Part shown: piece after piece, positions 1 to 64,000 of the stretch
Numbering within the stretch: the stretch's first letter is position 1
How the letters are laid out: every line of letters starts with the position of its first letter
Assembly (NCBI RefSeq): GCF_008001235.1
Contig: NZ_CP040751.1
Location: forward strand, 1,161,001-1,225,000
Direction: 5' to 3'
Source: Salidesulfovibrio onnuriiensis
GTDB taxonomy: Bacteria; Desulfobacterota; Desulfovibrionia; Desulfovibrionales; Desulfovibrionaceae
Length of the DNA: 64,000 bases
Position numbers and translations under genes: made by a program
The notes under the pieces: model-generated
Database searches by the model: none
What the model was told of the DNA's origin: nothing
Seen by the model: the letters and a program-made list of their open reading frames with translations, nothing else

Positions 1-49
1 AAAAGTTGCCAAGCTCGAGGCGTCCAAGGACGAGCCCGAGCAGCAATAG
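1..49 (+). CDS. C-terminal end of an upstream gene (partial)
   Basis: The last 15 codons of a reading frame end at the TAG at 47-49; the residues are KVAKLEASKDEPEQQ, a charged tail. The mlaA gene follows 27 bases later in the same direction, so this is likely an mla-type phospholipid-transport gene (mlaC or mlaD), but the fragment is too short to assign. That identity is inference from position only. Confidence 0.5.
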   Translation, partial: KVAKLEASKDEPEQQ

Positions 50-76
50 GGCACATTACCCCACGGGGAGAAGGAT

Positions 77-871
77 ATGCGTAGCGAATTCTGGTATGCG
101 GTGCTGGTGACGGTCCTGCTCTTGTTTGCGCTTCCGGCCATGGCCGGTCAGGACGGCGACACCACGGTGGAGGGCGTCCAGATTGCCCAGTTCGACGACG
201 ACGAGATCTGGGACGATTCCGGGCAGATCATCACCGAGAAGCTCGACCGGGAAGACGCCCAGGTCAGCGATCCGCTCAAGGGCTGGAACTACTTCTGGTT
301 CACCTTCAACGACGCCATGTATCGCGGGGTTCTGGAACCTGTTGCACAGGGCTACGCTTTCATCATTCCCGAACGTCCCCGCGGCTGGGTCAGGAATTTC
401 TTCACCAACCTCATGTACCCGGTTCGCTTTGTGGGCTGCGTCATGCAGGGCAAGTTCGATTCCGCGGGCATGGAAACCTCCAAGTTCATCATCAACTCCA
501 CCATCGGTCTCGGCGGCCTGGCCGACCTGACCGAGGGGCGCAAGACCGTGCGGCCCATCGCCACCGGAGAGGAAGACATGGGGCAGTCCTTTGGCCGCTG
601 GGGCATCGGCAACGGTCCCTACCTGGTCTGGCCCTTCCTGGGGCCCAGCACCCTGCGTGACTCCGTGGGGTCCGTGGGCGATTACTTCCTGACCCCCACC
701 AGCTACCTGAATCCCTGGTACTGGTCCGTGGCCGCCAAGTCCTACGACCGCATCAACCGGTTGACCTTCGAGTTCGGGCGCTACGAATCCCTGACCGACA
801 GCTCGGTGGATCCCTACGCCGCCGTGCGCGACGCCTACATCAAGCTGCGCGCCAAGAAGGTCCGGGAATAA
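77..871 (+). CDS. mlaA: MlaA/VacJ family phospholipid-transport protein
   Basis: 264 aa. MlaA is the outer-membrane component of the Mla system, which removes misplaced phospholipid from the outer leaflet and hands it to periplasmic MlaC. Family motifs are clear: DPLKGWNYFWFTFND near residue 70, then FIINSTIGLGGLAD, GQSFGRWGIGNGPYLVWP and LGPSTLRDSVG. A signal peptide is present (hydrophobic residues 8-21, ending ALPAMA). It has no lipobox cysteine; the first Cys lies deep in the mature protein (VGCVMQG). Most MlaA proteins are lipoproteins, so this one is probably released by signal peptidase I. The start is supported by GGGGAGAAGG just upstream of ATG. The next gene begins 8 bases after the stop, suggesting cotranscription. 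Confidence 0.9.
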   Translation: MRSEFWYAVLVTVLLLFALPAMAGQDGDTTVEGVQIAQFDDDEIWDDSGQIITEKLDREDAQVSDPLKGWNYFWFTFNDAMYRGVLEPVAQGYAFIIPERPRGWVRNFFTNLMYPVRFVGCVMQGKFDSAGMETSKFIINSTIGLGGLADLTEGRKTVRPIATGEEDMGQSFGRWGIGNGPYLVWPFLGPSTLRDSVGSVGDYFLTPTSYLNPWYWSVAAKSYDRINRLTFEFGRYESLTDSSVDPYAAVRDAYIKLRAKKVRE

Positions 872-879
872 CCGGCCGC

Positions 880-1362
880 ATGAAGATCGCGGTCATCTCA
901 GACACCCATTTCACGAATTGTCCCGCCGGACTCGAGTCGGTCTACAAGACCTGGCTTGAGCCGGCGGATTTCTTGTTGCATTGCGGCGACATCACTTCCT
1001 TTGACTGCTGGAGCTTCCTCCTGCAGCATCCCAACTTCCATGCGGCCCGGGGCAATTGCGACTGGGATCCGCAGCTGGTGGACATGGTTGAGCCCATGGT
1101 CACCCTGGACCTGGGCGGGCTGACCGTGGGGCTGACCCATGGCTGGGGACCGCGTCCCCAGGTGCCGCTTCAGGTGGCCCGGGCCTTTGGGCCGGAATAC
1201 GACCTGGTCTGTTACGGGCACACCCACCAGCGCGACTGGTCCGTGGTGGAGGGGGTGCGCCTGTGCAACCCCGGCAGCCTCGGCGAATCCGGTTCCCTGG
1301 CCGTGATCACGGTGCAGGAGAACGGCGACATGGACTGTTCTTTCCATTCCGTGGACTTCTGA
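880..1362 (+). CDS. YfcE/MJ0936-type metallophosphoesterase
   Basis: 160 aa, the usual size of the small YfcE-like calcineurin-fold phosphodiesterases. All metal ligands expected for the family are visible: D8 and H10 (ISDTH), D37 (HCGDI), N59 (RGNCD), H87 (LTHGW), and H114/H116 (YGHTH). The likely reaction is hydrolysis of a phosphodiester or phosphomonoester with two divalent metals; the natural substrate is unknown. No signal peptide, so cytosolic. No good Shine-Dalgarno precedes the ATG, which lies 8 bases after the mlaA stop, so translational coupling to mlaA is likely. Confidence 0.88.
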   Translation: MKIAVISDTHFTNCPAGLESVYKTWLEPADFLLHCGDITSFDCWSFLLQHPNFHAARGNCDWDPQLVDMVEPMVTLDLGGLTVGLTHGWGPRPQVPLQVARAFGPEYDLVCYGHTHQRDWSVVEGVRLCNPGSLGESGSLAVITVQENGDMDCSFHSVDF

Positions 1363-1410
1363 TTTTTCTTGAACAGTAGATATGACGGGTTGAGCCGGAA
1401 TCAGCCTACA

Positions 1411-1444
1411 AATGTTAGGATGTTTTTCAAAAACACCTAACATT
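1411..1444 (+). terminator. AT-rich inverted repeat, likely terminator
   Basis: Nine-base arms AATGTTAGG and CCTAACATT enclose a second pair TGTTTTT/AAAAACA, giving a stem of about 16 pairs with one bulged A and a tiny loop. GTTTTGTT follows at 1445. It lies 48 bases after the phosphoesterase stop, so a terminator is the simplest reading; a protein-binding palindrome is the alternative. Confidence 0.5.
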
Positions 1445-1495
1445 GTTTTGTTACGCGCGATTTGCGGTTCGAAATTACATTGATGTTAAAAGGTT

Positions 1496-1543
1496 GGCTG
1501 TTCGCTGAAAATTATGGGCTGTTTTTGTCAAAAAAAGGCTGTT
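1496..1543 (+). repeat. Three direct GGCTGTT repeats, helically phased
   Basis: GGCTGTT occurs at 1496-1502, 1517-1523 and 1537-1543. Start-to-start spacing is 21 and 20 bases, about two helical turns, so all three lie on one DNA face. They sit about 205-250 bases upstream of gdhA. This is the pattern of an activator or repressor array; the binding protein is unknown. Confidence 0.45.
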
Positions 1544-1580
1544 TGGTGAATATGTCTCGGGCAAAGATTGGGGATTGAAC

Positions 1581-1600
1581 AAAAAACGATCTCGTTTTTT
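1581..1600 (+). promoter_or_regulatory. 20-base palindrome upstream of gdhA
   Basis: AAAAAACGA at 1581-1589 and TCGTTTTTT at 1592-1600 are perfect arms around a TC centre. The site is about 150 bases upstream of the gdhA start. It could be an operator or, with its T-rich right side, a terminator. A TTGACG box at 1632-1637 might be a -35 element, but no good -10 follows. The rest of 1363-1748 holds no gene that I can support. Confidence 0.35.
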
Positions 1601-1694
1601 TCGTTTTAACCAGTTAATTTGTAGAAAACGGTTGACGAAACATTGAAATGGCGCAATGAGGGTTGGAAAGTGTTTGGGCGGCCGGGCCGCATGA

Positions 1695-3095
<1,401 letters not shown>

Positions 3096-3126
3096 TGTCA
3101 TACTGACCATACTCCGATGAACTATC

Positions 3127-3153
3127 GGGGGCGGCTTCGGCCGTCCCCTTTTT
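3127..3153 (+). terminator. Rho-independent terminator of gdhA
   Basis: A nine-pair GC stem (3127-3135 with 3140-3148, one G-T pair) closes a TTCG tetraloop and is followed by TTTTT at 3149-3153. Confidence 0.9.
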
Positions 3154-3171
3154 AACATCAAAGGCGGCACC

Positions 3172-6126
3172 ATGAACCGAGGCTGGGACTTCTGCGCCAT
3201 CGGCGGCTCCGAATCCAAGTTCAGGACCTACCACGATCTCATGGCCCACAAGGTCCGTGACATTCTGCTCATCTCCACGCCCTACGACGCCTGGGTCATG
3301 GAGGAGGACTGCAAGCTCTCCGAACGCATCGTCAGCGAATACCGGGGCCTCAACCTGAGCCATCCACCCCGCCTCACCTGGGTTTCCTCGGTGGCCGAAG
3401 CCCTGGCCAAGCTGGACGAGCGGCGCTACGACCTGGTCATTCACATGCCGCAGCTCCAGGACATGGAGGACGTCAACGCCGGGCGGGCCATCAAGGAAAA
3501 GGACCCGGCCATGCCCATCATCCTGCTGACTCACCGGGACGTGAACTTTCCCGAGGGCAGGCCCCCGTGGTTCGACCGCCATTTTGTCTGGTCCGGCGAC
3601 GCCGACCTGCTGGTGGCCCTGGTCAAGCTCACCGAGGACGCCTGGAACGTGGATTTCGACACCCGGAGCATCGGCATTCGGGTCATCATCTTCGTGGAGG
3701 ATTCGCCGCGCTACATCTCCTCGCTGCTGCCCATCCTGTACAAGGAACTGGTGCTCCAGACCCAGAAGGTCATCGAGGTGGGGCTGAACCAGGAGCACCG
3801 TCTCCTGACCATGCGCGCCCGGCCCAAGATCCTTCTGGCCGAGACCTACGAGCAGGCCGTGCAGCTCTTTCACACCTACGAGGAATTCGTGCAGGGCGTC
3901 ATTTCGGACGTGCGTTTCCCCATGAACGGCAGCAAGGACCCCGAGGCCGGGGTGCGCTTTCTCAGGCAGGTCAAGGAACACCGGCAGGACATCCCCCTGC
4001 TCATGGCCAGCAACGAACCCCGGAACAAGGGCAAGGCCGCGCGCCTCCCCGCCTTTTTCGTGGACAAGAATTCACCGCTGCTCCTGGCCGACGTGCAGCG
4101 CTTCGTTTCGGACCAGCTCGGGTTCGGCGACTTCATCTTCCGCAGGCCGGACGGCACCGAGATCGCCCGTGCGGGGAGCCTCTACGTGCTGGAAAAGCTC
4201 ATGCGGGTGGTTCCGGACGATGTGTTTCTGCGCCACTGCCGCGACAACGATTTCTCGCGCTGGTTCTTTGCCCGCACCGAGTTCGACCTGGCCTGCAAGG
4301 TGCGGCCCCTCACCGAACAGGACTTCACGGACGTGGACAACATGCGCACCTATCTTGTGGAGGATATCGGCAAGCGGCGCAAGGAACGGCAGAAGGGCGT
4401 CATCGTCAATTTCAATCCCAAGGACTTTGACCCGGCCACGGACTTCATGAAGATCGGGGAGGGGTCCCTGGGAGGCAAGGCCCGTGGCCTGGCCTTTCTC
4501 TTCGCCCTGCTGGACAGGGCCGAAGATCTGGAGACCAAGTTTTCCGGGCGCATGACCATTTCCGCCCCCAGGACCCTGACCATGGCCACCCAGTGCTTTG
4601 ACGAGTTCGTGACCTTCAACGACCTCAAGTACCTGGCGGACAAGGACGTGGAGGACGGGGAGGTGGCGCGCATCTTCGAGCTGGCCGAGTTTCCGGGCTG
4701 GATCCGGGAACAGCTTCGGGCCTATCTCATGGAGATCGAGCATCCCTTGGCCGTGCGTTCATCCAGCCTGCTGGAGGATGCCCAGTTCCAGGCCTATGCC
4801 GGGCTGTACTCCACCTTCATGCTTCCCAACGACCACCCGGACATCGACTGCCGCCTGGACCAACTCGTCCATGCCGTGAAGATGGTTTTCGCCTCCACCT
4901 ATTTCAAGGCTCCCAAGGCCTTTTCCCGGCGCGTAAACCTGCGTACGGACGAGGAGCGCATGGGTGTGATCATCCAGGAGATCGTGGGCGAGCGCTACGG
5001 CGACTATTTTTATCCGGCCATGGGCGGGGTGGCCCAGTCCTACAACTATTATCCCTTTGGCCGCATGAAGCCGGAGGAGGGGGTGGCCTCGGTGGCCATG
5101 GGCCTGGGCAAGACCGTGGTGGACGGGGAAAAATGCCTGCGCTTCTCCCCGCGCTATCCCAAGGTGCTGCCCCAGTGCCCCACCATGGAGGAGACCCTCA
5201 AGAACGCCCAGAACACCTTTTTCAGCCTGCATATGCCCGGGGAATGCACCGTCAAAAGTTTTCTGGAGGGAGAGAACGTGGTGCGGCGGGACGTGACCGA
5301 GGCCGAGGAGAACGGTCCCCTGTCCATGCTGGCCTCCACCTATCTTCCGGAACAGGGGATCCTGCGCGATACCGCTGCCGTGGACGGCCCCAAGGTCATG
5401 GTCTTCGCCCCGGTGCTCAAGCACAAGGCCGTTCCCCTGGCCGAGGTGCTCGGGGATGTGCTCGAGGTGGCTCAGGAGGCCATGGGCGGGCCCGTGGAGA
5501 TCGAGTTCGCGGTAAACATGTATGCGGATGGGCGCACCCCGGAATTCTCGCTTCTGCAGGTGCGGCCCATGAGCGCCCTGGCCGATCTGCATCAGGTCAC
5601 CATCGAGCCGGAGGATATGGAACGGGCGTTCTGCTATTCCGAACATGCCCTGGGCAACGCAGAGAAGAGCGACATCAGGGACATCGTCTACGTGCGGCCC
5701 GATGCGTTCGACGCGGCCAAAACCGAGCAGATCGCCCGGGAGATCGGGGAGATCAACGTCCGCATGGTGGAGCAGGGGCGCAAGTACCTGCTCATCGGGC
5801 CGGGCCGGTGGGGGTCTTCGGACCGCTGGCTTGGGATTCCCGTGGGCTGGGCCGATATTTCCGGCGTTTCAGCGATCATCGAGACCTGGTGCGAGGAACT
5901 CCGGGTGGAGCCGTCCCAGGGGTCGCACTTCTTTCACAACATCACCACCCTGGGGATCAACTACGTCATGGTGCCCCAGACCGGCGAAAGCCGCCTGGAC
6001 TGGGACTGGATCACCTCGATTCCGGCCAAGCGGCACGGCGAGTTCCTGGCCGTGGCCGCCCTGGACGAACCCTGCACGGTCAAGGTGGATGGGCGTCAGT
6101 CCCGATGCGTCATGCTGCCCGGCTGA
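3172..6126 (+). CDS. REC-REC-PEP/pyruvate-binding (PPDK_N) fusion protein
   Basis: 984 aa. Residues about 20-160 and 170-315 look like two receiver (CheY-like) domains. The second keeps acidic E176/D177, a phosphoacceptor-like D246 (ISDVRFP), a Ser after it (LMASN) and K299 (VDKN). Residues about 425-800 are an ATP-grasp domain like the N-terminus of PEP synthase/PPDK: GEGSLGGKARGLAF, PLAVRSSSLLEDAQ and LLQVRPM. The phosphohistidine swivel domain and the PEP/pyruvate TIM barrel of true PpsA/PPDK are absent. In their place is a C-terminal part (about 870-984) with LIGPGRWGSSDRW and QGSHFFHN that I do not recognise. It therefore cannot run the full PEP synthase cycle. An ATP-dependent phosphotransfer or signalling role is inference. 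The gene lies alone between two terminators. Confidence 0.8.
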   Translation: MNRGWDFCAIGGSESKFRTYHDLMAHKVRDILLISTPYDAWVMEEDCKLSERIVSEYRGLNLSHPPRLTWVSSVAEALAKLDERRYDLVIHMPQLQDMEDVNAGRAIKEKDPAMPIILLTHRDVNFPEGRPPWFDRHFVWSGDADLLVALVKLTEDAWNVDFDTRSIGIRVIIFVEDSPRYISSLLPILYKELVLQTQKVIEVGLNQEHRLLTMRARPKILLAETYEQAVQLFHTYEEFVQGVISDVRFPMNGSKDPEAGVRFLRQVKEHRQDIPLLMASNEPRNKGKAARLPAFFVDKNSPLLLADVQRFVSDQLGFGDFIFRRPDGTEIARAGSLYVLEKLMRVVPDDVFLRHCRDNDFSRWFFARTEFDLACKVRPLTEQDFTDVDNMRTYLVEDIGKRRKERQKGVIVNFNPKDFDPATDFMKIGEGSLGGKARGLAFLFALLDRAEDLETKFSGRMTISAPRTLTMATQCFDEFVTFNDLKYLADKDVEDGEVARIFELAEFPGWIREQLRAYLMEIEHPLAVRSSSLLEDAQFQAYAGLYSTFMLPNDHPDIDCRLDQLVHAVKMVFASTYFKAPKAFSRRVNLRTDEERMGVIIQEIVGERYGDYFYPAMGGVAQSYNYYPFGRMKPEEGVASVAMGLGKTVVDGEKCLRFSPRYPKVLPQCPTMEETLKNAQNTFFSLHMPGECTVKSFLEGENVVRRDVTEAEENGPLSMLASTYLPEQGILRDTAAVDGPKVMVFAPVLKHKAVPLAEVLGDVLEVAQEAMGGPVEIEFAVNMYADGRTPEFSLLQVRPMSALADLHQVTIEPEDMERAFCYSEHALGNAEKSDIRDIVYVRPDAFDAAKTEQIAREIGEINVRMVEQGRKYLLIGPGRWGSSDRWLGIPVGWADISGVSAIIETWCEELRVEPSQGSHFFHNITTLGINYVMVPQTGESRLDWDWITSIPAKRHGEFLAVAALDEPCTVKVDGRQSRCVMLPG

Positions 6127-6150
6127 TTTCATGTGGAGAACTGTCGTAAA

Positions 6151-6184
6151 AAAAGGCCTGCATCCCATGGGATGCAGGCCTTTT
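6151..6184. terminator. Bidirectional terminator (perfect palindrome)
   Basis: A 34-base perfect palindrome begins AAAAGGCCTGCATCCC and ends in TTTT, so it gives a U-tract on both strands. It separates two convergent genes, the PPDK_N fusion on plus and ppiD on minus. Confidence 0.92.
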
Positions 6185-6203
6185 CATGTGTGTTGTACGC
6201 TGG

Positions 6204-8099
6204 CTAGTTCATCAGGTCCGTGCGCTCAATGACGATGTCGGCATTGGCGTGCAGGTCCTTCACGTAGGCATCGAACAGTTCCTGGGCGTAGATGCTCGTG
6301 GCCCGCTGGATCCAGGCGTTCTTTTCCTTGTCCCAGGCCTCTTCCGGAGCCGGGATGACCTGGATGCGGTTGGCGAGCACAAAGCCGTCGCCCGCATTGA
6401 AGACCTTGGGCAGCCAGCCGTCCTTTTCCGCGGCGAACACCGCGAAGGCGAGCTGGGGAGCCTGCGTCAGGCCCTTGATGGAGCCTTTGCGGTCAAAGGG
6501 TTCGGATTCCTTGATGTCCTTGGAGTAGGTCGCCAGGGCCTGCTCGGCCTGGTCGCCGGTCAGGGCCTCCAGGACCTCACCCGCCTTGGCCTCGGCCAGC
6601 TTGGCGGCCTCCTGCTTCTTGAGCTCGGTGACGATGAATTCCCGGACCTTTTCGATGGCCAGGGGCGCTGCCGGATTCTCATCCAGCTTCACTGCCAGCA
6701 GGTAACCGCCCTGGATGCTCAGGGGGGTCTTGGGGCTTTCGCCCTTGGCTGCGGCAAACAGGGTTTCCGCAGTGTCCGGGCTCATGCCGAAGACCTGCTG
6801 GACCTGGGCAGCGGAGACCAGCGGGGTCTTGGCCACGTCCAGCTTCAGTTCCTTGGCGATATCAGCCAGGCTCATGCCCGAGAACAGGCGGTCCATGGAG
6901 TCGTCCAGGAGGTCGGAGACCCTGTCGGAGGCCTTGTCCTGGGCGATCATGTCCTTGATGTCGTCCTTGACCTCGTCAAAGGAGAGCACCTTTGCGTCCT
7001 TGCGGTCCTCCACCTGGATGATGTGCAGGCCGAACTGGGTGCGGACCGGATCGGAAACCTTGCCCTTCTTGAGGGCGAAGGCGGCCTTTTCAAAGGCCGG
7101 GACCATGGCGCCGCGTCCGAACCAGCCCAGGTCGCCGCCCGAGGGGGCGGAGGGGCCTTCGGAGTATTTCTCGGCCAGCTTGGCAAAGTTCTTGCCGGAG
7201 CGGGCCTGGGCCAGAATGCCCTTGATCTTCTTTTCCGCCTTCTTCACCTCGGCCGGGGACGCGGTCTCGTCCAGGGCGATGAGGATATGGCGCGCCCGGA
7301 CCTGTTCTTCCTGCTGGAAGGATTCCTTGTGGGCGTCGTAGTAAGCCTGGAGCTCCTCGTCGCTGACCTGCTGGAGGGCCGCGAGCTGCTGGGGAGTGAA
7401 GGCGATGTATTCAAAGGATGCGGTCAGGGGTTTCTGGAACTTGTCCAGGTTGTCCTGATAGAACTTCTGCACCTGGTTTTCGGTGACCTCGGCCTGGGCC
7501 ATGAAGTCAGCGGTGTTGACCTTCAGGTACTTGATACGCGCGGTTTCGCGCTGCCAGTCGTAGATGGACCGGGCCTGTTCCGGAGTGGCCTGGGCGGTCT
7601 TGGTCACCAGGGCGTAGAGCTTGTGCTTGAGCACTTCCAGCTTGTAGTCCTGCTCGAACTGGGCGGGAGTCAGCCGCTGGGCGCGCAGCAGGGCCTCGTA
7701 GCGCTGCTGGTCGAAGGCTCCGGTGGGCCCGCGGAAGGCGGGCATGGTGCTGATGACCTTGTAGACCTCTTCGTCGGAAACGGAGATGCCCAGGCGTTTA
7801 GCTTCGTGGAGTATGAGGCGCGTGTTGATCAGTTCGTCGCGCACCATCTGCTTCACCAGCGGGCTGTTGAGCATTTCGGCGGTGAACTGCTTGTTGCTCC
7901 GCAGGTTTTCCACCAGGCGCGCCAGTGCGACGTCGAACTCCTGGCGGGTGATGGGATCATCATCCACATAGGCGAAGATCGGGTCGCCCTTGTCGTCGAA
8001 GCTGCTGACCCCGAAGGTGAGCACGAAGGCGAGAATGATGATGGCGAAGAGGATTTTGATAATCCAGCTCTGAGCGTTTTCGCGCATTATATCCAGCAT
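6204..8099 (-). CDS. ppiD: PpiD-like SurA N-domain/parvulin peptidyl-prolyl isomerase
   Basis: 631 aa. A membrane-anchored periplasmic chaperone that helps outer-membrane and secreted proteins fold. Seen: cytosolic start [12 protein letters not shown], one membrane helix (residues about 13-31, [19 protein letters not shown]), a SurA_N-like chaperone region (40-200), and a PpiC/parvulin domain at about 268-370 with [28 protein letters not shown] and [12 protein letters not shown] second, less conserved isomerase-like region follows. Length and order match PpiD. It lies upstream of the aconitase terminus on the same strand: the aconitase gene ends at 8125, 25 bases before this start, so the two may be cotranscribed. 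Confidence 0.9.
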
Positions 8100-8124
8100 T
8101 TGAACCCCAATACGTTTTAATCGA

Positions 8125-10053
8125 TTACTGTTGACTCTGCCTGTTGCGGACCGCGTTCAACAGGCCACCTGATTGGATAATCTCTAGTTCCTTTTCGGTC
8201 AAATCATTTATGACCGGGATGGATTCGCCGCTGTCCGTGACCAGGGCCACGGTCTGGCCGGGTCTGATCTCGGTCGCGGGGATGGTCAGGCCCGTGCCCT
8301 GTTCCAGCCTGTCGTAGTCCGCCGGGTTTTCCAGCAGCAGCGGCAGGATGCCGAAGTTGACCAGGTTGGCGCGGTGGATACGGGCCAGGGACTTGACCAC
8401 CACGGCCTTGACGCCCAGGTGGCGCGGGCCGAGCGCCGCATGCTCGCGGCTGGAGCCCTGTCCGTAGTTTTCCCCGCCCAGGATGACGCCCGTGCCGGCC
8501 TCCTTCATGCGGCCCACGAATCCTTCGTCCACGCGGGAGAAGATGTATTCGCTGATGGCCGGGATGTTGGAGCGCAGGGCCGTGATCTGCGGACCCGCAG
8601 GCAGGATGTGGTCGGTGGTGATGTTGTCCTCCACCTTGAGCAGCACCTTGGCCTTCACGCTCTGCGGCAGCGTTTCGAATTTTTCCAGGGCCACGATGTT
8701 GGGCCCGCGCAGCACTTCCACGCCGGAGCCGTCCTCGGGCGGGAACACGAACAGGTCGCGGATGCTCGGGACCGAGTCAGGCAGCTCCACGCGTTCGGGA
8801 CGCTCGCCCCAGGTGGCCGGGTCCGTGAACTGGCCGTCCAGGGCCAGGCGCGCGGCGGTTTCGGCCGAAGCCAGGTAGACCTTGGCGTCCTGGGTGCCGC
8901 TGCGGCCCTCGAAATTGCGGTTGAAGGTGCGCACGCTCACCCCGGCCGAAGTGGGGGATCCGCCCATGCCGATGCACGGGCCGCAGGTGCATTCCAGCAG
9001 GCGCGCGCCCGCGTCCAGCAGCGGCTCGATGAGGTTTTCCGCGGCCAGCATCTTGACCACCTGCTTGGAGCCCGGGGAGATGAGCAGGTCCGTGCTCGGC
9101 GGAATGCGCTTGCCTTCCAGGATCTTTGCCGTGGTCTTGAGGTCCGCGTAGGACGAGTTGGTGCAGGAGCCGATGGCGCACTGGTCCACCTTGAGGCCGG
9201 CCAGTTCGCGCACGGGCACCACCAGGTCGGGCATGTGCGGCTGGGCCACCAGCGGTTCCAGGGCCGAAAGATCGATGTCCACGACCTCGTCGTACTCGGC
9301 GTCCGCGTCGGGCAGCAGCTCGGAGAAGTCCTCGGGGCGGCCCATCTGGGCCATGAAGCGCCGGGTTTGCTCGTCGCTGGGGAAGATGGAGGTGGTCGCC
9401 CCCAGTTCCGCGCCCATGTTGGTGATGGTGGCGCGCTCGGGAACCGTGAGTGTGGCCACGCCCGGTCCCGCGTATTCAAAGACCTTGCCCACGCCGCCCT
9501 TGACCGTGAGCATGCCCAGCAGCTTCAGGATCACGTCCTTGGCTGCGGCCCAGCCCTGGAGCCTGCCGGTCAGGTTGACCTTGACCACCTTGGGCATGGG
9601 GATGGAATAGGGCTCGCCCGCCATGGCCAGGGCCACGGAAAGGCCGCCCGCCCCCATGGCCAGGACCCCGATGCCGCCCGCGGTGGGGGTGTGGGAATCC
9701 GAGCCGATGAGCGTTGCGCCGGGCTTGGCGAAATTTTCAAGATGGAGCTGGTGACAGATGCCGGTGCCCGGAGGCGAGAAGATCACGCCGTAGCGCTGTG
9801 CCACGGTGCGCAGGTAGCGGTGGTCGTCCGGGTTGCGGAAGCCCATCTGCAGGGTGTTGTGGTCCACGTAGCTGACGGACAGATCGGTTTTGACGCGGTC
9901 CAGCCCGATGGCCTCGAACTGGAGGTAGGCCATGGTGCCGGTGGCGTCCTGGGTCAGGGTCTGGTCGATTCTCAGGTCGATTTCGCTGCCGGGGACCATG
10001 GAGCCGCCGAGAAGGTGCTTCTCGATGATCTTCCGGGTGATGTTCTTGCCCAT
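8125..10053 (-). CDS. Aconitate hydratase, short (Aquifex-type) form
   Basis: 642 aa, shorter than AcnA or AcnB and matching the compact form seen in many deltaproteobacteria. It interconverts citrate and isocitrate through a [4Fe-4S] cluster. Seen: [20 protein letters not shown], the cluster cysteines in [12 protein letters not shown] and [13 protein letters not shown], and the swivel-domain motifs [10 protein letters not shown] and [15 protein letters not shown]. The start is MGKNITRK at 10053, because AGGAG lies eight bases upstream of that ATG; an in-frame ATG six codons earlier lies before this ribosome site. Its cytosolic role here is probably the oxidative branch that supplies 2-oxoglutarate for glutamate. 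GdhA nearby fits, but the genes are not in one operon. Confidence 0.93.
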
Positions 10054-10086
10054 GTGTTGCACTCCTATCAATCAATATACGGTAAT

Positions 10087-10115
10087 CCCCTGCCGGTCGC
10101 CGAAACCGGCAGGGG
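10087..10115. terminator. Strong hairpin between small gene and aconitase
   Basis: CCCCTGCCGGT (10087-10097) and ACCGGCAGGGG (10105-10115) form 11 perfect pairs with a seven-base loop. No T-tract follows on the minus strand, so it may attenuate or protect RNA ends rather than terminate fully. Confidence 0.5.
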
Positions 10116-10128
10116 AGGTGGTGTCTTT

Positions 10129-10443
10129 TCAGAACAGGAAACCGTCGGCCGGGCCGCCGGATGCGGCCTCGTTTTCGTCCATGCCGAGGTTGATGCGGTT
10201 GATCTTGTTCTGCCGGAACTTGATCTCCACGTCAAAGCGCAGTTTGTCCTGCTGGAGTCGGAAGATTTCCTCGTGGTGGCTGATGCCTTGTTTCGGATCT
10301 TCCGCAGCCATGAGCTCCTTGACGCGCGTCAGTGCCTTTTCCCTTTCCAGGGTGAACCGTGCGATCTCGGATTCCAGGACGTTCACATCGTCGGAAAGCC
10401 GGGCCGGTTCGCTATCTGACCTTGATGCGCCTGCGTTTTTCAT
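10129..10443 (-). CDS. Small coiled-coil protein of unknown function
   Basis: 104 aa, rich in charged residues. Residues about 15-85 follow a helical heptad-like pattern (LESEIARFTLEREKALTRV, then LQQDKLRFDVEIKFRQNKI), so a coiled coil is likely. No signal peptide or known domain is seen. Its start overlaps the last 32 bases of the EPSPS-like gene upstream on the same strand, which implies translational coupling and a linked role. I do not recognise the family. Confidence 0.7.
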   Translation of the reverse strand: MKNAGASRSDSEPARLSDDVNVLESEIARFTLEREKALTRVKELMAAEDPKQGISHHEEIFRLQQDKLRFDVEIKFRQNKINRINLGMDENEAASGGPADGFLF

Positions 10444-12019
10444 TGGGATCCTCTTTGACGGGCTTCGGTTTCATGCGGCCCGTGGGAAGCGAGTTGTAGA
10501 AATTCCAGAACTGCGGCCACTCCGAGGTCACCTCGGTGTGGTTGGTCAGCGCGATCTGCGGCCGCACATAGGCCAGCAGGGCGCAGGCCAGGGTCCAGCC
10601 GATGCCCGGGCTGTCCCATGCGCCGCCCCAGTCCAGCCTGCTGGAACGCAGGGTCAGGGTCTCCTCGTCCGCGTCATAGTCCGCGTTCATGCGGTCCAGC
10701 AGCTCCACGGCCACCTCGGGCACCGGGCCGCCGGAGAGCACTGCGTTGCCGCTGCGCAGGCCGCAGGCCAGGGCCAGGGGATAGAGTTCCGGGTACACGC
10801 CGAGCTTGATCTCCGCGCCCCGGGGGACGTCGCCGCCCGTGGCCTTGATGCCGTCGTCGCCAGCCTCCAGGGTGACGCCCATGGACTCGAGGCTTTCGCG
10901 CACTACGGCCGCCTGGGCGGTTTCGGGCCAGGCTCCGGCTATTTCCACGAAACCGCCGGAAAAGGCGGGCAGGGCCAGCAGAGTGGAGGCAAGCTCCACG
11001 TCCAGGGGCAGTTCGGGAGCGGACGGGATTTCGGGGATGCCGTCGGACACGGTGCAGGTGTCCTTCTTGAGTTCCGCGTCAATGCCGCAGGCCCGGAGCA
11101 CGCAGACCGCGTCTTCCACGGCCGGGCGATGCGCCGGGGCGATGCCCTTGATGGTCAAGCCGCCCGGGAAGCTCCAGGCCGCCAGGGCCAGGGCGCCGGT
11201 GAATTCGGCGTCGATGCCGGGGAGCATGGTCACGTCCTCGTCCATGGGGCCGCCGCTTTCCAACCGCGCGGGCAGGCCGGGGTTGTTGGGGTTCATGGTT
11301 GCGAGGCGCGCGCCCAGCTTGGGCAGCAGCTTGTTCAGCGGGCCCAGGTCCAGCATCTGCAGCAGGGGCTGGCCCGTGAACTTGCAGCGGCCCATGTAGC
11401 CCATGGCAAAGGTGAGCAGCAGGTAGAAATTCAGTTTGTCGCCGCCCGCGAAGATCATGGCGTTTTCAAAGGCCATGCCGTCGCCTTCCAGGATGCGAAG
11501 TGCGTTGTCCTGCCATTCGGAAGCCACACCAGCCTGGCTCAGCGCCTTGGCGAAGTCCTTGACCGATCCGGCTTCGGAAACGTTTTCAAGAGTGATGGAT
11601 TGTCCCGCGGAAGCGGCCATGGCGGCCCACATGCAGGAGAGTCGGCGGGAACGGGGGCCGTCGATGCGCGCCTGGGCGGGCTCGCGGCCGGGGGCGAGGT
11701 TGTAGGCCCCTGTGGGGCTGGCGGTTCGGCCCTGCTGCAGGGCGAACTGGTTCAGAAGTCCGAATACCTGGCGGGAAAGGCGCGGATCCAGGCCGAGGCC
11801 TGTGCCGGCTTCCTCCCAGGAGGCGCGCAGCATTTTTTCGAGCTGCGGGTCCACCTTGGACATCTGTTTGGAGCGGCGCCAGGAGCCTTCCCTGCGCAGG
11901 ATGGCCGCGCGCTGCTCGATAAAGGAGAGAATCTTCCGATCCATATCGGCAATTTCCCGATATCGCTTGTCTTTGACGATCTGAGACTTGCTAGTCTCTT
12001 CAGACATTTCTCTGGTCAT
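10412..12019 (-). CDS. Chorismate-mutase-like/EPSP-synthase-like fusion, active site degenerate
   Basis: 535 aa. Residues about 15-95 resemble an AroQ chorismate mutase helix bundle (REIADMDRKILSFIEQRAAILRR). Residues about 105-500 have the layout of EPSP synthase (AroA), which joins shikimate-3-phosphate and PEP, but its signature motifs are changed. The GSKS loop reads DGPRSRRLS, the NSGT segment reads AGGDKLNFYLL, LRxRP reads TGQPLLQMLDL, and the DHR segment reads VYPELYPLALA. Weaker fold cues remain (EFTGALALAA, GVTLEAGDDGIKATGG). It may be a divergent enzyme, as Desulfovibrio uses a modified shikimate entry route, or a non-catalytic relative. The start is uncertain: ATG at 12019 or at 12007. 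A charged tail (KEDPNEKRRRIKVR) closes it. Confidence 0.65.
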   Translation of the reverse strand: MTREMSEETSKSQIVKDKRYREIADMDRKILSFIEQRAAILRREGSWRRSKQMSKVDPQLEKMLRASWEEAGTGLGLDPRLSRQVFGLLNQFALQQGRTASPTGAYNLAPGREPAQARIDGPRSRRLSCMWAAMAASAGQSITLENVSEAGSVKDFAKALSQAGVASEWQDNALRILEGDGMAFENAMIFAGGDKLNFYLLLTFAMGYMGRCKFTGQPLLQMLDLGPLNKLLPKLGARLATMNPNNPGLPARLESGGPMDEDVTMLPGIDAEFTGALALAAWSFPGGLTIKGIAPAHRPAVEDAVCVLRACGIDAELKKDTCTVSDGIPEIPSAPELPLDVELASTLLALPAFSGGFVEIAGAWPETAQAAVVRESLESMGVTLEAGDDGIKATGGDVPRGAEIKLGVYPELYPLALACGLRSGNAVLSGGPVPEVAVELLDRMNADYDADEETLTLRSSRLDWGGAWDSPGIGWTLACALLAYVRPQIALTNHTEVTSEWPQFWNFYNSLPTGRMKPKPVKEDPNEKRRRIKVR

Positions 12020-12199
12020 TGGTCTTACCGTGTCTTCCTATGTGATTTTTCTTCCCCGCAGGGAAGGTAGACCCGTGTAGCCGGAAAAAGTCCGGGTGGC
12101 AAGCTTCGGAAGCATCAAATAAATGATTAAGGGAAAGCCGAGGGCGAAAAGTTCATGGATCCGGAAGGCGGCCCGGGACGTTCATGCCCGGCATCCTTC

Positions 12200-12230
12200 A
12201 AAAAAAGGGGGCAGCCGAATGGCCGCCCCC
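12200..12230 (-). terminator. Rho-independent terminator of sat
   Basis: On the minus strand a 10-pair GC stem (12221-12230 with 12207-12216) closes a four-base loop and is followed by seven T. It begins 32 bases after the sat stop. The rest of the 242-base gap up to 12019 shows nothing else that I can call. Confidence 0.92.
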
Positions 12231-12261
12231 TCTGTATGATCGATGCTGAGGTAAGCGGTGC

Positions 12262-13545
12262 TTACTTCATGGTGGCGCCGGAAGCGGCCTTCTGCATCTT
12301 GACTTCGACCTTTTCGGTCAGGTTCTCGTAGTAGTCGCGGAGGATCACGAGAACTTCGTCACGACCGAAGTGATCCGGGATTTCTGCGCCTTCGGACAGG
12401 CCCTTGCGCAGCTTGGTGCCGGACAGGATGACGCGGTCTTCCTTGGTGTGCGGGCACGTACGCATGGAGGCCATGCCGTCGCACTTGTAGCAGTAGAAGG
12501 TCCAGTCGATCTTCATGGGCTTGCAGAGCAGAGCCTTGCCCGGTGCGGGGCAGGCTTCGGTCACGTACGGAATACGATCGAAGATGTCCTGAGCTTCGAA
12601 CAGGCCGTAGAAGTCGCCGACGCCGGCGTGGTCGCGGCCGATCAGCATGTTGTTGATGCCGTAGTTCTGACGGAAGGTGGCGTGCAGCAGGCCTTCGCGG
12701 GGACCGGCGTAACGCATGTCGAGCGGGTAACCGGCGTTGATGACGTTGTCGGCAACGAAGTAGTTGTCGATCAGGGTCTGGATGCACTTGATGCGGACAT
12801 CACCCGGGATGTCGCCCGGCTTCAGGTTGCCGATCAGGGAGTGGATGACGCAGCCGTCACACACTTCGATGGCGATCTTGGCCAGGAATTCGTGGGAGCG
12901 GTGCATGGGGTTACGCAGCTGCAGAGCGGCAACGTTGGCCCAGCCGCGCTTTTCCATTTCGTCGCGGATCTGCTTGGGGGTGAGGTAGACGCCCGGGAAA
13001 CGCACGGCGTAGTCGCCTTCGGAGAGGACCTTGACGGGACCGGCCAGGTTGAACTTGCCCTGAGCCATGACCATCTGGACGCCCGGGTGATCTTCCATGG
13101 CGACTTCCCAGAACTTGTCGTCTGCGGAGTCTTCGCCGTCACCCTTGTAGACCATTTCGCATTCCCACTTCTTATCGGCGTCGGTCATTTCGTACTTTTC
13201 GGTGACCTTCATGGTGGCGTAAACTTCACCATTGTTCACCAGTGCGATTTCTTCGCCTTCCTTGATGGAGTCGTCATCGGTGTCCAGGGTGACCGGGACG
13301 GGCCAGAAGGTGCCGTCGGCCATCAGGAACTTTTCACAGACGCCTTTCCAGTCAGCCTTGGACATGAAGCCATCCAGCGGAGAGAAGCCGCCGATGCCCA
13401 TCATGATCAGGTCGCCCTTGGCGCGGGCGGAAATTTCGAGCTTCTTCAGGCCTTCAGCCTTTTTCAGTTCTGCGTCGCGATCAGCGCCTTCCAGCAGACA
13501 GCAAACAAGACCTTTGCCTCCATGAGGGGGTACCAGCTTGGACAT
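12262..13545 (-). CDS. sat: Sulfate adenylyltransferase (ATP sulfurylase)
   Basis: 427 aa, the homo-oligomeric dissimilatory type. It makes APS and pyrophosphate from ATP and sulfate, the first step of sulfate respiration in the cytosol. Seen: the nucleotide-binding motif [24 protein letters not shown], and a cysteine-rich patch [15 protein letters not shown] that matches the metal site described for Desulfovibrio ATP sulfurylases. The start [10 protein letters not shown] is fixed by AGGAGG seven bases before ATG at 13545; the six upstream codons of the open frame precede that site. It is divergent from aprBA. A palindrome at the predicted transcription start suggests direct repression. Confidence 0.96.
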
Positions 13546-13570
13546 GTGTAAGCCTCCTAACACTCTTGAT

Positions 13571-13587
13571 TTATTAAGGTTTAATAA
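13571..13587 (-). promoter_or_regulatory. Palindromic operator candidate of sat
   Basis: TTATTAA-GGT-TTAATAA is a perfect 7-3-7 inverted repeat, 26 bases upstream of the sat start. It falls just downstream of the predicted -10, at about +1 to +17, where a repressor would block transcription. Rex is known to repress sat in Desulfovibrio vulgaris, and Rex sites have similar AT-rich arms, though usually with a four-base centre; assignment to Rex is inference. Confidence 0.5.
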
Positions 13588-13594
13588 CCTAACA

Positions 13595-13624
13595 ATTGTA
13601 TGACCAGACTCCCACGTGGAGCAA
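13595..13624 (-). promoter_or_regulatory. Predicted sat promoter
   Basis: On the minus strand, TTGCTC (13624-13619) and TACAAT (13600-13595) are spaced by 18 bases. The -10 matches five of six consensus positions; the -35 is poor. Confidence 0.35.
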
Positions 13625-14156
13625 TTTCAGCCATACTTTTTCACCCGAATAAGGCAACCCTTTCTTGCAGTTTGTGAAAGTCGTGTCAAGCAGATTTTTC
13701 TCGGGCTGCAAGCCTCGGAATCACAGGCTAAATGGCGAAAACAGGCTCTTAGACTATATCAAAACAAAGTCTAGAAAGTCCGAAGAGACTCTTTTTGAAA
13801 AAAGCTATCAATTTCAGTAAGTTAATATTTTAGTGTTATTATATCTTTTCCTATTCAATTATTCCTTGCGGAAAAACGGCGGGATGAACTATGAGCCTTA
13901 GTGGTTTGCTTGGTGGTGCGCCGGTGTGGCGACGTAGTGTCTGATGAGAAAAAACCCTTTGTGGACAAGGCTTTTACGCACGACATCCCGTTTTGGCGCG
14001 GCTGCGTTCGAAGCTTGTTCAAAAATTCACTTTCACGTTGACATTGGCGTGCCGTCTTGCTACTTCGCAAACTCCACCTATGAGTTAGGTGGACACCAAC
14101 ACGGTAGAGGATGTCGGTAATTGTTTTCATCAATAAACCCTTTAGGAGGAGAAGTT
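13625..14156. other. sat-aprBA divergent intergenic region
   Basis: About 530 bases without a credible gene. Positions 13740-13860 are AT-rich with short imperfect repeats (TAGACT at 13750 and AGTCTA at 13768). A consensus TTGACA lies at 14038-14043, but only a weak -10 (TACTTC, 14061-14066) follows. A hairpin sits at 14073-14093. A minus-strand open frame at 13855-14133 has no ribosome site or family features and is not called. Confidence 0.5.
14073..14093 (+). promoter_or_regulatory. Leader hairpin upstream of aprB
   Basis: TCCACCTA and TAGGTGGA pair perfectly over eight bases around the loop TGAGT, about 64 bases before the aprB start. No T-tract follows, so it is not a terminator. An mRNA-stabilising or protein-binding role is possible. 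Confidence 0.45.
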
Positions 14157-14651
14157 ATGCCGACCTTTGTTAACCCGGAAAAATGTGACGGCTGCAAGGG
14201 TGGCGAAAAGACCGCTTGCATGTACATTTGCCCCAACGACCTGATGATCCTGGATGCCGATGAAATGAAGGCATACAACCAGGAACCGTCCGCATGCTGG
14301 GAATGCTATTCCTGCGTGAAGATTTGTCCGCAGGGCGCCATTGAAGCACGCCCCTATGCTGACTTCGCACCCATGGGTGGTACCTCCATCCCCATGCGTT
14401 CCGCTGAAGACATCATGTGGACCATCAAGTTCCGTAACGGCAGTGTGAAGCGGTTCAAGTTCCCCATCCGCACCACCCCCGAAGGTTCCATCAAACCCTT
14501 TGAAGGCAAGCCCGAGCCGGGCGATCTCGAAAACGAACTGCTGTTCACCGAGACCGAACTGGTAGCGCCCAAGGAAGCCCTGGCCCAGAAGGCTGAAGTT
14601 TCCGACGCTGACATGACCCGCGTGTGGAAGGCCGGCGAACTGGAAGGTTAG
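14157..14651 (+). CDS. aprB: Adenylylsulfate (APS) reductase subunit beta
   Basis: 164 aa. The iron-sulfur subunit that carries electrons to the FAD of AprA for reduction of APS to sulfite and AMP. Eight cluster cysteines are visible: C10, C13, C21, C25 (CDGCKGGEKTACMYIC) and C47, C50, C53, C57 (CWECYSCVKIC), giving two [4Fe-4S] clusters. The C-terminal tail wraps around AprA in known structures. Start ATG at 14157 follows AGGAGGA at 14144-14150. It is 70 bases upstream of aprA in one operon, as is usual. Confidence 0.97.
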   Translation: MPTFVNPEKCDGCKGGEKTACMYICPNDLMILDADEMKAYNQEPSACWECYSCVKICPQGAIEARPYADFAPMGGTSIPMRSAEDIMWTIKFRNGSVKRFKFPIRTTPEGSIKPFEGKPEPGDLENELLFTETELVAPKEALAQKAEVSDADMTRVWKAGELEG

Positions 14652-14721
14652 TTCCTTCTAACTTATTCGCTACTTGCTTAACTGGTTTGATACACTGAAC
14701 CGATAACAGTAGGAGGAAACT

Positions 14722-16716
14722 ATGCCTCTGCTTCCCATTAAAGAAGCCCCTAAGGGTGTGGCCCTGGCCGAACCCGAAATCATTGAAAAAGACGTCGACA
14801 TTTTGATGGTCGGCGGTGGTATGGGCAACTGCGGCGCCGCTTTCGAAGCTGTCCGTTGGGTCGAAAAAGTTGATCCGTCCATCTCCGTTCTGCTGGTTGA
14901 CAAGGCTGCCCTCGAACGCTCCGGTGCTGTTGCACAGGGTCTGTCCGCAATCAACACCTACTGCGGTGAAAACGATGTTGACGATTACGTCCGCATGGTC
15001 CGCACCGACCTCATGGGCCTGGTCCGCGAAGACCTGATCTTCGACCTCGGCCGCCACGTTGACGATTCCGTTCACCTCTTCGAAGAATGGGGCCTCCCCG
15101 TTTGGGTCAAGAAAGACGGCAAGAACCTCGACGGCGCAAAAGCAAAGTCCGAAGGTCTTTCCATCCGCACCGGTTCCGCTCCGGTCCGTTCCGGCCGTTG
15201 GCAGATCATGATCAACGGTGAGTCCTACAAGTGCATCGTTGCTGAAGCCGCCAAGAACGCCCTCGGTGAAGAGCGTTACCTCGAGCGCGTCTTCATCGTG
15301 AAGATGCTCCTGGACGCCAACGAGCCCAACCGCATCGCCGGCGCTGTTGGTTTCTCCACCCGTGAAAACAAAGTGTACCTGATCCGTTGCAACGCCGCTG
15401 TCGTTGCCTGCGGTGGCGCCGTGAACGTTTACCGTCCGCGCTCCACTGGTGAAGGTATGGGTCGTGCTTGGTACCCGGTCTGGAACGCTGGTTCCACCTA
15501 CACCATGTGCGCTCAGGTTGGCGCAGAAATGACCATGATGGAAAACCGCTTCGTCCCCGCCCGCTTCAAGGACGGTTACGGCCCGGTTGGCGCATGGTTC
15601 CTGCTCTTCAAGGCCAAAGCCACCAACTACAAGGGTGAAGACTACTGCGAAACCAACCGCGCAATGCTGAAGCCCTACGAAGATCGCGGCTACGCCAAGG
15701 GTCACATCATCCCGACCTGCTTGCGTAACCACATGATGCTTCGCGAAATGCGCGAAGGTCGCGGCCCGATCTACATGGACACCAAGACCGCTCTGCTGAA
15801 CACCGTCAACGGTGACCTGACCAGCCCCGAGTGGAAGCACCTTGAGTCCGAAGCTTGGGAAGACTTCCTCGACATGTGCGTTGGCCAGGCCAACCTCTGG
15901 GCAGCCACCAACTGCGCTCCTGAAGACCGCGGTTCCGAAATCATGCCCACCGAACCGTACCTCCTGGGTTCCCACTCCGGTTGCTGCGGTATCTGGGCTT
16001 CCGGTCCGGACGAATCCTGGGTGCCTGACGAATACAAGGTCAAGGCTGACAACGGCAAGGTCTACAACCGTATGACCACCGTTAACGGCCTGTGGACCTG
16101 TGCTGACGGCGTTGGCGCCTCCGGTCACAAGTTCTCCTCCGGTTCCCACGCTGAAGGCCGCATCGTCGGCAAGCAGATGGTCCGTTGGGTTGTTGACCAC
16201 AAGGACTTCAAGCCGACCCTGAAAGAAAACGCTGCCGACCTGGCCAAAGAGATCTACCAGCCTTGGGAAACCTACAAGGCCGGTGCTGCCATCTCCACCG
16301 ACCCGGTCGTCAACCCGAACTACATCACCCCGCACAACTTCATGATGCGCCTGATCAAGGCCACCGACGAATACGGCGGCGGTGTCGCTACCCTGTACAT
16401 GACTTCCAAGGCTCTGCTGAACACCGGTTTCTGGCTGCTCGGCATGCTGGAAGAAGACTCCAAGAAACTGGCCGCCCGCGACCTGCACGAACTGATGCGT
16501 TGTTGGGAACAGTTCCACCGCCTGTGGACTGTCCGCCTGCACATGCAGCACATCGAGTTCCGCGAAGAATCCCGCTACCCGGGCTTCTACTACCGCGGCG
16601 ACTTCATGGGTCTGGACGACAGCAAGTGGAAGTGCTTCTGCAACTCCAAGTACGATCCCGCTACCGAAGAAACCAAGATCTTCAAGCGCGCGTACTACCA
16701 GATCATCCCTGCATAA
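14722..16716 (+). CDS. aprA: Adenylylsulfate (APS) reductase subunit alpha
   Basis: 664 aa, the expected length. FAD-containing catalytic subunit: APS plus two electrons gives sulfite and AMP. Seen: the FAD-binding motif DILMVGGGMGNCGAAFEA (residues about 18-35), the fumarate-reductase-like fold with VVACGGAVNVYRPRSTGEG, and GVGASGHKFSSGSHAEGR late in the protein. Strong ribosome site AGGAGG precedes ATG. Codon use differs slightly from the neighbours (many GGT, GCT, GTT, TCC), typical of a very highly expressed gene. A strong terminator follows. Confidence 0.97.
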   Translation: MPLLPIKEAPKGVALAEPEIIEKDVDILMVGGGMGNCGAAFEAVRWVEKVDPSISVLLVDKAALERSGAVAQGLSAINTYCGENDVDDYVRMVRTDLMGLVREDLIFDLGRHVDDSVHLFEEWGLPVWVKKDGKNLDGAKAKSEGLSIRTGSAPVRSGRWQIMINGESYKCIVAEAAKNALGEERYLERVFIVKMLLDANEPNRIAGAVGFSTRENKVYLIRCNAAVVACGGAVNVYRPRSTGEGMGRAWYPVWNAGSTYTMCAQVGAEMTMMENRFVPARFKDGYGPVGAWFLLFKAKATNYKGEDYCETNRAMLKPYEDRGYAKGHIIPTCLRNHMMLREMREGRGPIYMDTKTALLNTVNGDLTSPEWKHLESEAWEDFLDMCVGQANLWAATNCAPEDRGSEIMPTEPYLLGSHSGCCGIWASGPDESWVPDEYKVKADNGKVYNRMTTVNGLWTCADGVGASGHKFSSGSHAEGRIVGKQMVRWVVDHKDFKPTLKENAADLAKEIYQPWETYKAGAAISTDPVVNPNYITPHNFMMRLIKATDEYGGGVATLYMTSKALLNTGFWLLGMLEEDSKKLAARDLHELMRCWEQFHRLWTVRLHMQHIEFREESRYPGFYYRGDFMGLDDSKWKCFCNSKYDPATEETKIFKRAYYQIIPA

Positions 16717-16730
16717 GAGATGAGTTCCAA

Positions 16731-16762
16731 GGCGGCTGCGGCGAGACCGCAGCCGCCTTTTT
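16731..16762 (+). terminator. Rho-independent terminator of aprBA
   Basis: Eleven GC-rich pairs (16731-16741 with 16747-16757), loop CGAGA, then TTTTT at 16758-16762. Confidence 0.95.
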
Positions 16763-16795
16763 ACCTTTCTCAGACCTGGTGAAAATGGTCTGAAT

Positions 16796-16825
16796 CCAGG
16801 CTGGAACAGGGGATTTCCAGTCTGG
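16796..16825 (+). promoter_or_regulatory. Leader hairpin upstream of qmoA
   Basis: CCAGGCTGGAA (16796-16806) pairs with TTCCAGTCTGG (16815-16825) over 11 positions, one as G-U. A second inverted repeat, TCAGACC/GGTCTGA (16770-16776 and 16787-16793), precedes it. Both lie between the aprA terminator and qmoA, so the qmo genes probably have their own structured leader. Confidence 0.4.
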
Positions 16826-16878
16826 GTTTAGGCCATTTTGTTGGCTGAGCCTCAACATCATTAGGGAGGAGTGTGAGA

Positions 16879-18126
16879 ATGTCGAATAACAGTATTCTCG
16901 TTGTAGGCGGAGGATTCGCTGGAATCACCGCCGCCCTCGAAGCCGCCGAAGTAGGGCACGAGGTGTACATTGTAGAGACCAAACCCTACCTCGGTGGGCG
17001 GGTGGCGCAGCTCAAGCACTATTTTCCGAAGATGTGTCCTCCTTCCTGCGGCCTGGAAATCCAGTTCCAGCGCATCAAGAAGAATCCCAGGGTCAAGGTT
17101 TTCACGATGGCCGAGGTCGAGTCCGTGTCCGGCGGTCCCGGTAACTTCGATGTGAAAATCAAGCAGAACCCGAGGTACATCAACGAAAAATGTACTGCCT
17201 GCGGCGAATGCGCCAAGGCTGCAAGCACCACCGTTTCGAGCGAATTCGATTTCGGTACCGGTAAGCGCAAGTCCGCTTACATCACCCATCCGTTCGCGTT
17301 CCCGCAGCGTTATGTCCTGGACAAGGACGCTTGCGATGCAGGGGAACTGGAAGCCATCAAGAACGCATGTTCTTACGGCGCCGTGAACCTGGACGACAAG
17401 GAACGGGTTTTCGACCTCAAGGTCGGCTCCGTTGTATGGGCCACCGGCTGGAAGCCCTACGACCTGTCCAACCTGGACAACCTGGGCGGCGGCACGCTGG
17501 CCAACGTTGTCAGCAACATGCAGTTCGAGCGCCTGGCCGCGCCCAACGGTCCCACCGGCGGCAAGATTGTCCGCCCCTCGGACAAGGCCGCGCCCAAGCG
17601 CATCGCCTTTGTGCAGTGCGCGGGCTCCCGCGACCAGAACCATCTGAACTACTGTTCCTACATCTGCTGCATGGCTTCCCTGAAGCACGTGCGCTACCTG
17701 CGTGAACAGTATCCGGATGCGTCCGTCACCGTTTACTACATCGACCTTCGTACCCCGGGCCGCTACGACAAGTTCAAGGCCATGACCGAAAAGGATCCGA
17801 AGCTGAGCCTGGTCAAGGGCAAGGTCGCCGCCATCGTCGAAGACGGTTCCAAGAACCCCATCGTCACCGTCGAAAACGCCGTCACCGGCATCAAGAGCGA
17901 CGAGCAGTTCGACATGGTGGTGCTGGCCACCGGCATGCAGCCGAGCATGGCCGGCGCACAGGTGCCTGCAGGCGCCCCCATGGACGAAGAAGGCTTCGTT
18001 GTCGGCGGGGACGAGCAGGGCATTATCGCCGCTGGTTGCGCCAAGCAGCCGCTCGACGTCATGAAGACCGCCCAGTCCGGCACCAGCGCCGCGATGAAAG
18101 CGATCCAAACCGTTGTTGGGAGGTAA
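16879..18126 (+). CDS. qmoA: Quinone-interacting oxidoreductase subunit QmoA
   Basis: 415 aa. HdrA-like flavoprotein of the Qmo complex, which passes menaquinol electrons toward APS reductase at the cytosolic face of the membrane. Seen: FAD motif ILVVGGGFAGITAALEAAE (residues 7-25), LGGRVAQLKHYFPKMCPPSC, a short cysteine group KCTACGEC, and a second dinucleotide region. The start at 16879 is preceded by GGAGGA at 16865-16870 with eight bases of spacing; the in-frame GTG at 16873 lies too close to that site. qmoB begins seven bases after the stop. Confidence 0.95.
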   Translation: MSNNSILVVGGGFAGITAALEAAEVGHEVYIVETKPYLGGRVAQLKHYFPKMCPPSCGLEIQFQRIKKNPRVKVFTMAEVESVSGGPGNFDVKIKQNPRYINEKCTACGECAKAASTTVSSEFDFGTGKRKSAYITHPFAFPQRYVLDKDACDAGELEAIKNACSYGAVNLDDKERVFDLKVGSVVWATGWKPYDLSNLDNLGGGTLANVVSNMQFERLAAPNGPTGGKIVRPSDKAAPKRIAFVQCAGSRDQNHLNYCSYICCMASLKHVRYLREQYPDASVTVYYIDLRTPGRYDKFKAMTEKDPKLSLVKGKVAAIVEDGSKNPIVTVENAVTGIKSDEQFDMVVLATGMQPSMAGAQVPAGAPMDEEGFVVGGDEQGIIAAGCAKQPLDVMKTAQSGTSAAMKAIQTVVGR

Positions 18127-18132
18127 TGAGAA

Positions 18133-20385
18133 ATGGCTGAAAAGCTTGGTGTATATATTTGTGGAGGCTGCGATATCGGGGCCAATCTCGATATCGATGC
18201 CCTTGCCGAATTCGCGCAGAACGGCAGGCATTCTTCCCTGGTGAAGGTGGCCAAGTCCAGCCAGGTGCTCTGCAGCCCGGAAGGCAAGGCCATGATCGAG
18301 GCCGACATCGCCGAGCACGAGCTCGACGGTGTTGTCTGCTGCGCCTGTTCCCCGCGCGTGAAATGGGATGTGTTCAAGTTTGACGGCCCGACCCAGGTCG
18401 AGCGCGTCAACCTTCGCGAACACTGCGTCTGGTCTTTCGAGGACGATCCGAAGCTGCCCGGTCAGATGGAAGTCATCGCCAAGGACTACGTCAACATGGG
18501 CATCGCCAAGATCAACGGCAGCAAGAATCCCGATCCCGAACTGCCCACCACCGTCAAGACCGTCATGGTCATGGGCGGCGGCTTCACCGGCCTCAACGCC
18601 GCGCTGAACGCAGCCTCCCTCGGCTACGACGTGGTCCTGGTGGAAAAGGACGGCAAGCTGGGCGGCAAGGCCGCCGGCTTCAAGGCCTCCTTCCCCCTGG
18701 CCTACCCCTATGACCGCACCCAGGAAACCGGTGTGGAGGCCCTGATCGCCGAAGTCGAAGGCAACGGCAAGGTCAAGGTCTTCAAGGGCACCACGGTCAA
18801 GACCGTGGAAGGCGCTCCGGGCAACTACAACGTGACCCTGGCCAACGGGGAAAACTTCGAGATCGGCTCCATCGTGCTGGCCACCGGCTGGGTGCCCGGC
18901 GATGCCAAGTATCTCGCTCCCCTGGGTTACGGCAAGATCAAGAACGTCATCACCACCAAGGAATTGGAAGAAATGGCCGCCGCGGGCAGCCTGGGTTCCA
19001 AGACCGTGTGCTTCATCTGCGATCCCGGCAAGTTCATGGAAAGCGTTTCCTACGTGGCTGGCGAAGCCTGCGAGCCCGTGGAAGAGCTGCCCTGTGACGA
19101 AACCGCCGAAGGCGCGGACGAAGAGTGCGAATCCTTTGCCTACTCGAACAAGGAATCCGCCAAACACCTGGCCTACAGCTCCGAGCTGACTTCCCTGGTG
19201 GCCCTGAAGCAGGCCAACTACGTCGCCGATGCCGGCGGCATGGCCTATATCCTGTACGACCACATGATGGTCCCGGGCATCAATGAGCAGTACTACAAGG
19301 CTGCCCAGGACAACCCGGCCGTCATGCTTTCCAAGGCCGAGGTCGTGGCTGTCAAGGAAGAGGGCGGCTCCCCGGTTGTGGTGGCCAAGAACACCCTGCT
19401 CGGCGACAGCATCGAGATCGCCGCGGACATCGTGGTCCTGCCCACCGCAATGGTGCCGACCACCGCTGCCGACCCGACCATCAACCTGGTCTACCGCCAG
19501 GGCCCGGCATTCCCGGACCTGGAACTCTTCGACGGTTTCGCGGACTCCAACTATGTCTGCTTCCCGTACGAAACCCGCCGCACCGGCGTGTACGCCGCAG
19601 GCGCGGTTCGCCAGCCCATGGGCCTGGGCCTTGCCCGGGAAGACGCCGCTGGCGCGGCCCTCAAGGCCGTGCAGTGCATCGAATCCGCCAACCACGGCGT
19701 TGCAGTGCACCCGCGCTCCGGCGACCTGAGCTTCCCCATCTTCAACTTCACCCGCTGCACCCAGTGCAAACGGTGTACGGAAGAGTGCCCGTTCGGCGCC
19801 CTGGATGACGATGAAAAGGGAACTCCGAAGCCGAACCCCACCCGCTGCCGCCGTTGCGGTACCTGCATGGGTGCGTGTCCGGAACGCGTCATCTCCTTCG
19901 ACAACTACAACATCGGCCAGATCGGCATGACCATCAAGCAGGTCAACGTCCCCGACAAGATCGAGGAAGGCGGCCCGCGCATCATCGTTCTCACCTGCGA
20001 AAACGATGCTTACCCGGCTCTGGACATGGCCGCCATGCGTGGCCGTAAGTGGAACCCGTACGTGCGCTTCATTCCGGTGCGCTGCCTCGGTTCCGTCAAC
20101 GCCATCTGGGTTGCCGACGCCATGAGTAAGGGCGTGGACGGCGTGATGATGCTTGGTTGTAAGTATGGTGATGACTACCAGTGCCACTTCATGAAGGGCT
20201 CCGAGCTGTGCAGCCGCCGCAAGGAAAACATTGCGGAATCCCTTGGCCGCCTCGGCGTCGAGCCCGAGCGTGTGGAACAGTACGAACTGTCCATCGACGA
20301 GTACGACAAGGTACCCGGACTGATCGAGGACTTCGTTTCCAACATCACCACCAACTTCGGCCCCAACCCCTTCAAGGGCTACTAG
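18133..20385 (+). CDS. qmoB: Quinone-interacting oxidoreductase subunit QmoB
   Basis: 750 aa. HdrA-like flavoprotein fused to an MvhD-like C-terminus. Seen: an N-terminal Cys region (YICGGCDIGAN, CCACSPRVKWD), FAD motif VMVMGGGFTGLNAALNAAS near residue 140, two [4Fe-4S] motifs CTQCKRCTEECPFGA and CRRCGTCMGACPE near 540-590, and a terminal MvhD part (VLTCENDAYPALDM, RCLGSVNAIWVADAM, LGCKYGDDYQC). It forms the soluble electron-transfer core with QmoA. Known Qmo complexes have no catalytic Hdr site (HdrB) and instead use QmoC to reach quinol. The next gene starts 12 bases after the stop. Confidence 0.95.
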   Translation: MAEKLGVYICGGCDIGANLDIDALAEFAQNGRHSSLVKVAKSSQVLCSPEGKAMIEADIAEHELDGVVCCACSPRVKWDVFKFDGPTQVERVNLREHCVWSFEDDPKLPGQMEVIAKDYVNMGIAKINGSKNPDPELPTTVKTVMVMGGGFTGLNAALNAASLGYDVVLVEKDGKLGGKAAGFKASFPLAYPYDRTQETGVEALIAEVEGNGKVKVFKGTTVKTVEGAPGNYNVTLANGENFEIGSIVLATGWVPGDAKYLAPLGYGKIKNVITTKELEEMAAAGSLGSKTVCFICDPGKFMESVSYVAGEACEPVEELPCDETAEGADEECESFAYSNKESAKHLAYSSELTSLVALKQANYVADAGGMAYILYDHMMVPGINEQYYKAAQDNPAVMLSKAEVVAVKEEGGSPVVVAKNTLLGDSIEIAADIVVLPTAMVPTTAADPTINLVYRQGPAFPDLELFDGFADSNYVCFPYETRRTGVYAAGAVRQPMGLGLAREDAAGAALKAVQCIESANHGVAVHPRSGDLSFPIFNFTRCTQCKRCTEECPFGALDDDEKGTPKPNPTRCRRCGTCMGACPERVISFDNYNIGQIGMTIKQVNVPDKIEEGGPRIIVLTCENDAYPALDMAAMRGRKWNPYVRFIPVRCLGSVNAIWVADAMSKGVDGVMMLGCKYGDDYQCHFMKGSELCSRRKENIAESLGRLGVEPERVEQYELSIDEYDKVPGLIEDFVSNITTNFGPNPFKGY

Positions 20386-20397
20386 GAGGTACGGACC

Positions 20398-21666
20398 ATG
20401 TCGAACAACGTCAGGGTACAACCGGACCTGAAATTCGTAAAAGAGTTGCAGGCAGTTGGAGGGGATTCCCTCAAGAAATGCTACCAGTGCGCGACCTGCA
20501 GCGTGGTCTGCCCGCTGTCCCCGGCTGACAGCCCCTATCCCCGCAAGGAGATGGTTTGGGCGCAGTGGGGTCTCAAGGACCGCCTGGTCAACGATATTGA
20601 TATCTGGCTCTGCCACAACTGCGGAACCTGTTCCGACCTGTGCCCCCGCGGCGCAAAGCCGGGCGACCTGCTGGCCGCCCTGCGGAACATGGCCTACCGC
20701 CAGATGGCTCCTCTGGGCTTCATCGGTAAACTGATGTCCAACCTCGGCGGGACCCTGATCCTCGCCCTTGTCCCGGCCGTCCTTTACCTCTTCTTGTGGT
20801 CCCTGCAGGCAGCCAAGTTCGGCAGCGCCTTCCCGCTGTTCGCCGCTGACGGCGCACACGGCTGGGTGCCCGCCGCGGACGGCGCCGTCATTTACGGCGG
20901 CCTGTTCCCGGGCGACTTCTTCATCGACCCCATCTTCGGCGCAGTGTTCGCCTTCATGGCGTTCTGCTTCTTCGCTGGCGTGAAGAAGCTGCTGGCGGGT
21001 CTGAAGAGCTCCCCGGCAGTGTACGACCTCACCGGCGCCGAGAAGCCCGGCTTCCTGGCCGCCTTCATCGACACCCTCAAGAACGAGGTCCTGCAGCACA
21101 CCCAGTTCAACGACTGCGGTGAAGACGCTGCCGACGCCAAGCGTTCCTTCGGCCACAAGATGCTCATGTACGCGTTCATCATCCTGATGTTCGTCACCGG
21201 CGTCGTGGCTACCGGACACTGGTTCGGCGCCTGGTTCCTGGAGCACATCATGGGTCTGGAAATCGGTCCCGTGAAGCTGCTCTCCCTGCTGGGTTCCACC
21301 CCGATGCCGCAGCACAGCGTCATCAAGGTGCTGGCCAACCTCGGCGCGATCATGATGGTCTACGGCCTGTGGCAGCTGACCCAGCGCCGCAAGTCCCTCG
21401 ACCCGAAAAAGCAGGGCTCCAGCTTCTACGACTGGTACCTGCTGCTGGTGATCTGGGCCATCGCCCTCACCGGTATCGGCTCCGAGATCTTCCGGCTGCT
21501 GAATATCGCTGTCCTGGCGTACCCCACCTACTTCCTGCACCTGGTGGCAGTGTTCATGCTGCTGGCATACCTGCCCTGGTCCAAGTTGGGCCACCTGGTT
21601 TACAGGACTGTGGCTCTGTCCTACGCCAAGACTATTGGTCGTATCCCCATGGGCGCCGCGAAGTAA
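20398..21666 (+). CDS. qmoC: Quinone-interacting oxidoreductase subunit QmoC
   Basis: 422 aa. Membrane subunit: an HdrC-like N-terminus with two [4Fe-4S] motifs (C28, C31, C34, C38 and C72, C75, C78, C82) joined to a b-type cytochrome membrane domain. Several hydrophobic helices follow (about residues 117-137, 180-200, 260-285, 315-330, 350-395), with histidines such as GHWFGAWFLEHIM that can hold heme b. It takes electrons from menaquinol and passes them to QmoB/QmoA. Ribosome site AGGAGG precedes ATG. Gene order qmoABC and the next small gene match the Desulfovibrio locus. Confidence 0.95.
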   Translation: MSNNVRVQPDLKFVKELQAVGGDSLKKCYQCATCSVVCPLSPADSPYPRKEMVWAQWGLKDRLVNDIDIWLCHNCGTCSDLCPRGAKPGDLLAALRNMAYRQMAPLGFIGKLMSNLGGTLILALVPAVLYLFLWSLQAAKFGSAFPLFAADGAHGWVPAADGAVIYGGLFPGDFFIDPIFGAVFAFMAFCFFAGVKKLLAGLKSSPAVYDLTGAEKPGFLAAFIDTLKNEVLQHTQFNDCGEDAADAKRSFGHKMLMYAFIILMFVTGVVATGHWFGAWFLEHIMGLEIGPVKLLSLLGSTPMPQHSVIKVLANLGAIMMVYGLWQLTQRRKSLDPKKQGSSFYDWYLLLVIWAIALTGIGSEIFRLLNIAVLAYPTYFLHLVAVFMLLAYLPWSKLGHLVYRTVALSYAKTIGRIPMGAAK

Positions 21667-21718
21667 GGCTGCATGGGATTGGAAATATTAGAAAGCTATT
21701 CTCTTAAGGAGGATTGAA

Positions 21719-22384
21719 ATGGCTGAAGCTAAAGTTTTTCCGATGAACACCTTCGTGTCCGTCCTTCGCGGCCAGGCTGCTGACGCTTCCCAACTGGAAA
21801 TGCTCGCCTACCTGCTGCAGGTCGATGTGGTGGACGCCGACGTTGCCCCCGTGGCACAGGCCCTGTGCAAGGCTTACATCTATGAAACCGAGCCCGCACT
21901 GACCAAGTATGCCGAAGGCGATATCGCCAAGCTCGGCAACCAGATCAAGATCGCTCCCATGGGCGACCCGGCCGCCGCACAGGCTGTGCTGGAAGCCATG
22001 GTGACCATGAAGGCTGAAAACGTCGCCGCCAAGGCCGATCTGGCCAAGGCCAAGGACGACGTTGCCGCCAAGGACAAGGAAATTGCCGACATCAAAGCCA
22101 AGCTGAAGACCTTCGAGGCTGCTTCCGCCGGTGCTGAAAAGGCCATCCTGAGCTCCAATACCAAGATCGACGAGCACATCAAGAAACTCAACGATCTGCT
22201 GGCCGAAGTGGAAAAGGTCAAGAAGGAAGGCGTTGTGGTGGCCGGTGTGGCCGCTGCCGACGGCGCAGCCCCCGCGGGCGATGCTGCCGCTTCCGGCGCT
22301 TCCGGCGACGCCCCCTCCACCGGCGGCGAGCCCGAAGCCGACTTCGGTTTCGGCTCCAACCCCTTTGCCGACTCCGACTGGTAG
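21719..22384 (+). CDS. QmoD-like promoter-distal protein of the qmo operon
   Basis: 221 aa, soluble. It occupies the place of the hypothetical gene after qmoC in D. vulgaris, whose loss together with qmoABC affects sulfate reduction; a direct role is not settled. Residues 1-90 are alpha-helical and small-residue rich, 95-175 form a long probable coiled coil (AAKADLAKAKDDVAAKDKEI, LNDLLAEVEKVKKEG), then an Ala/Gly/Pro linker, ending FGFGSNPFADSDW, an aromatic acidic tail. AAGGAGG precedes ATG; 52 bases separate it from qmoC with no terminator, so it is cotranscribed. Possible partner-docking protein for Qmo or AprBA (inference). Confidence 0.8.
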   Translation: MAEAKVFPMNTFVSVLRGQAADASQLEMLAYLLQVDVVDADVAPVAQALCKAYIYETEPALTKYAEGDIAKLGNQIKIAPMGDPAAAQAVLEAMVTMKAENVAAKADLAKAKDDVAAKDKEIADIKAKLKTFEAASAGAEKAILSSNTKIDEHIKKLNDLLAEVEKVKKEGVVVAGVAAADGAAPAGDAAASGASGDAPSTGGEPEADFGFGSNPFADSDW

Positions 22385-22429
22385 TCGAAAGGGCGCATTG
22401 GCCGCTTCGGCGGCGTTTGATGCATGCAT

Positions 22430-22463
22430 GTCCCCCAGCCTTCGGGCTGGGGGACTTTTTTTT
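22430..22463 (+). terminator. Rho-independent terminator of the qmo operon
   Basis: Eleven pairs (GTCCCCCAGCC with its complement, 22430-22440 and 22445-22455), TTCG loop, then eight T. A smaller GCCGC-TTCG-GCGGC hairpin lies just before at 22401-22414. Confidence 0.95.
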
Positions 22464-22817
22464 CGGAAAGCCGGGCGGGGGATCCGAAAGCCCCTCCCGG
22501 CAGGGCGTTCAAACGGGCGTTGGCCGAATATCATGATTGCGCATTTTCAGGGTGCTGTTTTGCCTGAAAAGAACATTTGACCCCCCTGGATTGAGGGTGG
22601 CGACGACAAATGTGTTTGATTGGGCGATCAGTCAATGGAATGTTCGGTCTGATTAGGGTGCGAACAGAATGATTTTACAAAAAAAGTATTCTTTGCTGAT
22701 TATTGTGCGTTATAGGTGGGGTATTGCGCGAATTTAGCAAGACAAACTGCCGATATGCCAAAAAATATTTTTCATCTTGTTTTTTTTTGATATTTTTCGT
22801 AAAGCTAACAGTTAATT
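22464..22817. other. AT-rich intergenic region upstream of liv genes
   Basis: About 350 bases between the qmo terminator and livG; the part after 22600 is clearly more AT-rich than the genes around it. A promoter candidate is TTTACA (22674-22679) with GATTAT 18 bases later (22698-22703). Poly-T and poly-A runs lie near 22741-22800. No gene is supported. Confidence 0.4.
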
Positions 22818-23573
22818 ATGGCAAATCTCACTCTTTCAGACATTAGTGTTCGGTTTGGCGGGCTTCAGGCGCTCACAGACGTGAATTTCTCCGTTCAGGA
22901 AGGAGAGATCGTCGGCCTGATCGGCCCCAATGGTGCTGGCAAGACCACCGTGTTCAACGTCATCACGGGCGTGTACAAGGCATCGGACGGCCAGGTGAGT
23001 TATGACGACAAGGTCATCACCGGGTTGCGTCCCTATCAGGTGCTTTCCATGGGCATTGCCAGGACCTTCCAGAATATTCGTCTATTCCAGAACATGACCG
23101 CGCTTGAAAACTGCATGGTGGCGCAGCACAGCCGCAGCAGGGCGGGCGTGTTCCGGGCGATATTCCGCACTCCCGGCCAGAAGCGGGAAGAGAAACGCAT
23201 CGCGGAGAAATCCTTGGAGGCCCTGCGTTTCATGGGACTGGCCGACTATGCGGACGAGGTGGCCTCCAATCTGCCGTACGGGCACCAGCGCCGCCTGGAG
23301 ATCGCCCGTGCATTGGCATCCGAACCACACACCATCCTGCTGGACGAGCCCGCCGCCGGGCTTAATCCCGCCGAAAGCCATGAGCTGATGGAGACCATCG
23401 GTCGCATTTCCGAGCTGGGCATCAACGTGCTCATGGTGGAACACGACATGAAGGTCGTCATGGGCATCTGCAGCAGGATAGTGGTGCTGGACCATGGTGT
23501 GATGATCGCCGAGGGGAAACCGGAGGAGATACAGAGGGACCCGAAGGTGATCGAGGCATATCTCGGCCAATAA
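22818..23573 (+). CDS. livG: Branched-chain amino acid ABC transporter ATPase LivG
   Basis: 251 aa. One of two ATPases that power import of leucine, isoleucine and valine. Seen: Walker A GPNGAGKTT (residues 36-44), the family signature LPYGHQRRLEIAR in place of LSGGQ, Walker B ILLDEPAAGLNP, and switch histidine in MVEHDMKVV. No clear Shine-Dalgarno precedes ATG (AAGCTAACAGTTAATT), unusual for the first gene of an operon; the start is kept because the family begins at this point. The gene order livG-J-H-M-F, with an ATPase before the binding protein, is less common than J-H-M-G-F. Confidence 0.93.
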   Translation: MANLTLSDISVRFGGLQALTDVNFSVQEGEIVGLIGPNGAGKTTVFNVITGVYKASDGQVSYDDKVITGLRPYQVLSMGIARTFQNIRLFQNMTALENCMVAQHSRSRAGVFRAIFRTPGQKREEKRIAEKSLEALRFMGLADYADEVASNLPYGHQRRLEIARALASEPHTILLDEPAAGLNPAESHELMETIGRISELGINVLMVEHDMKVVMGICSRIVVLDHGVMIAEGKPEEIQRDPKVIEAYLGQ

Positions 23574-23612
23574 CCACCTTGGCTGGAAACCATTAACCAC
23601 GGGAGTGCTGTA

Positions 23613-24740
23613 ATGAAACGCATCTTGGCATTGATACTCGTGCTGGCCATGACCCTGGCCGCCGCCTCCGCCTTTGCGGAAACCCTGAAACTCGGGAGCA
23701 TGAGTCCCCTGACCGGCCCCTACGCAGCCGACGGCAACGACATTGCAAACGGTGTGCGCACCGCCATTGAAGTCACCAAGGCCGACGGCGGCATCCCCGG
23801 CTTCGACGACATCACCCTGTCCGCACAGGACACCGCATGCGACCCCCGCCAGGCCGTTGCGGCAGCCAACAAGCTCATCAACGATGAAGTGGTGGCCGTC
23901 ATCGGCGCCTACTGCTCCAGCGCCACCCTGCCCGCATCCGAAACCCTGGATGAGGAAGACATCATGATGCTGACCCCGGCTTCCACCAACGAGAAGGTGA
24001 CCGAGCGCGGCCTCAAGAACATGTTCCGCACCTGCGGCCGCGACGATGACCAGTCCAAGGCCGCCGTGCGCTTCATGAAGGATTTCGTCAAGGCCAAGAG
24101 CATCTACCTGGTGGACGACAAGACCGCGTACTCCCAGGGCCTGGCCGACAACGTGGAAAAGGCGAGCCCCGCCGCCGGCATCAAGGTGCTGGGACATGAC
24201 CATGTCAACCAGGGCGACAAGGACTTCTCCGCCGTGCTGACCAAGGTCAAGGCCGCCAACCCGGACGTCTTCTACGTCTCCCTGCAGAACTCCGCCACGG
24301 GCGCGCTCCTGGTCATCCAGGCCAAGCGCATGGGCATCGACGCCGTGTACCTGGCCCAGGACGCCGTGTACCACCCGCAGCTCATCGAGATCGCCAAGGA
24401 CGCAGCCAACGGCATGTACCTGACCTTCGGTTACGTGGACACCGAGGCATCTTCCTACCAGAAGTTCATCAAGGCCTACGAACCCAAGTACGGCAAGCCC
24501 GGCGCATATTCCGCCTATGCCTACGACTCGGCCATGGCCTACCTGGCCGCAGTGAAGAAGGCCGGCTCCACCGACCTGGACAAGGTCCGCGCAGCCCTGC
24601 TGTCCCTGGAGATTGACGGCGCTTCCAAGAAGTTCAAGTACCTGGAAAACGGTGATTCCGGTTCCAACTACATCATTCGCCAGATCCAGAACGGCGAATA
24701 CATCAACTTCTGGAACGCCCAGACCGGTGAAAAGTACTAG
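23613..24740 (+). CDS. livJ: Branched-chain amino acid binding protein LivJ/LivK
   Basis: 375 aa. Periplasmic solute-binding protein that delivers branched-chain amino acids or related ligands to LivHM. Signal peptide 1-22 (cleavage after ASAFA, before ETLKLG). The mature part shows the LIVBP fold: GSMSPLTGPYAADGNDIANG, VAVIGAYCSSATLPA, FYVSLQNSATGALLVIQA and YSAYAYDSAMAYLAAV. A GC hairpin after the stop probably keeps its mRNA more abundant than the downstream permeases. Exact ligand cannot be told from sequence. Confidence 0.93.
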   Translation: MKRILALILVLAMTLAAASAFAETLKLGSMSPLTGPYAADGNDIANGVRTAIEVTKADGGIPGFDDITLSAQDTACDPRQAVAAANKLINDEVVAVIGAYCSSATLPASETLDEEDIMMLTPASTNEKVTERGLKNMFRTCGRDDDQSKAAVRFMKDFVKAKSIYLVDDKTAYSQGLADNVEKASPAAGIKVLGHDHVNQGDKDFSAVLTKVKAANPDVFYVSLQNSATGALLVIQAKRMGIDAVYLAQDAVYHPQLIEIAKDAANGMYLTFGYVDTEASSYQKFIKAYEPKYGKPGAYSAYAYDSAMAYLAAVKKAGSTDLDKVRAALLSLEIDGASKKFKYLENGDSGSNYIIRQIQNGEYINFWNAQTGEKY

Positions 24741-24754
24741 CTGAAGCTTGATAC

Positions 24755-24776
24755 GCGGGGCCCCGCCGGGCCCCGC
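24755..24776 (+). promoter_or_regulatory. Intercistronic GC hairpin between livJ and livH
   Basis: GCGGGGCCC and GGGCCCCGC form nine perfect pairs around CGCC. ACTTTTTC follows a few bases later. Such hairpins after binding-protein genes usually give partial termination or protect the upstream mRNA. Confidence 0.6.
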
Positions 24777-24800
24777 CAACACTTTTTCGCAAGAGATTCC

Positions 24801-25703
24801 ATGGACTACTTTCTGCAACAGCTCATCAACGGTATCACCCTCGGCGGGGTCTACGCCCTCATCGCCCTGGGCTATACCATGGTCTACGGCATCATCCAGT
24901 TGATCAACTTTGCCCACGGCGAATTCTTTGCAGCGGGCGGGTACATGGGTGTGATCATCATCAGCTACCTGGCGGCGCAGGGGGTGAGCCCGGTGCTGTG
25001 CATCGGCCTGGGCCTGGGCCTGACCATGGCCTACTGCGCCCTGCTGGCCATGGCCGTGGAAAAGGTGGCCTACAAGCCCCTGCGCAGCAGTTCGCGCCTG
25101 TCCGTGCTGCTTTCGGCCCTGGGCATGTCCATCTTCCTCCAGAACGGCCTCATGCTCACCCAGGGCGTGTACGACAAGGCCTATCCCACGGAGATGACCG
25201 CAGGGGGCTTCGAATTCGGCAATGTGGTCCTTTCCTACATGCAGATCTACATAGTCCTCATCACGGCCGGGCTGCTGGTGGCCCTGAACCTGCTCGTGTT
25301 CAAGACCCGCATCGGCAAGGCCATGCGCGCCACGGCCCAGGACAAGATCATGTCCGCGCTGGTGGGCATCAATTCCAACAAGATCATTTCCCTGACCTTT
25401 GCCATCGGCGCGGGGCTGGCCGCGGCAGCGGGCATCATGGTCGGATTCTATTACGGCTCGGTGAACTATTCCATGGGCTTCGTGCCCGGCATCAAGGCCT
25501 TTGCCGCAGCAGTGCTCGGCGGCATCGGCAACATCACCGGCGCCATGATCGGCGGCCTGGTCATCGGCATGGTCGAGATTTTCGCCGCAGGCTATCTTTC
25601 CAGCGAATACAAGGACGTGTTCGCCTTCATCATTCTGATCGCGGTCCTGTACTTCAGGCCCACCGGCATCATGGGAGAGAACGTCGATGATACAAGAGTT
25701 TAA
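24801..25703 (+). CDS. livH: Branched-chain amino acid permease LivH
   Basis: 300 aa, inner-membrane permease with about eight hydrophobic segments. Seen: the family N-terminus QLINGITLGGVYALIALGYT, INFAHGEFFAAGGYMG, and the cytoplasmic coupling segment RATAQDKIMSALVGIN. It pairs with LivM to form the channel driven by LivG and LivF. Its last 17 bases overlap livM, implying translational coupling. The ribosome site is weak (AAGAGATTCC before ATG). Confidence 0.94.
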   Translation: MDYFLQQLINGITLGGVYALIALGYTMVYGIIQLINFAHGEFFAAGGYMGVIIISYLAAQGVSPVLCIGLGLGLTMAYCALLAMAVEKVAYKPLRSSSRLSVLLSALGMSIFLQNGLMLTQGVYDKAYPTEMTAGGFEFGNVVLSYMQIYIVLITAGLLVALNLLVFKTRIGKAMRATAQDKIMSALVGINSNKIISLTFAIGAGLAAAAGIMVGFYYGSVNYSMGFVPGIKAFAAAVLGGIGNITGAMIGGLVIGMVEIFAAGYLSSEYKDVFAFIILIAVLYFRPTGIMGENVDDTRV

Positions 25704-26907
25704 GAAAAGGTGGGCCTCCTTCGGGATCGGCCTCATCTGGCTGTTCATCATCCTGTGGCCGCTCCTGGGCATCAAACCGGAAGGCTTCGAGTTCGGTCCG
25801 ACCATCGCCCTGTGGAGCAAGCTGGCCGTGGCCGCCCTGTGCATCATGATCGTCTACGAACTGAACATACGCGGGGTGTTCGACGGGGCCAAGAAGGTGG
25901 GGGCGTCCCTCGCCGACGGCACCCAGAAGGTCTATTCTGCCGTGCCGCAGTGGATTCCCATCCTCATGGTTCTGGCCTTTGCCCTGGCCTTCCCGGCCAT
26001 GACCGGCCGCTACGGCCATGATGTGGCCTGCAACGTGCTCATCTACGTCTGCCTGGGGCTGGGCCTGAACATCGTGGTGGGCCTGGCCGGTCTGCTGGAC
26101 CTGGGCTACATCGCCTTCTACGGCGTGGGGGCCTATACCTACGCGCTGCTGTCCATCCACTTCCAGCTTTCCTTCTGGATGAGCCTGCCCATTGCCGGCT
26201 CCCTGGCGGCCATTGCCGGCTGCATCATCGGCTACCCGACCCTGCGCATGCGCGGGGACTATCTGGCCATCGTCACCCTGGGCTTCGGGGAAATCGTGCG
26301 GCTCATCCTCAACAACTGGATGGAGCTGACCAACGGCCCCAACGGCCTGTCCGGCATCCAGCGGCCCGGCCTGTCCTGGCTGGACCCCACCAACGGGTTT
26401 TCCCTGGAGCACCTCTGGGTCAAGAAGGTCTGGATGTACTACTACGTGATCCTGTTCATCGCCATCTGCACCATTATCGCGGTCTACCGGCTCAACTATT
26501 CGCGCATCGGGCGCGCCTGGGAGGCCATCCGCGAGGACGAGACCGCAGCCGAACTCATGGGCGTGAACACCTTCCTGCTCAAACTGCTGGCCTATGCCTC
26601 GGGCGCGGTGTTCGCCGGATTTGCCGGGGCCTTCTTCGCCTCCCGCATGCGTTTTGTCAGCCCCGAGTCCTTCACCTTCCTGGAGTCGGCCATGGTGCTG
26701 GCCATGGTGGTGCTCGGCGGCATGGGGTCCATTCCGGGGGTCATCCTCGGGGCCCTGGCCCTCATCGCCCTGCCCGAGGTCTTCCGCGAGTTCGACCTTT
26801 ACCGCATGCTGGTCTTCGGCGGGGTCATGACCCTGATGATGCTGGTGCGTCCCAAGGGTATCTGGCCCGCCAAGCGGGTGGGCCGCCGGTCCGAGGAAAT
26901 GGATTAG
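25687..26907 (+). CDS. livM: Branched-chain amino acid permease LivM
   Basis: 406 aa, inner-membrane permease. It has an N-terminal extension with two extra hydrophobic stretches (residues about 10-30 and 40-60) before the conserved core starting near 115 (CNVLIYVCLGLGLNIVVGLAGLLDLGY). Seen: YPTLRMRGDYLAIVTLGFGEI and the EAA-like loop GRAWEAIREDETAAELMGVN. It works with LivH. The start lies inside the livH end; livF follows 18 bases after the stop. Confidence 0.94.
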   Translation: MIQEFKKRWASFGIGLIWLFIILWPLLGIKPEGFEFGPTIALWSKLAVAALCIMIVYELNIRGVFDGAKKVGASLADGTQKVYSAVPQWIPILMVLAFALAFPAMTGRYGHDVACNVLIYVCLGLGLNIVVGLAGLLDLGYIAFYGVGAYTYALLSIHFQLSFWMSLPIAGSLAAIAGCIIGYPTLRMRGDYLAIVTLGFGEIVRLILNNWMELTNGPNGLSGIQRPGLSWLDPTNGFSLEHLWVKKVWMYYYVILFIAICTIIAVYRLNYSRIGRAWEAIREDETAAELMGVNTFLLKLLAYASGAVFAGFAGAFFASRMRFVSPESFTFLESAMVLAMVVLGGMGSIPGVILGALALIALPEVFREFDLYRMLVFGGVMTLMMLVRPKGIWPAKRVGRRSEEMD

Positions 26908-26925
26908 TTCTCAAGCCAACTGGAT

Positions 26926-27660
26926 ATGAAGAATATGAGCGACAGCAAAGAAGTCATTCTCGAACTCAGGGACGTGACCTCGGCCTACGGCAACATCGAG
27001 GCGCTCAAGGGCATCTCCCTGAAGGTGCACAAGGGCGAGATCGTTTCCATCATCGGCGCCAACGGCGCGGGCAAGTCCACCACGCTGATGACCATCTGCA
27101 ACATCGTGCACGCCAGGAAGGGGGACATCCTCTACCGGGGCGAGCGCATCAACGACGTGGGTTCGGACGTGCTGCCCTCCATGGGCCTGTGCCAGGTTCC
27201 CGAGGGGCGGCGCATCTTCCCGCGACTGACCGTCACCGAGAACCTGGAGATGGGCGCGTTCTTCCGCAAGGACCCGGCAGGGATCAAGGAGGACATGGAG
27301 CGGGCCTTCGAGTTCTTCCCCAAGCTGCGTGAACGGCGCAGGCAGCTGGGCGGCACCCTTTCCGGCGGCGAGCAGCAGATGCTGGCCATCGGGCGGGCCA
27401 TCCTGAGCCGCCCCAAGGTGCTGCTCCTGGACGAACCGTCCATGGGCCTAGCCCCGCTCATCGTGCAGCAGATCTTCAGGATCATCGAGGAAATCAACAG
27501 CCAGGGCGTCACCGTGCTCCTGGTGGAGCAGAACGCCAACCTGGCCCTGCAGGCCTCCGGCCGGGGCTATGTCCTGGAAACCGGTTCCGTGGTCATGGAG
27601 GATGACGCCAAGGCGTTGCTCAACAACGAGGACATCCGCAAGGCCTATCTGGGCGAATAG
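26926..27660 (+). CDS. livF: Branched-chain amino acid ABC transporter ATPase LivF
   Basis: 244 aa. The second ATPase of the Liv system. Seen: Walker A GANGAGKST, signature LSGGEQQMLAIGRAI, Walker B LLLDEPSMGLAPL, and VLLVEQNANLALQ. Two possible starts exist, ATG at 26926 and at 26935; neither has a strong ribosome site, and coupling with livM is likely. It ends the operon before a terminator. Confidence 0.93.
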   Translation: MKNMSDSKEVILELRDVTSAYGNIEALKGISLKVHKGEIVSIIGANGAGKSTTLMTICNIVHARKGDILYRGERINDVGSDVLPSMGLCQVPEGRRIFPRLTVTENLEMGAFFRKDPAGIKEDMERAFEFFPKLRERRRQLGGTLSGGEQQMLAIGRAILSRPKVLLLDEPSMGLAPLIVQQIFRIIEEINSQGVTVLLVEQNANLALQASGRGYVLETGSVVMEDDAKALLNNEDIRKAYLGE

Positions 27661-27686
27661 CTCCTTTTTTGCCGCAATGACGATTG

Positions 27687-27717
27687 GGCCGCTCCTTTGG
27701 GGCGGCCTTTTGTTTTT
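27687..27717 (+). terminator. Rho-independent terminator of the liv operon
   Basis: GGCCGC pairs with GCGGCC, with further CC/GG pairing next to a TTTG loop, followed by TTTTGTTTTT. Confidence 0.85.
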
Positions 27718-27787
27718 CCGGGGAAAAGGGGATTCTAATTGCAGCCTGTGGCTTTCGGTGGAAAAAAGGATAGTAGGGGAGCATGTC

Positions 27788-27812
27788 CTGTCCGCTGGAA
27801 GGGGGCGGACAG
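27788..27812 (+). promoter_or_regulatory. Hairpin at the start of the hybrid kinase frame
   Basis: CTGTCCGC (27788-27795) and GCGGACAG (27805-27812) form eight perfect pairs. It overlaps the first codons of the longest open frame (ATG at 27783) but precedes the better start at 27834, so it more likely belongs to the leader. Confidence 0.4.
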
Positions 27813-27833
27813 GCAAACTGCACGGAGCGTGAC

Positions 27834-30698
27834 ATGCAGGTCCTGGCAAAACGCCTTCAGGAAAAGGAAGCGTGGCTTATGCAGCGCATCCTTCATTATG
27901 CCAAGGAATACGGGTACACACCTTATACCTCGACCCTGGTGGAGGCCTGGCAGGTTTCCATTTCCGGGCTCACGGACGCCATAGTCAGCCAGATAGAATC
28001 CAAGGGCGGCGCGTTGCCTCCGTTCGGAGCGGGCGACAATTTCACGGGCGACCCCATTGCCCGTTTCGGGGTTCTGGAAGGGCAGCGGCACCGGGAGCGG
28101 GGCATCCCCATCGGCATGTTTCTCGGCCTGCTCAAGTATTACCGGCAGACCTATCTCGATTTCGCGGACCAGTTCTTTGCCGAATTCCCCAGCCTTCCCG
28201 ACTACAGGCGTTTCGTCATCGGCTGCTTCGACCGGTTCGAGCTGGGCATCAGCGTGGAATGGACCGGCAAGGAGGACCGGGAGTTCATCGCCGAGTTGCA
28301 GCACAAGAACCGCCAGGTCACCAATCAGAAAAACCAGTTCATGACCGTGCTGGAAAGCCTGCGCTCTCCGGTGTTCCTGCTGGACGAGAACAACCTGGTC
28401 ATGCACATGAACGAGGCCGGGGCCAGGCTTTGCGCCGATGAGGCCGGAAAGGGCCCCCTGCATTACGGCGGCGTGGATCATGCCGGGGATGTGGAGGAGC
28501 AGTCCTGGATGGGCAGGCCCGTGGAATCCCTGCTGCCCTTCATGGATGCGCTCCGGTTCGGGCCGCGTTTCGGCCAGCAGAAGTCGTTCGAGCAGCAGGT
28601 CGAGGTCCGGGGCGAGCTCCGCACCTACAACGTGGACTGGAGTTCCATGGTGGACGTGTCGGACAAGTTTTCGGGTTCGGTGCTCGTGTTCAACGACGTT
28701 ACCCGGCGCAAGAACGTGGAAGGGCAGTTGCGCCAGGCCAAGGCGGAACTGGAACAGCGGGTTGAGGAGCGCACCGAGGAATCGCGCGAGGCCCACCGCA
28801 AGCTGCAGGCCATCATGGACTTCAGCCCCATGCTTATTTCCATTTTCGACAACGAGGGCCGCTACCTTATGGTCAACAAGGCCTGCAGCGACGTCATCGG
28901 GCTGCCCGGCACGGAAATCGTGGGCAAGACCTTTGCGGACCTGCTGCCCGTGGAGGTGGCGCGGACCTTCCATGCCCGCCTGGCCAAGCTGACCGGTTCC
29001 CAGCAGTCCATGATGGTGGACGACTGCATCGATGTGGGCGGCAGGAAGAATTATTATTCCACCAGTCTTTTCCCCCTGTTCAACGACCTGGGGCAGGCCT
29101 ACGCCTTTTGCGGCATTTCCGTGGACGTGACCCTGCGCAAGCGCGCGGACGAGTCCTTTGCCAAGGTGAGCCAGCAGAACGCCATGATCCTCAATGCCGC
29201 GGGCGAGGGGATCTTCGGCATCGGCGTCAACGGGCGCATCACCTTCGTCAATCCGGCGGCGGCGGCAATGCTGGGCTGGGACGCCCTGGAGCTCACCGGC
29301 AAGAGCTCCCACAAGGCATGCCATCATACCCACCTGGGCGGCAGTCATTACCCCGAGGAAAGCTGCCCCATCAGCAGGACCCTGGCAACGGGCAAGCCGA
29401 GTCGCGGGCGCAATGAATATTTCTGGCGCAAAGACGGCACCAGCTTCCCGGTGTCCTACAAGTGCATGCCCATTGTGGAGAAGGGGCGCGTGTCCGGGGT
29501 GGTGGTGACCTTCAGCGACATCAGCGAGCAGAAGCGCATTGAGCGCGAACTGATGGAGGCCCGGGACCGGGCAGAGATCGCCAGCGAGGCCAAGAGTCAG
29601 TTCCTGTCCAACATGAGCCATGAACTGCGGACGCCGCTCAACGGCATCGTGGGCATGGTCCAGCTGCTCCTCGGCCAGGAGCTGGATCCGGAGCATCGCG
29701 AATACCTGGAAATGCTCAAGCTGTCTTCGGACAAGTTGCTCGAGCTGCTCAAGAACCTTTTCGACCTGTCCAGCATCGAGTTTGGGCGCATGGAGCGCCG
29801 GGACAGCGAATTCGGGCTGCGCAAGAGCCTGGAGCCCATGCTGGCCACCGCCTCGGTGCAGGCCAAGCTCAAGGGGCTAGATTTCAACGTCTTTTACGAC
29901 AAGTCTTTGCCGACCCAACTGCATGGCGACATCCTGCATCTCAAGCAGGCGCTCATCAACCTGCTCAAGAATGCGGTCCAGTACACCTTTGCCGGGGAAA
30001 TATCCCTGCGGGTCCAGGACGCGGGCAGGGAGGCCGGAGGCGTCCGGCGCATCCGGTTCATTGTCTCGGATACGGGCATCGGCATCCCCCCGGACAAGCA
30101 GCTTTCGGTCCTGGAGAACTTCGCCCTGGGCGAGCATTACATGACCAAGCGGTACAGCGGTTCCGGGCTGGGGCTGAGCATCGCGGCCCGGCTGGTGGAC
30201 CTGCTCGGCGGCAGTCTCTACCTGTGCAGCGAGGTGGGCGCCGGGAGTTCCTTTGCCTTCACCCTGGAAATGCGCGAGTGCCCGAGCCGGATTTCCGCCG
30301 GGCTGGTGGAACAGCTCAGCCAGACCACGGTGCCCATGCATATTCTCTATGTGGAGGATGAGGACGCCAACCAGCTTCTGGTCAAGACCCTCCTGGACCG
30401 GGCCGGGCACAGCGTGGAGGTGGTCCCCAACGGGGCCGAGGCCCTGGAGGCCCTCTCGCACAAGGAGTACGACCTGGTGCTCATGGACATTCAGATGCCA
30501 GTCATGGACGGCCTGGAGGCCACCCGGCGCATCCGTGAAATGTCCCTCAACGTGCCGGTCATCGCCCTGACCGCCTATGCGGGCGACGAGGACCGCGAAC
30601 GCTTCGAGGCCGTGGGCATGGACGGGCTGCTGCACAAGCCCCTGGAGATTTCCCAGCTCATGAAGACCCTGGCCTACCACGGGGAAAGGCGTCATTAG
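27834..30698 (+). CDS. Hybrid sensor histidine kinase with PAS domains and receiver
   Basis: 954 aa, no membrane segment, so probably cytosolic. An unassigned helical N-terminal sensor region (residues 1-155, with LVEAWQVSISGL and MFLGLLKYYRQTYLDF) is followed by three PAS-like domains (about 165-300, 325-440, 445-575). A HisKA domain has H596 (NMSHELRTPLN), the HATPase has LLKNAVQYT and SDTGIGIPP, and a C-terminal receiver has phosphoacceptor D885 (LVLMDIQMPVMDG). No separate output regulator is adjacent, so the partner is unknown. Start 27834 is preferred because GGAG at 27824-27827 is six bases upstream; an ATG at 27783 would add 17 residues and overlap a hairpin. Confidence 0.87.
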   Translation: MQVLAKRLQEKEAWLMQRILHYAKEYGYTPYTSTLVEAWQVSISGLTDAIVSQIESKGGALPPFGAGDNFTGDPIARFGVLEGQRHRERGIPIGMFLGLLKYYRQTYLDFADQFFAEFPSLPDYRRFVIGCFDRFELGISVEWTGKEDREFIAELQHKNRQVTNQKNQFMTVLESLRSPVFLLDENNLVMHMNEAGARLCADEAGKGPLHYGGVDHAGDVEEQSWMGRPVESLLPFMDALRFGPRFGQQKSFEQQVEVRGELRTYNVDWSSMVDVSDKFSGSVLVFNDVTRRKNVEGQLRQAKAELEQRVEERTEESREAHRKLQAIMDFSPMLISIFDNEGRYLMVNKACSDVIGLPGTEIVGKTFADLLPVEVARTFHARLAKLTGSQQSMMVDDCIDVGGRKNYYSTSLFPLFNDLGQAYAFCGISVDVTLRKRADESFAKVSQQNAMILNAAGEGIFGIGVNGRITFVNPAAAAMLGWDALELTGKSSHKACHHTHLGGSHYPEESCPISRTLATGKPSRGRNEYFWRKDGTSFPVSYKCMPIVEKGRVSGVVVTFSDISEQKRIERELMEARDRAEIASEAKSQFLSNMSHELRTPLNGIVGMVQLLLGQELDPEHREYLEMLKLSSDKLLELLKNLFDLSSIEFGRMERRDSEFGLRKSLEPMLATASVQAKLKGLDFNVFYDKSLPTQLHGDILHLKQALINLLKNAVQYTFAGEISLRVQDAGREAGGVRRIRFIVSDTGIGIPPDKQLSVLENFALGEHYMTKRYSGSGLGLSIAARLVDLLGGSLYLCSEVGAGSSFAFTLEMRECPSRISAGLVEQLSQTTVPMHILYVEDEDANQLLVKTLLDRAGHSVEVVPNGAEALEALSHKEYDLVLMDIQMPVMDGLEATRRIREMSLNVPVIALTAYAGDEDRERFEAVGMDGLLHKPLEISQLMKTLAYHGERRH

Positions 30699-30723
30699 AT
30701 TTCCGGAAATTGCCGGTTACAGT

Positions 30724-30757
30724 GGAAGGCCGCGCCGCTTTTGCGGCGCGGCCTTCC
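30724..30757. terminator. Bidirectional hairpin between convergent genes
   Basis: Fifteen perfect GC-rich pairs (30724-30738 with 30743-30757) close a TTTT loop. T-tracts are weak on both sides, but the position between convergent kinase and chemoreceptor genes supports a shared terminator. Confidence 0.75.
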
Positions 30758-30782
30758 TTGTCACGAGGGGTGTCTGTCTTAC

Positions 30783-32804
30783 TTAGAACTTTTCAAAGTC
30801 GTCGTCCGACATGTCCATTTCCAGGGCCACGCCCTTGCCCGCGTCAGGGGCCGCCGCAGAGCGCTTGGGGGCCGCCGGGGCGGCTTTCTTCTTGGGCGGA
30901 GCCGCCGGAGGCAGCTGTTGCTGCTTGCGCTGGGCCTTCGGGGCCTGGCGCAGCGGGGTTGCCCTGCCGCCGCCGTCCACCTTGAAGAAGGAGATGATGT
31001 GCTGCAGTTCACTGGCCTGGTCCGCCAGGTCGTGGGAGGTGGAGGCCATCTCCTCGGAGGCCGAGGCGTTTTGCTGCACCACATGATCCAGCTGCTGCAG
31101 CGCCGAGTTGATCTGGTCCGCGCCGCTGTTTTGCTCGCTGCTGGCCACGGATATCTCCTGGATCAGTTCCGCGGTCTTCTGGATGTCCGGCACCAGGGAG
31201 CTGAGCATTTCCCCCGCCTTTTCGGCCACGGCCACACTGTTGGAGGAGAGCTCGCTGATCTCGGCGGCCGCGGCCCCCGAGCGTTCGGCCAGCTTGCGCA
31301 CTTCGGCGGCAACCACGGCAAAGCCCTTGCCGTGCTCGCCGGCGCGGGCCGCCTCGATGGCCGCGTTGAGCGCCAGCAGGTTGGTCTGGCGGGCAATGTC
31401 CTCGATGATGGAGATCTTTTCCGCGATCTGCTTCATGGCCGAAACGGTTTCGGCCACGGCCTGGCCGCCTTCCTCGGCATTGCCCGAGCTCTTGCGGGCG
31501 ATGCCTTCTGTGTCGTGGGCGTTCTTGGCGTTGGCCTCGATGTTGGAGGCCATCTCTTCCATGGATGAGGACACCTCCTCAAGCGAGGACGCCTGTTCGG
31601 TGGCCCCTTGGGAAAGGGATTCCGACGTGGCCGAAAGCTGCTCGCTTCCAGCGGCCACTTCGGCGCTGCCTTCCACCACCTGGGCCACCACTTCCACCAG
31701 CTTGTCGGACATGGTGTTCAGGGCCTGCACCATGGTGCCGATCTCGTCCCTGCGGTGGACATCCACCCGGTGGGTGTAATCGCCGCCCGCGGCGCGGTTC
31801 AGGAAACCGACAATGGCCTGGATGGGGCTGATGAGCATCCTTTCGATGAACAGCCAGATGAGTGCGATGACCACGCCCAGGCAGATGATGATGGCCACCG
31901 AGAACTGCCAGAGGTTACTGTAGACCGGGGCCATTATCTCGCTTTTTTCCATGATGCCCAGAATCTTCCAGCCGTTTTTCGACGTGTGCACCACGGCGAC
32001 CATTTCCACGCCGTTCAGGCTCACCTCGGTCTCGCCGCTGGCAAGGTTGAAGAGTTCCTTGTAGGCGGCGTCGAGTTCGGAGACGTTCTTGAAGTTGTTG
32101 TCCGGCGTCTTGGGGTCGGCGAGGACCACGCCGTCATCCTGGACCAGGACCACGTATCCGGTTTCGCCCAGCCGGATGGCCTCGGTGATGGCGGTCAGGT
32201 TTGCGAGGGAGATGTCCATGCCCACCACGGCAATGGTTTCGCCGCCACGGGTGACGGTGTGCACGACGCTGGCCACGGCGGCACCGGTGGTGGACATATA
32301 GGCCTTGGACAGGGACGGCTTGCCGCCGGCATTGAGGGCCTCGGTGTACCAGGGGCGCTTGCGCGGGTCATAGCCGGCGGGCATCATGCTGTCGGCCACG
32401 GCGGTCACGAATGCGCCGTTCTTGGTGCCGATGAATACCTCGACATAGCTGGGGTGTGTTCCCTGGGCCAGCGAAAACAGTTCCACGGCCTCTTCGCCGA
32501 CCGTGTCGCCCGGGTCCGGTACGGATTTCAGCTGCTGGGTGGCCGACACGTACGAGGTCGTGATCTCGTCGGCCCGCTGTAGTCCCTTGTACCGCGACAG
32601 CATGGTGGCGTTCATCTTCGCTTCCTCAAGGAAGATGTTCACTGCCGTATCCACCTGCGCAAGCTGGCTGCGCATGGACTCCGTCTTGGCGTTGAAGGTG
32701 CCCGAGTAGGTGTTCAGGGACACGATGGTGAACAGCGTGAGCCCTATGAGCACCATGGCCGAAGTGAACCCCAGGATGATTTTTGTCTTGATGTTCAGTT
32801 TCAT
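30783..32804 (-). CDS. Methyl-accepting chemotaxis protein (dCache type)
   Basis: 673 aa. Transmembrane chemoreceptor that controls CheA. First helix at residues about 7-29 ([21 protein letters not shown]), a large periplasmic dCache-like sensor (about 30-275, with [14 protein letters not shown] and [12 protein letters not shown]), second helix near 280-305, then HAMP ([15 protein letters not shown]) and the signalling domain with the conserved hairpin tip [20 protein letters not shown]-like sequence. The Ala/Pro/Lys-rich tail has no CheR-tethering pentapeptide. The start 32804 is preceded by GGGGGAG six bases upstream; the longer frame begins before it. The ligand is not known; dCache receptors often bind amino acids or organic acids. 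Confidence 0.92.
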
Positions 32805-32964
32805 GAAAACTCCCCCTCGTTGGTTCGATAGACCGTGTGGCGGCACGGTGGTTCTCTCATGTTGCTAGAGTATGAAAGGGCGGGGAAGGATTCCATTATT
32901 ATAAGCGGTTTGTTGTGTGCGCTCCGGTTGCAACCGGGCCGGGATGCGGGTAATACCCATCCGC

Positions 32965-33444
32965 ATGGCACGCATGATATTCACCGAGACCGAGGAAAGG
33001 ATACTGGCCCTGGCGGGCGGGGATATCCCCGACCACCCGGAACCATTCAAGATTATTGCAGAACAGGCCGGAGCCGACGAGGCCGAGGTCATCGATCTGC
33101 TGACCCGGCTGCGCGACAGCAAGGTCATCCGCCGCTTCGGGGCCACCCTGCGGCACCAGAAGGCGGGCTACGGCCATAACGCCATGGTCGCCTGGCGGGT
33201 GCCCGAGGAACGCATCGAAGAGGTGGGCGAGATCTTTGCCTCGCGTCCGGAGATCAGCCACTGCTACGTGCGCCGCACCTATCCGGAGTGGACCTTCAAC
33301 TTCTACACCATGATCCACGGCGAGCGGCCCGGCCACTGCGCCGAGGTGGTCACGGAGCTGGAGGAAGCCACCGGCATTGACGACAACTGCGTTCTCAACA
33401 GCATCAAGGAACTCAAGAAGACCTCCATGGTCTATTTCAAGTAG
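32965..33444 (+). CDS. ahbB: Siroheme decarboxylase subunit AhbB (AsnC/Lrp-like)
   Basis: 159 aa. With AhbA it decarboxylates siroheme to didecarboxysiroheme in the alternative heme pathway used by sulfate reducers. Seen: an Lrp-like winged helix (residues 1-55) ending VIRRFGATLRHQ, then AMVAWRVPEE, EISHCYVRRTYPEW, FYTMIHGE and KELKKTSMVYF; these match the AhbB rather than the AhbA subtype. Such proteins are often annotated as AsnC regulators. The start is uncertain: ATG at 32965 or 32974, or GTG at 32917, none with a good ribosome site. hemL follows nine bases later, so heme precursor supply and siroheme processing are linked. Confidence 0.82.
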   Translation: MARMIFTETEERILALAGGDIPDHPEPFKIIAEQAGADEAEVIDLLTRLRDSKVIRRFGATLRHQKAGYGHNAMVAWRVPEERIEEVGEIFASRPEISHCYVRRTYPEWTFNFYTMIHGERPGHCAEVVTELEEATGIDDNCVLNSIKELKKTSMVYFK

Positions 33445-33453
33445 GAGCCGACA

Positions 33454-34713
33454 ATGGATTCCAAGACCCTCTACGCCAAGGCCCAGACCCTCATGCCCGG
33501 CGGCGTCAACAGCCCGCTGCGCGCCTGCCGCTACGTCAATTCCGAACCCGTGTTCATCGACCGCGCCGAGGGCGCGTATCTCTGGGACGTGGAAGGCCGC
33601 AAGTACATCGACTACGTGCTCAGCTGGGGCCCCATGCTTTTGGGGCATTGCGATCCTTCCGTGGCCGAGGCCGTCTACATGGCCGTGAACAAGGGCACCA
33701 GCTACGGCGCTCCCTGCTACGGCGAGGTCGCCCTGGCCGAGGAGATCCAGAAGCTCATTCCGTCCATGGAGATGATGCGCATGGTATCCTCGGGCACCGA
33801 GGCGACCATGTCCGCCCTGCGCCTGGCGCGCGGCTACACGGGCCGCGACAAGGTGGTCAAGTTCATCGGCAACTACCACGGGCACAACGACGCCTTCCTG
33901 GCCGCGGCCGGTTCCGCAGCCGCTGCCGTGCCCGGCACCCCCGGCGTGCCCGAGGACATCGTCCGGCACACCCTGCTGGCCCATTACAACGACCTGGACA
34001 AGGTCCGCGAATATTTCGAGACCCGCGGCGGGGAGATCGCCTGCGTCATCGTGGAGCCCGCAGCGGGCAACATGGGCCTGGTGCTGCCCAGGGATGGCTT
34101 CCTCCAGGGCCTGCGCGACCTGTGCACCGAATACGGCGCGCTGCTCATCTTCGACGAGGTCATCACCGGTTTTCGCCTGAGCCCGGGCGGGGCGCAGCAG
34201 CGTTACGGCATCACCCCGGACCTGACCACCCTGGGCAAGATCATCGGCGGCGGCTTCCCGGTGGGCTGCTACGGCGGCAAGCGCGAAATCATGGAGCACA
34301 TGGCTCCGTGCGGCGGCGTGTTCCAGGCCGGAACCCTTTCCGGCAACCCCGTGGCCATGGCCGCTGGATTGGCCACCCTCAAGGGGCTGCAGCAGTGCGA
34401 CTACGACGCGCTGGAGGCCCGCACCCGGGGATTGGCCGAGGGCCTCACCGAGATCCTCAGGTCCAAGGGCCAGTCCGTGCACCTGAACCAGATCGCCTCG
34501 GCCTTCACCATCTATTTCTCGGACGTGCCCGTGACCAACATGACCGAATCCTCGGCCTGCGACGCGGACAAGTACGCCGCCTTCTGGCAGCAGATGATGG
34601 CCCAGGGAATCTATCTGGCCCCGGCCGGTTTCGAGTGCGCCTTCACCTCTTTCGTTCATACTGATGAGGACTTCGAAAAGACGCTGGAAGCGGCAAGCAA
34701 AGTACAGTTCTAG
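33454..34713 (+). CDS. hemL: Glutamate-1-semialdehyde 2,1-aminomutase
   Basis: 419 aa. PLP enzyme that makes 5-aminolevulinate from glutamate-1-semialdehyde in the C5 tetrapyrrole pathway. Seen: [15 protein letters not shown] near the start, [43 protein letters not shown], and the PLP lysine in [14 protein letters not shown], followed by [10 protein letters not shown]. Ribosome site TAGGAG precedes ATG. It is paired with ahbB in one transcription unit; a palindromic repeat follows directly at the stop codon. Confidence 0.96.
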
Positions 34714-34832
34714 ACTGTTGAAAAAGGCCCGTATGCTTCGTTGCTGCAAAAAAGTCAGCCCCTCACGTATGTTTTAATACGCTTCGGCCCTGACTTTTTC
34801 TTGCGCCTGGCCTCCAGACCTTTTTGAACAGT
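34714..34832. repeat. 119-base nested palindromic intergenic repeat
   Basis: It begins directly after the hemL stop. Outer arms ACTGTTGAAAAAGG (34714-34727) and CCTTTTTGAACAGT (34819-34832) pair over 14 positions with one mismatch. Inside are perfect arms AAAAAGTCAG/CTGACTTTTT (34749-34758 and 34790-34799) and a short CGTAT/ATACG core. No reading frame is plausible. The structure suggests a REP-like or BIME-like element that can also terminate hemL transcription. Confidence 0.7.
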
Positions 34833-34871
34833 CTGTGGTCAAGGAAACGGAATTCAATGATATGAGAGATA

Positions 34872-34901
34872 GGCCGGTCGGGTTTCCGGCCGGCCCTTTT
34901 T
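34872..34901 (+). terminator. Terminator-like hairpin directly upstream of GNAT gene
   Basis: Ten pairs (34872-34881 with 34886-34895, one G-T) and a TTTTT tract. It ends about five bases before the ribosome site GGGAGG of the next gene, leaving no room for a promoter between; partial readthrough or attenuation is possible. Confidence 0.75.
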
Positions 34902-34919
34902 CATAGGGAGGTCGAGTCA

Positions 34920-35390
34920 ATGTCTGCAATCGAGTATCGCAGGATCGGCGCGGAGTGCATCGACGAGATCCAGGGGCTCTGGGAGCAGCTCAATGGTCTG
35001 CATGCCGATGTTTCTTCCCATTTCGGGGAGCGGTTCAAGGGGTACTCCTTTGCGCAGCGCAAGAAGTCCCTGTTGGAGGATGCCCGGGACGGTGAGCTTT
35101 GTATCTTCGTCGCCCATGACCCTGCCGAGGGCCGGGACGTGGGCTATTGCGTCAGTTCCTTCCGGGGCAGGAAGCAGAGCGAGATCGAATCCCTGTTTCT
35201 GGAGCGGAGCCACCGGGGCCGGAGGATCGGCGAGGCGCTCATGGAGCGGTCCATGGACTGGCTCAAGGAGCAGGGGGCCAGGGATGTCATCATCTGTGTG
35301 GTTTCCGGCAATGAGGACGTCATGAATTTCTACCGGCGTCATGGTTTCGATCCCTACTGCATCATCATGCGTCGGGTGGAGGACAACTAG
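34920..35390 (+). CDS. GNAT family N-acetyltransferase
   Basis: 156 aa. Acetyl-CoA-dependent acyltransferase of unknown substrate. The GNAT core is visible: VGYCVSSF, then the acetyl-CoA loop RSHRGRRIGEALMER (R/Q-x-x-G-x-G/A pattern), and VVSGNEDVMNFYRRHGFDPY. GGGAGG lies nine bases before ATG. cbiG begins 24 bases after the stop in the same direction, so it may be cotranscribed with the cobalamin genes, though a functional link is not evident. Confidence 0.88.
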   Translation: MSAIEYRRIGAECIDEIQGLWEQLNGLHADVSSHFGERFKGYSFAQRKKSLLEDARDGELCIFVAHDPAEGRDVGYCVSSFRGRKQSEIESLFLERSHRGRRIGEALMERSMDWLKEQGARDVIICVVSGNEDVMNFYRRHGFDPYCIIMRRVEDN

Positions 35391-35414
35391 GCCTTTGGTC
35401 TGGTATATGATTTT

Positions 35415-36443
35415 ATGCCCCGATACGCCGTCTATGTCTTGAGCCGCCCGGCTCTGCCCCTGGCCCGTTCCCTGGGGAACGAGCTGGATGCCTCGATCCA
35501 TGCGCCCAGTCGTTTTGCCGAAGCCGGTATTCACGGCTTCGATTCCCTGCGCGAGCTTCTCGAGACCACCTTTGCCCGCTTTGACGGACATGTGTTCATT
35601 GCCGCCGCCGGCATCGTGGTACGCACCATTGCGCCGCTGCTCGGCTCCAAGGACAGCGACCCGGCCGTGGTGGCCATGGACCCGGAGGGACGGTTCGTGA
35701 TCAGCCTGCTTTCCGGGCACCTGGGCGGGGCCAACGAACTGGCCCGGCGCTGTGCAAAGACAACGGGCGGAACGCCGGTCATCACCACGGCCACGGACTC
35801 GGCCGGGGTGGTCTCCATGGACATGCTGGCCTCGGAACGGGGGCTGCATATCGCGGACCTGGGCGAGGTCAAGGCGATCAACGCCGCGCTCCTGGAGGGC
35901 CGCGCCGTGCGGGTCTATGATCCGCTGGGCTGCCTGGGCGAGCTGGATGCCGCCGCATTTCGCCGGGTGGACCGCCCCGAAGACCTTGCAAGGGAAGAGC
36001 CCGGCGTGTGGGTGTACTGGCGGGAGGGCGCGCCGGGGCCCGGTCTCCTGCGCCTGCGCCCGCCCGTGCTGACATTGGGCGTGGGCTGCCGCCGGGGGAC
36101 TCCCCGGGAGGAAATTCTGGGGCTGATTCTCCGGGTGCTGGAGGAAAACGGCCTGGCCCGGGAAAGCGTGGCCGCCATGGGCACGGCGGACATCAAGCGC
36201 GACGAGCAGGGTATTCTGGAAGCGGCCCGGGAACTGGGGCTGCCCCTGAAATTTTACACGGCCGAGGAATTGGCTGCGGTTGCCGCGCCTACTCCCTCCT
36301 CCATGGTGGAGCGGCACGTGGGCACGCCGGGCGTCTGCGAGGCCGCGGCCCTGCTGCTGGGCGAGGGTGGCGAACTGCTGGTGGCAAAACAGAAAACCGA
36401 GAGGGTCACGGTGGCCGTGGCCAGGAGAAAGACATGCTCATAG
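35415..36443 (+). CDS. cbiG: Cobalt-precorrin-5A hydrolase CbiG
   Basis: 342 aa. Opens the delta-lactone of cobalt-precorrin-5A and releases acetaldehyde in anaerobic (early cobalt) cobalamin synthesis. Seen: the N-terminal part with FIAAAGIVVRTIAPLLGSKD, VVAMDPEGRFVISLLSGHLGGANELA and TPVITTATDSAG, then the CbiG C-terminal domain (LGVGCRRGTPREEI, MGTADIKRDEQGI, SSMVERHVGTPGVCEAAAL). Its end overlaps cobJ by 10 bases, so the two are translated together and act at adjacent pathway steps. Confidence 0.94.
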   Translation: MPRYAVYVLSRPALPLARSLGNELDASIHAPSRFAEAGIHGFDSLRELLETTFARFDGHVFIAAAGIVVRTIAPLLGSKDSDPAVVAMDPEGRFVISLLSGHLGGANELARRCAKTTGGTPVITTATDSAGVVSMDMLASERGLHIADLGEVKAINAALLEGRAVRVYDPLGCLGELDAAAFRRVDRPEDLAREEPGVWVYWREGAPGPGLLRLRPPVLTLGVGCRRGTPREEILGLILRVLEENGLARESVAAMGTADIKRDEQGILEAARELGLPLKFYTAEELAAVAAPTPSSMVERHVGTPGVCEAAALLLGEGGELLVAKQKTERVTVAVARRKTCS

Positions 36444-37183
36444 CCGTGAGCCTGGGGCCCGGAGATGAATCCCTGCTGGCCCCGGCGGCCCGAAAGGCGC
36501 TCGAACGCGCCGAGGTCATCGTGGGCTACAAGGGATATATCGATCTGGTTTCGCCGGAACTGCTGGAGGGCAAGGAAGTGTTTTCCACAGGCATGACCGG
36601 TGAGGTGGAGCGCGTGAACAGGGCCGTGGATTTCGCGGCCGAGGGACGGTTCACGGCCGTGGTCTGCAGCGGGGACGCGGGCATCTACGCCATGGCCGGG
36701 CTCATGCTCGAAACCCTGGAGGCGCGCGGTCTGCTGGAGCGCGTGGACTTCGAGGTGGTGCCGGGCATTCCCGCCTTTGCCGCGGCGGCGGCCCTGCTGG
36801 GCGCGCCGCTTATGCACGACTTTGCCTCCGTGAGCCTCAGCGACCTGCTTACGCCCTGGGAAACCATTGAAAAGCGGCTGCGCCTTGCGGCCGAGGCCGA
36901 TTTTGTGCTGGCCATCTACAATCCCCGGTCCCGCAAGCGCAGCGGACATCTGCAAAAGGCCCTGGATATTGTCGGGCAGGTGCGTTCGCCGCAGACTCCG
37001 GTGGGGCTGGTGAAGCAGGCCGCGCGGCCCGGACAGGAGGTGCTGACCTCCACTCTGGGCGAATTCGACCCCGGGCTGGTGGATATGCAATCTCTTGTGA
37101 TCATTGGTAATTCCTCCACACGGCTGGCCGGGGAGCGCATGCTGACCCCGCGCGGCTACCACACCAAGTATCAGGTGGGGTGA
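36434..37183 (+). CDS. cobJ: Precorrin-3B C17-methyltransferase (CobJ/CbiH)
   Basis: 249 aa. SAM-dependent ring-contraction methyltransferase of corrin synthesis. Seen: SLGPGDESLLAPAARKAL near the start, the methyltransferase motif VCSGDAGIYAMAGL, EVVPGIPAFAAAAALLGAP, FASVSLSDLLTPW, IYNPRSRKR, and VIIGNSSTR. These match CbiH/CobJ. The ATG at 36434 follows AGGAGAAAG and lies inside the end of cbiG; a longer open frame upstream in this register is a shadow of cbiG. In an organism with CbiG the anaerobic name CbiH is equally proper. Confidence 0.93.
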   Translation: MLIAVSLGPGDESLLAPAARKALERAEVIVGYKGYIDLVSPELLEGKEVFSTGMTGEVERVNRAVDFAAEGRFTAVVCSGDAGIYAMAGLMLETLEARGLLERVDFEVVPGIPAFAAAAALLGAPLMHDFASVSLSDLLTPWETIEKRLRLAAEADFVLAIYNPRSRKRSGHLQKALDIVGQVRSPQTPVGLVKQAARPGQEVLTSTLGEFDPGLVDMQSLVIIGNSSTRLAGERMLTPRGYHTKYQVG

Positions 37184-37250
37184 GGTCGTGATTTTTGTAA
37201 CAATCCCCTTGCGCAACCATGCGTTTTTTGAGTAGAAAACAAGCCTCTAC

Positions 37251-37293
37251 CAAGCCGTAGCGGCTTGACAGTGGGGCATATGTCATTTATCCC
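37251..37293 (+). promoter_or_regulatory. Cytochrome c3 promoter with overlapping palindrome
   Basis: A perfect 7-3-7 inverted repeat, CAAGCCG-TAG-CGGCTTG (37251-37267), overlaps a consensus -35 TTGACA (37265-37270). After 17 bases comes TATCCC (37288-37293), a weak -10. The overlap is what a repressor operator would show; the regulator is unknown. Confidence 0.5.
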
Positions 37294-37347
37294 GACTAGA
37301 GTAGAGAGTGTGACGTTTTACCTTTTGCTACAGGAGGAACGAGGAGA

Positions 37348-37734
37348 ATGAAGAAGACATTTCTGATCGGCCTCGTGGTTGCAGCACTGGTGTGTGCCTT
37401 TGCACTGCCCAACCTTTCTGCCGCCACCAAGGCACCCGCCGACATGGTCCTGAAGGCCCCTGACGGCATCAAAATGAAGAAGACCCCGGTCGCTTTCCCG
37501 CACGGCAAGCATGAAGCCATGCTCAAGGACTGTAAGGTCTGTCACCACACCTTCGAAGGTTCCGGTGACGTGAAGGGCTGCTCCGCAGCCGGCTGTCACG
37601 ACAAGGACGGCAAGAAAGACCAGATGGCCTACTACAAGGCCTTCCATGGCAAGGACACCAAGACCTGCGTCGGCTGCCACAAGGCCGAAAAGAAGGGCCC
37701 CAAGTCCTGCAAGGAATGCCACCCCAAGAAGTAA
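37348..37734 (+). CDS. Periplasmic tetraheme cytochrome c3
   Basis: 128 aa. Electron carrier between periplasmic hydrogenases or formate dehydrogenases and membrane complexes. Signal peptide 1-25 (cleaves after NLSA). Four heme motifs: CKVCH (62-66), CSAAGCH (78-84), CVGCH (107-111) and CKECH (121-125); additional histidines H52, H55, H67 and H100 can be the distal ligands. In D. vulgaris type I c3 the fourth motif is CX4CH; here it is CX2CH. Ribosome sites AGGAGG and GAGGAG precede ATG. Single gene between its own promoter and a terminator. Genes for corrin and heme synthesis lie just upstream. Confidence 0.95.
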   Translation: MKKTFLIGLVVAALVCAFALPNLSAATKAPADMVLKAPDGIKMKKTPVAFPHGKHEAMLKDCKVCHHTFEGSGDVKGCSAAGCHDKDGKKDQMAYYKAFHGKDTKTCVGCHKAEKKGPKSCKECHPKK

Positions 37735-37747
37735 CTTCGGGTTGTCG

Positions 37748-37778
37748 AGGGGGGTTGCTGATGCGGCCCCCCTTTTTT
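37748..37778 (+). terminator. Rho-independent terminator of cytochrome c3 gene
   Basis: Seven pairs, AGGGGGG with CCCCCCT, around a 12-base loop, then TTTTTT at 37773-37778. Confidence 0.85.
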
Positions 37779-37809
37779 GAGAGTTCACCCTTCCGTGGAG
37801 GTGAAGCAT

Positions 37810-39404
37810 ATGCCACCGGTTCCCCCGTCCGATTCCCCCGAGGACATCCTTGAATTGAACGATATTACCGAAAACGCCCAGGATGCAGCCGGCCAGGACG
37901 GCATTGACGCCGATTTCGAGCAGGAACTCGAGGATCTTTTCTCCGAGGAGCTTGATGATGGCCATTCCGGTGATGCGGATGACGAGCCCGTCCTGCTGGA
38001 TGATATCGCAGAGGACGTGAGTGGCGGTGCCGACGCCGCGGACGAAGACGAAGACATTTTGCTTCTCGACGAGGCTGTCGAGGAAGAGAACGACGCCATC
38101 CTGCTGGATGAGGTCGTCGATGAAGGTGGAGAAGACGAGGGTGAAGAAGATATCCTTCTCCTGGATGAGGTCGCCGGGGAATCCGTCCCGGAAGCCCCTG
38201 CGGACGAGGCGGAGGACGAGCCCGGCGACATGGACCTTGACGCCCTGCTGGACGAAACCGAACCCGCACCCCCTGCGGACGCTGCAGACCTTGACGCCCT
38301 CCTCGACGGTATCGAGGAAGAGGATGAGCCCGAACCCGAGCCTGAGGCTGCTCTCGACGAGGAAGCCATAGAGCTGGACGACCTGCTGGACGAAGGCTCC
38401 GCCGAGGCGGACGAGGGCGTGGCCGATCTGGACGACCTGCTGGAAGAGGCCGCTCCGGAACCCGAAGCTGCCCCGGAACCGGAAGCCGCTCCCATCGAGG
38501 AGGCGGCCATGGATCTCCTGGAAGAAGAGGATATCTCCCCGGCCGAGGAAATCTCCCTGGACGAGGTGGTGGAAGAACCTGCCGAGGAGGTCGAGGAAGA
38601 GTTGGTTCTTGAGGATGTGGCCGAGGAAGCTGCGGAAGAACCCGCCGAGGAGCTTGTCCTGGACGAGGCCCTGGCCGAAGATCTGGTGGCCGAGGAGCCG
38701 GTGACCGGCGAAGCCGCACTGGAAGAGGCGGCGACCGAAGAAGAGGAAATTTTACTGGAAACCGAGGAAGAGGGATCCGCAGCGGACGACGCCGCAGGAA
38801 CCGAGGCTTCGGATACCGCTTTTGACGCCTCGGTCCTTGAAGAGGCCATGGACCTGGAAATTCCGGTTCAGCTGGAAACCCCGGTCGAGGACCAGGGGCC
38901 GGCCATCGAGGGCGTGGAAGATGAGCAGATGGACGAGCTCGCCGGCCTGGAGCCCGAGGACGAGGCCGAGCTGCAGGAGATGGAACACCTGCTCGAGGGC
39001 GTGGACGTCTCCGATCTCATCGATGAAAGCCCGGACGAGGAAGATGTCGACATCCCCGAAATGGACATGACGGATATCGACCTTTCCGAAGAGGACATTC
39101 CGCACGAGGCCGGGCACGACATCTCCGGCGATGTGGACATGGACGCGCTGCTCGAGGGCGTGACCCACGAAAGCGCCAGCGTGGACGATCTCCAGTCGCG
39201 CATGGCCGCCCTGGAAGAACGCTTCGCCGTCATGGGCGGCGATGTGGGGGCGGCAGCCTGGAGGAACGCATCGATTCCCTGGAAGCCAAGCTCGACGATG
39301 TGGAGAATGTTGTCCGCAGGGAAGTGGAGCGTCTGGTGCCTGTCGAGGCGGCGCGCATCATCCGCGAGGAGATAGCGGCCTTGGCCCGCGAACTGGAAGA
39401 CTAG
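37810..39404 (+). CDS. Highly acidic LLDE-repeat protein, frameshift near C-terminus
   Basis: About 531 aa if a -1 shift is allowed. Residues 1-460 are Asp/Glu-rich with recurring LLDE-type motifs (DILLLDEAV, AILLDEVVD, DLDALLDE, ELDDLLDE, DLDDLLEE). A charged coiled coil begins near 465 (LQSRMAALEERFAVMGGD). At the G-run 39246-39250 the frame changes: the zero frame ends at 39375 in an unrelated Trp/Ser-rich tail, while the -1 frame continues the coiled coil (SLEERIDSLEAKLDDVENVV, VPVEAARIIREEIAALAREL) to a TAG at 39404. One missing G, a sequencing error or slippage would explain it. Start 37810 follows GGAGG by eight bases. No signal peptide; function unknown. Confidence 0.75.
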
Positions 39405-39427
39405 TTTCGCCATGCAATGATTTCAGG

Positions 39428-39455
39428 AAGCCCGTGCTCTGCGCGGGCTTTTTTT
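39428..39455 (+). terminator. Rho-independent terminator after acidic protein
   Basis: AAGCCCGTGC (39428-39437) pairs with GCGCGGGCTT (39441-39450), one G-T pair, then a T-run. Its position 24 bases after the TAG at 39404 supports that stop as the true gene end. Confidence 0.9.
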
Positions 39456-39524
39456 GTTCCCAATATAATTTGTTTTTTTGACGCGCCTTTGTAGTATCCG
39501 CCAAACGAGAAGGAGCATCCCGTC

Positions 39525-40559
39525 ATGAAACGTATTCTGTGCGCCGTCCTGCTGGTCGTCCTGTTTTCCTCTTCCGCCTTTTGCGCGGACCTGAGCAAGA
39601 ACTACCGCAATCTGTACAAGTCCGTGGTTACGCTCATGACCGTGGGCCGCACCCTGAGCGGTCCCGAGGGCGAATACACCGCGGCGCGCGGCCTCGGGTC
39701 GGGCGTGCTCATCTCCAGGGACGGGCTGATACTCACCGCGGCCCACGTGGTGCAGGTGGCGGACAAGGTGGGGGTCAAGTTCTACAACGACGAGGAAGTG
39801 GAGGCCCGGGTCATTTCAGCGCTTCCCTCGGCCGACCTCGCCCTGGTCCGGGCCGAATCCGTGCCCCCGGGCATCGAACCGGTCGCCCTGGGCAGCGCCG
39901 CATCCGTGCAGGCCGGGAACGAGATTTTCGTCATCAGCGCGCCCTATGGCCTGCGTTCCACCATCACCTCGGGGATCGTCAGCGCCCGGTACGAGACCGG
40001 GGCGCATCCCAAGTTCTGGCAGGCCGAGATGCTCCAGGTGGACGCGGCCGTGAACAAGGGCAGCTCGGGCGGTCCCCTCTTCGACATGAAGGGCCGCTGC
40101 ATCGGCATCGTCAGCCACCTCAAGAGCAAGACCGGCGGGTTCGAGGGCCATGCCTTTGCCGTGACCACCGACACGGCCAAGGAATATCTCATCGGCAAGC
40201 CGGCGGTCTGGACCGGCTTCAGCGGCAAGTACCTGGACGAGGAAATGGCCTGGGTGCTCAACCTGCCCACCAAGCACGGCTATCTGGTGGAAAAGGTGGC
40301 CGACGGCTCCCTGGGTCAGGAGATGGGGCTGCTGGCCGGAACCATCCAGGCCGAGATCGCGGGCAGGAAGATGTTTCTGGGTGGGGATATCATCCTGGAA
40401 ATGAACGATGTGCCCGTGGGGGAATTCAAGGAAAAGTATGACGATCTCATCCGGGATATCCAGAAGCGCGGGGCCCTGAAGCTCAAGGTGCTCCGGGGCG
40501 GCATGATTGTGGAGATGACCGGCGAGATCAAGGTGCTGGAGGCGGGCAATAGTCGCTGA
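39525..40559 (+). CDS. Periplasmic trypsin-like serine protease with PDZ-like C-terminus
   Basis: 344 aa, DegP/HtrA-related. Signal peptide 1-21 (cleaves near SAFCA). Catalytic triad visible: H74 (LTAAHVV), D104 (SADLALV), S181 (NKGSSGGPLF). Residues about 210-335 look like one PDZ domain (GYLVEKVADGSLGQ, GGDIILEMNDVPV). HtrA proteases degrade or refold misfolded envelope proteins; this one is short with one PDZ, so it may be a dedicated rather than general protease. Its 3' end overlaps the convergent CNBD gene by 32 bases. Confidence 0.88.
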   Translation: MKRILCAVLLVVLFSSSAFCADLSKNYRNLYKSVVTLMTVGRTLSGPEGEYTAARGLGSGVLISRDGLILTAAHVVQVADKVGVKFYNDEEVEARVISALPSADLALVRAESVPPGIEPVALGSAASVQAGNEIFVISAPYGLRSTITSGIVSARYETGAHPKFWQAEMLQVDAAVNKGSSGGPLFDMKGRCIGIVSHLKSKTGGFEGHAFAVTTDTAKEYLIGKPAVWTGFSGKYLDEEMAWVLNLPTKHGYLVEKVADGSLGQEMGLLAGTIQAEIAGRKMFLGGDIILEMNDVPVGEFKEKYDDLIRDIQKRGALKLKVLRGGMIVEMTGEIKVLEAGNSR

Positions 40560-41001
40560 TGTAGGCGGCCATGCGGCGGCTGATCTCGGTGATGTGCAGG
40601 AGCATGCCCTCGTAGAAGAGCAGCATCAGCGCGGGCATTTCCCTTTTCAGCTCCTCCATGTCGGCCACGGGCAGCACGGCCAGGCGCACCTGGGTGGCCG
40701 CTTTCATGGTGGCCGGGGCGCGCTGGGCGCGGCGCAGGTTGAAGAGCCCCACGGCCGAGCGCGAATGGGTCTGCCCCATGACGACCTGGCGGTTGTCCTC
40801 GTTGCGGACCTTGGCGTTGACCGAGCCTTCGAGGATGATGCCGATGTAGTCCCAGCTTCCTCCTTCGCGGTAGAGGAGTTCGCCCGGTTCCAGGCGCTGC
40901 ACGCGGAAACGGGATGCCAGGGTTTCCAGTTGGGACGCGTTCATGTCCTTGAAGACCGGCATGTCCGCCAGCGCCTGCCGCAAGCTTTGCTCTTCCATCA
41001 T
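40528..41001 (-). CDS. Stand-alone cyclic-nucleotide-binding (CRP-like) domain protein
   Basis: 157 aa. A CAP_ED beta-barrel fold: MPVFKDMNASQLETLASRF, LEPGELLYREGGSWDYIGII, ILEGSVNAKV and the region RSAVGLFNLRR. There is no helix-turn-helix DNA-binding domain. In cAMP-binding CRPs the phosphate-binding cassette has GE and an Arg; here the cassette is GLFNLRR, so ligand binding is doubtful. Its ATG overlaps the stop of the K+ channel gene as ATGA, implying tight translational coupling and a likely complex with the channel. Confidence 0.85.
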   Translation of the reverse strand: MMEEQSLRQALADMPVFKDMNASQLETLASRFRVQRLEPGELLYREGGSWDYIGIILEGSVNAKVRNEDNRQVVMGQTHSRSAVGLFNLRRAQRAPATMKAATQVRLAVLPVADMEELKREMPALMLLFYEGMLLHITEISRRMAAYISDYCPPPAP

Positions 41002-41777
41002 TCCTCTCCCGGCCAGTCCGATGTGACCACCCCTCGGGTGATGATGCCCACGGTGAGGGCGAACATGACATAGCCGACAATGCATTCGAAGGTGGCCAGC
41101 AGCTTGGCCCCGGCCGAGACCGGGGTCAGGTCGCCGTATCCCAGGGTGGTCATGGTCACCACCGTGTAATAGAAGGCGTCGATGAACAGGTGCGCCCCCG
41201 TGGCAAAGGGGAATTGCTTCCCGGCCAGCAGCCCCGTGGTGTGGGCTATCTCCAGGGTGGCGTTGATGAGCGTGAAGCTGGCGATGATGTTGACGTAGAT
41301 TTCCACCAGCCGCATGACCTCGGACCACATGGAGTAGCGGTTCGGCTTGAGCATCTCCCGCATGTTGCGCCCGAAGCGCCGGATGTGGGAGCAGGTCAGG
41401 GTCACCAGCAGGAACGTGGACACGGCCAGGCCCAGGTCGCTGACGAGCAGGAAGACCGTGGACCCGCCGCAGAGGAAGCCGGTCAGTGCGCTGATGTTGG
41501 CATGGCGCAGGCGCTCTTCGCGGACGCGTTCGTTCATGAGCGAAGCCATCATCCTGCGGCGCAGGAAGCGCTGGCAGACATAATTGAAGAGTGCGGTGGC
41601 CGCGCCGCTGAACAGGGAGAGCAGCAGGGCTATCGTGATCTGTGTCGAGGCCCCGGCGGCGTGGTAGGTTTTCTCCACATGCAGGGAGGCCACGGCCAGC
41701 AGGATGTATCCGAGGAAAAAGGAGGGCACTGCGTGCCGGAACATGATGCGCGAGGCTGGTTCGTGTGCGGTTTCCAT
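40998..41777 (-). CDS. Two-pore-helix type K+ channel (TLGYGD filter)
   Basis: 259 aa inner-membrane protein. Several hydrophobic segments lie in the first 170 residues (VPSFFLGYILLAVASL, TIALLLSLFSGAATALF, ALTGFLCGGSTVFLLV), followed by a pore module with FYYTVVTMTTLGYGDLTPVS, the K+ selectivity filter, and a last helix ECIVGYVMFALTVGI. The C-terminus is very short, with no RCK or CNBD domain. The following gene encodes a separate CNBD. Start ATG 41777 replaces an upstream TTG; no clear ribosome site is seen. Confidence 0.87.
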   Translation of the reverse strand: METAHEPASRIMFRHAVPSFFLGYILLAVASLHVEKTYHAAGASTQITIALLLSLFSGAATALFNYVCQRFLRRRMMASLMNERVREERLRHANISALTGFLCGGSTVFLLVSDLGLAVSTFLLVTLTCSHIRRFGRNMREMLKPNRYSMWSEVMRLVEIYVNIIASFTLINATLEIAHTTGLLAGKQFPFATGAHLFIDAFYYTVVTMTTLGYGDLTPVSAGAKLLATFECIVGYVMFALTVGIITRGVVTSDWPGEE

Positions 41778-41917
41778 CAATCGATACCGTTATATCGTTG
41801 CAATGAAAGTTTTCTGGACCTAGAATACGCTTTCGGATTTTTCGTCAAATAGCACAGTGTTCAAGCAAGATCATTCGTTTTGTGGCGGGTGGTTTCAGCA
41901 TTCCGGAGAGAAGAGTC

Positions 41918-43543
41918 ATGGACCCGTTGTGGTTGACGCTGGCGTTTTTGCTGGGCCTTGGGGCCCGTTTCATCAATCTGCCGCCCCTGGTCGGTTTTCT
42001 GGCGGCGGGCTTCGTGCTGCAGGCCATGGGTGTGGAGGGCGGTCCCACCCTGGAACGGCTGGCCGACATCGGCGTGCAGCTCATGCTCTTCGGAATCGGC
42101 CTCAAGCTCAAGGTGCGAAGCCTCCTGCGGCCCGAAGTCTGGGCGACGACCGTCATCCACATGGCCGCCTCCATCGCCTTTTTCGCGGCCCTGTTCCTGT
42201 GGCTTTCCCGTGCCGGGGGTGGCCCGTTCGCCGGGCTCGGCGTCGGCCAGTCCCTGTTGCTGGGGTTCGCCCTGAGCTTTTCCAGCACGGTCTTCGTGGT
42301 CAAGATCCTGGAGGAGCAGGGCGCGTCTGCCGCGCTGTACGGCCGGATCGCCGTGGGCATCCTCATTGTGCAGGATATCGCGGCCGTGGTCTTTCTGACC
42401 TTTGCCTCGGGCAAGGTCCCGTCCTGGTGGGCGCTGGCGCTCATTGCGGGCCTGCCGCTCATCCGCTGGGCATGCATGAGGATCATGGACCGCACCGGGC
42501 ACGGGGAGCTGGTGGTGCTGCTGGGCATCACCCTGGCCCTGGTGGTCGGGGCCGGGCTGTTCGAGCTGGTGGGGCTCAAGCCCGATCTCGGCGCGCTCGT
42601 CATCGGCCTGCTGGTGGCCAACCATCCCAAGGCGGGAGAGGTTTCCAAGTCCCTGCTGTCCTTCAAGGACGTCTTTCTGGTGGGCTTTTTCCTGAGCATC
42701 GGCCTTTCCGGCGAGCCCACGCGCCAGGCCCTGGTCGTGGGGTTGTGTCTGCTCCCGGTCATCCTGCTCAAGGGGCCGCTCTACCATGTCCTGCTGACCC
42801 GTTTTTCCCTGCGGGCCCGGACCTCATTTCTTTCCTCCATGGCCCTGACCAACTACAGCGAGTTCGGACTCATCGTGGGGGCCCTGGCCGTGCGCAACGG
42901 CTGGCTCGACCCCATGTGGCTCACCGCCATGGCCATTGCCGTGGCCCTGTCCTTTGTTGTGGCGGCGCCGCTCAACGGCGCGGCCCTGAGGATTTTCGGC
43001 GCGCTTCGGCAAACGCTGGTGCGCTTCGAGAGCCGGCGCGTGCATCCCGAGGAACGGCCCGTGGATATCGGGGCCCCCACGGTCATTGTCGTGGGCATGG
43101 GGCGAGTCGGGCAGGGGGCCTACGACTGGCTGCGCGAACGCTACGGCGACGTGCTGATCGGGACGGATATCAAGACCTCGGCGGTGGAGGCCAACCGGAA
43201 GGCGGGGCGCAACGTCTTCCTGGGGGACGCCACGGACCGCGAGCTTCTCGAAAGACTGCGCCGCAGCGACGGCGGCAAGACCCGGCTGATCCTGCTGACC
43301 CTGGGCCACCAGGCCAACCTGCGCGTGCTGCGCATGGCCCGCGACATGGGCTATGCGGGGCGGCTGGTGGCCGTGGCCCGCTACGAGGACGAAGTGACCG
43401 AGCTGCTTGGGGCGGGGGCGGACGCGGCCTTCAACCTGTTCCTGGATGCAGGGGCCGGTTTTGCCGAACACGCCGAGAAGGAGTTGCGCAAGGGCGGGGA
43501 TTGCCGGTGGATAGACGAACTGTGTGAACGGGCGGGTAACTAG
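41918..43543 (+). CDS. Kef-type K+/H+ antiporter with TrkA-N domain
   Basis: 541 aa. Monovalent cation:proton antiporter-2 family. An N-terminal transporter of about 12 hydrophobic segments (LGARFINLPPLVGFLAAGF, QLMLFGIGLKLKV, GFALSFSSTVFVVKILEEQG, AVGILIVQDIAAV) is joined at about residue 390 to a Rossmann TrkA-N domain (PTVIVVGMGRVGQGAYDWL) that senses nucleotide or glutathione adducts in KefB/C. Start 41918 has GGAG nine bases upstream; the GTG at 41882 is rejected. It is divergent from the K+ channel gene, so potassium control is a local theme. Confidence 0.9.
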   Translation: MDPLWLTLAFLLGLGARFINLPPLVGFLAAGFVLQAMGVEGGPTLERLADIGVQLMLFGIGLKLKVRSLLRPEVWATTVIHMAASIAFFAALFLWLSRAGGGPFAGLGVGQSLLLGFALSFSSTVFVVKILEEQGASAALYGRIAVGILIVQDIAAVVFLTFASGKVPSWWALALIAGLPLIRWACMRIMDRTGHGELVVLLGITLALVVGAGLFELVGLKPDLGALVIGLLVANHPKAGEVSKSLLSFKDVFLVGFFLSIGLSGEPTRQALVVGLCLLPVILLKGPLYHVLLTRFSLRARTSFLSSMALTNYSEFGLIVGALAVRNGWLDPMWLTAMAIAVALSFVVAAPLNGAALRIFGALRQTLVRFESRRVHPEERPVDIGAPTVIVVGMGRVGQGAYDWLRERYGDVLIGTDIKTSAVEANRKAGRNVFLGDATDRELLERLRRSDGGKTRLILLTLGHQANLRVLRMARDMGYAGRLVAVARYEDEVTELLGAGADAAFNLFLDAGAGFAEHAEKELRKGGDCRWIDELCERAGN

Positions 43544-43554
43544 GTAGGGTATAT

Positions 43555-44250
43555 ATGTGTGGTCGGTTTGCTTTGGGTATGCCGAAGAAGAGGCTGGAAG
43601 AGCTGGTGGGCTCGTCCGTGCCCGGGGAATATTCCCCCAGCTGGAATGTCGCTCCCGGCACGCGGGTTCCGGCGCAGACATCGTCGGGGTGCTCCATGTT
43701 CCTCTGGGGGCTGGTGCCGCACTGGGTCAAGGATTCGGATGCCGGCAACCGCATCGGGATGCGCCTGATGAACGCCCGCAGCGAAACCGTTTTCGACAAG
43801 CCCGCCTTTCGGAAGCCGGTGCTCCGGGGCCGCTGCCTGATCCCGGCCGATGCCTTTTACGAGTGGCAGCGCCGGGGGCGTGCCCGCTATCCCCACGCCA
43901 TTGCCCGCGCCTCGGGACGCCCCCTGTGGTTCGCGGCCGTCAGCGACCAGTGGGCCGACCCCGGCACGGGAAAGGTGCTCCGGTCCTGCTGCATCCTGAC
44001 CACCCGGGCCAACCGGCTCATGGCCCCCATCCACGACCGCATGCCGGTCATTGTCCGGGAAGGCCACCGCGACCTGTGGCTGGACCCTTCGGTCACCGAG
44101 CCGCACTGGTTCGAGCATGTCTTCGAGCCCCTTCCCCCGGAAGAGCTCGAACTCTGGCCCGTGTCCTGCGGGGTGAACAAGGTGGGGTACGATGGCCCGG
44201 AACTGCTGGAAAGGTTGGCGGGACGGCCCCGGCAGGGGCGTCTGTTCTGA
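43555..44250 (+). CDS. HMCES/YedK SOS response-associated protein
   Basis: 231 aa. SRAP domain that crosslinks to abasic sites in single-stranded DNA through its N-terminal cysteine and shields them from cleavage. Seen: MCGRFA with C2 exposed after Met removal, WNVAPGT, LMNARSETVFDKPAF, CLIPADAFYEWQ and HDRMPVIV with the catalytic-site His. Length is typical. It starts 11 bases after the antiporter stop. Confidence 0.95.
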   Translation: MCGRFALGMPKKRLEELVGSSVPGEYSPSWNVAPGTRVPAQTSSGCSMFLWGLVPHWVKDSDAGNRIGMRLMNARSETVFDKPAFRKPVLRGRCLIPADAFYEWQRRGRARYPHAIARASGRPLWFAAVSDQWADPGTGKVLRSCCILTTRANRLMAPIHDRMPVIVREGHRDLWLDPSVTEPHWFEHVFEPLPPEELELWPVSCGVNKVGYDGPELLERLAGRPRQGRLF

Positions 44251-44389
44251 GCGCCGGGAAGCGGCATCATGGGGCGGCGGCCAGCCAGTGCTTGACTAAT
44301 CCTTGACAATATCATAACTCACGAACTCTTTGCCCGCGCCGGAGGGATTCTACGCGCGTGGAAAATGAGAGAATACCGGGAGATGTGAG

Positions 44390-45925
44390 TTGTTCGACAG
44401 CCTTCAAGATAGATTAAGCAACGCGTTCAAGAAGTTCAGCGGCAAGGCCCGCCTTGATGAAGACAACATCAAGGAGGGACTGCGCGAGGTCCGTCTCGCC
44501 CTGCTGGAAGCGGACGTCAACTACAAGGTCGTCAAACAATTCGTGGACCAGATCAAGGATCGTGCCCTGGGCGAAGACGTCATGAAGGGGCTCAATCCCG
44601 GCCAGCAGGTGGTCAAGATCGTCAACGAGGAGCTCACCGAACTGCTGGGAGGCCAGCAGGCCGGCCTGAATCTGGACGCCTCGCCGCTCAAGGTCATGAT
44701 GGTCGGCCTCCAGGGCTCGGGGAAGACGACCTCGTCCGGCAAGATCGCGCTTTTTCTGCGCAAGAACCACAAGCGCAAGCCGTACCTGGTCCCGGCCGAC
44801 GTCTACCGTCCGGCGGCAATCGACCAGCTGCACACCCTGGCCAAGCAGCTCGACGTTCCCGCCTATCCGTCCACCCCGGACATGAACCCGGTGGAGATCT
44901 GCAAGGACGCGCTGGTCAAGGCGCAGGAGCAGGGTTGCGACCTGATCCTGTTTGACACCGCCGGCCGCCTGCACATCGACGAGCCCCTGATGGCGGAGCT
45001 TTCCGACATCAAGGCCGAGTGCAAGCCGGATGAAATACTTTTCGTGGCCGATGCCATGACCGGTCAGGACGCCGTGACCGTTGCCGAGAAGTTCAACGAG
45101 CAGCTCGACATCTCCGGCGTGGTGCTGACCAAGATGGACGGCGACGCCCGAGGCGGCGCGGCCCTGTCCATCAAGTCCGTCATCGGCAAGTCCGTGAAGT
45201 TCGTGGGCGTGGGCGAAAAACTTTCCGACATGGAGCTGTTCTACCCGGACCGCATTGCTTCGCGCATCCTGGGCATGGGTGACATGCTCACCCTCATCGA
45301 GAAGGCGCAGGCCACCATCGACGAGGACGAGGCCAAGGACATGGCCGAGAAGATGGCCAAGGCCCAGTTCGATCTTGAGGACTTCCGCAATCAGATGCGC
45401 AAGATCAAGAAGCTGGGTTCCCTGGAAGGGATCATGAAGCTGATCCCGGGCATGGGTGGCCTCATGAAGCAGCTGGGCGATGCGCAGTTGCCAGAAGACG
45501 AGATGAAGCGTACAGAAGCCATCATCAACTCGATGACCATGCAGGAACGCCGCAACCCCAAGGTCATCAACGCCAGCCGCAAGGAGCGCATCGCGCTCGG
45601 TTCGGGCAACGAAGTCAAGGACGTCAACGCGCTGTTGAAGAACTTCAACCAGATGTCCAAGATGATGTCCAAGATGATGGGCGGCGGCAAAGGCAAGAAA
45701 GGAAAATTTCCCAAGCTGCCCAAGGGCATGCCCGACATGGACATGGCCGGAATGGGCGGCATGCCCGGTGGAATGCCGGGAATGCCTGGAATGCCGGGGA
45801 TGCCCGGAATGCCCGGCATGGATGGAATGGAGGAGGGCGGCAGGCGTTCCATCTCCAAGAAGACGCTTAAAGAGCGCAAGAAGAAGAAGCTTAACAAGAA
45901 GCAGCGCCAAAAGAAAAAGCGTTAA
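44390..45925 (+). CDS. ffh: Signal recognition particle protein Ffh
   Basis: 511 aa. GTPase that binds 4.5S RNA and signal sequences and targets nascent membrane proteins to FtsY. N domain 1-85, G domain with G1 GLQGSGKTTSSGKIA, DTAGRLHID, TKMDGDARGG, and the M domain from about 295. The tail is unusual: repeated Gly-Met-Pro (GMPGMPGMPGMPGMPG) followed by a Lys/Arg-rich end. The start is TTG at 44390, seven bases after GGGAG (44378-44382). An ATG immediately followed by TGA (44383-44388) lies between, a start-stop pair that might modulate initiation. First gene of the translation operon. Confidence 0.95.
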   Translation: MFDSLQDRLSNAFKKFSGKARLDEDNIKEGLREVRLALLEADVNYKVVKQFVDQIKDRALGEDVMKGLNPGQQVVKIVNEELTELLGGQQAGLNLDASPLKVMMVGLQGSGKTTSSGKIALFLRKNHKRKPYLVPADVYRPAAIDQLHTLAKQLDVPAYPSTPDMNPVEICKDALVKAQEQGCDLILFDTAGRLHIDEPLMAELSDIKAECKPDEILFVADAMTGQDAVTVAEKFNEQLDISGVVLTKMDGDARGGAALSIKSVIGKSVKFVGVGEKLSDMELFYPDRIASRILGMGDMLTLIEKAQATIDEDEAKDMAEKMAKAQFDLEDFRNQMRKIKKLGSLEGIMKLIPGMGGLMKQLGDAQLPEDEMKRTEAIINSMTMQERRNPKVINASRKERIALGSGNEVKDVNALLKNFNQMSKMMSKMMGGGKGKKGKFPKLPKGMPDMDMAGMGGMPGGMPGMPGMPGMPGMPGMDGMEEGGRRSISKKTLKERKKKKLNKKQRQKKKR

Positions 45926-46024
45926 TGATCAGGCAGAAAGGCATTGGCTTTTATAAACTTGCACATGACCTTGCTATTTCAGGGTTGAAAACTTATCAAA
46001 TAATTTAATGGGGGTAATAACACC

Positions 46025-46264
46025 ATGGCAATGAAAATCCGACTGACCCGTATGGGTTCCAAGAAGCGTCCCTTCTATCGCATCGTGGCCATTGACGGCG
46101 CCAAGCGTCGCGACGGCCGCCCGAGCGAATACCTGGGACACTACAACCCCATGGTTGATCCTGCTGAAGTGAAGATCGACATGGAAAAGGTGGAACAGTG
46201 GCTGGCGCGCGGCGCAGAGCCCTCCGACACCGTTCGTTCGCTGCTTAAGCAGGCTGGAAAGTAG
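46025..46264 (+). CDS. rpsP: 30S ribosomal protein S16
   Basis: 79 aa, full length. Assembly protein of the small subunit. Seen: the conserved start [20 protein letters not shown] and LGHYNPM. GGGGGT precedes ATG. The order ffh-rpsP-khpA-rimM-trmD-rplS is common in many bacteria and makes this an operon of SRP, ribosome assembly and tRNA modification genes. Confidence 0.97.
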
Positions 46265-46359
46265 TCACTCGCTGGCCTCGTTCCGGTACGCTTGGCAGAT
46301 AGCTCATATTAGTCCTAGGCGCTCGTGAACATTGTGCCTGTACCTGGAGGTAGTTCGAC

Positions 46360-46593
46360 ATGCTGAAAGAGATGATTGAGTACATTGCCAAGTCCCTCGT
46401 GGACAATCCGGACGAAGTGAGAGTGACCGAAGTCGAGGGGGAACAGACCTCTGTTCTCGAGCTGAAGGTTGCCAAGGAAGACCTTGGCAAGGTTATCGGC
46501 AAGCAGGGACGGACGGCCCGTGCAATGCGCACCCTTCTGGGCGCCGCATCCACCAAGGCCAAGAAGCGTTCCGTTCTGGAGATCCTCGAATAG
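46360..46593 (+). CDS. khpA: KhpA RNA-binding KH-domain protein
   Basis: 77 aa. Small single-KH protein (YlqC family) that partners with KhpB/Jag as an RNA chaperone. Seen: [20 protein letters not shown] and the KH GxxG loop in [25 protein letters not shown] lies upstream of ATG. Position between rpsP and rimM is the usual one. Confidence 0.95.
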
Positions 46594-46604
46594 GTTCCAG
46601 TGAT

Positions 46605-47210
46605 ATGACCGCCCGCAGCGACAAGGAGTTCGTCCTTGTCGGGAAAGTGGTCAAGCCGCATGGCATCCGAGGGGAGTTCTGCATCAAGAGCTTTGCGGAC
46701 TCCCCTTTTCTCTTTGATGAGATAAAGCGGATCTTCCTGAGGGAAGGCAAGCGGCGGCCACAACCCGTCACCGTTCAGTCATGGCGCATGCACAAGGGCA
46801 TGGTGCTCATGACCGTCAATCAGGTCGCCGACCGCAACCGAAGCGAAGAGTTGCGCGGCGCCGAGGTACTGGTGCGCGCGGCGGACCTGCCCGACATCGG
46901 CGAGGACGAGTTCTATCTCCACGAGGTGGAGGGCTTTAACGTGGTGCTGGAGAACGGCACTGTCGTGGGCCGCTTCAAGGGCTTCATCGAGGCCCCGGGC
47001 CATGACGTCTGGGCCATCGCCACACCCGCCAAGAAGGAAATCCTTCTGCCTGCGGTGCCTGAGTTCATCCTGGACGTGGACATGGAAGGGGAGACCATCG
47101 TCATTGATCCGCCCGAAGGGCTCATCGACCTGTACGAGAACCCCGAACCGCCGAAAAAGAAGAACCCGGCACCCCGCCGCACCAACAAGAAGAAACCTTC
47201 CTCCAAGTAG
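46605..47210 (+). CDS. rimM: Ribosome maturation factor RimM
   Basis: 201 aa. Binds S19 and helps 30S head assembly. Seen: LVGKVVKPHGIRGEFCIKSF at the N-terminal barrel and the PRC-like C-terminus with DEFYLHEVEGFNVV and LLPAVPEFI-DVD-MEGETIVIDPPEGL. A Lys/Pro/Asn-rich tail (PPKKKNPAPRRTNKKKPSSK) extends beyond the usual end, perhaps for RNA contact. trmD starts 25 bases later. Confidence 0.95.
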   Translation: MTARSDKEFVLVGKVVKPHGIRGEFCIKSFADSPFLFDEIKRIFLREGKRRPQPVTVQSWRMHKGMVLMTVNQVADRNRSEELRGAEVLVRAADLPDIGEDEFYLHEVEGFNVVLENGTVVGRFKGFIEAPGHDVWAIATPAKKEILLPAVPEFILDVDMEGETIVIDPPEGLIDLYENPEPPKKKNPAPRRTNKKKPSSK

Positions 47211-47235
47211 CTCCCGGCCGGAGCGGGGCACACCC

Positions 47236-48531
47236 ATGAATTTCCATCTGGTCAGTCTTTTCCCGGAGTTTTTCGACTCCCCGCTCAGCGCAGGGCTGAT
47301 GGGCAAGGGCGTGCAGTCCGGCATCGTGGGCTTCAACCGCGTCAATCCTCGCGATTTCAGCACGGACAAGCACCGCACCGTGGACGACCGCCCTTATGGC
47401 GGCGGCCCGGGCATGGTCATGATGCTCGACCCGCTGGTCGGGGCCCTGGAGTCCATCGAGCGGCCCGGCCGCATCCTGATGATGTCGCCGCGCGGCAGGA
47501 AATTCGACCAGGCCATGGCCCGTGAACTCTCCCGAGAAGAGGATGTGACCATCCTCTGCGGCCGTTACGAGGGCATCGACGAGCGCCTGCTGGATCTGTA
47601 TCCGGTGGAGCTGGTCAGCGTGGGGGATTACGTGCTCAACGGCGGCGAGGCCGCTGCCGTGTGCATGGTGGAGGCCGTGGCGCGGCTGCTGCCCGATTTC
47701 ATGGGGCATGAGGATTCCGGGGAAGAGGAGAGCCATTCCGCAGGCCTGCTGGAGTACCCGCACTATACCCGGCCCGAGGAATACCGGGGCCATGGCGTGC
47801 CCGGGGTGCTTTCCTGCGGCGACCACGGGAAGATCGCCCGATGGCGGCGCGAACAGGGGCTGGAGCAGACCCTGCACCGCAGGCCCGACCTGCTGCCCGT
47901 GTCCGAGCTGGCGCAGGAGGACATCGACCACCTGCGTTCCCTCAAGCGCTCCATGCTGGGCCGCAACCTGTACCTGGCCCTGGTGCACTACCCGGTGCTG
48001 AACAAGTTCGGGGAAAAGGTGGCCGTGTCTTTGACAAACCTCGACATTCACGATATTTCCCGCGTCTCCCGTTCCTACAACGCGGGAGGGTTTTACGCGG
48101 TAACGCCCATCGAGGATCAGAAGGCGCTGGCGGAAAGCCTGTTAAGCCACTGGCTTACAGGGGCCGGAAGCAAGGCCAACCCGGACAGGGCCGAGGCATT
48201 GTCCGCAGTCAAGGTCGTGGACGATATTCAGTCCGCAGTCCTTGACATCCAATCCAGAACAGGGCAAAGTCCCCTGCTCGCGGCAACGTCTGCGAAACTG
48301 GATCGGAGAAAGAACGCGCCGGCTCCCCTGACCTATGAATGGGTCAGAAAAGAGTTGGAAAAACAGCCGGTTTTGTTGATTTTCGGCACGGGGCACGGCC
48401 TTGCCGACGAAGTGCTGGACAGGGCCGCTGGAATCATCCGGCCGATCCGTTACCTGGATGAATACAATCATCTCTCCGTGCGCAGCGCAGTGACCATCAC
48501 GGTGGACCGGCTGCTGGGAGATGAATTTTAG
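47236..48531 (+). CDS. trmD: TrmD tRNA m1G37 methyltransferase fused to a second SPOUT-like domain
   Basis: 431 aa against about 250 for ordinary TrmD. Residues 1-240 are TrmD, which methylates G37 of tRNA to stop frameshifting: [29 protein letters not shown] and the knot [14 protein letters not shown]. Residues about 245-431 look like the SAM-dependent RNA methyltransferase family (Methyltrn_RNA_4): [33 protein letters not shown] and [18 protein letters not shown]. The second domain's target is unknown. Start ATG 47236 follows CGGAGCGGGG. The frame is intact through both parts. Confidence 0.9.
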
Positions 48532-48559
48532 AATAGTTTTCCGAGAAAGGAGATCAGTC

Positions 48560-48910
48560 ATGAATATCATGAAGAAAATCGAATCCGAACACCTTCGCCT
48601 TGACATGCCCGCATTCAAGGCCGGTGACACCGTGAAGGTCCACTTCCGCATCATCGAAGGTGAAAAAGAACGCATCCAGGTCTTCCAGGGTGCAGTCCTC
48701 CGCGTCCGTCGCGGCACCACCGACTCCACCTTCACCGTCCGTAAGATTTCCGACGGCGTTGGCGTTGAGCGCGTCTTCCCGATGCACTCCCCGTTCATCG
48801 ACCGCGTGGAAGTGGTTTCCGAGGGCAAGGTTCGTCAGAGCCGCATCTACTACCTGCGCAACCTGCGCGGTAAGGCCGCCCGCATCAAGTCCAAGCAGAT
48901 CTGGGAATAA
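48560..48910 (+). CDS. rplS: 50S ribosomal protein L19
   Basis: 116 aa. Lies at the subunit interface. Seen: [46 protein letters not shown] and [14 protein letters not shown], all typical. AAGGAG with seven bases of spacing fixes ATG at 48560; 13 extra upstream codons in frame are rejected. Codon use (CGT, GGT, ATC) is that of a highly expressed gene. Confidence 0.97.
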
Positions 48911-48961
48911 TTCCCCTGCTTCGGCCCGCATGCCGGGTGGACTTCCTGAAGCGATTTTGAG

Positions 48962-49011
48962 CTCCCCGCCGTACCGGAATCACCGGTGCGGCGGCGGAGT
49001 TGTTTTTGTTT
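48962..49011 (+). terminator. Rho-independent terminator between rplS and rnhB
   Basis: A GC stem of about 16 pairs (48962-48977 with 48983-48999, one bulge, one G-T) and the tract TTGTTTTTGTTT. It probably gives lower expression of rnhB than of the ribosomal genes. Confidence 0.85.
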
Positions 49012-49037
49012 CTTTCGCAACGCTGTAAGGTGGCCCC

Positions 49038-49676
49038 ATGAACAGGCTTTCCCTGCTTGACGATTCTTCCCTTGCCCCGGAGCGCGTCGCCGGGGTGGAC
49101 GAGGCCGGGCGCGGCTGCCTGGCCGGTCCCGTGGTGGCCGGTGCGGTCATCCTGCCCGTATCCTACGACCTGCCCGGGCTCAACGATTCCAAGAAGCTTA
49201 CTGCGGCGACCCGCGAAACCCTGTACGAAGCCATTCGCACGCAGGCCGTGTGCTGGGCCGTGGGTGTTGCCTGGCCCACGGAGATCGACAGGATCAACAT
49301 CCTCCAGGCCACGTTCATGGCCATGGGCCGCGCCGTCAGGCATCTTAAAGCCGATCCCCTGCAACTGCTCATCGACGGCAACAAGACCATCCCGCCCCAT
49401 GCGCTGGAGCGCGACATCGCCCAGAAGTTCGTCATACAGGGCGACGGCAAGATTCCGGCCATTTCCGCAGCCTCCATCATGGCCAAGACCTTTCGCGACC
49501 GGCTCATGTGCAAGCTGGCCGGGCGGTACCCCGGCTACGGGTTCGACGTGCATATGGGGTATGGCACCAAGGTGCATTACGAGGCGCTTTCCGCGCACGG
49601 ACCGTGCCGGATGCACCGGATGACCTTCAGGGGTGTGGTTCCTGAGAAGAAGGTGGAGCAGGGGAGTTTGCTGTAA
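49038..49676 (+). CDS. rnhB: Ribonuclease HII
   Basis: 212 aa. Cleaves the RNA strand of RNA-DNA hybrids and removes single ribonucleotides from DNA. Seen: [18 protein letters not shown] with D21 and E22, LIDGNKTIP with a third acidic residue, [16 protein letters not shown], and [13 protein letters not shown]. No strong ribosome site (AAGGTGGCCCC before ATG). Position at the end of the rplS operon is usual. Confidence 0.95.
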
Positions 49677-49931
49677 ATTCAGCTTGTGCCCTTTCAGGGC
49701 AATCCCAATAGTGCGTTCGTATTTACCGGTTCAAGAACCATTTGAGGAAAGGGCGGAAAGAGAGGAGCTTGCAGCCCCTCCCTCTCCTCCTTTCCTGCGA
49801 CCTATCCTCCTCTCCCTCCCCGCTTTTGCCGTGCGTCGGCCTCTTGCCTAATACATTGAGTATTCCCTTTGGCCGTCGGGGAGAGTGCTTCGCAGTTTTT
49901 CAATTTTAGCATCACTATGTTTTGCAGTAGG

Positions 49932-50048
49932 CTAAGAATGAAGCCTTGGGAGGTTGGCTACTGACAGGCGTGCATTACAGGGCGGGAACCTCTAAGTGGT
50001 GTGGACGCGTGTAGCCCGCTCAATAGGCCGAAGCCCAGAGCTGCTTAG
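49932..50048 (+). ncRNA. Candidate structured RNA, class unknown
   Basis: Nested pairing is visible by eye: CTAAG with CTTAG (49932-49936, 50044-50048), AGC with GCT, TGGG with CCCA, then GGCTAC with GTAGCC (49956-49961, 50011-50016) and GCGT with ACGC inside. A long rod with internal bulges is the kind of fold seen in 6S RNA, but no conserved 6S sequence was recognised. A weak call. Confidence 0.25.
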
Positions 50049-50166
50049 ATCGTCCGTAGGATTAGAAATTCAACTGAGCGAAGCGAATTTGAATTTCCCG
50101 AAGGGCGATTTTGCAGCTCTTGCAGAGGGCGTCCGCGGGCTGGACGAGAGCAAGCGCAGTTTTTTG

Positions 50167-50200
50167 CCTTCTTTTTTTCTGCGCCAGCAAAAAAAGAAGG
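50167..50200. repeat. Perfect 12-base inverted repeat
   Basis: CCTTCTTTTTTT (50167-50178) and AAAAAAAGAAGG (50189-50200) flank CTGCGCCAGC. On either strand it gives a long AT-rich hairpin, possibly a terminator for an unannotated transcript. Confidence 0.6.
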
Positions 50201-50390
50201 TCGCCCACGGGGGCGAAACCCCACCAGGGAGAGATGCCTTCCGCTTGGTGCCTGCGCGTCAGCGCACCCGGCAAACATCCTCCCGAACCATATTCTGTAA
50301 AACCTTGTAAACGGCTGCTGACGCAACCCGCCCCCTGTGTTAGGTGGGGCGATATCCGATAACGCATCCGCAACCCTCAAGGAATTCGCC

Positions 50391-51254
50391 ATGCCCGGTT
50401 TCAGACGCTCCCTTGTTGTTTTGGCCGCCATTTTGGTCGTGGACATCCTGTTCTACGGCCTGTTTATAAAACCGGACATGATGCGCTGGGGCGCGACACC
50501 GGAAGAGGCCGCAGCATCCCTGCCCGGCGACGACATTGCCCCGTTGGTCAGCTCCACCCGGGCCATCGGCATAGCGGCCCCCAGGGCGGCTGTCTGGCCC
50601 TGGCTGGTGCAGCTCGGCGCGGACCGGGGCGGGTTCTACAGCTATACCTTCCTGGAAAAGCTGATCGGGTATGAAAACGACAACGCCGTCAATATCGTTC
50701 CGGAGCATCAGGCCATGCCTGTGGGTCGTATTGTGCCTTCGTCTCCGTTCGGTACGCAAAAGGCCCGGGAGCTGAGCTGGCGGGTGCTCAGCGTGGAGCC
50801 CGGAGTCTCTTTCGTGCTGGAAGGCTGGGGACCGTTCGTGATCAGGGACGCGCCGGGGGGCAACAGCCGCCTGCTGGTGCGTACCCACGGCTGGGACACG
50901 CCCACGTGGGTGGACCGGGCGGGCTACGAGATCATGATGCCGCTGCATTACATCATGGAGCGGCGTATGCTGCTGGGCATCAAGGCCCGCGTGGAGGCCG
51001 GGCCCGGCGTGAGGCTCTCACCGCTGCCCGACTACCTGTGGTTCGGTGGGATTTTCCTCTCCGGCCTGGGTGTCCTGCTACTCGTCTTCATGGGGCGTGG
51101 CGTGGCCGGATATCTGATTCCCACGGTCCTGAGCCTTGCCTGGCTCTGGACGCTTCTGGTGCTTGCGCCCACGCCGCTGCCAGCCCTGGGGCTTGCGGCT
51201 TTTGTCATCGCGGCCTTTGCCGCAACGTTTTTCCGCAAGTCAAAACGCGCATAA
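50391..51254 (+). CDS. Membrane protein with SRPBCC-like extramembrane part (hypothetical)
   Basis: 287 aa. One N-terminal helix (residues 6-24, LVVLAAILVVDILFYGLFI), a soluble central region (about 30-215), and two or three helices at the C-terminus (YLWFGGIFLSGLGVLLLVFM, YLIPTVLSLAWLWTLLVLA, LGLAAFVIAAFAATFF). The central part contains STRAIGIAAPRAAVWPWLVQ and GADRGGFYSYTFLEKLIGYE, reminiscent of START/SRPBCC-like proteins; this is a weak match. AAGGA lies seven bases before ATG at 50391. It stands alone and shares a bidirectional terminator with the next gene. Confidence 0.75.
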   Translation: MPGFRRSLVVLAAILVVDILFYGLFIKPDMMRWGATPEEAAASLPGDDIAPLVSSTRAIGIAAPRAAVWPWLVQLGADRGGFYSYTFLEKLIGYENDNAVNIVPEHQAMPVGRIVPSSPFGTQKARELSWRVLSVEPGVSFVLEGWGPFVIRDAPGGNSRLLVRTHGWDTPTWVDRAGYEIMMPLHYIMERRMLLGIKARVEAGPGVRLSPLPDYLWFGGIFLSGLGVLLLVFMGRGVAGYLIPTVLSLAWLWTLLVLAPTPLPALGLAAFVIAAFAATFFRKSKRA

Positions 51255-51293
51255 AACAAGCCCCCGGTGAACGGATTCACCGGGGGCTTGTTT
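51254..51293. terminator. Bidirectional terminator (perfect hairpin)
   Basis: Eighteen perfect pairs (51254-51271 with 51276-51293) around CGGA, with A-tract before and T-tract after, between two convergent genes. Confidence 0.93.
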
Positions 51294-51312
51294 CGAACCT
51301 TGTTGTTCGAAA

Positions 51313-51819
51313 CTATTTCCAGCCGCCTTTCTTGTAGCAGAAGATGTGCTTGTTGGGGATGACCCGCACGGCCTCGAACGTGCCTTTTTTGCATTCCGCC
51401 GGGCTGGCCCCGGTGGATTCGTAGATGCTTTCCTTGTAGGAGAGGACACCCACGTAGGGAACGCTCTTGGACTTGGAGCGGCGAACCTGGCAGGTCATGG
51501 TGGCCTGTTCTATCTGGTGGTAGCGGGCCTTCCAGCTGCCGTCGGCCTGCTGCTCGATGAGCATGCGGGAGCGGGAAAAGCGATGGTTGCGATTCAGGGC
51601 CCCGATCTTGAGCCGGGCAAAGGAACGGAATTCCTTGTGGCGTGCCGCCAGCTCCTCGTCCAGATACAGGGGCAGGTCCTTGCCGGCCATGGGCTTGGTC
51701 CTGTCAGCCGGTTTGGAAATGGCGATCTCGACGGTCTGGGCGTCGTCGGTTCCATCCTGGGCGAAACAGGGGACGGCAATCAGGGCCATCATCAGGAAAA
51801 GACATATTTTTTTGGGCAT
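51313..51819 (-). CDS. Secreted hypothetical protein
   Basis: 168 aa. Signal peptide 1-20 (KICLFLMMALIAVPCFAQ). The mature part is basic and hydrophilic, with KARYHQIEQATMTCQVRRSK and a C-terminal YKKGGWK; three cysteines in the mature part (TCQV, ECKK, FCYK) could form a disulfide. No known domain is recognised. GGAGAACCG precedes ATG. The VWA-OmpA gene begins upstream on the same strand and ends 66 bases before this start, with a hairpin between, so they may be partly cotranscribed and act together in the periplasm (inference). Confidence 0.8.
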   Translation of the reverse strand: MPKKICLFLMMALIAVPCFAQDGTDDAQTVEIAISKPADRTKPMAGKDLPLYLDEELAARHKEFRSFARLKIGALNRNHRFSRSRMLIEQQADGSWKARYHQIEQATMTCQVRRSKSKSVPYVGVLSYKESIYESTGASPAECKKGTFEAVRVIPNKHIFCYKKGGWK

Positions 51820-51844
51820 CGGTTCTCCACCACTTAACAGAATT

Positions 51845-51872
51845 CGGGCCGGGAAGTCGCCTTCCCGGCCCG
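51845..51872 (-). terminator. GC hairpin after the VWA-OmpA gene
   Basis: CGGGCCGGGAAG and CTTCCCGGCCCG form 12 perfect pairs around a four-base loop. The T-tract on the minus strand is poor (AATTCTGTT), so readthrough into the downstream secreted-protein gene is likely. Confidence 0.6.
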
Positions 51873-51884
51873 GCCATAGTACTG

Positions 51885-52919
51885 TTACTTGGTGTGGATT
51901 TCAACTCTTCTGTTCAGCCTGCGGCCTTCCTTGGTGGAGTTGTCGAACTTGGGCTTGAGTTCGCCGTAGCCGATGGACTGCAAGCGTCCGGAACCAATGC
52001 CGTTATCGATGAGCCATTTCTTCACGGAGTTGGCGCGGCGTTCGGACAGGCCCTGGTTGTACTGATCGGTACCGGTCCAGTCAGTGTGGCCTTCGATGAT
52101 GTAGGCTGCCGCGGAATTTTCTTCCAGGATCATCTTGGCCTGCTCGAGGATGGGGATCATCTCGTCGGTGATCTGGTACTTGTCGAAGCCGAAGTGCAGG
52201 TCGAAGGTGATGACCTCGCCGCCCTCGGGGGTCATCGGGGCTTCGGCCATGCCGTAGAACACGTCCTGCACGTACTTGGCCATGGCGGCGTCGTCGGACA
52301 GGCTGCTCACGTCGGCGGGCACGGTGCAGCCGGACAGGCCGCGGATTTCATCGATGACCATTTGGCCGGCGTCGGTGTCTGCAAAGCTGACCACGTGGAT
52401 GCACAGGCGGTCGCCGTACTTGGCGTACAGGGCCTTGGCCTGGGCGATGGGGTCTGCACCGATGTTGGATGCGCCGTCAGTGAAGATGATCAGCGCGGTC
52501 TTTCCCTGCATGCCGGAGATGACCGGATCCACATCCATGAGGCCGTCGCCCATGGGGGTCAGGCGGTTGAAGATGCCGAGGTCGCTGTTGATGCCGGCAA
52601 TGGCGCTGCACATGGCGGCCTTGTTGTATTTGGCCGGCTGGAGCTTGGCCTCGAACGGCGCGAACAGGAACAGGGCGCTGTTGTAGCTCAGGGCCGGGAT
52701 CTTCTTGTTCATGCGGGCCAGGGTGTCCTTGGCCATGTCGAGCTTCTTGGTTCCCAGGGTCTTGTGGGCCTGGGCCATGGAGCCGGACTGGTCCACGAAG
52801 AAGATGAAGTTGTCGATCTTGGGCACCATGTTGGCGGCATTGGCGATGGCCGGGAAAGCGAACATGACGACCAGCGCCAAAAGCAGTGCTGTTTTCGTGA
52901 TTTGTTTCCGGTGACTCAT
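51885..52919 (-). CDS. VWA-domain/OmpA-like peptidoglycan-binding fusion protein
   Basis: 344 aa, secreted to the periplasm (signal peptide 1-28, ending AIANA). Residues about 36-215 form a von Willebrand A domain with a full MIDAS: D43-x-S45-x-S47 (DQSGS), Thr in LTPMGDG, and IFTDGAS. Residues about 235-344 are OmpA_C: ITFDLHFGFDKYQITDE, GHTDWTGTDQYNQGLSERRA, and GYGELKPKFDN, which bind diaminopimelate of peptidoglycan. So a metal-dependent adhesion domain is tethered to the cell wall. No lipobox. A partner is unknown. The gene begins after AGGAG (TTAGAAAATGAGT context is weak). Confidence 0.9.
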   Translation of the reverse strand: MSHRKQITKTALLLALVVMFAFPAIANAANMVPKIDNFIFFVDQSGSMAQAHKTLGTKKLDMAKDTLARMNKKIPALSYNSALFLFAPFEAKLQPAKYNKAAMCSAIAGINSDLGIFNRLTPMGDGLMDVDPVISGMQGKTALIIFTDGASNIGADPIAQAKALYAKYGDRLCIHVVSFADTDAGQMVIDEIRGLSGCTVPADVSSLSDDAAMAKYVQDVFYGMAEAPMTPEGGEVITFDLHFGFDKYQITDEMIPILEQAKMILEENSAAAYIIEGHTDWTGTDQYNQGLSERRANSVKKWLIDNGIGSGRLQSIGYGELKPKFDNSTKEGRRLNRRVEIHTK

Positions 52920-53198
52920 TTTCTAACTCCTTTTTGATATTCGCCAGGAATCCGGCGGCCAGTTCAAAAAAGCCATGTTATTTTATGCTGTAAACAAGTT
53001 CATGGTGCTGCGCAAGCTCATAGGGAAATTAATAACGCCCCTGTGGTTTTCCCGCTTGGCAAGCCGTGAAAAATCCTTGAGCGGCCACGGGTTGCGAAGC
53101 GGCGGTGTTCAGCGTATGATTCGCTGCTTAATGGCCATGGCGTCCAGGGGAGTGCCCCGCGCATGGCGTTCATTACGAGACACACGCAAGGAGCGAAT

Positions 53199-54176
53199 AT
53201 GTATATCGTCACCGGCGGCGCCGGATTCATCGGCAGCGCAATGGTTTGGAAACTCAACCAGATGGGAATTGACGACATCCTGGTTGTGGACAACCTGGCC
53301 AAGTCCGAGAAGTGGAAGAACCTCGTGAACCTGCGCTACGAGGACTATCTGCACCGGGACCAGTTTCTCAAGTTGATCCTGGAAGGGGACGACCCCTTCG
53401 AGACCGAGGGCGTCATCCACATGGGGGCCTGTTCCTCCACCACCGAGCTGGACGCGGACTTCCTCATGGAGAACAACTACCGCTATTCCCAGTACGTGTG
53501 CCGTTTCTGCATCGAGAACAACGCCCGGTTCATCAACGCCTCCAGCGCCGCCACCTACGGAGACGGGCAGCATGGCTTCGATGACGACCACGAGGGCATA
53601 TCCCGGCTTCAGCCCCTGAACATGTACGGCTATTCCAAGCAGCTGTTCGACATGTGGGCGCTCAAGGCCGGTCTCCTGAATCAGATCGCCTCCCTCAAGT
53701 TCTTCAATGTCTTCGGCCCCAACGAATACCACAAGGACGACATGCGCAGCGTCATCTGCAAGGCCTACAGGCAGATCGGCGAAACCGGGCAGCTCAAGCT
53801 GTTCAAATCCTACCGCGAGGAATACGAGCACGGCGGCCAGAGGCGCGATTTCGTCTATGTCAAGGACTGCGTGGACATCATGGCCTGGCTCCTGGAGCAC
53901 CGGGAGGCGGGCGGCGTTTTCAATGTCGGCACGGGAACTGCAAAGACCTGGAATGACTTGGCAAATGCAGTCTTCGCCGCCATGGAACGTGAGCCGAACG
54001 TTGAATATATTGAGATGCCTGAACAGATTCGGGATAAATATCAGTATTTTACAGAGGCCAAGATGCAAAAGCTCCGCGACGCGGGTTGCGACGTGGAAAT
54101 GACGCCTCTTGAGGAAGCGGCCAAGGACTACGTGAGAAACTACCTGGCTCAGGACGACCCCTACCTGAAATCGTAA
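53199..54176 (+). CDS. hldD: ADP-L-glycero-D-manno-heptose-6-epimerase
   Basis: 325 aa. Makes ADP-L-glycero-D-manno-heptose for the LPS inner core. Seen: NAD(P) motif TGGAGFIGSAMVWKLN at the start, HMGACSSTTELDADFLMENN, SSAATYGDG, and the catalytic YGYSKQ (Tyr-x-x-x-Lys), then KFFNVFGPNEYHKDDMRS. Start 53199 follows AAGGAG; 12 in-frame upstream codons are rejected. lptD follows 22 bases later, so LPS core synthesis and LPS export are together. The 279 bases before it hold no gene. Confidence 0.95.
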   Translation: MYIVTGGAGFIGSAMVWKLNQMGIDDILVVDNLAKSEKWKNLVNLRYEDYLHRDQFLKLILEGDDPFETEGVIHMGACSSTTELDADFLMENNYRYSQYVCRFCIENNARFINASSAATYGDGQHGFDDDHEGISRLQPLNMYGYSKQLFDMWALKAGLLNQIASLKFFNVFGPNEYHKDDMRSVICKAYRQIGETGQLKLFKSYREEYEHGGQRRDFVYVKDCVDIMAWLLEHREAGGVFNVGTGTAKTWNDLANAVFAAMEREPNVEYIEMPEQIRDKYQYFTEAKMQKLRDAGCDVEMTPLEEAAKDYVRNYLAQDDPYLKS

Positions 54177-54197
54177 CGGGTCGGCCGAGAGGTTTTT

Positions 54198-56570
54198 TTG
54201 AGACTTAAACCGCAGCGCTCTGTCTTTCTGGCGATGGTGATCGCCGCCCTTCTGCTATGCCTGCCGCTGGTGCTGCTGGGCAAGTCCCCCCGCATCTCCG
54301 AGGTGCGGCGGTACGTGCCCATGCAGGATATTCCCAAGCCCGTGGAAACGGACAAGTGGGTCTTCACCGCCGACAAGGTGGTGGGCGACCATGTCAGCGA
54401 ATACCTGGCGGCCACCGGCAACTGCACCCTGACCATGGGCGAGGACTCTATCCGCGCCGATTATGCCCGCTACTACCGGGATACCGGCTGGATCTACCTG
54501 CGCGGCAACATCCGCGCCCGGTGGGAGGGCGACTTCCTGGAGGCCACCGAGGCAGAGTTCGACCTGAACAACATGCTCGGCTGGCTCAAGAACGGCCGAA
54601 TCTTCGTGGCCAAGCCCCATGTCTTCGTTGAAGCCGAGCTGCTGGAACGCAAACCCGGCGACACCTATGCCTTCAAGAACGCCCGGGTGACCCGCTGCAG
54701 CGGCGAGCGGCCGGACTGGTCCATGACCGCGGCCTACGGCGATATCAAACTGGACGGCAACGTACGCATCTGGCACAGCGCATTCCGCATCAAGGACGTG
54801 CCCGTGGCCTACTGGCCCTGGGCTTCCCTGCCCACGGGCGGGAAGCGGGAAAGCGGTTTCCTCATGCCCGAGGTCGGGTCCAGCAACCGGCTCGGCTTCA
54901 AGATCAACCAGCCGTACTACTGGGTCATCAACGACGAGGCCGACGCCACCTTTTACGAAAACTGGATGAGCAAGCGCGGGCTCATGCAGGGGGTGGAGCT
55001 GCGCTATGCGCCAAACACCGAAACCAAGGCCATGTTCCTGGGTACTTGGCTCAATGACGCGCGCGTGGACAGGACCGAGGCCGACGAGGACAGCCAGTTC
55101 GACGACGATGGCCTGACCCGCCCCAACCGCAACCGCTGGTGGATGGTGGGCAAGTATACCGGCTGGCTGGGCGGCACCCAATGGCGCGTCAAGGCCGATA
55201 TGGATCTCGTGTCCGACCAGAACTATCTGCGCGAGTTCAAGGAAGGCATGATCGGCTACGACAAGATTTCCTCCGAGCTGGAGGACAAGCTCGGCCGCAG
55301 TCTTGATGACGCCGATTCCTTGGTGCGCACCAACCAGATTTTCCTGTCCCGCAGCTGGGACAAGGGCGGGGTGGTGGCCCGGGCCGAATATCTGCAGAAC
55401 CTGATGTTCATGAACGGGAATTACAACGACAGCAAGAATTTCACGGTGCAGACCCTGCCACAGCTGGAGGGTTTCCTGTGGAAGGATTCCCTGCTCGGGT
55501 CCATGTTCGAGTTCGAGGCCGACGCCCAGTACAGTTATTTCCACCGCAACTATGGCGATTCCGGGCATCGTTTGGATCTGCGCCCGTCGGTGAGCCTGCC
55601 TCTGCGCAGCCGTTATCTCACGGTCATTCCCAAGGCCACGGGCTACCAGACCTTGTATGATACCGACAAGGAAGACGCCAGCATAACCATCAATAACGTG
55701 ACTTATGTGAGCGACCGTACCGAGGACGGCTTCAATTCGCGTACGGTCTGGGAGGGCGGGGTTTCCCTGTTCTCGGAACTGGAACGTATCTATATGCTCA
55801 ACGAGCCGGTCCAGCCGACCCTGAGCAATTCCGGCGTCAGCCGCTGGACCCGGCTGCGCCACTCGGTCGAACCTCGGGTGGAATATTCCTACCGGCCCAA
55901 TCGCACGGGGCAGTCCAAGCTGCCCTATTTCGATTCCCGCGACCGCCTCTACGGGGAAAACGAGACCACCTATTCCCTGACCAACGTGTTCGACCGCAGG
56001 CGGGACCAGGTGGTCATGGTGGCCAATGCGGACGGTACCACCACGCCGGTGCTCCAGACCGATTACCTGGATTTTCTGACCGTGCGTTTCGCCCAGTCCT
56101 ATGATCAAAACGAGGCCACCCGCAAGGACTTGCAGGACAGGTACGACCGCAGGCCGTTCTCCGATTTCATGGCCGAGGTCATTCTTCAGCCCGAGGACTA
56201 TGTCTCCCTGACCATGCGGGCCTGGTTCTCGCCCTACATGGGCAAGATCACCGAGCACGAGCATCTGCTGACCCTGTACAAGGAGGGGCTTGGCAAGGTC
56301 TACATGGGCTTGGACTTCCGGGAGCCCGTGGACGAGTACAAGCGCACCCGCGACGAACGCATGAACATCCTGCGCGCCGGGGCCACCTGGCAGTTTGCCG
56401 AAAACTTCGAATTGGGGCTGGACTGGCGGCAGAATATCGACGACAACAGGAACCTGGAAACCGAGGTCAACCTGCGCTGGATGCAGGAGTGCTGGGACAT
56501 GATCCTGTACTTCAAGTCCGAGCCCGGCGACACCAGCTACGGCGTCCGGTTCGACCTGTTCAATTTCTAG
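54198..56570 (+). CDS. lptD: LPS-assembly protein LptD
   Basis: 790 aa. Outer-membrane beta-barrel that inserts LPS, with LptE. Signal sequence 1-28 (FLAMVIAALLLCLPLVLLG). N-terminal OstA/beta-jellyroll region (about 50-200: WVFTADKVVGDHVSEYLAA, YYRDTGWIYLRGNIRARW), then the barrel with alternating strands and aromatic residues to the end (SYGVRFDLFNF, terminal Phe). No cysteine pair like that of E. coli LptD is obvious. Start is TTG at 54198, behind GAGAGG and a seven-T run; the nearest in-frame ATG (54234) would cut the signal peptide. Downstream mutL is 12 bases away. Confidence 0.9.
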   Translation: MRLKPQRSVFLAMVIAALLLCLPLVLLGKSPRISEVRRYVPMQDIPKPVETDKWVFTADKVVGDHVSEYLAATGNCTLTMGEDSIRADYARYYRDTGWIYLRGNIRARWEGDFLEATEAEFDLNNMLGWLKNGRIFVAKPHVFVEAELLERKPGDTYAFKNARVTRCSGERPDWSMTAAYGDIKLDGNVRIWHSAFRIKDVPVAYWPWASLPTGGKRESGFLMPEVGSSNRLGFKINQPYYWVINDEADATFYENWMSKRGLMQGVELRYAPNTETKAMFLGTWLNDARVDRTEADEDSQFDDDGLTRPNRNRWWMVGKYTGWLGGTQWRVKADMDLVSDQNYLREFKEGMIGYDKISSELEDKLGRSLDDADSLVRTNQIFLSRSWDKGGVVARAEYLQNLMFMNGNYNDSKNFTVQTLPQLEGFLWKDSLLGSMFEFEADAQYSYFHRNYGDSGHRLDLRPSVSLPLRSRYLTVIPKATGYQTLYDTDKEDASITINNVTYVSDRTEDGFNSRTVWEGGVSLFSELERIYMLNEPVQPTLSNSGVSRWTRLRHSVEPRVEYSYRPNRTGQSKLPYFDSRDRLYGENETTYSLTNVFDRRRDQVVMVANADGTTTPVLQTDYLDFLTVRFAQSYDQNEATRKDLQDRYDRRPFSDFMAEVILQPEDYVSLTMRAWFSPYMGKITEHEHLLTLYKEGLGKVYMGLDFREPVDEYKRTRDERMNILRAGATWQFAENFELGLDWRQNIDDNRNLETEVNLRWMQECWDMILYFKSEPGDTSYGVRFDLFNF

Positions 56571-56581
56571 GAAGCGAATCC

Positions 56582-58423
56582 ATGTCCGAAAGAAAGAGAA
56601 TACAGCCGCTGCCGCCGAGCCTGCGGAACCAGATCGCCGCGGGCGAGGTGGTGGAACGCCCGGCCAGCGTTGTCAAGGAACTGGTGGAAAACAGCCTGGA
56701 CGCGGGAGCCACCCGGGTGGACGTGACCCTGGAGCAGGGCGGGCGTTCGCTCATGGTGGTGCAGGACAACGGCTGGGGCATCGACCAGGAGGAACTCGGC
56801 CTGGCCGTGACCCGGCACGCCACCAGCAAGATCAGCGAACTGGCCGACCTGACGTCCATCGCCTCCTTTGGTTTTCGCGGCGAGGCCCTGCCCAGCATTG
56901 CCTCGGTTTCGCATTTTAGGATGACCTCCCGGGCGCAGGGCGCGGCCAGCGCCTGGTTCATCGAGGTCCGCTCGGGCGAGGTGGAGGCCGAGGGGCCGGC
57001 AGCCCTGGCCGCGGGCACGCGCGTGGAAGTGCGCGGGCTTTTTTCCAATGTCCCGGCCCGTCTCAAATTTCTCAAGACCGAAAGCACCGAGAACAAGCGC
57101 TGCCAGGACAGCCTCATGCGCATCAGCCTGGCGCACCCCCAGGCCGGTTTTTCCCTTTCCGTCAACGGCCGCCAGTCTTTCCGGCTTCCCGCGGACCAGA
57201 CCCTGGAGGCGCGCATGGCCGAGTTCTGGCCGCCCGCCGTCTGCCAGGGTCTGCGTTCCTTCGATGCCGAGCGCGACGGCTACCGCGTGCACGGGCTGGC
57301 CGGTTCTCCCAATACGGCCCAGGGGCGCGGCGACCGCATGCTCCTGTTCGTCAACGGCAGGCCCGTGGCCGACAAGGTCATGCTCCAGGCCGTGCGCCAG
57401 GCCTACAAGGGCATGTTGCTTTCCCGCGAATATCCCCAGGTCGTGCTTTTCCTGGAGCTGCCGCCCTCCGAGGTGGACGTGAACGTGCATCCGGCCAAGA
57501 TGGAGGTCCGTTTCATGGACGAGAGCGCCGTGTTCGCCACGGTGCGCCGGGGCATCATGCAGGCCCTGGCCTCGACCGAAGCCACCTTCGTTCCCGAGGC
57601 GCCAAGCGTGCCGGTGCGTCCGGGCGAGCCCCTGCGCGAGTATGGAGTGCGGCCGGACTCCCCGGAGCCCTCCAAACGGTCGCATGTTCCGGCCGGGGAA
57701 CCCAAGTTTGCCTCGTACCGGGAGTACCGGTCCGTGACGTCCTCGCCGAGACCCGAGCCGGTGGCCACATCCGTGGGCCTGCCCATTGCGCCTCCGGTGT
57801 ATGAGGACATTTCCGACGGTTTCGAACCGCAGGCACCCTCGGCAAGGATGGAGGGCCCCCGGCCCATGGAGCTGGCGGGCACGGACATTACCTACCTGGG
57901 GCAGTTCGCGGACACCTATCTCATTCTCAAGCAGGGCGGGCAGCTGGTGCTGCTGGACCAGCACGCGGCCCACGAGCGGGTGCTGCTGGAGGCCATGAAG
58001 CGCGAGCGCACTTCCGGCAATTCCCAGCCCCTGGCCATTCCCCTGGAAATTCCTCTGCACCCCAGCGAGGCCGATCAGCTCCAGGAGCTGTGGGACGGTC
58101 TGCGTTCCATGGGCTTTCTGCTGGAGATGGCCGGACGCGAGCGGGTGCTGGTCAAGGGCGTGCCCCCGACCCTGGAGGCGGGCCAGGCCCGGGAATACCT
58201 TGCGGACGCCCTGGTTTCCAGGGCAAAGGGTCTGGAGGACCTGTGGATCATGCTCTCCTGCAAGTCGGCCATCAAGGCCGGGCAGTCTCTGGCCCACGAC
58301 GAGGTCATGGCCCTGCTCGAGGCCTGGCTGGCAACGCCGGACCGGGAGTTCTGCCCCCATGGCAGACCCGTGACCATCCGCTGGGGGGCTTCGGAGCTGG
58401 AAAAACTTTTCAAGCGCAAATAG
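56582..58423 (+). CDS. mutL: DNA mismatch repair protein MutL
   Basis: 613 aa. ATPase that links MutS mismatch recognition to strand cleavage. N-terminal GHKL ATPase motifs: LVENSLDAGATRVDV, QDNGWGID, RHATSKI and GFRGEALPSI. The C-terminal domain holds the endonuclease motif DQHAAHERVLLE (DQHA-x2-E-x4-E) and a metal-site motif CPHGRP, so strand nicking can be intrinsic, as in organisms without MutH. A poorly conserved linker spans about 345-430. Start 56582 follows AGGAAGCG; upstream codons of the longer frame are in the end of lptD. Confidence 0.95.
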   Translation: MSERKRIQPLPPSLRNQIAAGEVVERPASVVKELVENSLDAGATRVDVTLEQGGRSLMVVQDNGWGIDQEELGLAVTRHATSKISELADLTSIASFGFRGEALPSIASVSHFRMTSRAQGAASAWFIEVRSGEVEAEGPAALAAGTRVEVRGLFSNVPARLKFLKTESTENKRCQDSLMRISLAHPQAGFSLSVNGRQSFRLPADQTLEARMAEFWPPAVCQGLRSFDAERDGYRVHGLAGSPNTAQGRGDRMLLFVNGRPVADKVMLQAVRQAYKGMLLSREYPQVVLFLELPPSEVDVNVHPAKMEVRFMDESAVFATVRRGIMQALASTEATFVPEAPSVPVRPGEPLREYGVRPDSPEPSKRSHVPAGEPKFASYREYRSVTSSPRPEPVATSVGLPIAPPVYEDISDGFEPQAPSARMEGPRPMELAGTDITYLGQFADTYLILKQGGQLVLLDQHAAHERVLLEAMKRERTSGNSQPLAIPLEIPLHPSEADQLQELWDGLRSMGFLLEMAGRERVLVKGVPPTLEAGQAREYLADALVSRAKGLEDLWIMLSCKSAIKAGQSLAHDEVMALLEAWLATPDREFCPHGRPVTIRWGASELEKLFKRK

Positions 58424-58433
58424 GACCGCTGCC

Positions 58434-59552
58434 ATGATTGCCTATTCCAAGTTGCAGGTGCGTGTCGATCTGGAGGCCATCACTCATAATTACCGGCTGC
58501 TGAAGGAGATCGGCGGGCGGATCATCCCGGTGATCAAGTCCGACGCCTACGGACATGGCCTGTGCGAGGTGGCCCGGGCCCTGGAACCCGAAGGGGCCGA
58601 CACCTGCGCCGTGGGGTATGTGCACGAGGGCGTGCAACTCCGGGATTCGGGCTATGCGGGCCGCATCATCAGCCTGCTGGGGCCGGTGGACGCCCCGGAT
58701 TTCGCGGCCCTGGGTCCCAGGGGCATCGTTCCCTTCATTGGCCATGCCGATACCCTGGGCGCCCTGGGCAGGGAAGTCTCGGACCCGGTGGACATAGCCC
58801 TCAAATTTGATACGGGTATGTCGCGGTTGGGATTCCGGCCGGAACAGCTTCCGGAAATTCTGGATTTCTGTGCGCGCCATCCGCATATCCGGCCGGTCAT
58901 GGTCGCCTCCCATCTGGCCGTCGCCGACGAGCCGCAGCGCAGCGGCCTGACAACGGAGCAATGCACTGTCTTCCTGGAGGTGGTGGACCAGTTGCGCGGC
59001 GCCGGGTACGCGGTGGAGGCCAGCCTGGCCAACTCCGCAGCCATCCTGGGCCACGAACAGTGCCTGTGCGACAGCCAGCGCGCCGGGATCGCCCTGTACG
59101 GGGCCAATCCCTTTGAAGGTACGGAATGGAGGCACGTGGGCGAAGCGCTGCTTCCGGCCATGGAGGTCTCCGCCCCGGTGCTGAGCGTGCACGCCCTCGA
59201 CAAAGGCCAGGGCATCAGTTACGGGCATACCTATGTGGCCGAGGAGGACATGCTTGTGGCCGTGGTCGGGGTCGGGTATGCCGACTGCTACAGCCGAGGG
59301 CTTTCCAACAGGGGCTGGATGAATTTCAGGGGGCACCGCGTGCCCGTGGTGGGCCGGGTCTGCATGCAGATGACCTGCGTGGACGTGACGGGCCTTGCCG
59401 GGAAGGGCGAGGCCGTGCGCGTGGGCGATGTCGTTCACCTGCTGGGCGGTCCCGCGCCGGGGCGCATCCTGCCGGGCGAACTGGCCGAATGGTGGGAAAC
59501 CATCCCCTACGAAGTCTTTTGTCTCTTGGGAATGAACCCGAGAAGCTATTAA
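58434..59552 (+). CDS. alr: Alanine racemase
   Basis: 372 aa. PLP enzyme that makes D-alanine for peptidoglycan. Seen: VIKSDAYGHG with the PLP lysine K35, the N-terminal TIM barrel with HLAVADEPQRS, and the second catalytic region GISYGHTYVAEEDMLVAVVGVGYADC; the C-terminal part shows RVCMQMTCVDVTG. No strong ribosome site; the ATG lies 10 bases after mutL, so coupling is likely. The next small gene begins 18 bases later. Confidence 0.95.
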   Translation: MIAYSKLQVRVDLEAITHNYRLLKEIGGRIIPVIKSDAYGHGLCEVARALEPEGADTCAVGYVHEGVQLRDSGYAGRIISLLGPVDAPDFAALGPRGIVPFIGHADTLGALGREVSDPVDIALKFDTGMSRLGFRPEQLPEILDFCARHPHIRPVMVASHLAVADEPQRSGLTTEQCTVFLEVVDQLRGAGYAVEASLANSAAILGHEQCLCDSQRAGIALYGANPFEGTEWRHVGEALLPAMEVSAPVLSVHALDKGQGISYGHTYVAEEDMLVAVVGVGYADCYSRGLSNRGWMNFRGHRVPVVGRVCMQMTCVDVTGLAGKGEAVRVGDVVHLLGGPAPGRILPGELAEWWETIPYEVFCLLGMNPRSY

Positions 59553-59570
59553 TTACAAGGAGCGAGCAAT

Positions 59571-59774
59571 ATGGGTTGGGTCGTGGCTGAAAGCTATCCC
59601 ATGGAGGAGATGGAAAAGGAAGGCGTGAGCCCGGACTGGCTGCGCGGCAAATGGGAAAATGTGGCCGAGGATATGGCGCTTATCCCTGAAACCAACGTAC
59701 GCGTGGAGATTCGCAACGGCGTCTGCTTTCTGGAGGTTTCCGAGGAGTTGATGGCCTGCATGCGCGGCATGTAA
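59571..59774 (+). CDS. Small acidic protein of unknown function
   Basis: 67 aa with a strong ribosome site (AAGGAG, ATG nine bases later). Sequence begins MGWVVAESYPMEEMEKEG and ends EELMACMRGM. It has three acidic clusters, two cysteines and no membrane segment. It lies between alr and a terminator and is probably the last gene of the hldD-lptD-mutL-alr unit. I do not recognise the family. Confidence 0.75.
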   Translation: MGWVVAESYPMEEMEKEGVSPDWLRGKWENVAEDMALIPETNVRVEIRNGVCFLEVSEELMACMRGM

Positions 59775-59812
59775 GAGTCCCATTACTATATACATAGTAT
59801 GCTGTTTCCAAG

Positions 59813-59856
59813 GACGGCGGCCCGAAGCGTATGCAAACGCGGGGCTGCCGTCTTTT
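59813..59856 (+). terminator. Terminator of the hldD-lptD-mutL-alr group
   Basis: GACGGCGGCCC (59813-59823) pairs with GGGCTGCCGTC (59842-59852), one G-T pair, an inner GCGT/ACGC helix tightens the loop, and TTTT follows. An ACTAT-ATAC-ATAGT inverted repeat lies just before at 59785-59798. Confidence 0.8.
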
Positions 59857-59915
59857 CGTTCCCTGCGGCGCTTGCGGAACGGAAACATGTTTCTGGGGGA
59901 TTCTCCCGGCTGTAC

Positions 59916-59933
59916 GGGGGATTCCCCCTTTTT
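59916..59933 (+). terminator. Second terminator-like hairpin
   Basis: GGGGG-ATT-CCCCC followed by TTTTT. The left arm is part of a repeated GGGGGATTC (59895-59903 and 59916-59924), so either copy could pair with the C-run. It may be a backup terminator or an alternative-fold leader for the next gene. Confidence 0.5.
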
Positions 59934-60054
59934 GTGTGCAAATACGGGCTTTTCCGTGCAGGCGTGTTGACAGGTTTGCGCTTTTCCTCGATAGAATGTG
60001 CAATAAATATTCGCTTAACCCGTATCGTGCCCCGGCCCGTCCGGAGGGGGAAAC

Positions 60055-60291
60055 ATGAACGGCAGCTATCAGAAAAGCCTGACCATGAACCATAACATTT
60101 TATTGAGCCGCGTCTTTGGCGGCGCCTGCGGCATGGCCGCCGGTTTTGCCTGCGGCATGCGCGTCAACGATGAATTCCTGACCCTGGCCTTCGGGGTCAT
60201 GGGGGCCTTCCTGGGCCTGAGCATGGGCTTTGTCCGTTCGCTGGTGTTGGCGCTGGCCGTGGTGCTCGGCGTCCATCTCTTCATGATGTAG
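60055..60291 (+). CDS. Small hydrophobic membrane protein
   Basis: 78 aa with a clear ribosome site (GGAGGGGGAAAC before ATG). Two hydrophobic segments are predicted, about residues 17-34 (LLSRVFGGACGMAAGFACGM) and 41-76 (LTLAFGVMGAFLGLSMG, then SLVLALAVVLGVHLFMM). No recognised family. It stands alone between terminators, upstream of the pho genes. Confidence 0.75.
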   Translation: MNGSYQKSLTMNHNILLSRVFGGACGMAAGFACGMRVNDEFLTLAFGVMGAFLGLSMGFVRSLVLALAVVLGVHLFMM

Positions 60292-60316
60292 TTTTCGTAC
60301 TTCCAAGTTGCCAAGG

Positions 60317-60338
60317 GCCGCCTTCGGGCGGCTTTTTT
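60317..60338 (+). terminator. Rho-independent terminator
   Basis: GCCGCC-TTCG-GGCGGC stem-loop with TTTTTT directly after; closes the small membrane protein gene. Confidence 0.92.
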
Positions 60339-60515
60339 GTGGCCTTCGGGCAGGAATTTTTGCCAACCGCCATGCCCCTGTGACAATGACGCGACGCCGT
60401 GATGCTATGGAATTTCCGGAAGCGGGATGGATTTCGCGACTCCTGTCGGAGGGGTTGTGGCGGCGTTCCGCCTTTCCTTAATCATCAGCCAGGCGATATC
60501 GGCTCTTGCGCCACC

Positions 60516-60557
60516 TGTAACGCAATTGTAACATTTTTCTTGTAACGTTGCCGTAAC
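60516..60557 (+). promoter_or_regulatory. Tandem Pho-box-like direct repeats
   Basis: TGTAAC at 60516 and 60527, then TGTAAC at 60541 and CGTAAC at 60552. Within each pair the spacing is 11 bases, as in PhoB half-sites; the pairs are 25 bases apart. They lie 80-120 bases upstream of a PhoR-like kinase followed by pit and a DUF47 gene, which supports phosphate control (inference). Confidence 0.6.
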
Positions 60558-60636
60558 AAGTGTGGTAGGGGTGCGCACGCGAGCGGAGTGCGTTCGCGAA
60601 TACCAGGATGTCGAGTATCGGAAACGGGTAAAGAGA

Positions 60637-62424
60637 ATGAGATTGCGTTCCTTTCAGATGCGGCTGCTTGTGTGGGGCTGGGCCATGCTGCTTCTCGCCC
60701 TTGCGGTGGCCTTTTTCTATTCCTCCACCCTGGTGGGCTCCGAACTGGTCCGGGAGACCGAGCGGAAGTCCCGGCAACAGCTCGACACGGTCAAGTGGCT
60801 GCTGCGGGGGCATGCGTCCTTTGCCGACGAACAGGCCCTGGATTCCTGGGCAAAGACCCTTGCCTCCAAGCTGGGCAGCCGTATCACCTATATCGTCAAC
60901 GGCCGCGTGGTGGCCGACTCCGAAGTGCCCTACGACAGGGTGTCCGCCATGGAGGACCACGGCAAGCGGCCCGAGGTGCTCGCCGCGGTGGCCGACGGCG
61001 TGGGCATGCACCTGCGCTACAGCACCACCCTGGAAAAGGACATGATCTATGTGGCCTGCGCCATGGACGCCTTTGCCGGTCTTCCTTCCGGTGTGCTGCG
61101 CCTGGCGGTTCCCTTTTCCCAGGTGCAGGACCGCCTCAACAGCCTGCGCATCAATTTCCTGTGGCTTTTTCTGGGCATCCTGGCCGCAGCGGCCGGGCTC
61201 TCCGCCTATCTTTCCCATAACATGGGTCGTTCCATCCGCGCCTTTTCCGAGGTGGCTCGCCAGATAGGCGAGGGCGACTATTCCATGCGCCTGCGCTCGT
61301 TTCCGGGGGGCGAGTTCCAGCCCCTGGCCTCCTCGGTCAACGCCATGGCCCGGAAGATCGAGAAGCACATCCAGACCATCGAGGACCAGAAGGGACGTCT
61401 TCGGGCCATGTTCGAAGGCATGGACGAGGGGGTCATGGCCCTGGACCACGAAGGCCGGGTCATGTCCTACAACGCGGCCATGGATGAGATGATTTCCATG
61501 CCCGGCACGGCCGTGGGCCGCACGCCCATCGAGGTCACCCGCCGCTACGAGATCCAGAATCTCGTGGACAGGCTCCTTTCCGAGGACATCGATTTCGTCA
61601 AGACCGAGATAGAGCTCATGGACGGGCGCATCGTGGACGTTTCCGGCCTGCCCTACAACGACCATCACGGCGCGCGGAAGCTCATCCTCGTCTTCCACGA
61701 CATCACCGTGATCAAGCGGGCGGAAAAGGGGCTGCGCGACTTCGTGGCCAACGCCTCCCACCAGCTTCGCACCCCCCTGACCAGCATCAAGGGGTACTCC
61801 GAAACCCTGCTTGACAATCCTCCGAAAGACTTCGAAGGTGCACGCAGCTTTCTTGAGATCATCGTCAAGAATGCCGACCATATGAACAAGGTCATCTCCA
61901 GCATGCTGGCTCTGGCGAAATCCGAGCAGATGGGAAAAGCCTTGAAAATTGTTCCCGTGTCCGGCAGGGAAGTCCTGCATCGGGCACTTGATGACCTGAC
62001 CCTCCTGGCCGGGGAGCGCAACATTCGCTTTGAGCTGGCGCTCCCGGAGAAAGCCGAACTGGAGGTCATGGGCGAACCGGACGGACTGCTGCACGTGTTT
62101 CACAACCTGATGCAGAATGCCGTCAAGTACAGCCCCGAGGGCGGGGTCATCACCGTTTCCGCCGAGGTGGGGGACGGCTCCGTATCCTTCTGTGTGGAGG
62201 ACCAGGGGCCGGGTATCTCCAAGGAGCACAGTCTCAAGGTGTTCGAGCGGTTCTTCCGCGTGGACGAGAATACCATCGACGGCCATGGCAGCGCAGGGCT
62301 GGGCCTTGCCATCTGCCGGCGCATCGTCAAGAACTTCGGCGGCGAAATCTGGCATGACGGCTATGGTGAGGATACACGGGGCGCGCGGTTCTGTTTCCGC
62401 CTGAAAGCGCCCAGGGCGTCCTGA
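60637..62424 (+). CDS. phoR: PhoR-like membrane histidine kinase
   Basis: 595 aa. First helix near residues 11-30 (LVWGWAMLLLALAVAFFYSS), a periplasmic region (about 35-165), a second helix near 170-193 (FLWLFLGILAAAAGLSAYL), HAMP (SIRAFSEVARQIGEGDYSM), PAS (about 260-345), HisKA with H375 (NASHQLRTPLTS), and HATPase (LMQNAVKYSPEGG, EDQGPGIS, GSAGLGLAI). The layout is that of PhoR, which senses the phosphate-transport state. No response regulator gene (phoB) is in this window. Start 60637 is the ATG at MRLRSFQMR; a longer frame to 60562 would run into the Pho-box-like sites. pit follows, so a phosphate role is probable. Confidence 0.82.
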   Translation: MRLRSFQMRLLVWGWAMLLLALAVAFFYSSTLVGSELVRETERKSRQQLDTVKWLLRGHASFADEQALDSWAKTLASKLGSRITYIVNGRVVADSEVPYDRVSAMEDHGKRPEVLAAVADGVGMHLRYSTTLEKDMIYVACAMDAFAGLPSGVLRLAVPFSQVQDRLNSLRINFLWLFLGILAAAAGLSAYLSHNMGRSIRAFSEVARQIGEGDYSMRLRSFPGGEFQPLASSVNAMARKIEKHIQTIEDQKGRLRAMFEGMDEGVMALDHEGRVMSYNAAMDEMISMPGTAVGRTPIEVTRRYEIQNLVDRLLSEDIDFVKTEIELMDGRIVDVSGLPYNDHHGARKLILVFHDITVIKRAEKGLRDFVANASHQLRTPLTSIKGYSETLLDNPPKDFEGARSFLEIIVKNADHMNKVISSMLALAKSEQMGKALKIVPVSGREVLHRALDDLTLLAGERNIRFELALPEKAELEVMGEPDGLLHVFHNLMQNAVKYSPEGGVITVSAEVGDGSVSFCVEDQGPGISKEHSLKVFERFFRVDENTIDGHGSAGLGLAICRRIVKNFGGEIWHDGYGEDTRGARFCFRLKAPRAS

Positions 62425-62459
62425 ATCTTCCATAAACCGTCCCCTCAGGAGGGGGATTG

Positions 62460-63692
62460 ATGGATTTATACGATCTGTTCTTTTACATGTCCCTGTTTGC
62501 GGGCTTCATGATGGCGTTCAACCTGGGCGCCAACGATGTCGCCAACTCCATGGCCTCGGCCGTGGGGGCAAAGGCCATTACCGTCCGGCAGGCGGTCCTC
62601 ATCGCCGGGGTCCTCAACTTTGCCGGCGCAGTGTTTCTGGGCTCCCACGTCACGGCCACCGTGAGCAAGGGGATCATCGACCCGAGCCGCATCGACGCCA
62701 CGGTCATGATGATCGGCATGTTCTCGGCGCTCCTGGCCGCCGGGGTCTGGGTGCTCATCGCCACCCTGACGTCGCTGCCGGTTTCCTCCACCCACTCCAT
62801 CGTGGGGGCCATCACCGGCTTCGGCATCTCCGCCGGGGGCATGGACGTGGTCAATTGGCTCAAGATGGGCGGCATTGTCATGTCCTGGGTCATCTCCCCG
62901 TTTTTTGCAGCCATCATCGGTTTCGTGGTTTTCAGCCATATCCGGCGCTTCATTCTCTACAAGAAGCACTTCATCGAGCAGGCCCGGCGCTGGGCGCCGT
63001 TCTGGGTGGCCGTCACCGCCATCCTGATTTCCCTGTCCTTCCTGTACAAGACTCCCATAGGCAAAAGCCTCGCACTGCCCTGGCCGGTCTCCATCGGCAT
63101 TGCCGTGGCCCTGTCCGCAGTCGTGTTCCTGCTGGCGCGCATGTGGGTCAACCGCATCGTGGTGAACGTGGAAGAGGGCGCCGAGGGCGTGGAAATGGTC
63201 TTCCGCAAGATGCAGGTGGGCACCTCCTGTTACGTGGCCCTTTCCCAGGGCGCCAACGACGTGGCCAACGCCATCGGACCGGTGGCCGCCATCTATCTCA
63301 TTGCCAAGGAACACCAGCTCCTGGCCAAGGCCGAAGTGCCCCTGGTCATGCTCGTGCTGGGCGGCCTGGGCATTGCCGTGGGTATCGCGGTGCTGGGCCA
63401 CAAGGTCATGGCCACCGTGGGCCAGAAACTCACCACCCTGACCAATACCCGCGGTTTCGCCGTGGACTTTGGTGCGGCAAGCACCGTGCTGGTGGCCTCC
63501 AACCTGGGGCTGCCCGTTTCCACCACCCATGCGGCCGTGGGGGCCGTGGTGGGCGTTGGCATTGCGCGCGGCTTCGGGGCCGTGGATTTCCGGGTGCTGG
63601 GCAAGATCGTTTTCTACTGGGTGCTTACGGTTCCCATTGCGGCCTTCACCAGTATTCTGATATTCGAGTTATTGAAGTGGATGTGCCTTTAA
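62460..63692 (+). CDS. pit: Inorganic phosphate transporter, PiT family
   Basis: 410 aa. Cation- or proton-coupled phosphate importer. Both copies of the PiT signature are visible: FNLGANDVANSMASAVG (residues about 20-37) and SQGANDVANAIGPVAAIY (about 263-280), plus two SSTHSIVGAITGFG/STTHAAVGAVVGVG loops, in an about 10-helix fold. ATG at 62460 follows AGGAGG by seven bases; the TTG three bases earlier is less likely. It lies 35 bases after the kinase and before a DUF47 gene, the usual partner. Confidence 0.95.
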   Translation: MDLYDLFFYMSLFAGFMMAFNLGANDVANSMASAVGAKAITVRQAVLIAGVLNFAGAVFLGSHVTATVSKGIIDPSRIDATVMMIGMFSALLAAGVWVLIATLTSLPVSSTHSIVGAITGFGISAGGMDVVNWLKMGGIVMSWVISPFFAAIIGFVVFSHIRRFILYKKHFIEQARRWAPFWVAVTAILISLSFLYKTPIGKSLALPWPVSIGIAVALSAVVFLLARMWVNRIVVNVEEGAEGVEMVFRKMQVGTSCYVALSQGANDVANAIGPVAAIYLIAKEHQLLAKAEVPLVMLVLGGLGIAVGIAVLGHKVMATVGQKLTTLTNTRGFAVDFGAASTVLVASNLGLPVSTTHAAVGAVVGVGIARGFGAVDFRVLGKIVFYWVLTVPIAAFTSILIFELLKWMCL

Positions 63693-63746
63693 TATTCAAG
63701 ATACCGGCAACTTGCTGATTGCATACATTTTTTACGGAGTGATTAC

Positions 63747-64000
63747 ATGTACTTGAAGATTCCCTTTTTCGGCCTCATTGCCAAGCGTCCCCCCATGGAA
63801 GGGCTCATCGAGCACTACGACAAGATCGCCGAGTGCATCGCCACCATCGACGAGTCCCTGGAGTGCTATGTTTCCGGCGGCGTCTGTCGTGAATTCGAGG
63901 AGTTGGCAAAGACCATCGACACCATCGAGAACCATGCCGACAAGATCAAGCGCAACATCCGCAACCATTTGCCGCGCGGCCTGTTCATGGCCGTGGACAA
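63747..64000 (+). CDS. DUF47/PhoU-like phosphate-transport regulator (partial)
   Basis: First 84 codons; cut by the window end. Seen: the family start MYLKIPFFGLIAKRPPMEGL and the helical region HYDKIAECIATIDESLECYV and IENHADKIKRNIRNHLPRGL, which fit the Pit accessory family (distant PhoU homologues). It usually precedes or follows pit and modulates its activity. ACGGAG precedes ATG. Confidence 0.88.
   Translation, partial: MYLKIPFFGLIAKRPPMEGLIEHYDKIAECIATIDESLECYVSGGVCREFEELAKTIDTIENHADKIKRNIRNHLPRGLFMAVD

Follow-up and report, generated by a model that had tools for sequence, protein, structure and literature searches.

A K+ channel gene overlapping the gene of a lone cyclic-nucleotide-binding domain: a candidate for channel regulation in trans

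Results

A channel gene and a lone CNBD gene overlap within a compact block

The window, that is, the whole stretch of 64,000 nucleotides that we analysed (G000:C1:1161001-1225000), lies within a 3.89-Mb single-contig genome (G000). Its minus strand carries a K+ channel gene and, directly downstream on the same strand, a gene for a lone cyclic-nucleotide-binding domain (CNBD). The features of the block, some of them shared with the sister genome G168, are listed below.

41777..40998, minus strand: K+ channel gene, 259 aa (Pfam Ion_trans_2, E 1.1e-13; Ion_trans, E 7.4e-07)
41147..41130, minus strand: selectivity filter TLGYGD, T211-D216 (sequence and alignment)
41003..41010, minus strand: Shine-Dalgarno-like GGGAGAGG for the CNBD gene, within the last channel codons (by eye)
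40998..41001, minus strand: 4-nt overlap (ATGA) in which the channel gene stops and the CNBD gene starts; the junction reads ...GAGGAATGATGG...
41001..40528, minus strand: lone CNBD gene (P0001), 157 aa (Pfam cNMP_binding PF00027, E 3.9e-11)
40744..40746, minus strand: Leu86 in place of the Glu of Phe-Gly-Glu (alignment; Leu also in G168)
40717..40719, minus strand: Ala95 in place of the phosphate-binding Arg (alignment; also in G168)
40528..40559, no strand: 32-nt tail-to-tail overlap of the CNBD and protease genes, also in G168
39525..40559, plus strand: convergent trypsin-like serine protease gene (PF13365, E 1.4e-30)
41882..43543, plus strand: divergent CPA2 antiporter gene, YbaL/Kef-like (Na_H_Exchanger and TrkA_N)

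The channel bears a K+ selectivity filter within its Ion_trans_2 pore; the Ion_trans_2/Ion_trans match spans residues 152-248, and the T-L-G-x-G-D pattern is invariant across the channels of a 24-row alignment. Hydropathy stretches were found at about 16-34, 46-64, 107-132, 153-178 and 228-246, and the stretch 107-132 is perhaps long enough for two transmembrane (TM) segments, so that we read the protein as five or six TM segments plus a pore helix. The AlphaFold models were too poor for use (mean pLDDT 40.9 for the CNBD, from 2 rows, and 42.7 for the channel, from 3 rows), and it is at this poor level that the channel model displays six long helices and a pore helix. Two putative cytosolic loops, 66-92 and 131-153, are positively charged. 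By eye, the segment that would be S4 has no arginine ladder, and the Pfam search returned no RCK domain for this protein. An alternative start, TTG, precedes the ATG by one codon.

The sequence-only reading had described a channel with a TLGYGD filter and no C-terminal gate that overlaps a lone CNBD as ATGA, and the open reading frames, the Pfam matches and the copy in G168 all confirm this arrangement. Because the tail after S6 is only 11 residues long, "no C-terminal gate" is to be understood as no cytosolic domain. The CNBD scores 43.2 bits against the curated PF00027 cut-off of 27.5, and its G168 counterpart passes barely, at 28.1 bits. A second ATG stands immediately behind the CNBD start, and the Shine-Dalgarno-like site of the G168 gene is GGGGAGG. 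No slippery heptamer for a programmed -1 frameshift was seen by eye at the junction, and a promoter and terminator scan gave nothing above chance, with no match for a minus-strand promoter upstream of the pair. ATGA overlaps are common in bacterial operons and are no proof that the two products interact. As for the divergent antiporter, the closest NCBIfam names are YbaL and KefC/KefB, all under their cut-offs; the Kef K+ efflux system, as described, is not known to include this channel.

The pair is retained under purifying selection in a sister genome

In G168 (L055/L075), a channel and a CNBD gene are joined by the identical ATGA overlap, and the two genomes share the order channel, CNBD, convergent protease, divergent CPA2 antiporter and ffh. 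Between them the channels are 76% identical (259 codons) and the CNBDs 61% (157 codons), both ungapped. By the Nei-Gojobori method, this comparison gave dN 0.153 and dS 0.577 for the channel (dN/dS 0.27), and dN 0.322 and dS 0.900 for the CNBD (dN/dS about 0.36), compared with dN 0.136 and dS 0.716 for the CPA2 gene and dN 0.200 and dS 0.665 for the protease gene. The CNBD evolves faster than the other three, and its dN/dS value indicates a real gene under purifying selection. This value and the Pfam match led us to reject a spurious CNBD frame, and we likewise rejected the possibility that a single fused gene had been broken by a frameshift or by faulty assembly, since G168 has the identical two frames and stop. 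Between the two pair-holders, the S4-S5 linker is 87% and the C-terminal tail 91% identical, as against 52-57% and 36-45%, respectively, towards G167 and G148; the whole channel is likewise closer between the pair-holders, its identity towards G167 and G148 being 53%, and the DNA encoding the tail doubles as the ribosome site of the CNBD gene.

Both signature contacts of the ligand pocket are replaced

CNBDs touch the ribose of their ligand through a Phe-Gly-Glu motif and the phosphate through an Arg, and a change of the phosphate-contacting Arg is described to have abolished the cAMP response of CRIS (PMC3854790). The altered ligand pocket suspected from the sequence is borne out here, with Glu replaced by Leu and Arg by Ala in both species. 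An Arg does occur at residue 94, one position ahead of Ala95, and likewise in G168. Both pocket residues are kept in 17 of 19 CNBD matches of a phylum sample; the near-identical L187 and L188 have lost both, and another CNBD of the own genome (L015) has lost the Glu. With both signature contacts gone, classical cAMP is an unlikely ligand, and to judge from the sequence the window CNBD probably has either a ligand of another kind or none.

The channel mostly stands without the CNBD

At a threshold of E<=1e-15, the channel is present in 27 of 36 genus genomes, and a class sample placed it in 32 of 347 genomes, all of the own family. A CNBD of the window type occurs, among the 36 genus genomes, only in the own genome and G168, five others giving weak matches of at most 26% identity. 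The same two are the only ones of 288 family genomes with a match at E<=1e-8, the other 286 having none. Only two genomes, one of them a MAG, are known to carry the pair, which is unusual, narrow in distribution and probably young.

Using tblastn at E<=1e-3, we found no window-type CNBD near the channel in 25 of the 27 channel-bearing genus genomes or in any of the five channel-bearing genomes of other genera, a search that covered mostly ~5 kb on each side for 23 genus genomes and 1.5-kb flanks for the other two, G153 and G152, with a few channel loci truncated at contig ends (the G149 contig stops 0.9 kb past the channel). In most of the relatives examined, then, the two genes are not together; separation in relatives is what the sequence-only reading had named as refuting its proposal. 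A profile search of the genome contigs with the channel alignment produced at least 80 loci, mostly generic pores; among the matches listed, only L075 (residues 1-259) and L076 (residues 1-254) were near full length. When the two window-type CNBDs were compared with the open reading frames of the 80 loci listed by phmmer (E<=1e-3), L075 was the one match among them. With no such CNBD beside it in most relatives, the channel can presumably function alone, and the CNBD appears to be an add-on.

The downstream slot of the channel is more often taken by another gene. In 14 of the 27 genus genomes a CPA2 homologue lies directly downstream on the same strand, and this is the commonest downstream neighbour; in G000 and G168 the CPA2 gene flanks the opposite end of the channel gene and is transcribed divergently, and the downstream slot belongs to the CNBD gene. 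In G148 and G167, the next closest genomes, neither a CNBD nor a CPA2 gene was seen adjoining the channel.

On balance, the CNBD resembles free CNBDs more than a broken-off channel part

The sequence-only reading had called the pair a split K+ channel and cyclic-nucleotide-binding subunit that may form a two-protein gated channel. In a split channel of the classical kind, a fused pore-CNBD gene would have broken, and its pieces would reassemble as a cyclic-nucleotide-gated (CNG) channel. The CNBD indeed starts right after S6, at the place that a CNBD has in a fused channel, and since MloK1 is described as having no C-linker (PMC6093708), pore and CNBD could in principle be closely joined. However, the search for fused relatives proposed with that reading was negative: none of the 32 channels, our own included, carries a fused CNBD, and none runs on for more than about 30 residues beyond S6. 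A 796-aa open frame in G170 was considered as a fusion and rejected, as it reads as a 253-aa channel with its own stop. Channels with no window-type CNBD alongside are the rule, and the loss of both pocket contacts also speaks against a classical CNG channel. Among solved structures, the window CNBD also matches channel CNBDs (HCN4, 26.8 bits; MlotiK1, 20.3 bits), but a PKA-regulator-like protein scores highest (43.7 bits for two domains together, 32.7 bits for the better of them), even though the margin is small. Taken together, these results leave the split channel unsupported, and we regard it as very improbable.

The relatives of the CNBD point elsewhere. In the phylum sample, CNBDs nearest to that of the window were found in 19 of 395 genomes at E<=1e-8, the own genome included. 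Most of them either stand alone, encoded by open frames some 160-230 aa long, or lie behind a repeat-rich N-terminus that is TPR-like by eye. Inspection of their 1.5-kb flanks by eye revealed no channel genes, the neighbours looking unrelated to channels. In a tree of 42 rows, the two window-type CNBDs pair with each other (100/99) on a very long branch, and by path length they are nearest, weakly, to the stand-alone CNBDs. A further CNBD of the own genome (OWN_L210) joins them in the best tree with poor support (92/49), a grouping that the tree program flags as long branches meeting. On balance, these sequence comparisons favour a recruited free CNBD rather than the fission of a CNG channel.

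A second channel-CNBD pair in the same genome is widely conserved

A search of the own genome for PF00027 gave 10 hits and led to a second pair, here called pair 2.

G000:C1:1125396-1127110, some 34 kb ahead of the first position of the window: pair 2 (L215), an RCK channel gene and a lone CNBD gene

The pair-2 channel, of 396 aa, has a 2TM pore with Ion_trans_2 and RCK/TrkA_N domains. Its CNBD, also encoded alone (175 aa), has the canonical FGE and R, and its start overlaps the channel stop as ATGA. Counting from the CNBD matches towards the channel, and not from the RCK channels, we found this CNBD in 68 of 285 family genomes and 17 of 44 genera. An RCK channel lies directly upstream on the same strand in 69/69 family matches, and none is fused. 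The junction is a 4-nt overlap in 40 of the 69 and ranges from a gap of 15 nt to an overlap of 11 nt in 28; the remaining one is a partial match whose start is unsure. Because the start taken was in each case the candidate closest to the stop of the channel, these overlap sizes lean short. The pocket is well kept, with the Glu in 68 of 69 (one Asp) and the Arg in all 69.

The arrangement also extends beyond the family. In the phylum sample, a search with the pair-2 CNBD hit 156 of 395 genomes at E<=1e-12, and 31 non-family rows stand apart (E<=4e-30, the next being 6e-24). Of these, 28 from 10 families were examined; every one has the channel upstream, unfused, with a junction within 35 nt in 26, at 149 nt in one and unclear in one. 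At three of the 97 pair-2 loci (L253, L262 and L292), the RCK part of the channel was all that matched. The own genome has two class III cyclase hits and so probably supplies cyclic nucleotides on which pair 2 could draw.

Given the shared genome and the shared ATGA geometry, the window CNBD might be thought of as a diverged copy of the pair-2 CNBD that moved beside a second K+ channel, and a tree grouping the two is not rejected (p-AU 0.17). The best tree, however, places the window CNBDs elsewhere and unites the pair-2 CNBDs in a clade of their own (99/96), and the window CNBD, on its very long branch, has no C-terminal TTALALxLS motif. We consider such a duplication improbable. At E<=1e-20 the pair-2 CNBD has no counterpart in G168, a genome that does carry the window pair, which argues that the two pairs are independent of each other. 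Pair 2 is the stronger lead and a better test of gating in trans than the window pair.

Discussion

We propose, with a probability of roughly 0.5, that the window pair consists of a K+ channel and a recently recruited, separately encoded regulatory subunit that acts in trans. This proposal is supported by the retention of the block and its overlap in G168 with the CNBD under purifying selection, and by pair 2, where a K+ channel is likewise accompanied by a coupled lone CNBD. The CNBD would have been gained beside the channel in the lineage of G000 and G168, and the two genes would be co-transcribed and translationally coupled, which may place the CNBD protein close to the channel. There it could bind the cytosolic face, that is, the S4-S5 linker and the short C-terminal tail, and once docked it would shift the open probability of a pore able to work alone. 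Having no join to S6, the CNBD is unlikely to open the gate by pulling on it, in the manner of fused CNG channels, and would rather stabilise or destabilise a channel state. Its ligand may be another small molecule, or there may be none, as in a constitutive clamp.

It is also quite possible, though short of an even chance, that the two genes are neighbours only. The channel would then act alone, the CNBD would regulate something else, such as the CPA2 antiporter or a soluble partner, and the overlap would be mere compact packing after the rearrangement of the CPA2 gene. The absence of a window-type CNBD beside the channel in 30 of 32 channel-bearing genomes fits this explanation, as do the CPA2 gene as the channel's commonest downstream partner in the genus, the mostly stand-alone nearest CNBDs beside other genes, and the compactness of the block on both sides, where even the convergent protease gene overlaps. 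Nevertheless, the exact overlap has been retained in G168 despite a CNBD of only 61% identity, and pair 2 makes the K+ channel with a coupled lone CNBD a recurrent arrangement in the phylum.

SthK and its relatives are described as single-chain channels that comprise a pore and a CNBD (PMC6093708, PMC6768053). The window pair shares with MloK1, SthK and LliK the K+-type filter, possibly the six TM segments and a CNBD tied to the channel, in the window by gene order alone; unlike them, it has its CNBD on a separate gene, not joined to the C-terminus of S6, without the FGE glutamate and the phosphate-binding arginine, and by eye its channel lacks an arginine ladder in the segment that would be S4. 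Like pair 2, it has a channel gene with a lone CNBD gene directly downstream, often overlapping in the case of pair 2. However, its channel has no RCK domain, whereas that of pair 2 is 2TM plus RCK, and its CNBD has a non-canonical pocket and occurs in 2 of 288 family genomes, compared with 68 of 285 for that of pair 2. The stand-alone CNBD proteins of the phylum are single-domain, of similar size and nearest in sequence, but no channel was seen beside them and 17 of 19 keep the pocket. The CPA2 proteins YbaL, KefB and KefC touch on the window through the antiporter that so often follows the channel in the genus (14/27).

POPDC proteins are animal membrane proteins. One of them, POPDC1, is described as a cAMP-binding protein that modulates the K2P channel TREK-1 in trans (PMC8706714). 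The likeness to the window pair is one of working principle and not of family membership, and POPDC differs in that it binds cAMP. Our literature search, confined to open-access papers and weak as evidence, did not find a bacterial K+ channel whose CNBD is encoded by a gene of its own; within the same open-access scope, the pair-2 arrangement was not found either, and a query for Desulfovibrio came back empty.

A wider idea, which we put forward tentatively and rate as rather unlikely, is that this phylum runs K+ channels by CNBDs in trans, pair 2 being the conserved form and the window pair an independent version with another pore and another ligand. If true, cyclic-nucleotide-modulated channels would include, besides the fused CNG type, a modular class whose parts are joined non-covalently. 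In the known fused channels the sensor acts on S6 from the same chain; a sensor on a separate chain would have to be coupled in a different way and would illustrate how the regulation of a channel is built up from separate components. With pair 2 present in the own family and 10 further families, this general question is testable with two small proteins. The value of the window pair lies in its being one of two different channel and lone-CNBD arrangements in one genome, the other being broadly conserved, and it would capture a sensor soon after its arrival next to a channel that lacks one in most relatives.

A second channel–CNBD pair in the same genome

The S. onnuriiensis genome carries a second K+ channel accompanied by a lone CNBD. 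This pair lies upstream of the window, some 34 kb away, in locus L215 (G000:C1:1121000-1131000):

6111..4921 (locus positions), minus strand: 2TM-RCK K+ channel of the second pair
4924..4397 (locus positions), minus strand: lone, canonical CNBD of the second pair

These two genes also share an ATGA overlap. The RCK channel lay immediately upstream of this CNBD in all 69 matches within the own family. In other families of the phylum, 28 matches were examined, and 28/28 had the channel in this position. A fused channel-CNBD was found in none of these 69 family and 28 other-family matches.

Distribution and surroundings of the window channel

The window channel is patchily distributed, being carried by 27 of the 36 genomes of the genus, and in the class sample it was confined to its own family (5/59 genera). 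Three features lie around it:

41882-43543: CPA2 antiporter gene, divergent from the channel
40528-40559: 32-nt tail-to-tail overlap of the CNBD gene and a convergent trypsin-like protease gene
37777-39375: acidic, low-complexity ORF of 532 aa, rich in LDE/LLDE

Across the genus (window and L018-L074), the CPA2 gene was the most frequent downstream neighbour of the channel (14/27), and ffh was near the channel in most genomes. Both S. onnuriiensis and its sister genome G168 instead have the CPA2 gene in divergent orientation. The CNBD/protease overlap is likewise present in G168.

No Pfam match was obtained for the acidic ORF. Its end portion seems to shift frame near 39240 compared with the counterparts in G168 and G148, another close genome, where this portion stays in a single frame; the change would be either a genuine frameshift or an error in the sequence.

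Pocket loss in other CNBDs

In the near-identical lone CNBDs L187 and L188, from another family of the phylum, the Glu and Arg of the pocket are both absent; the own-genome CNBD L015 lacks the Glu. Pocket loss has therefore occurred elsewhere among the CNBDs of the phylum.
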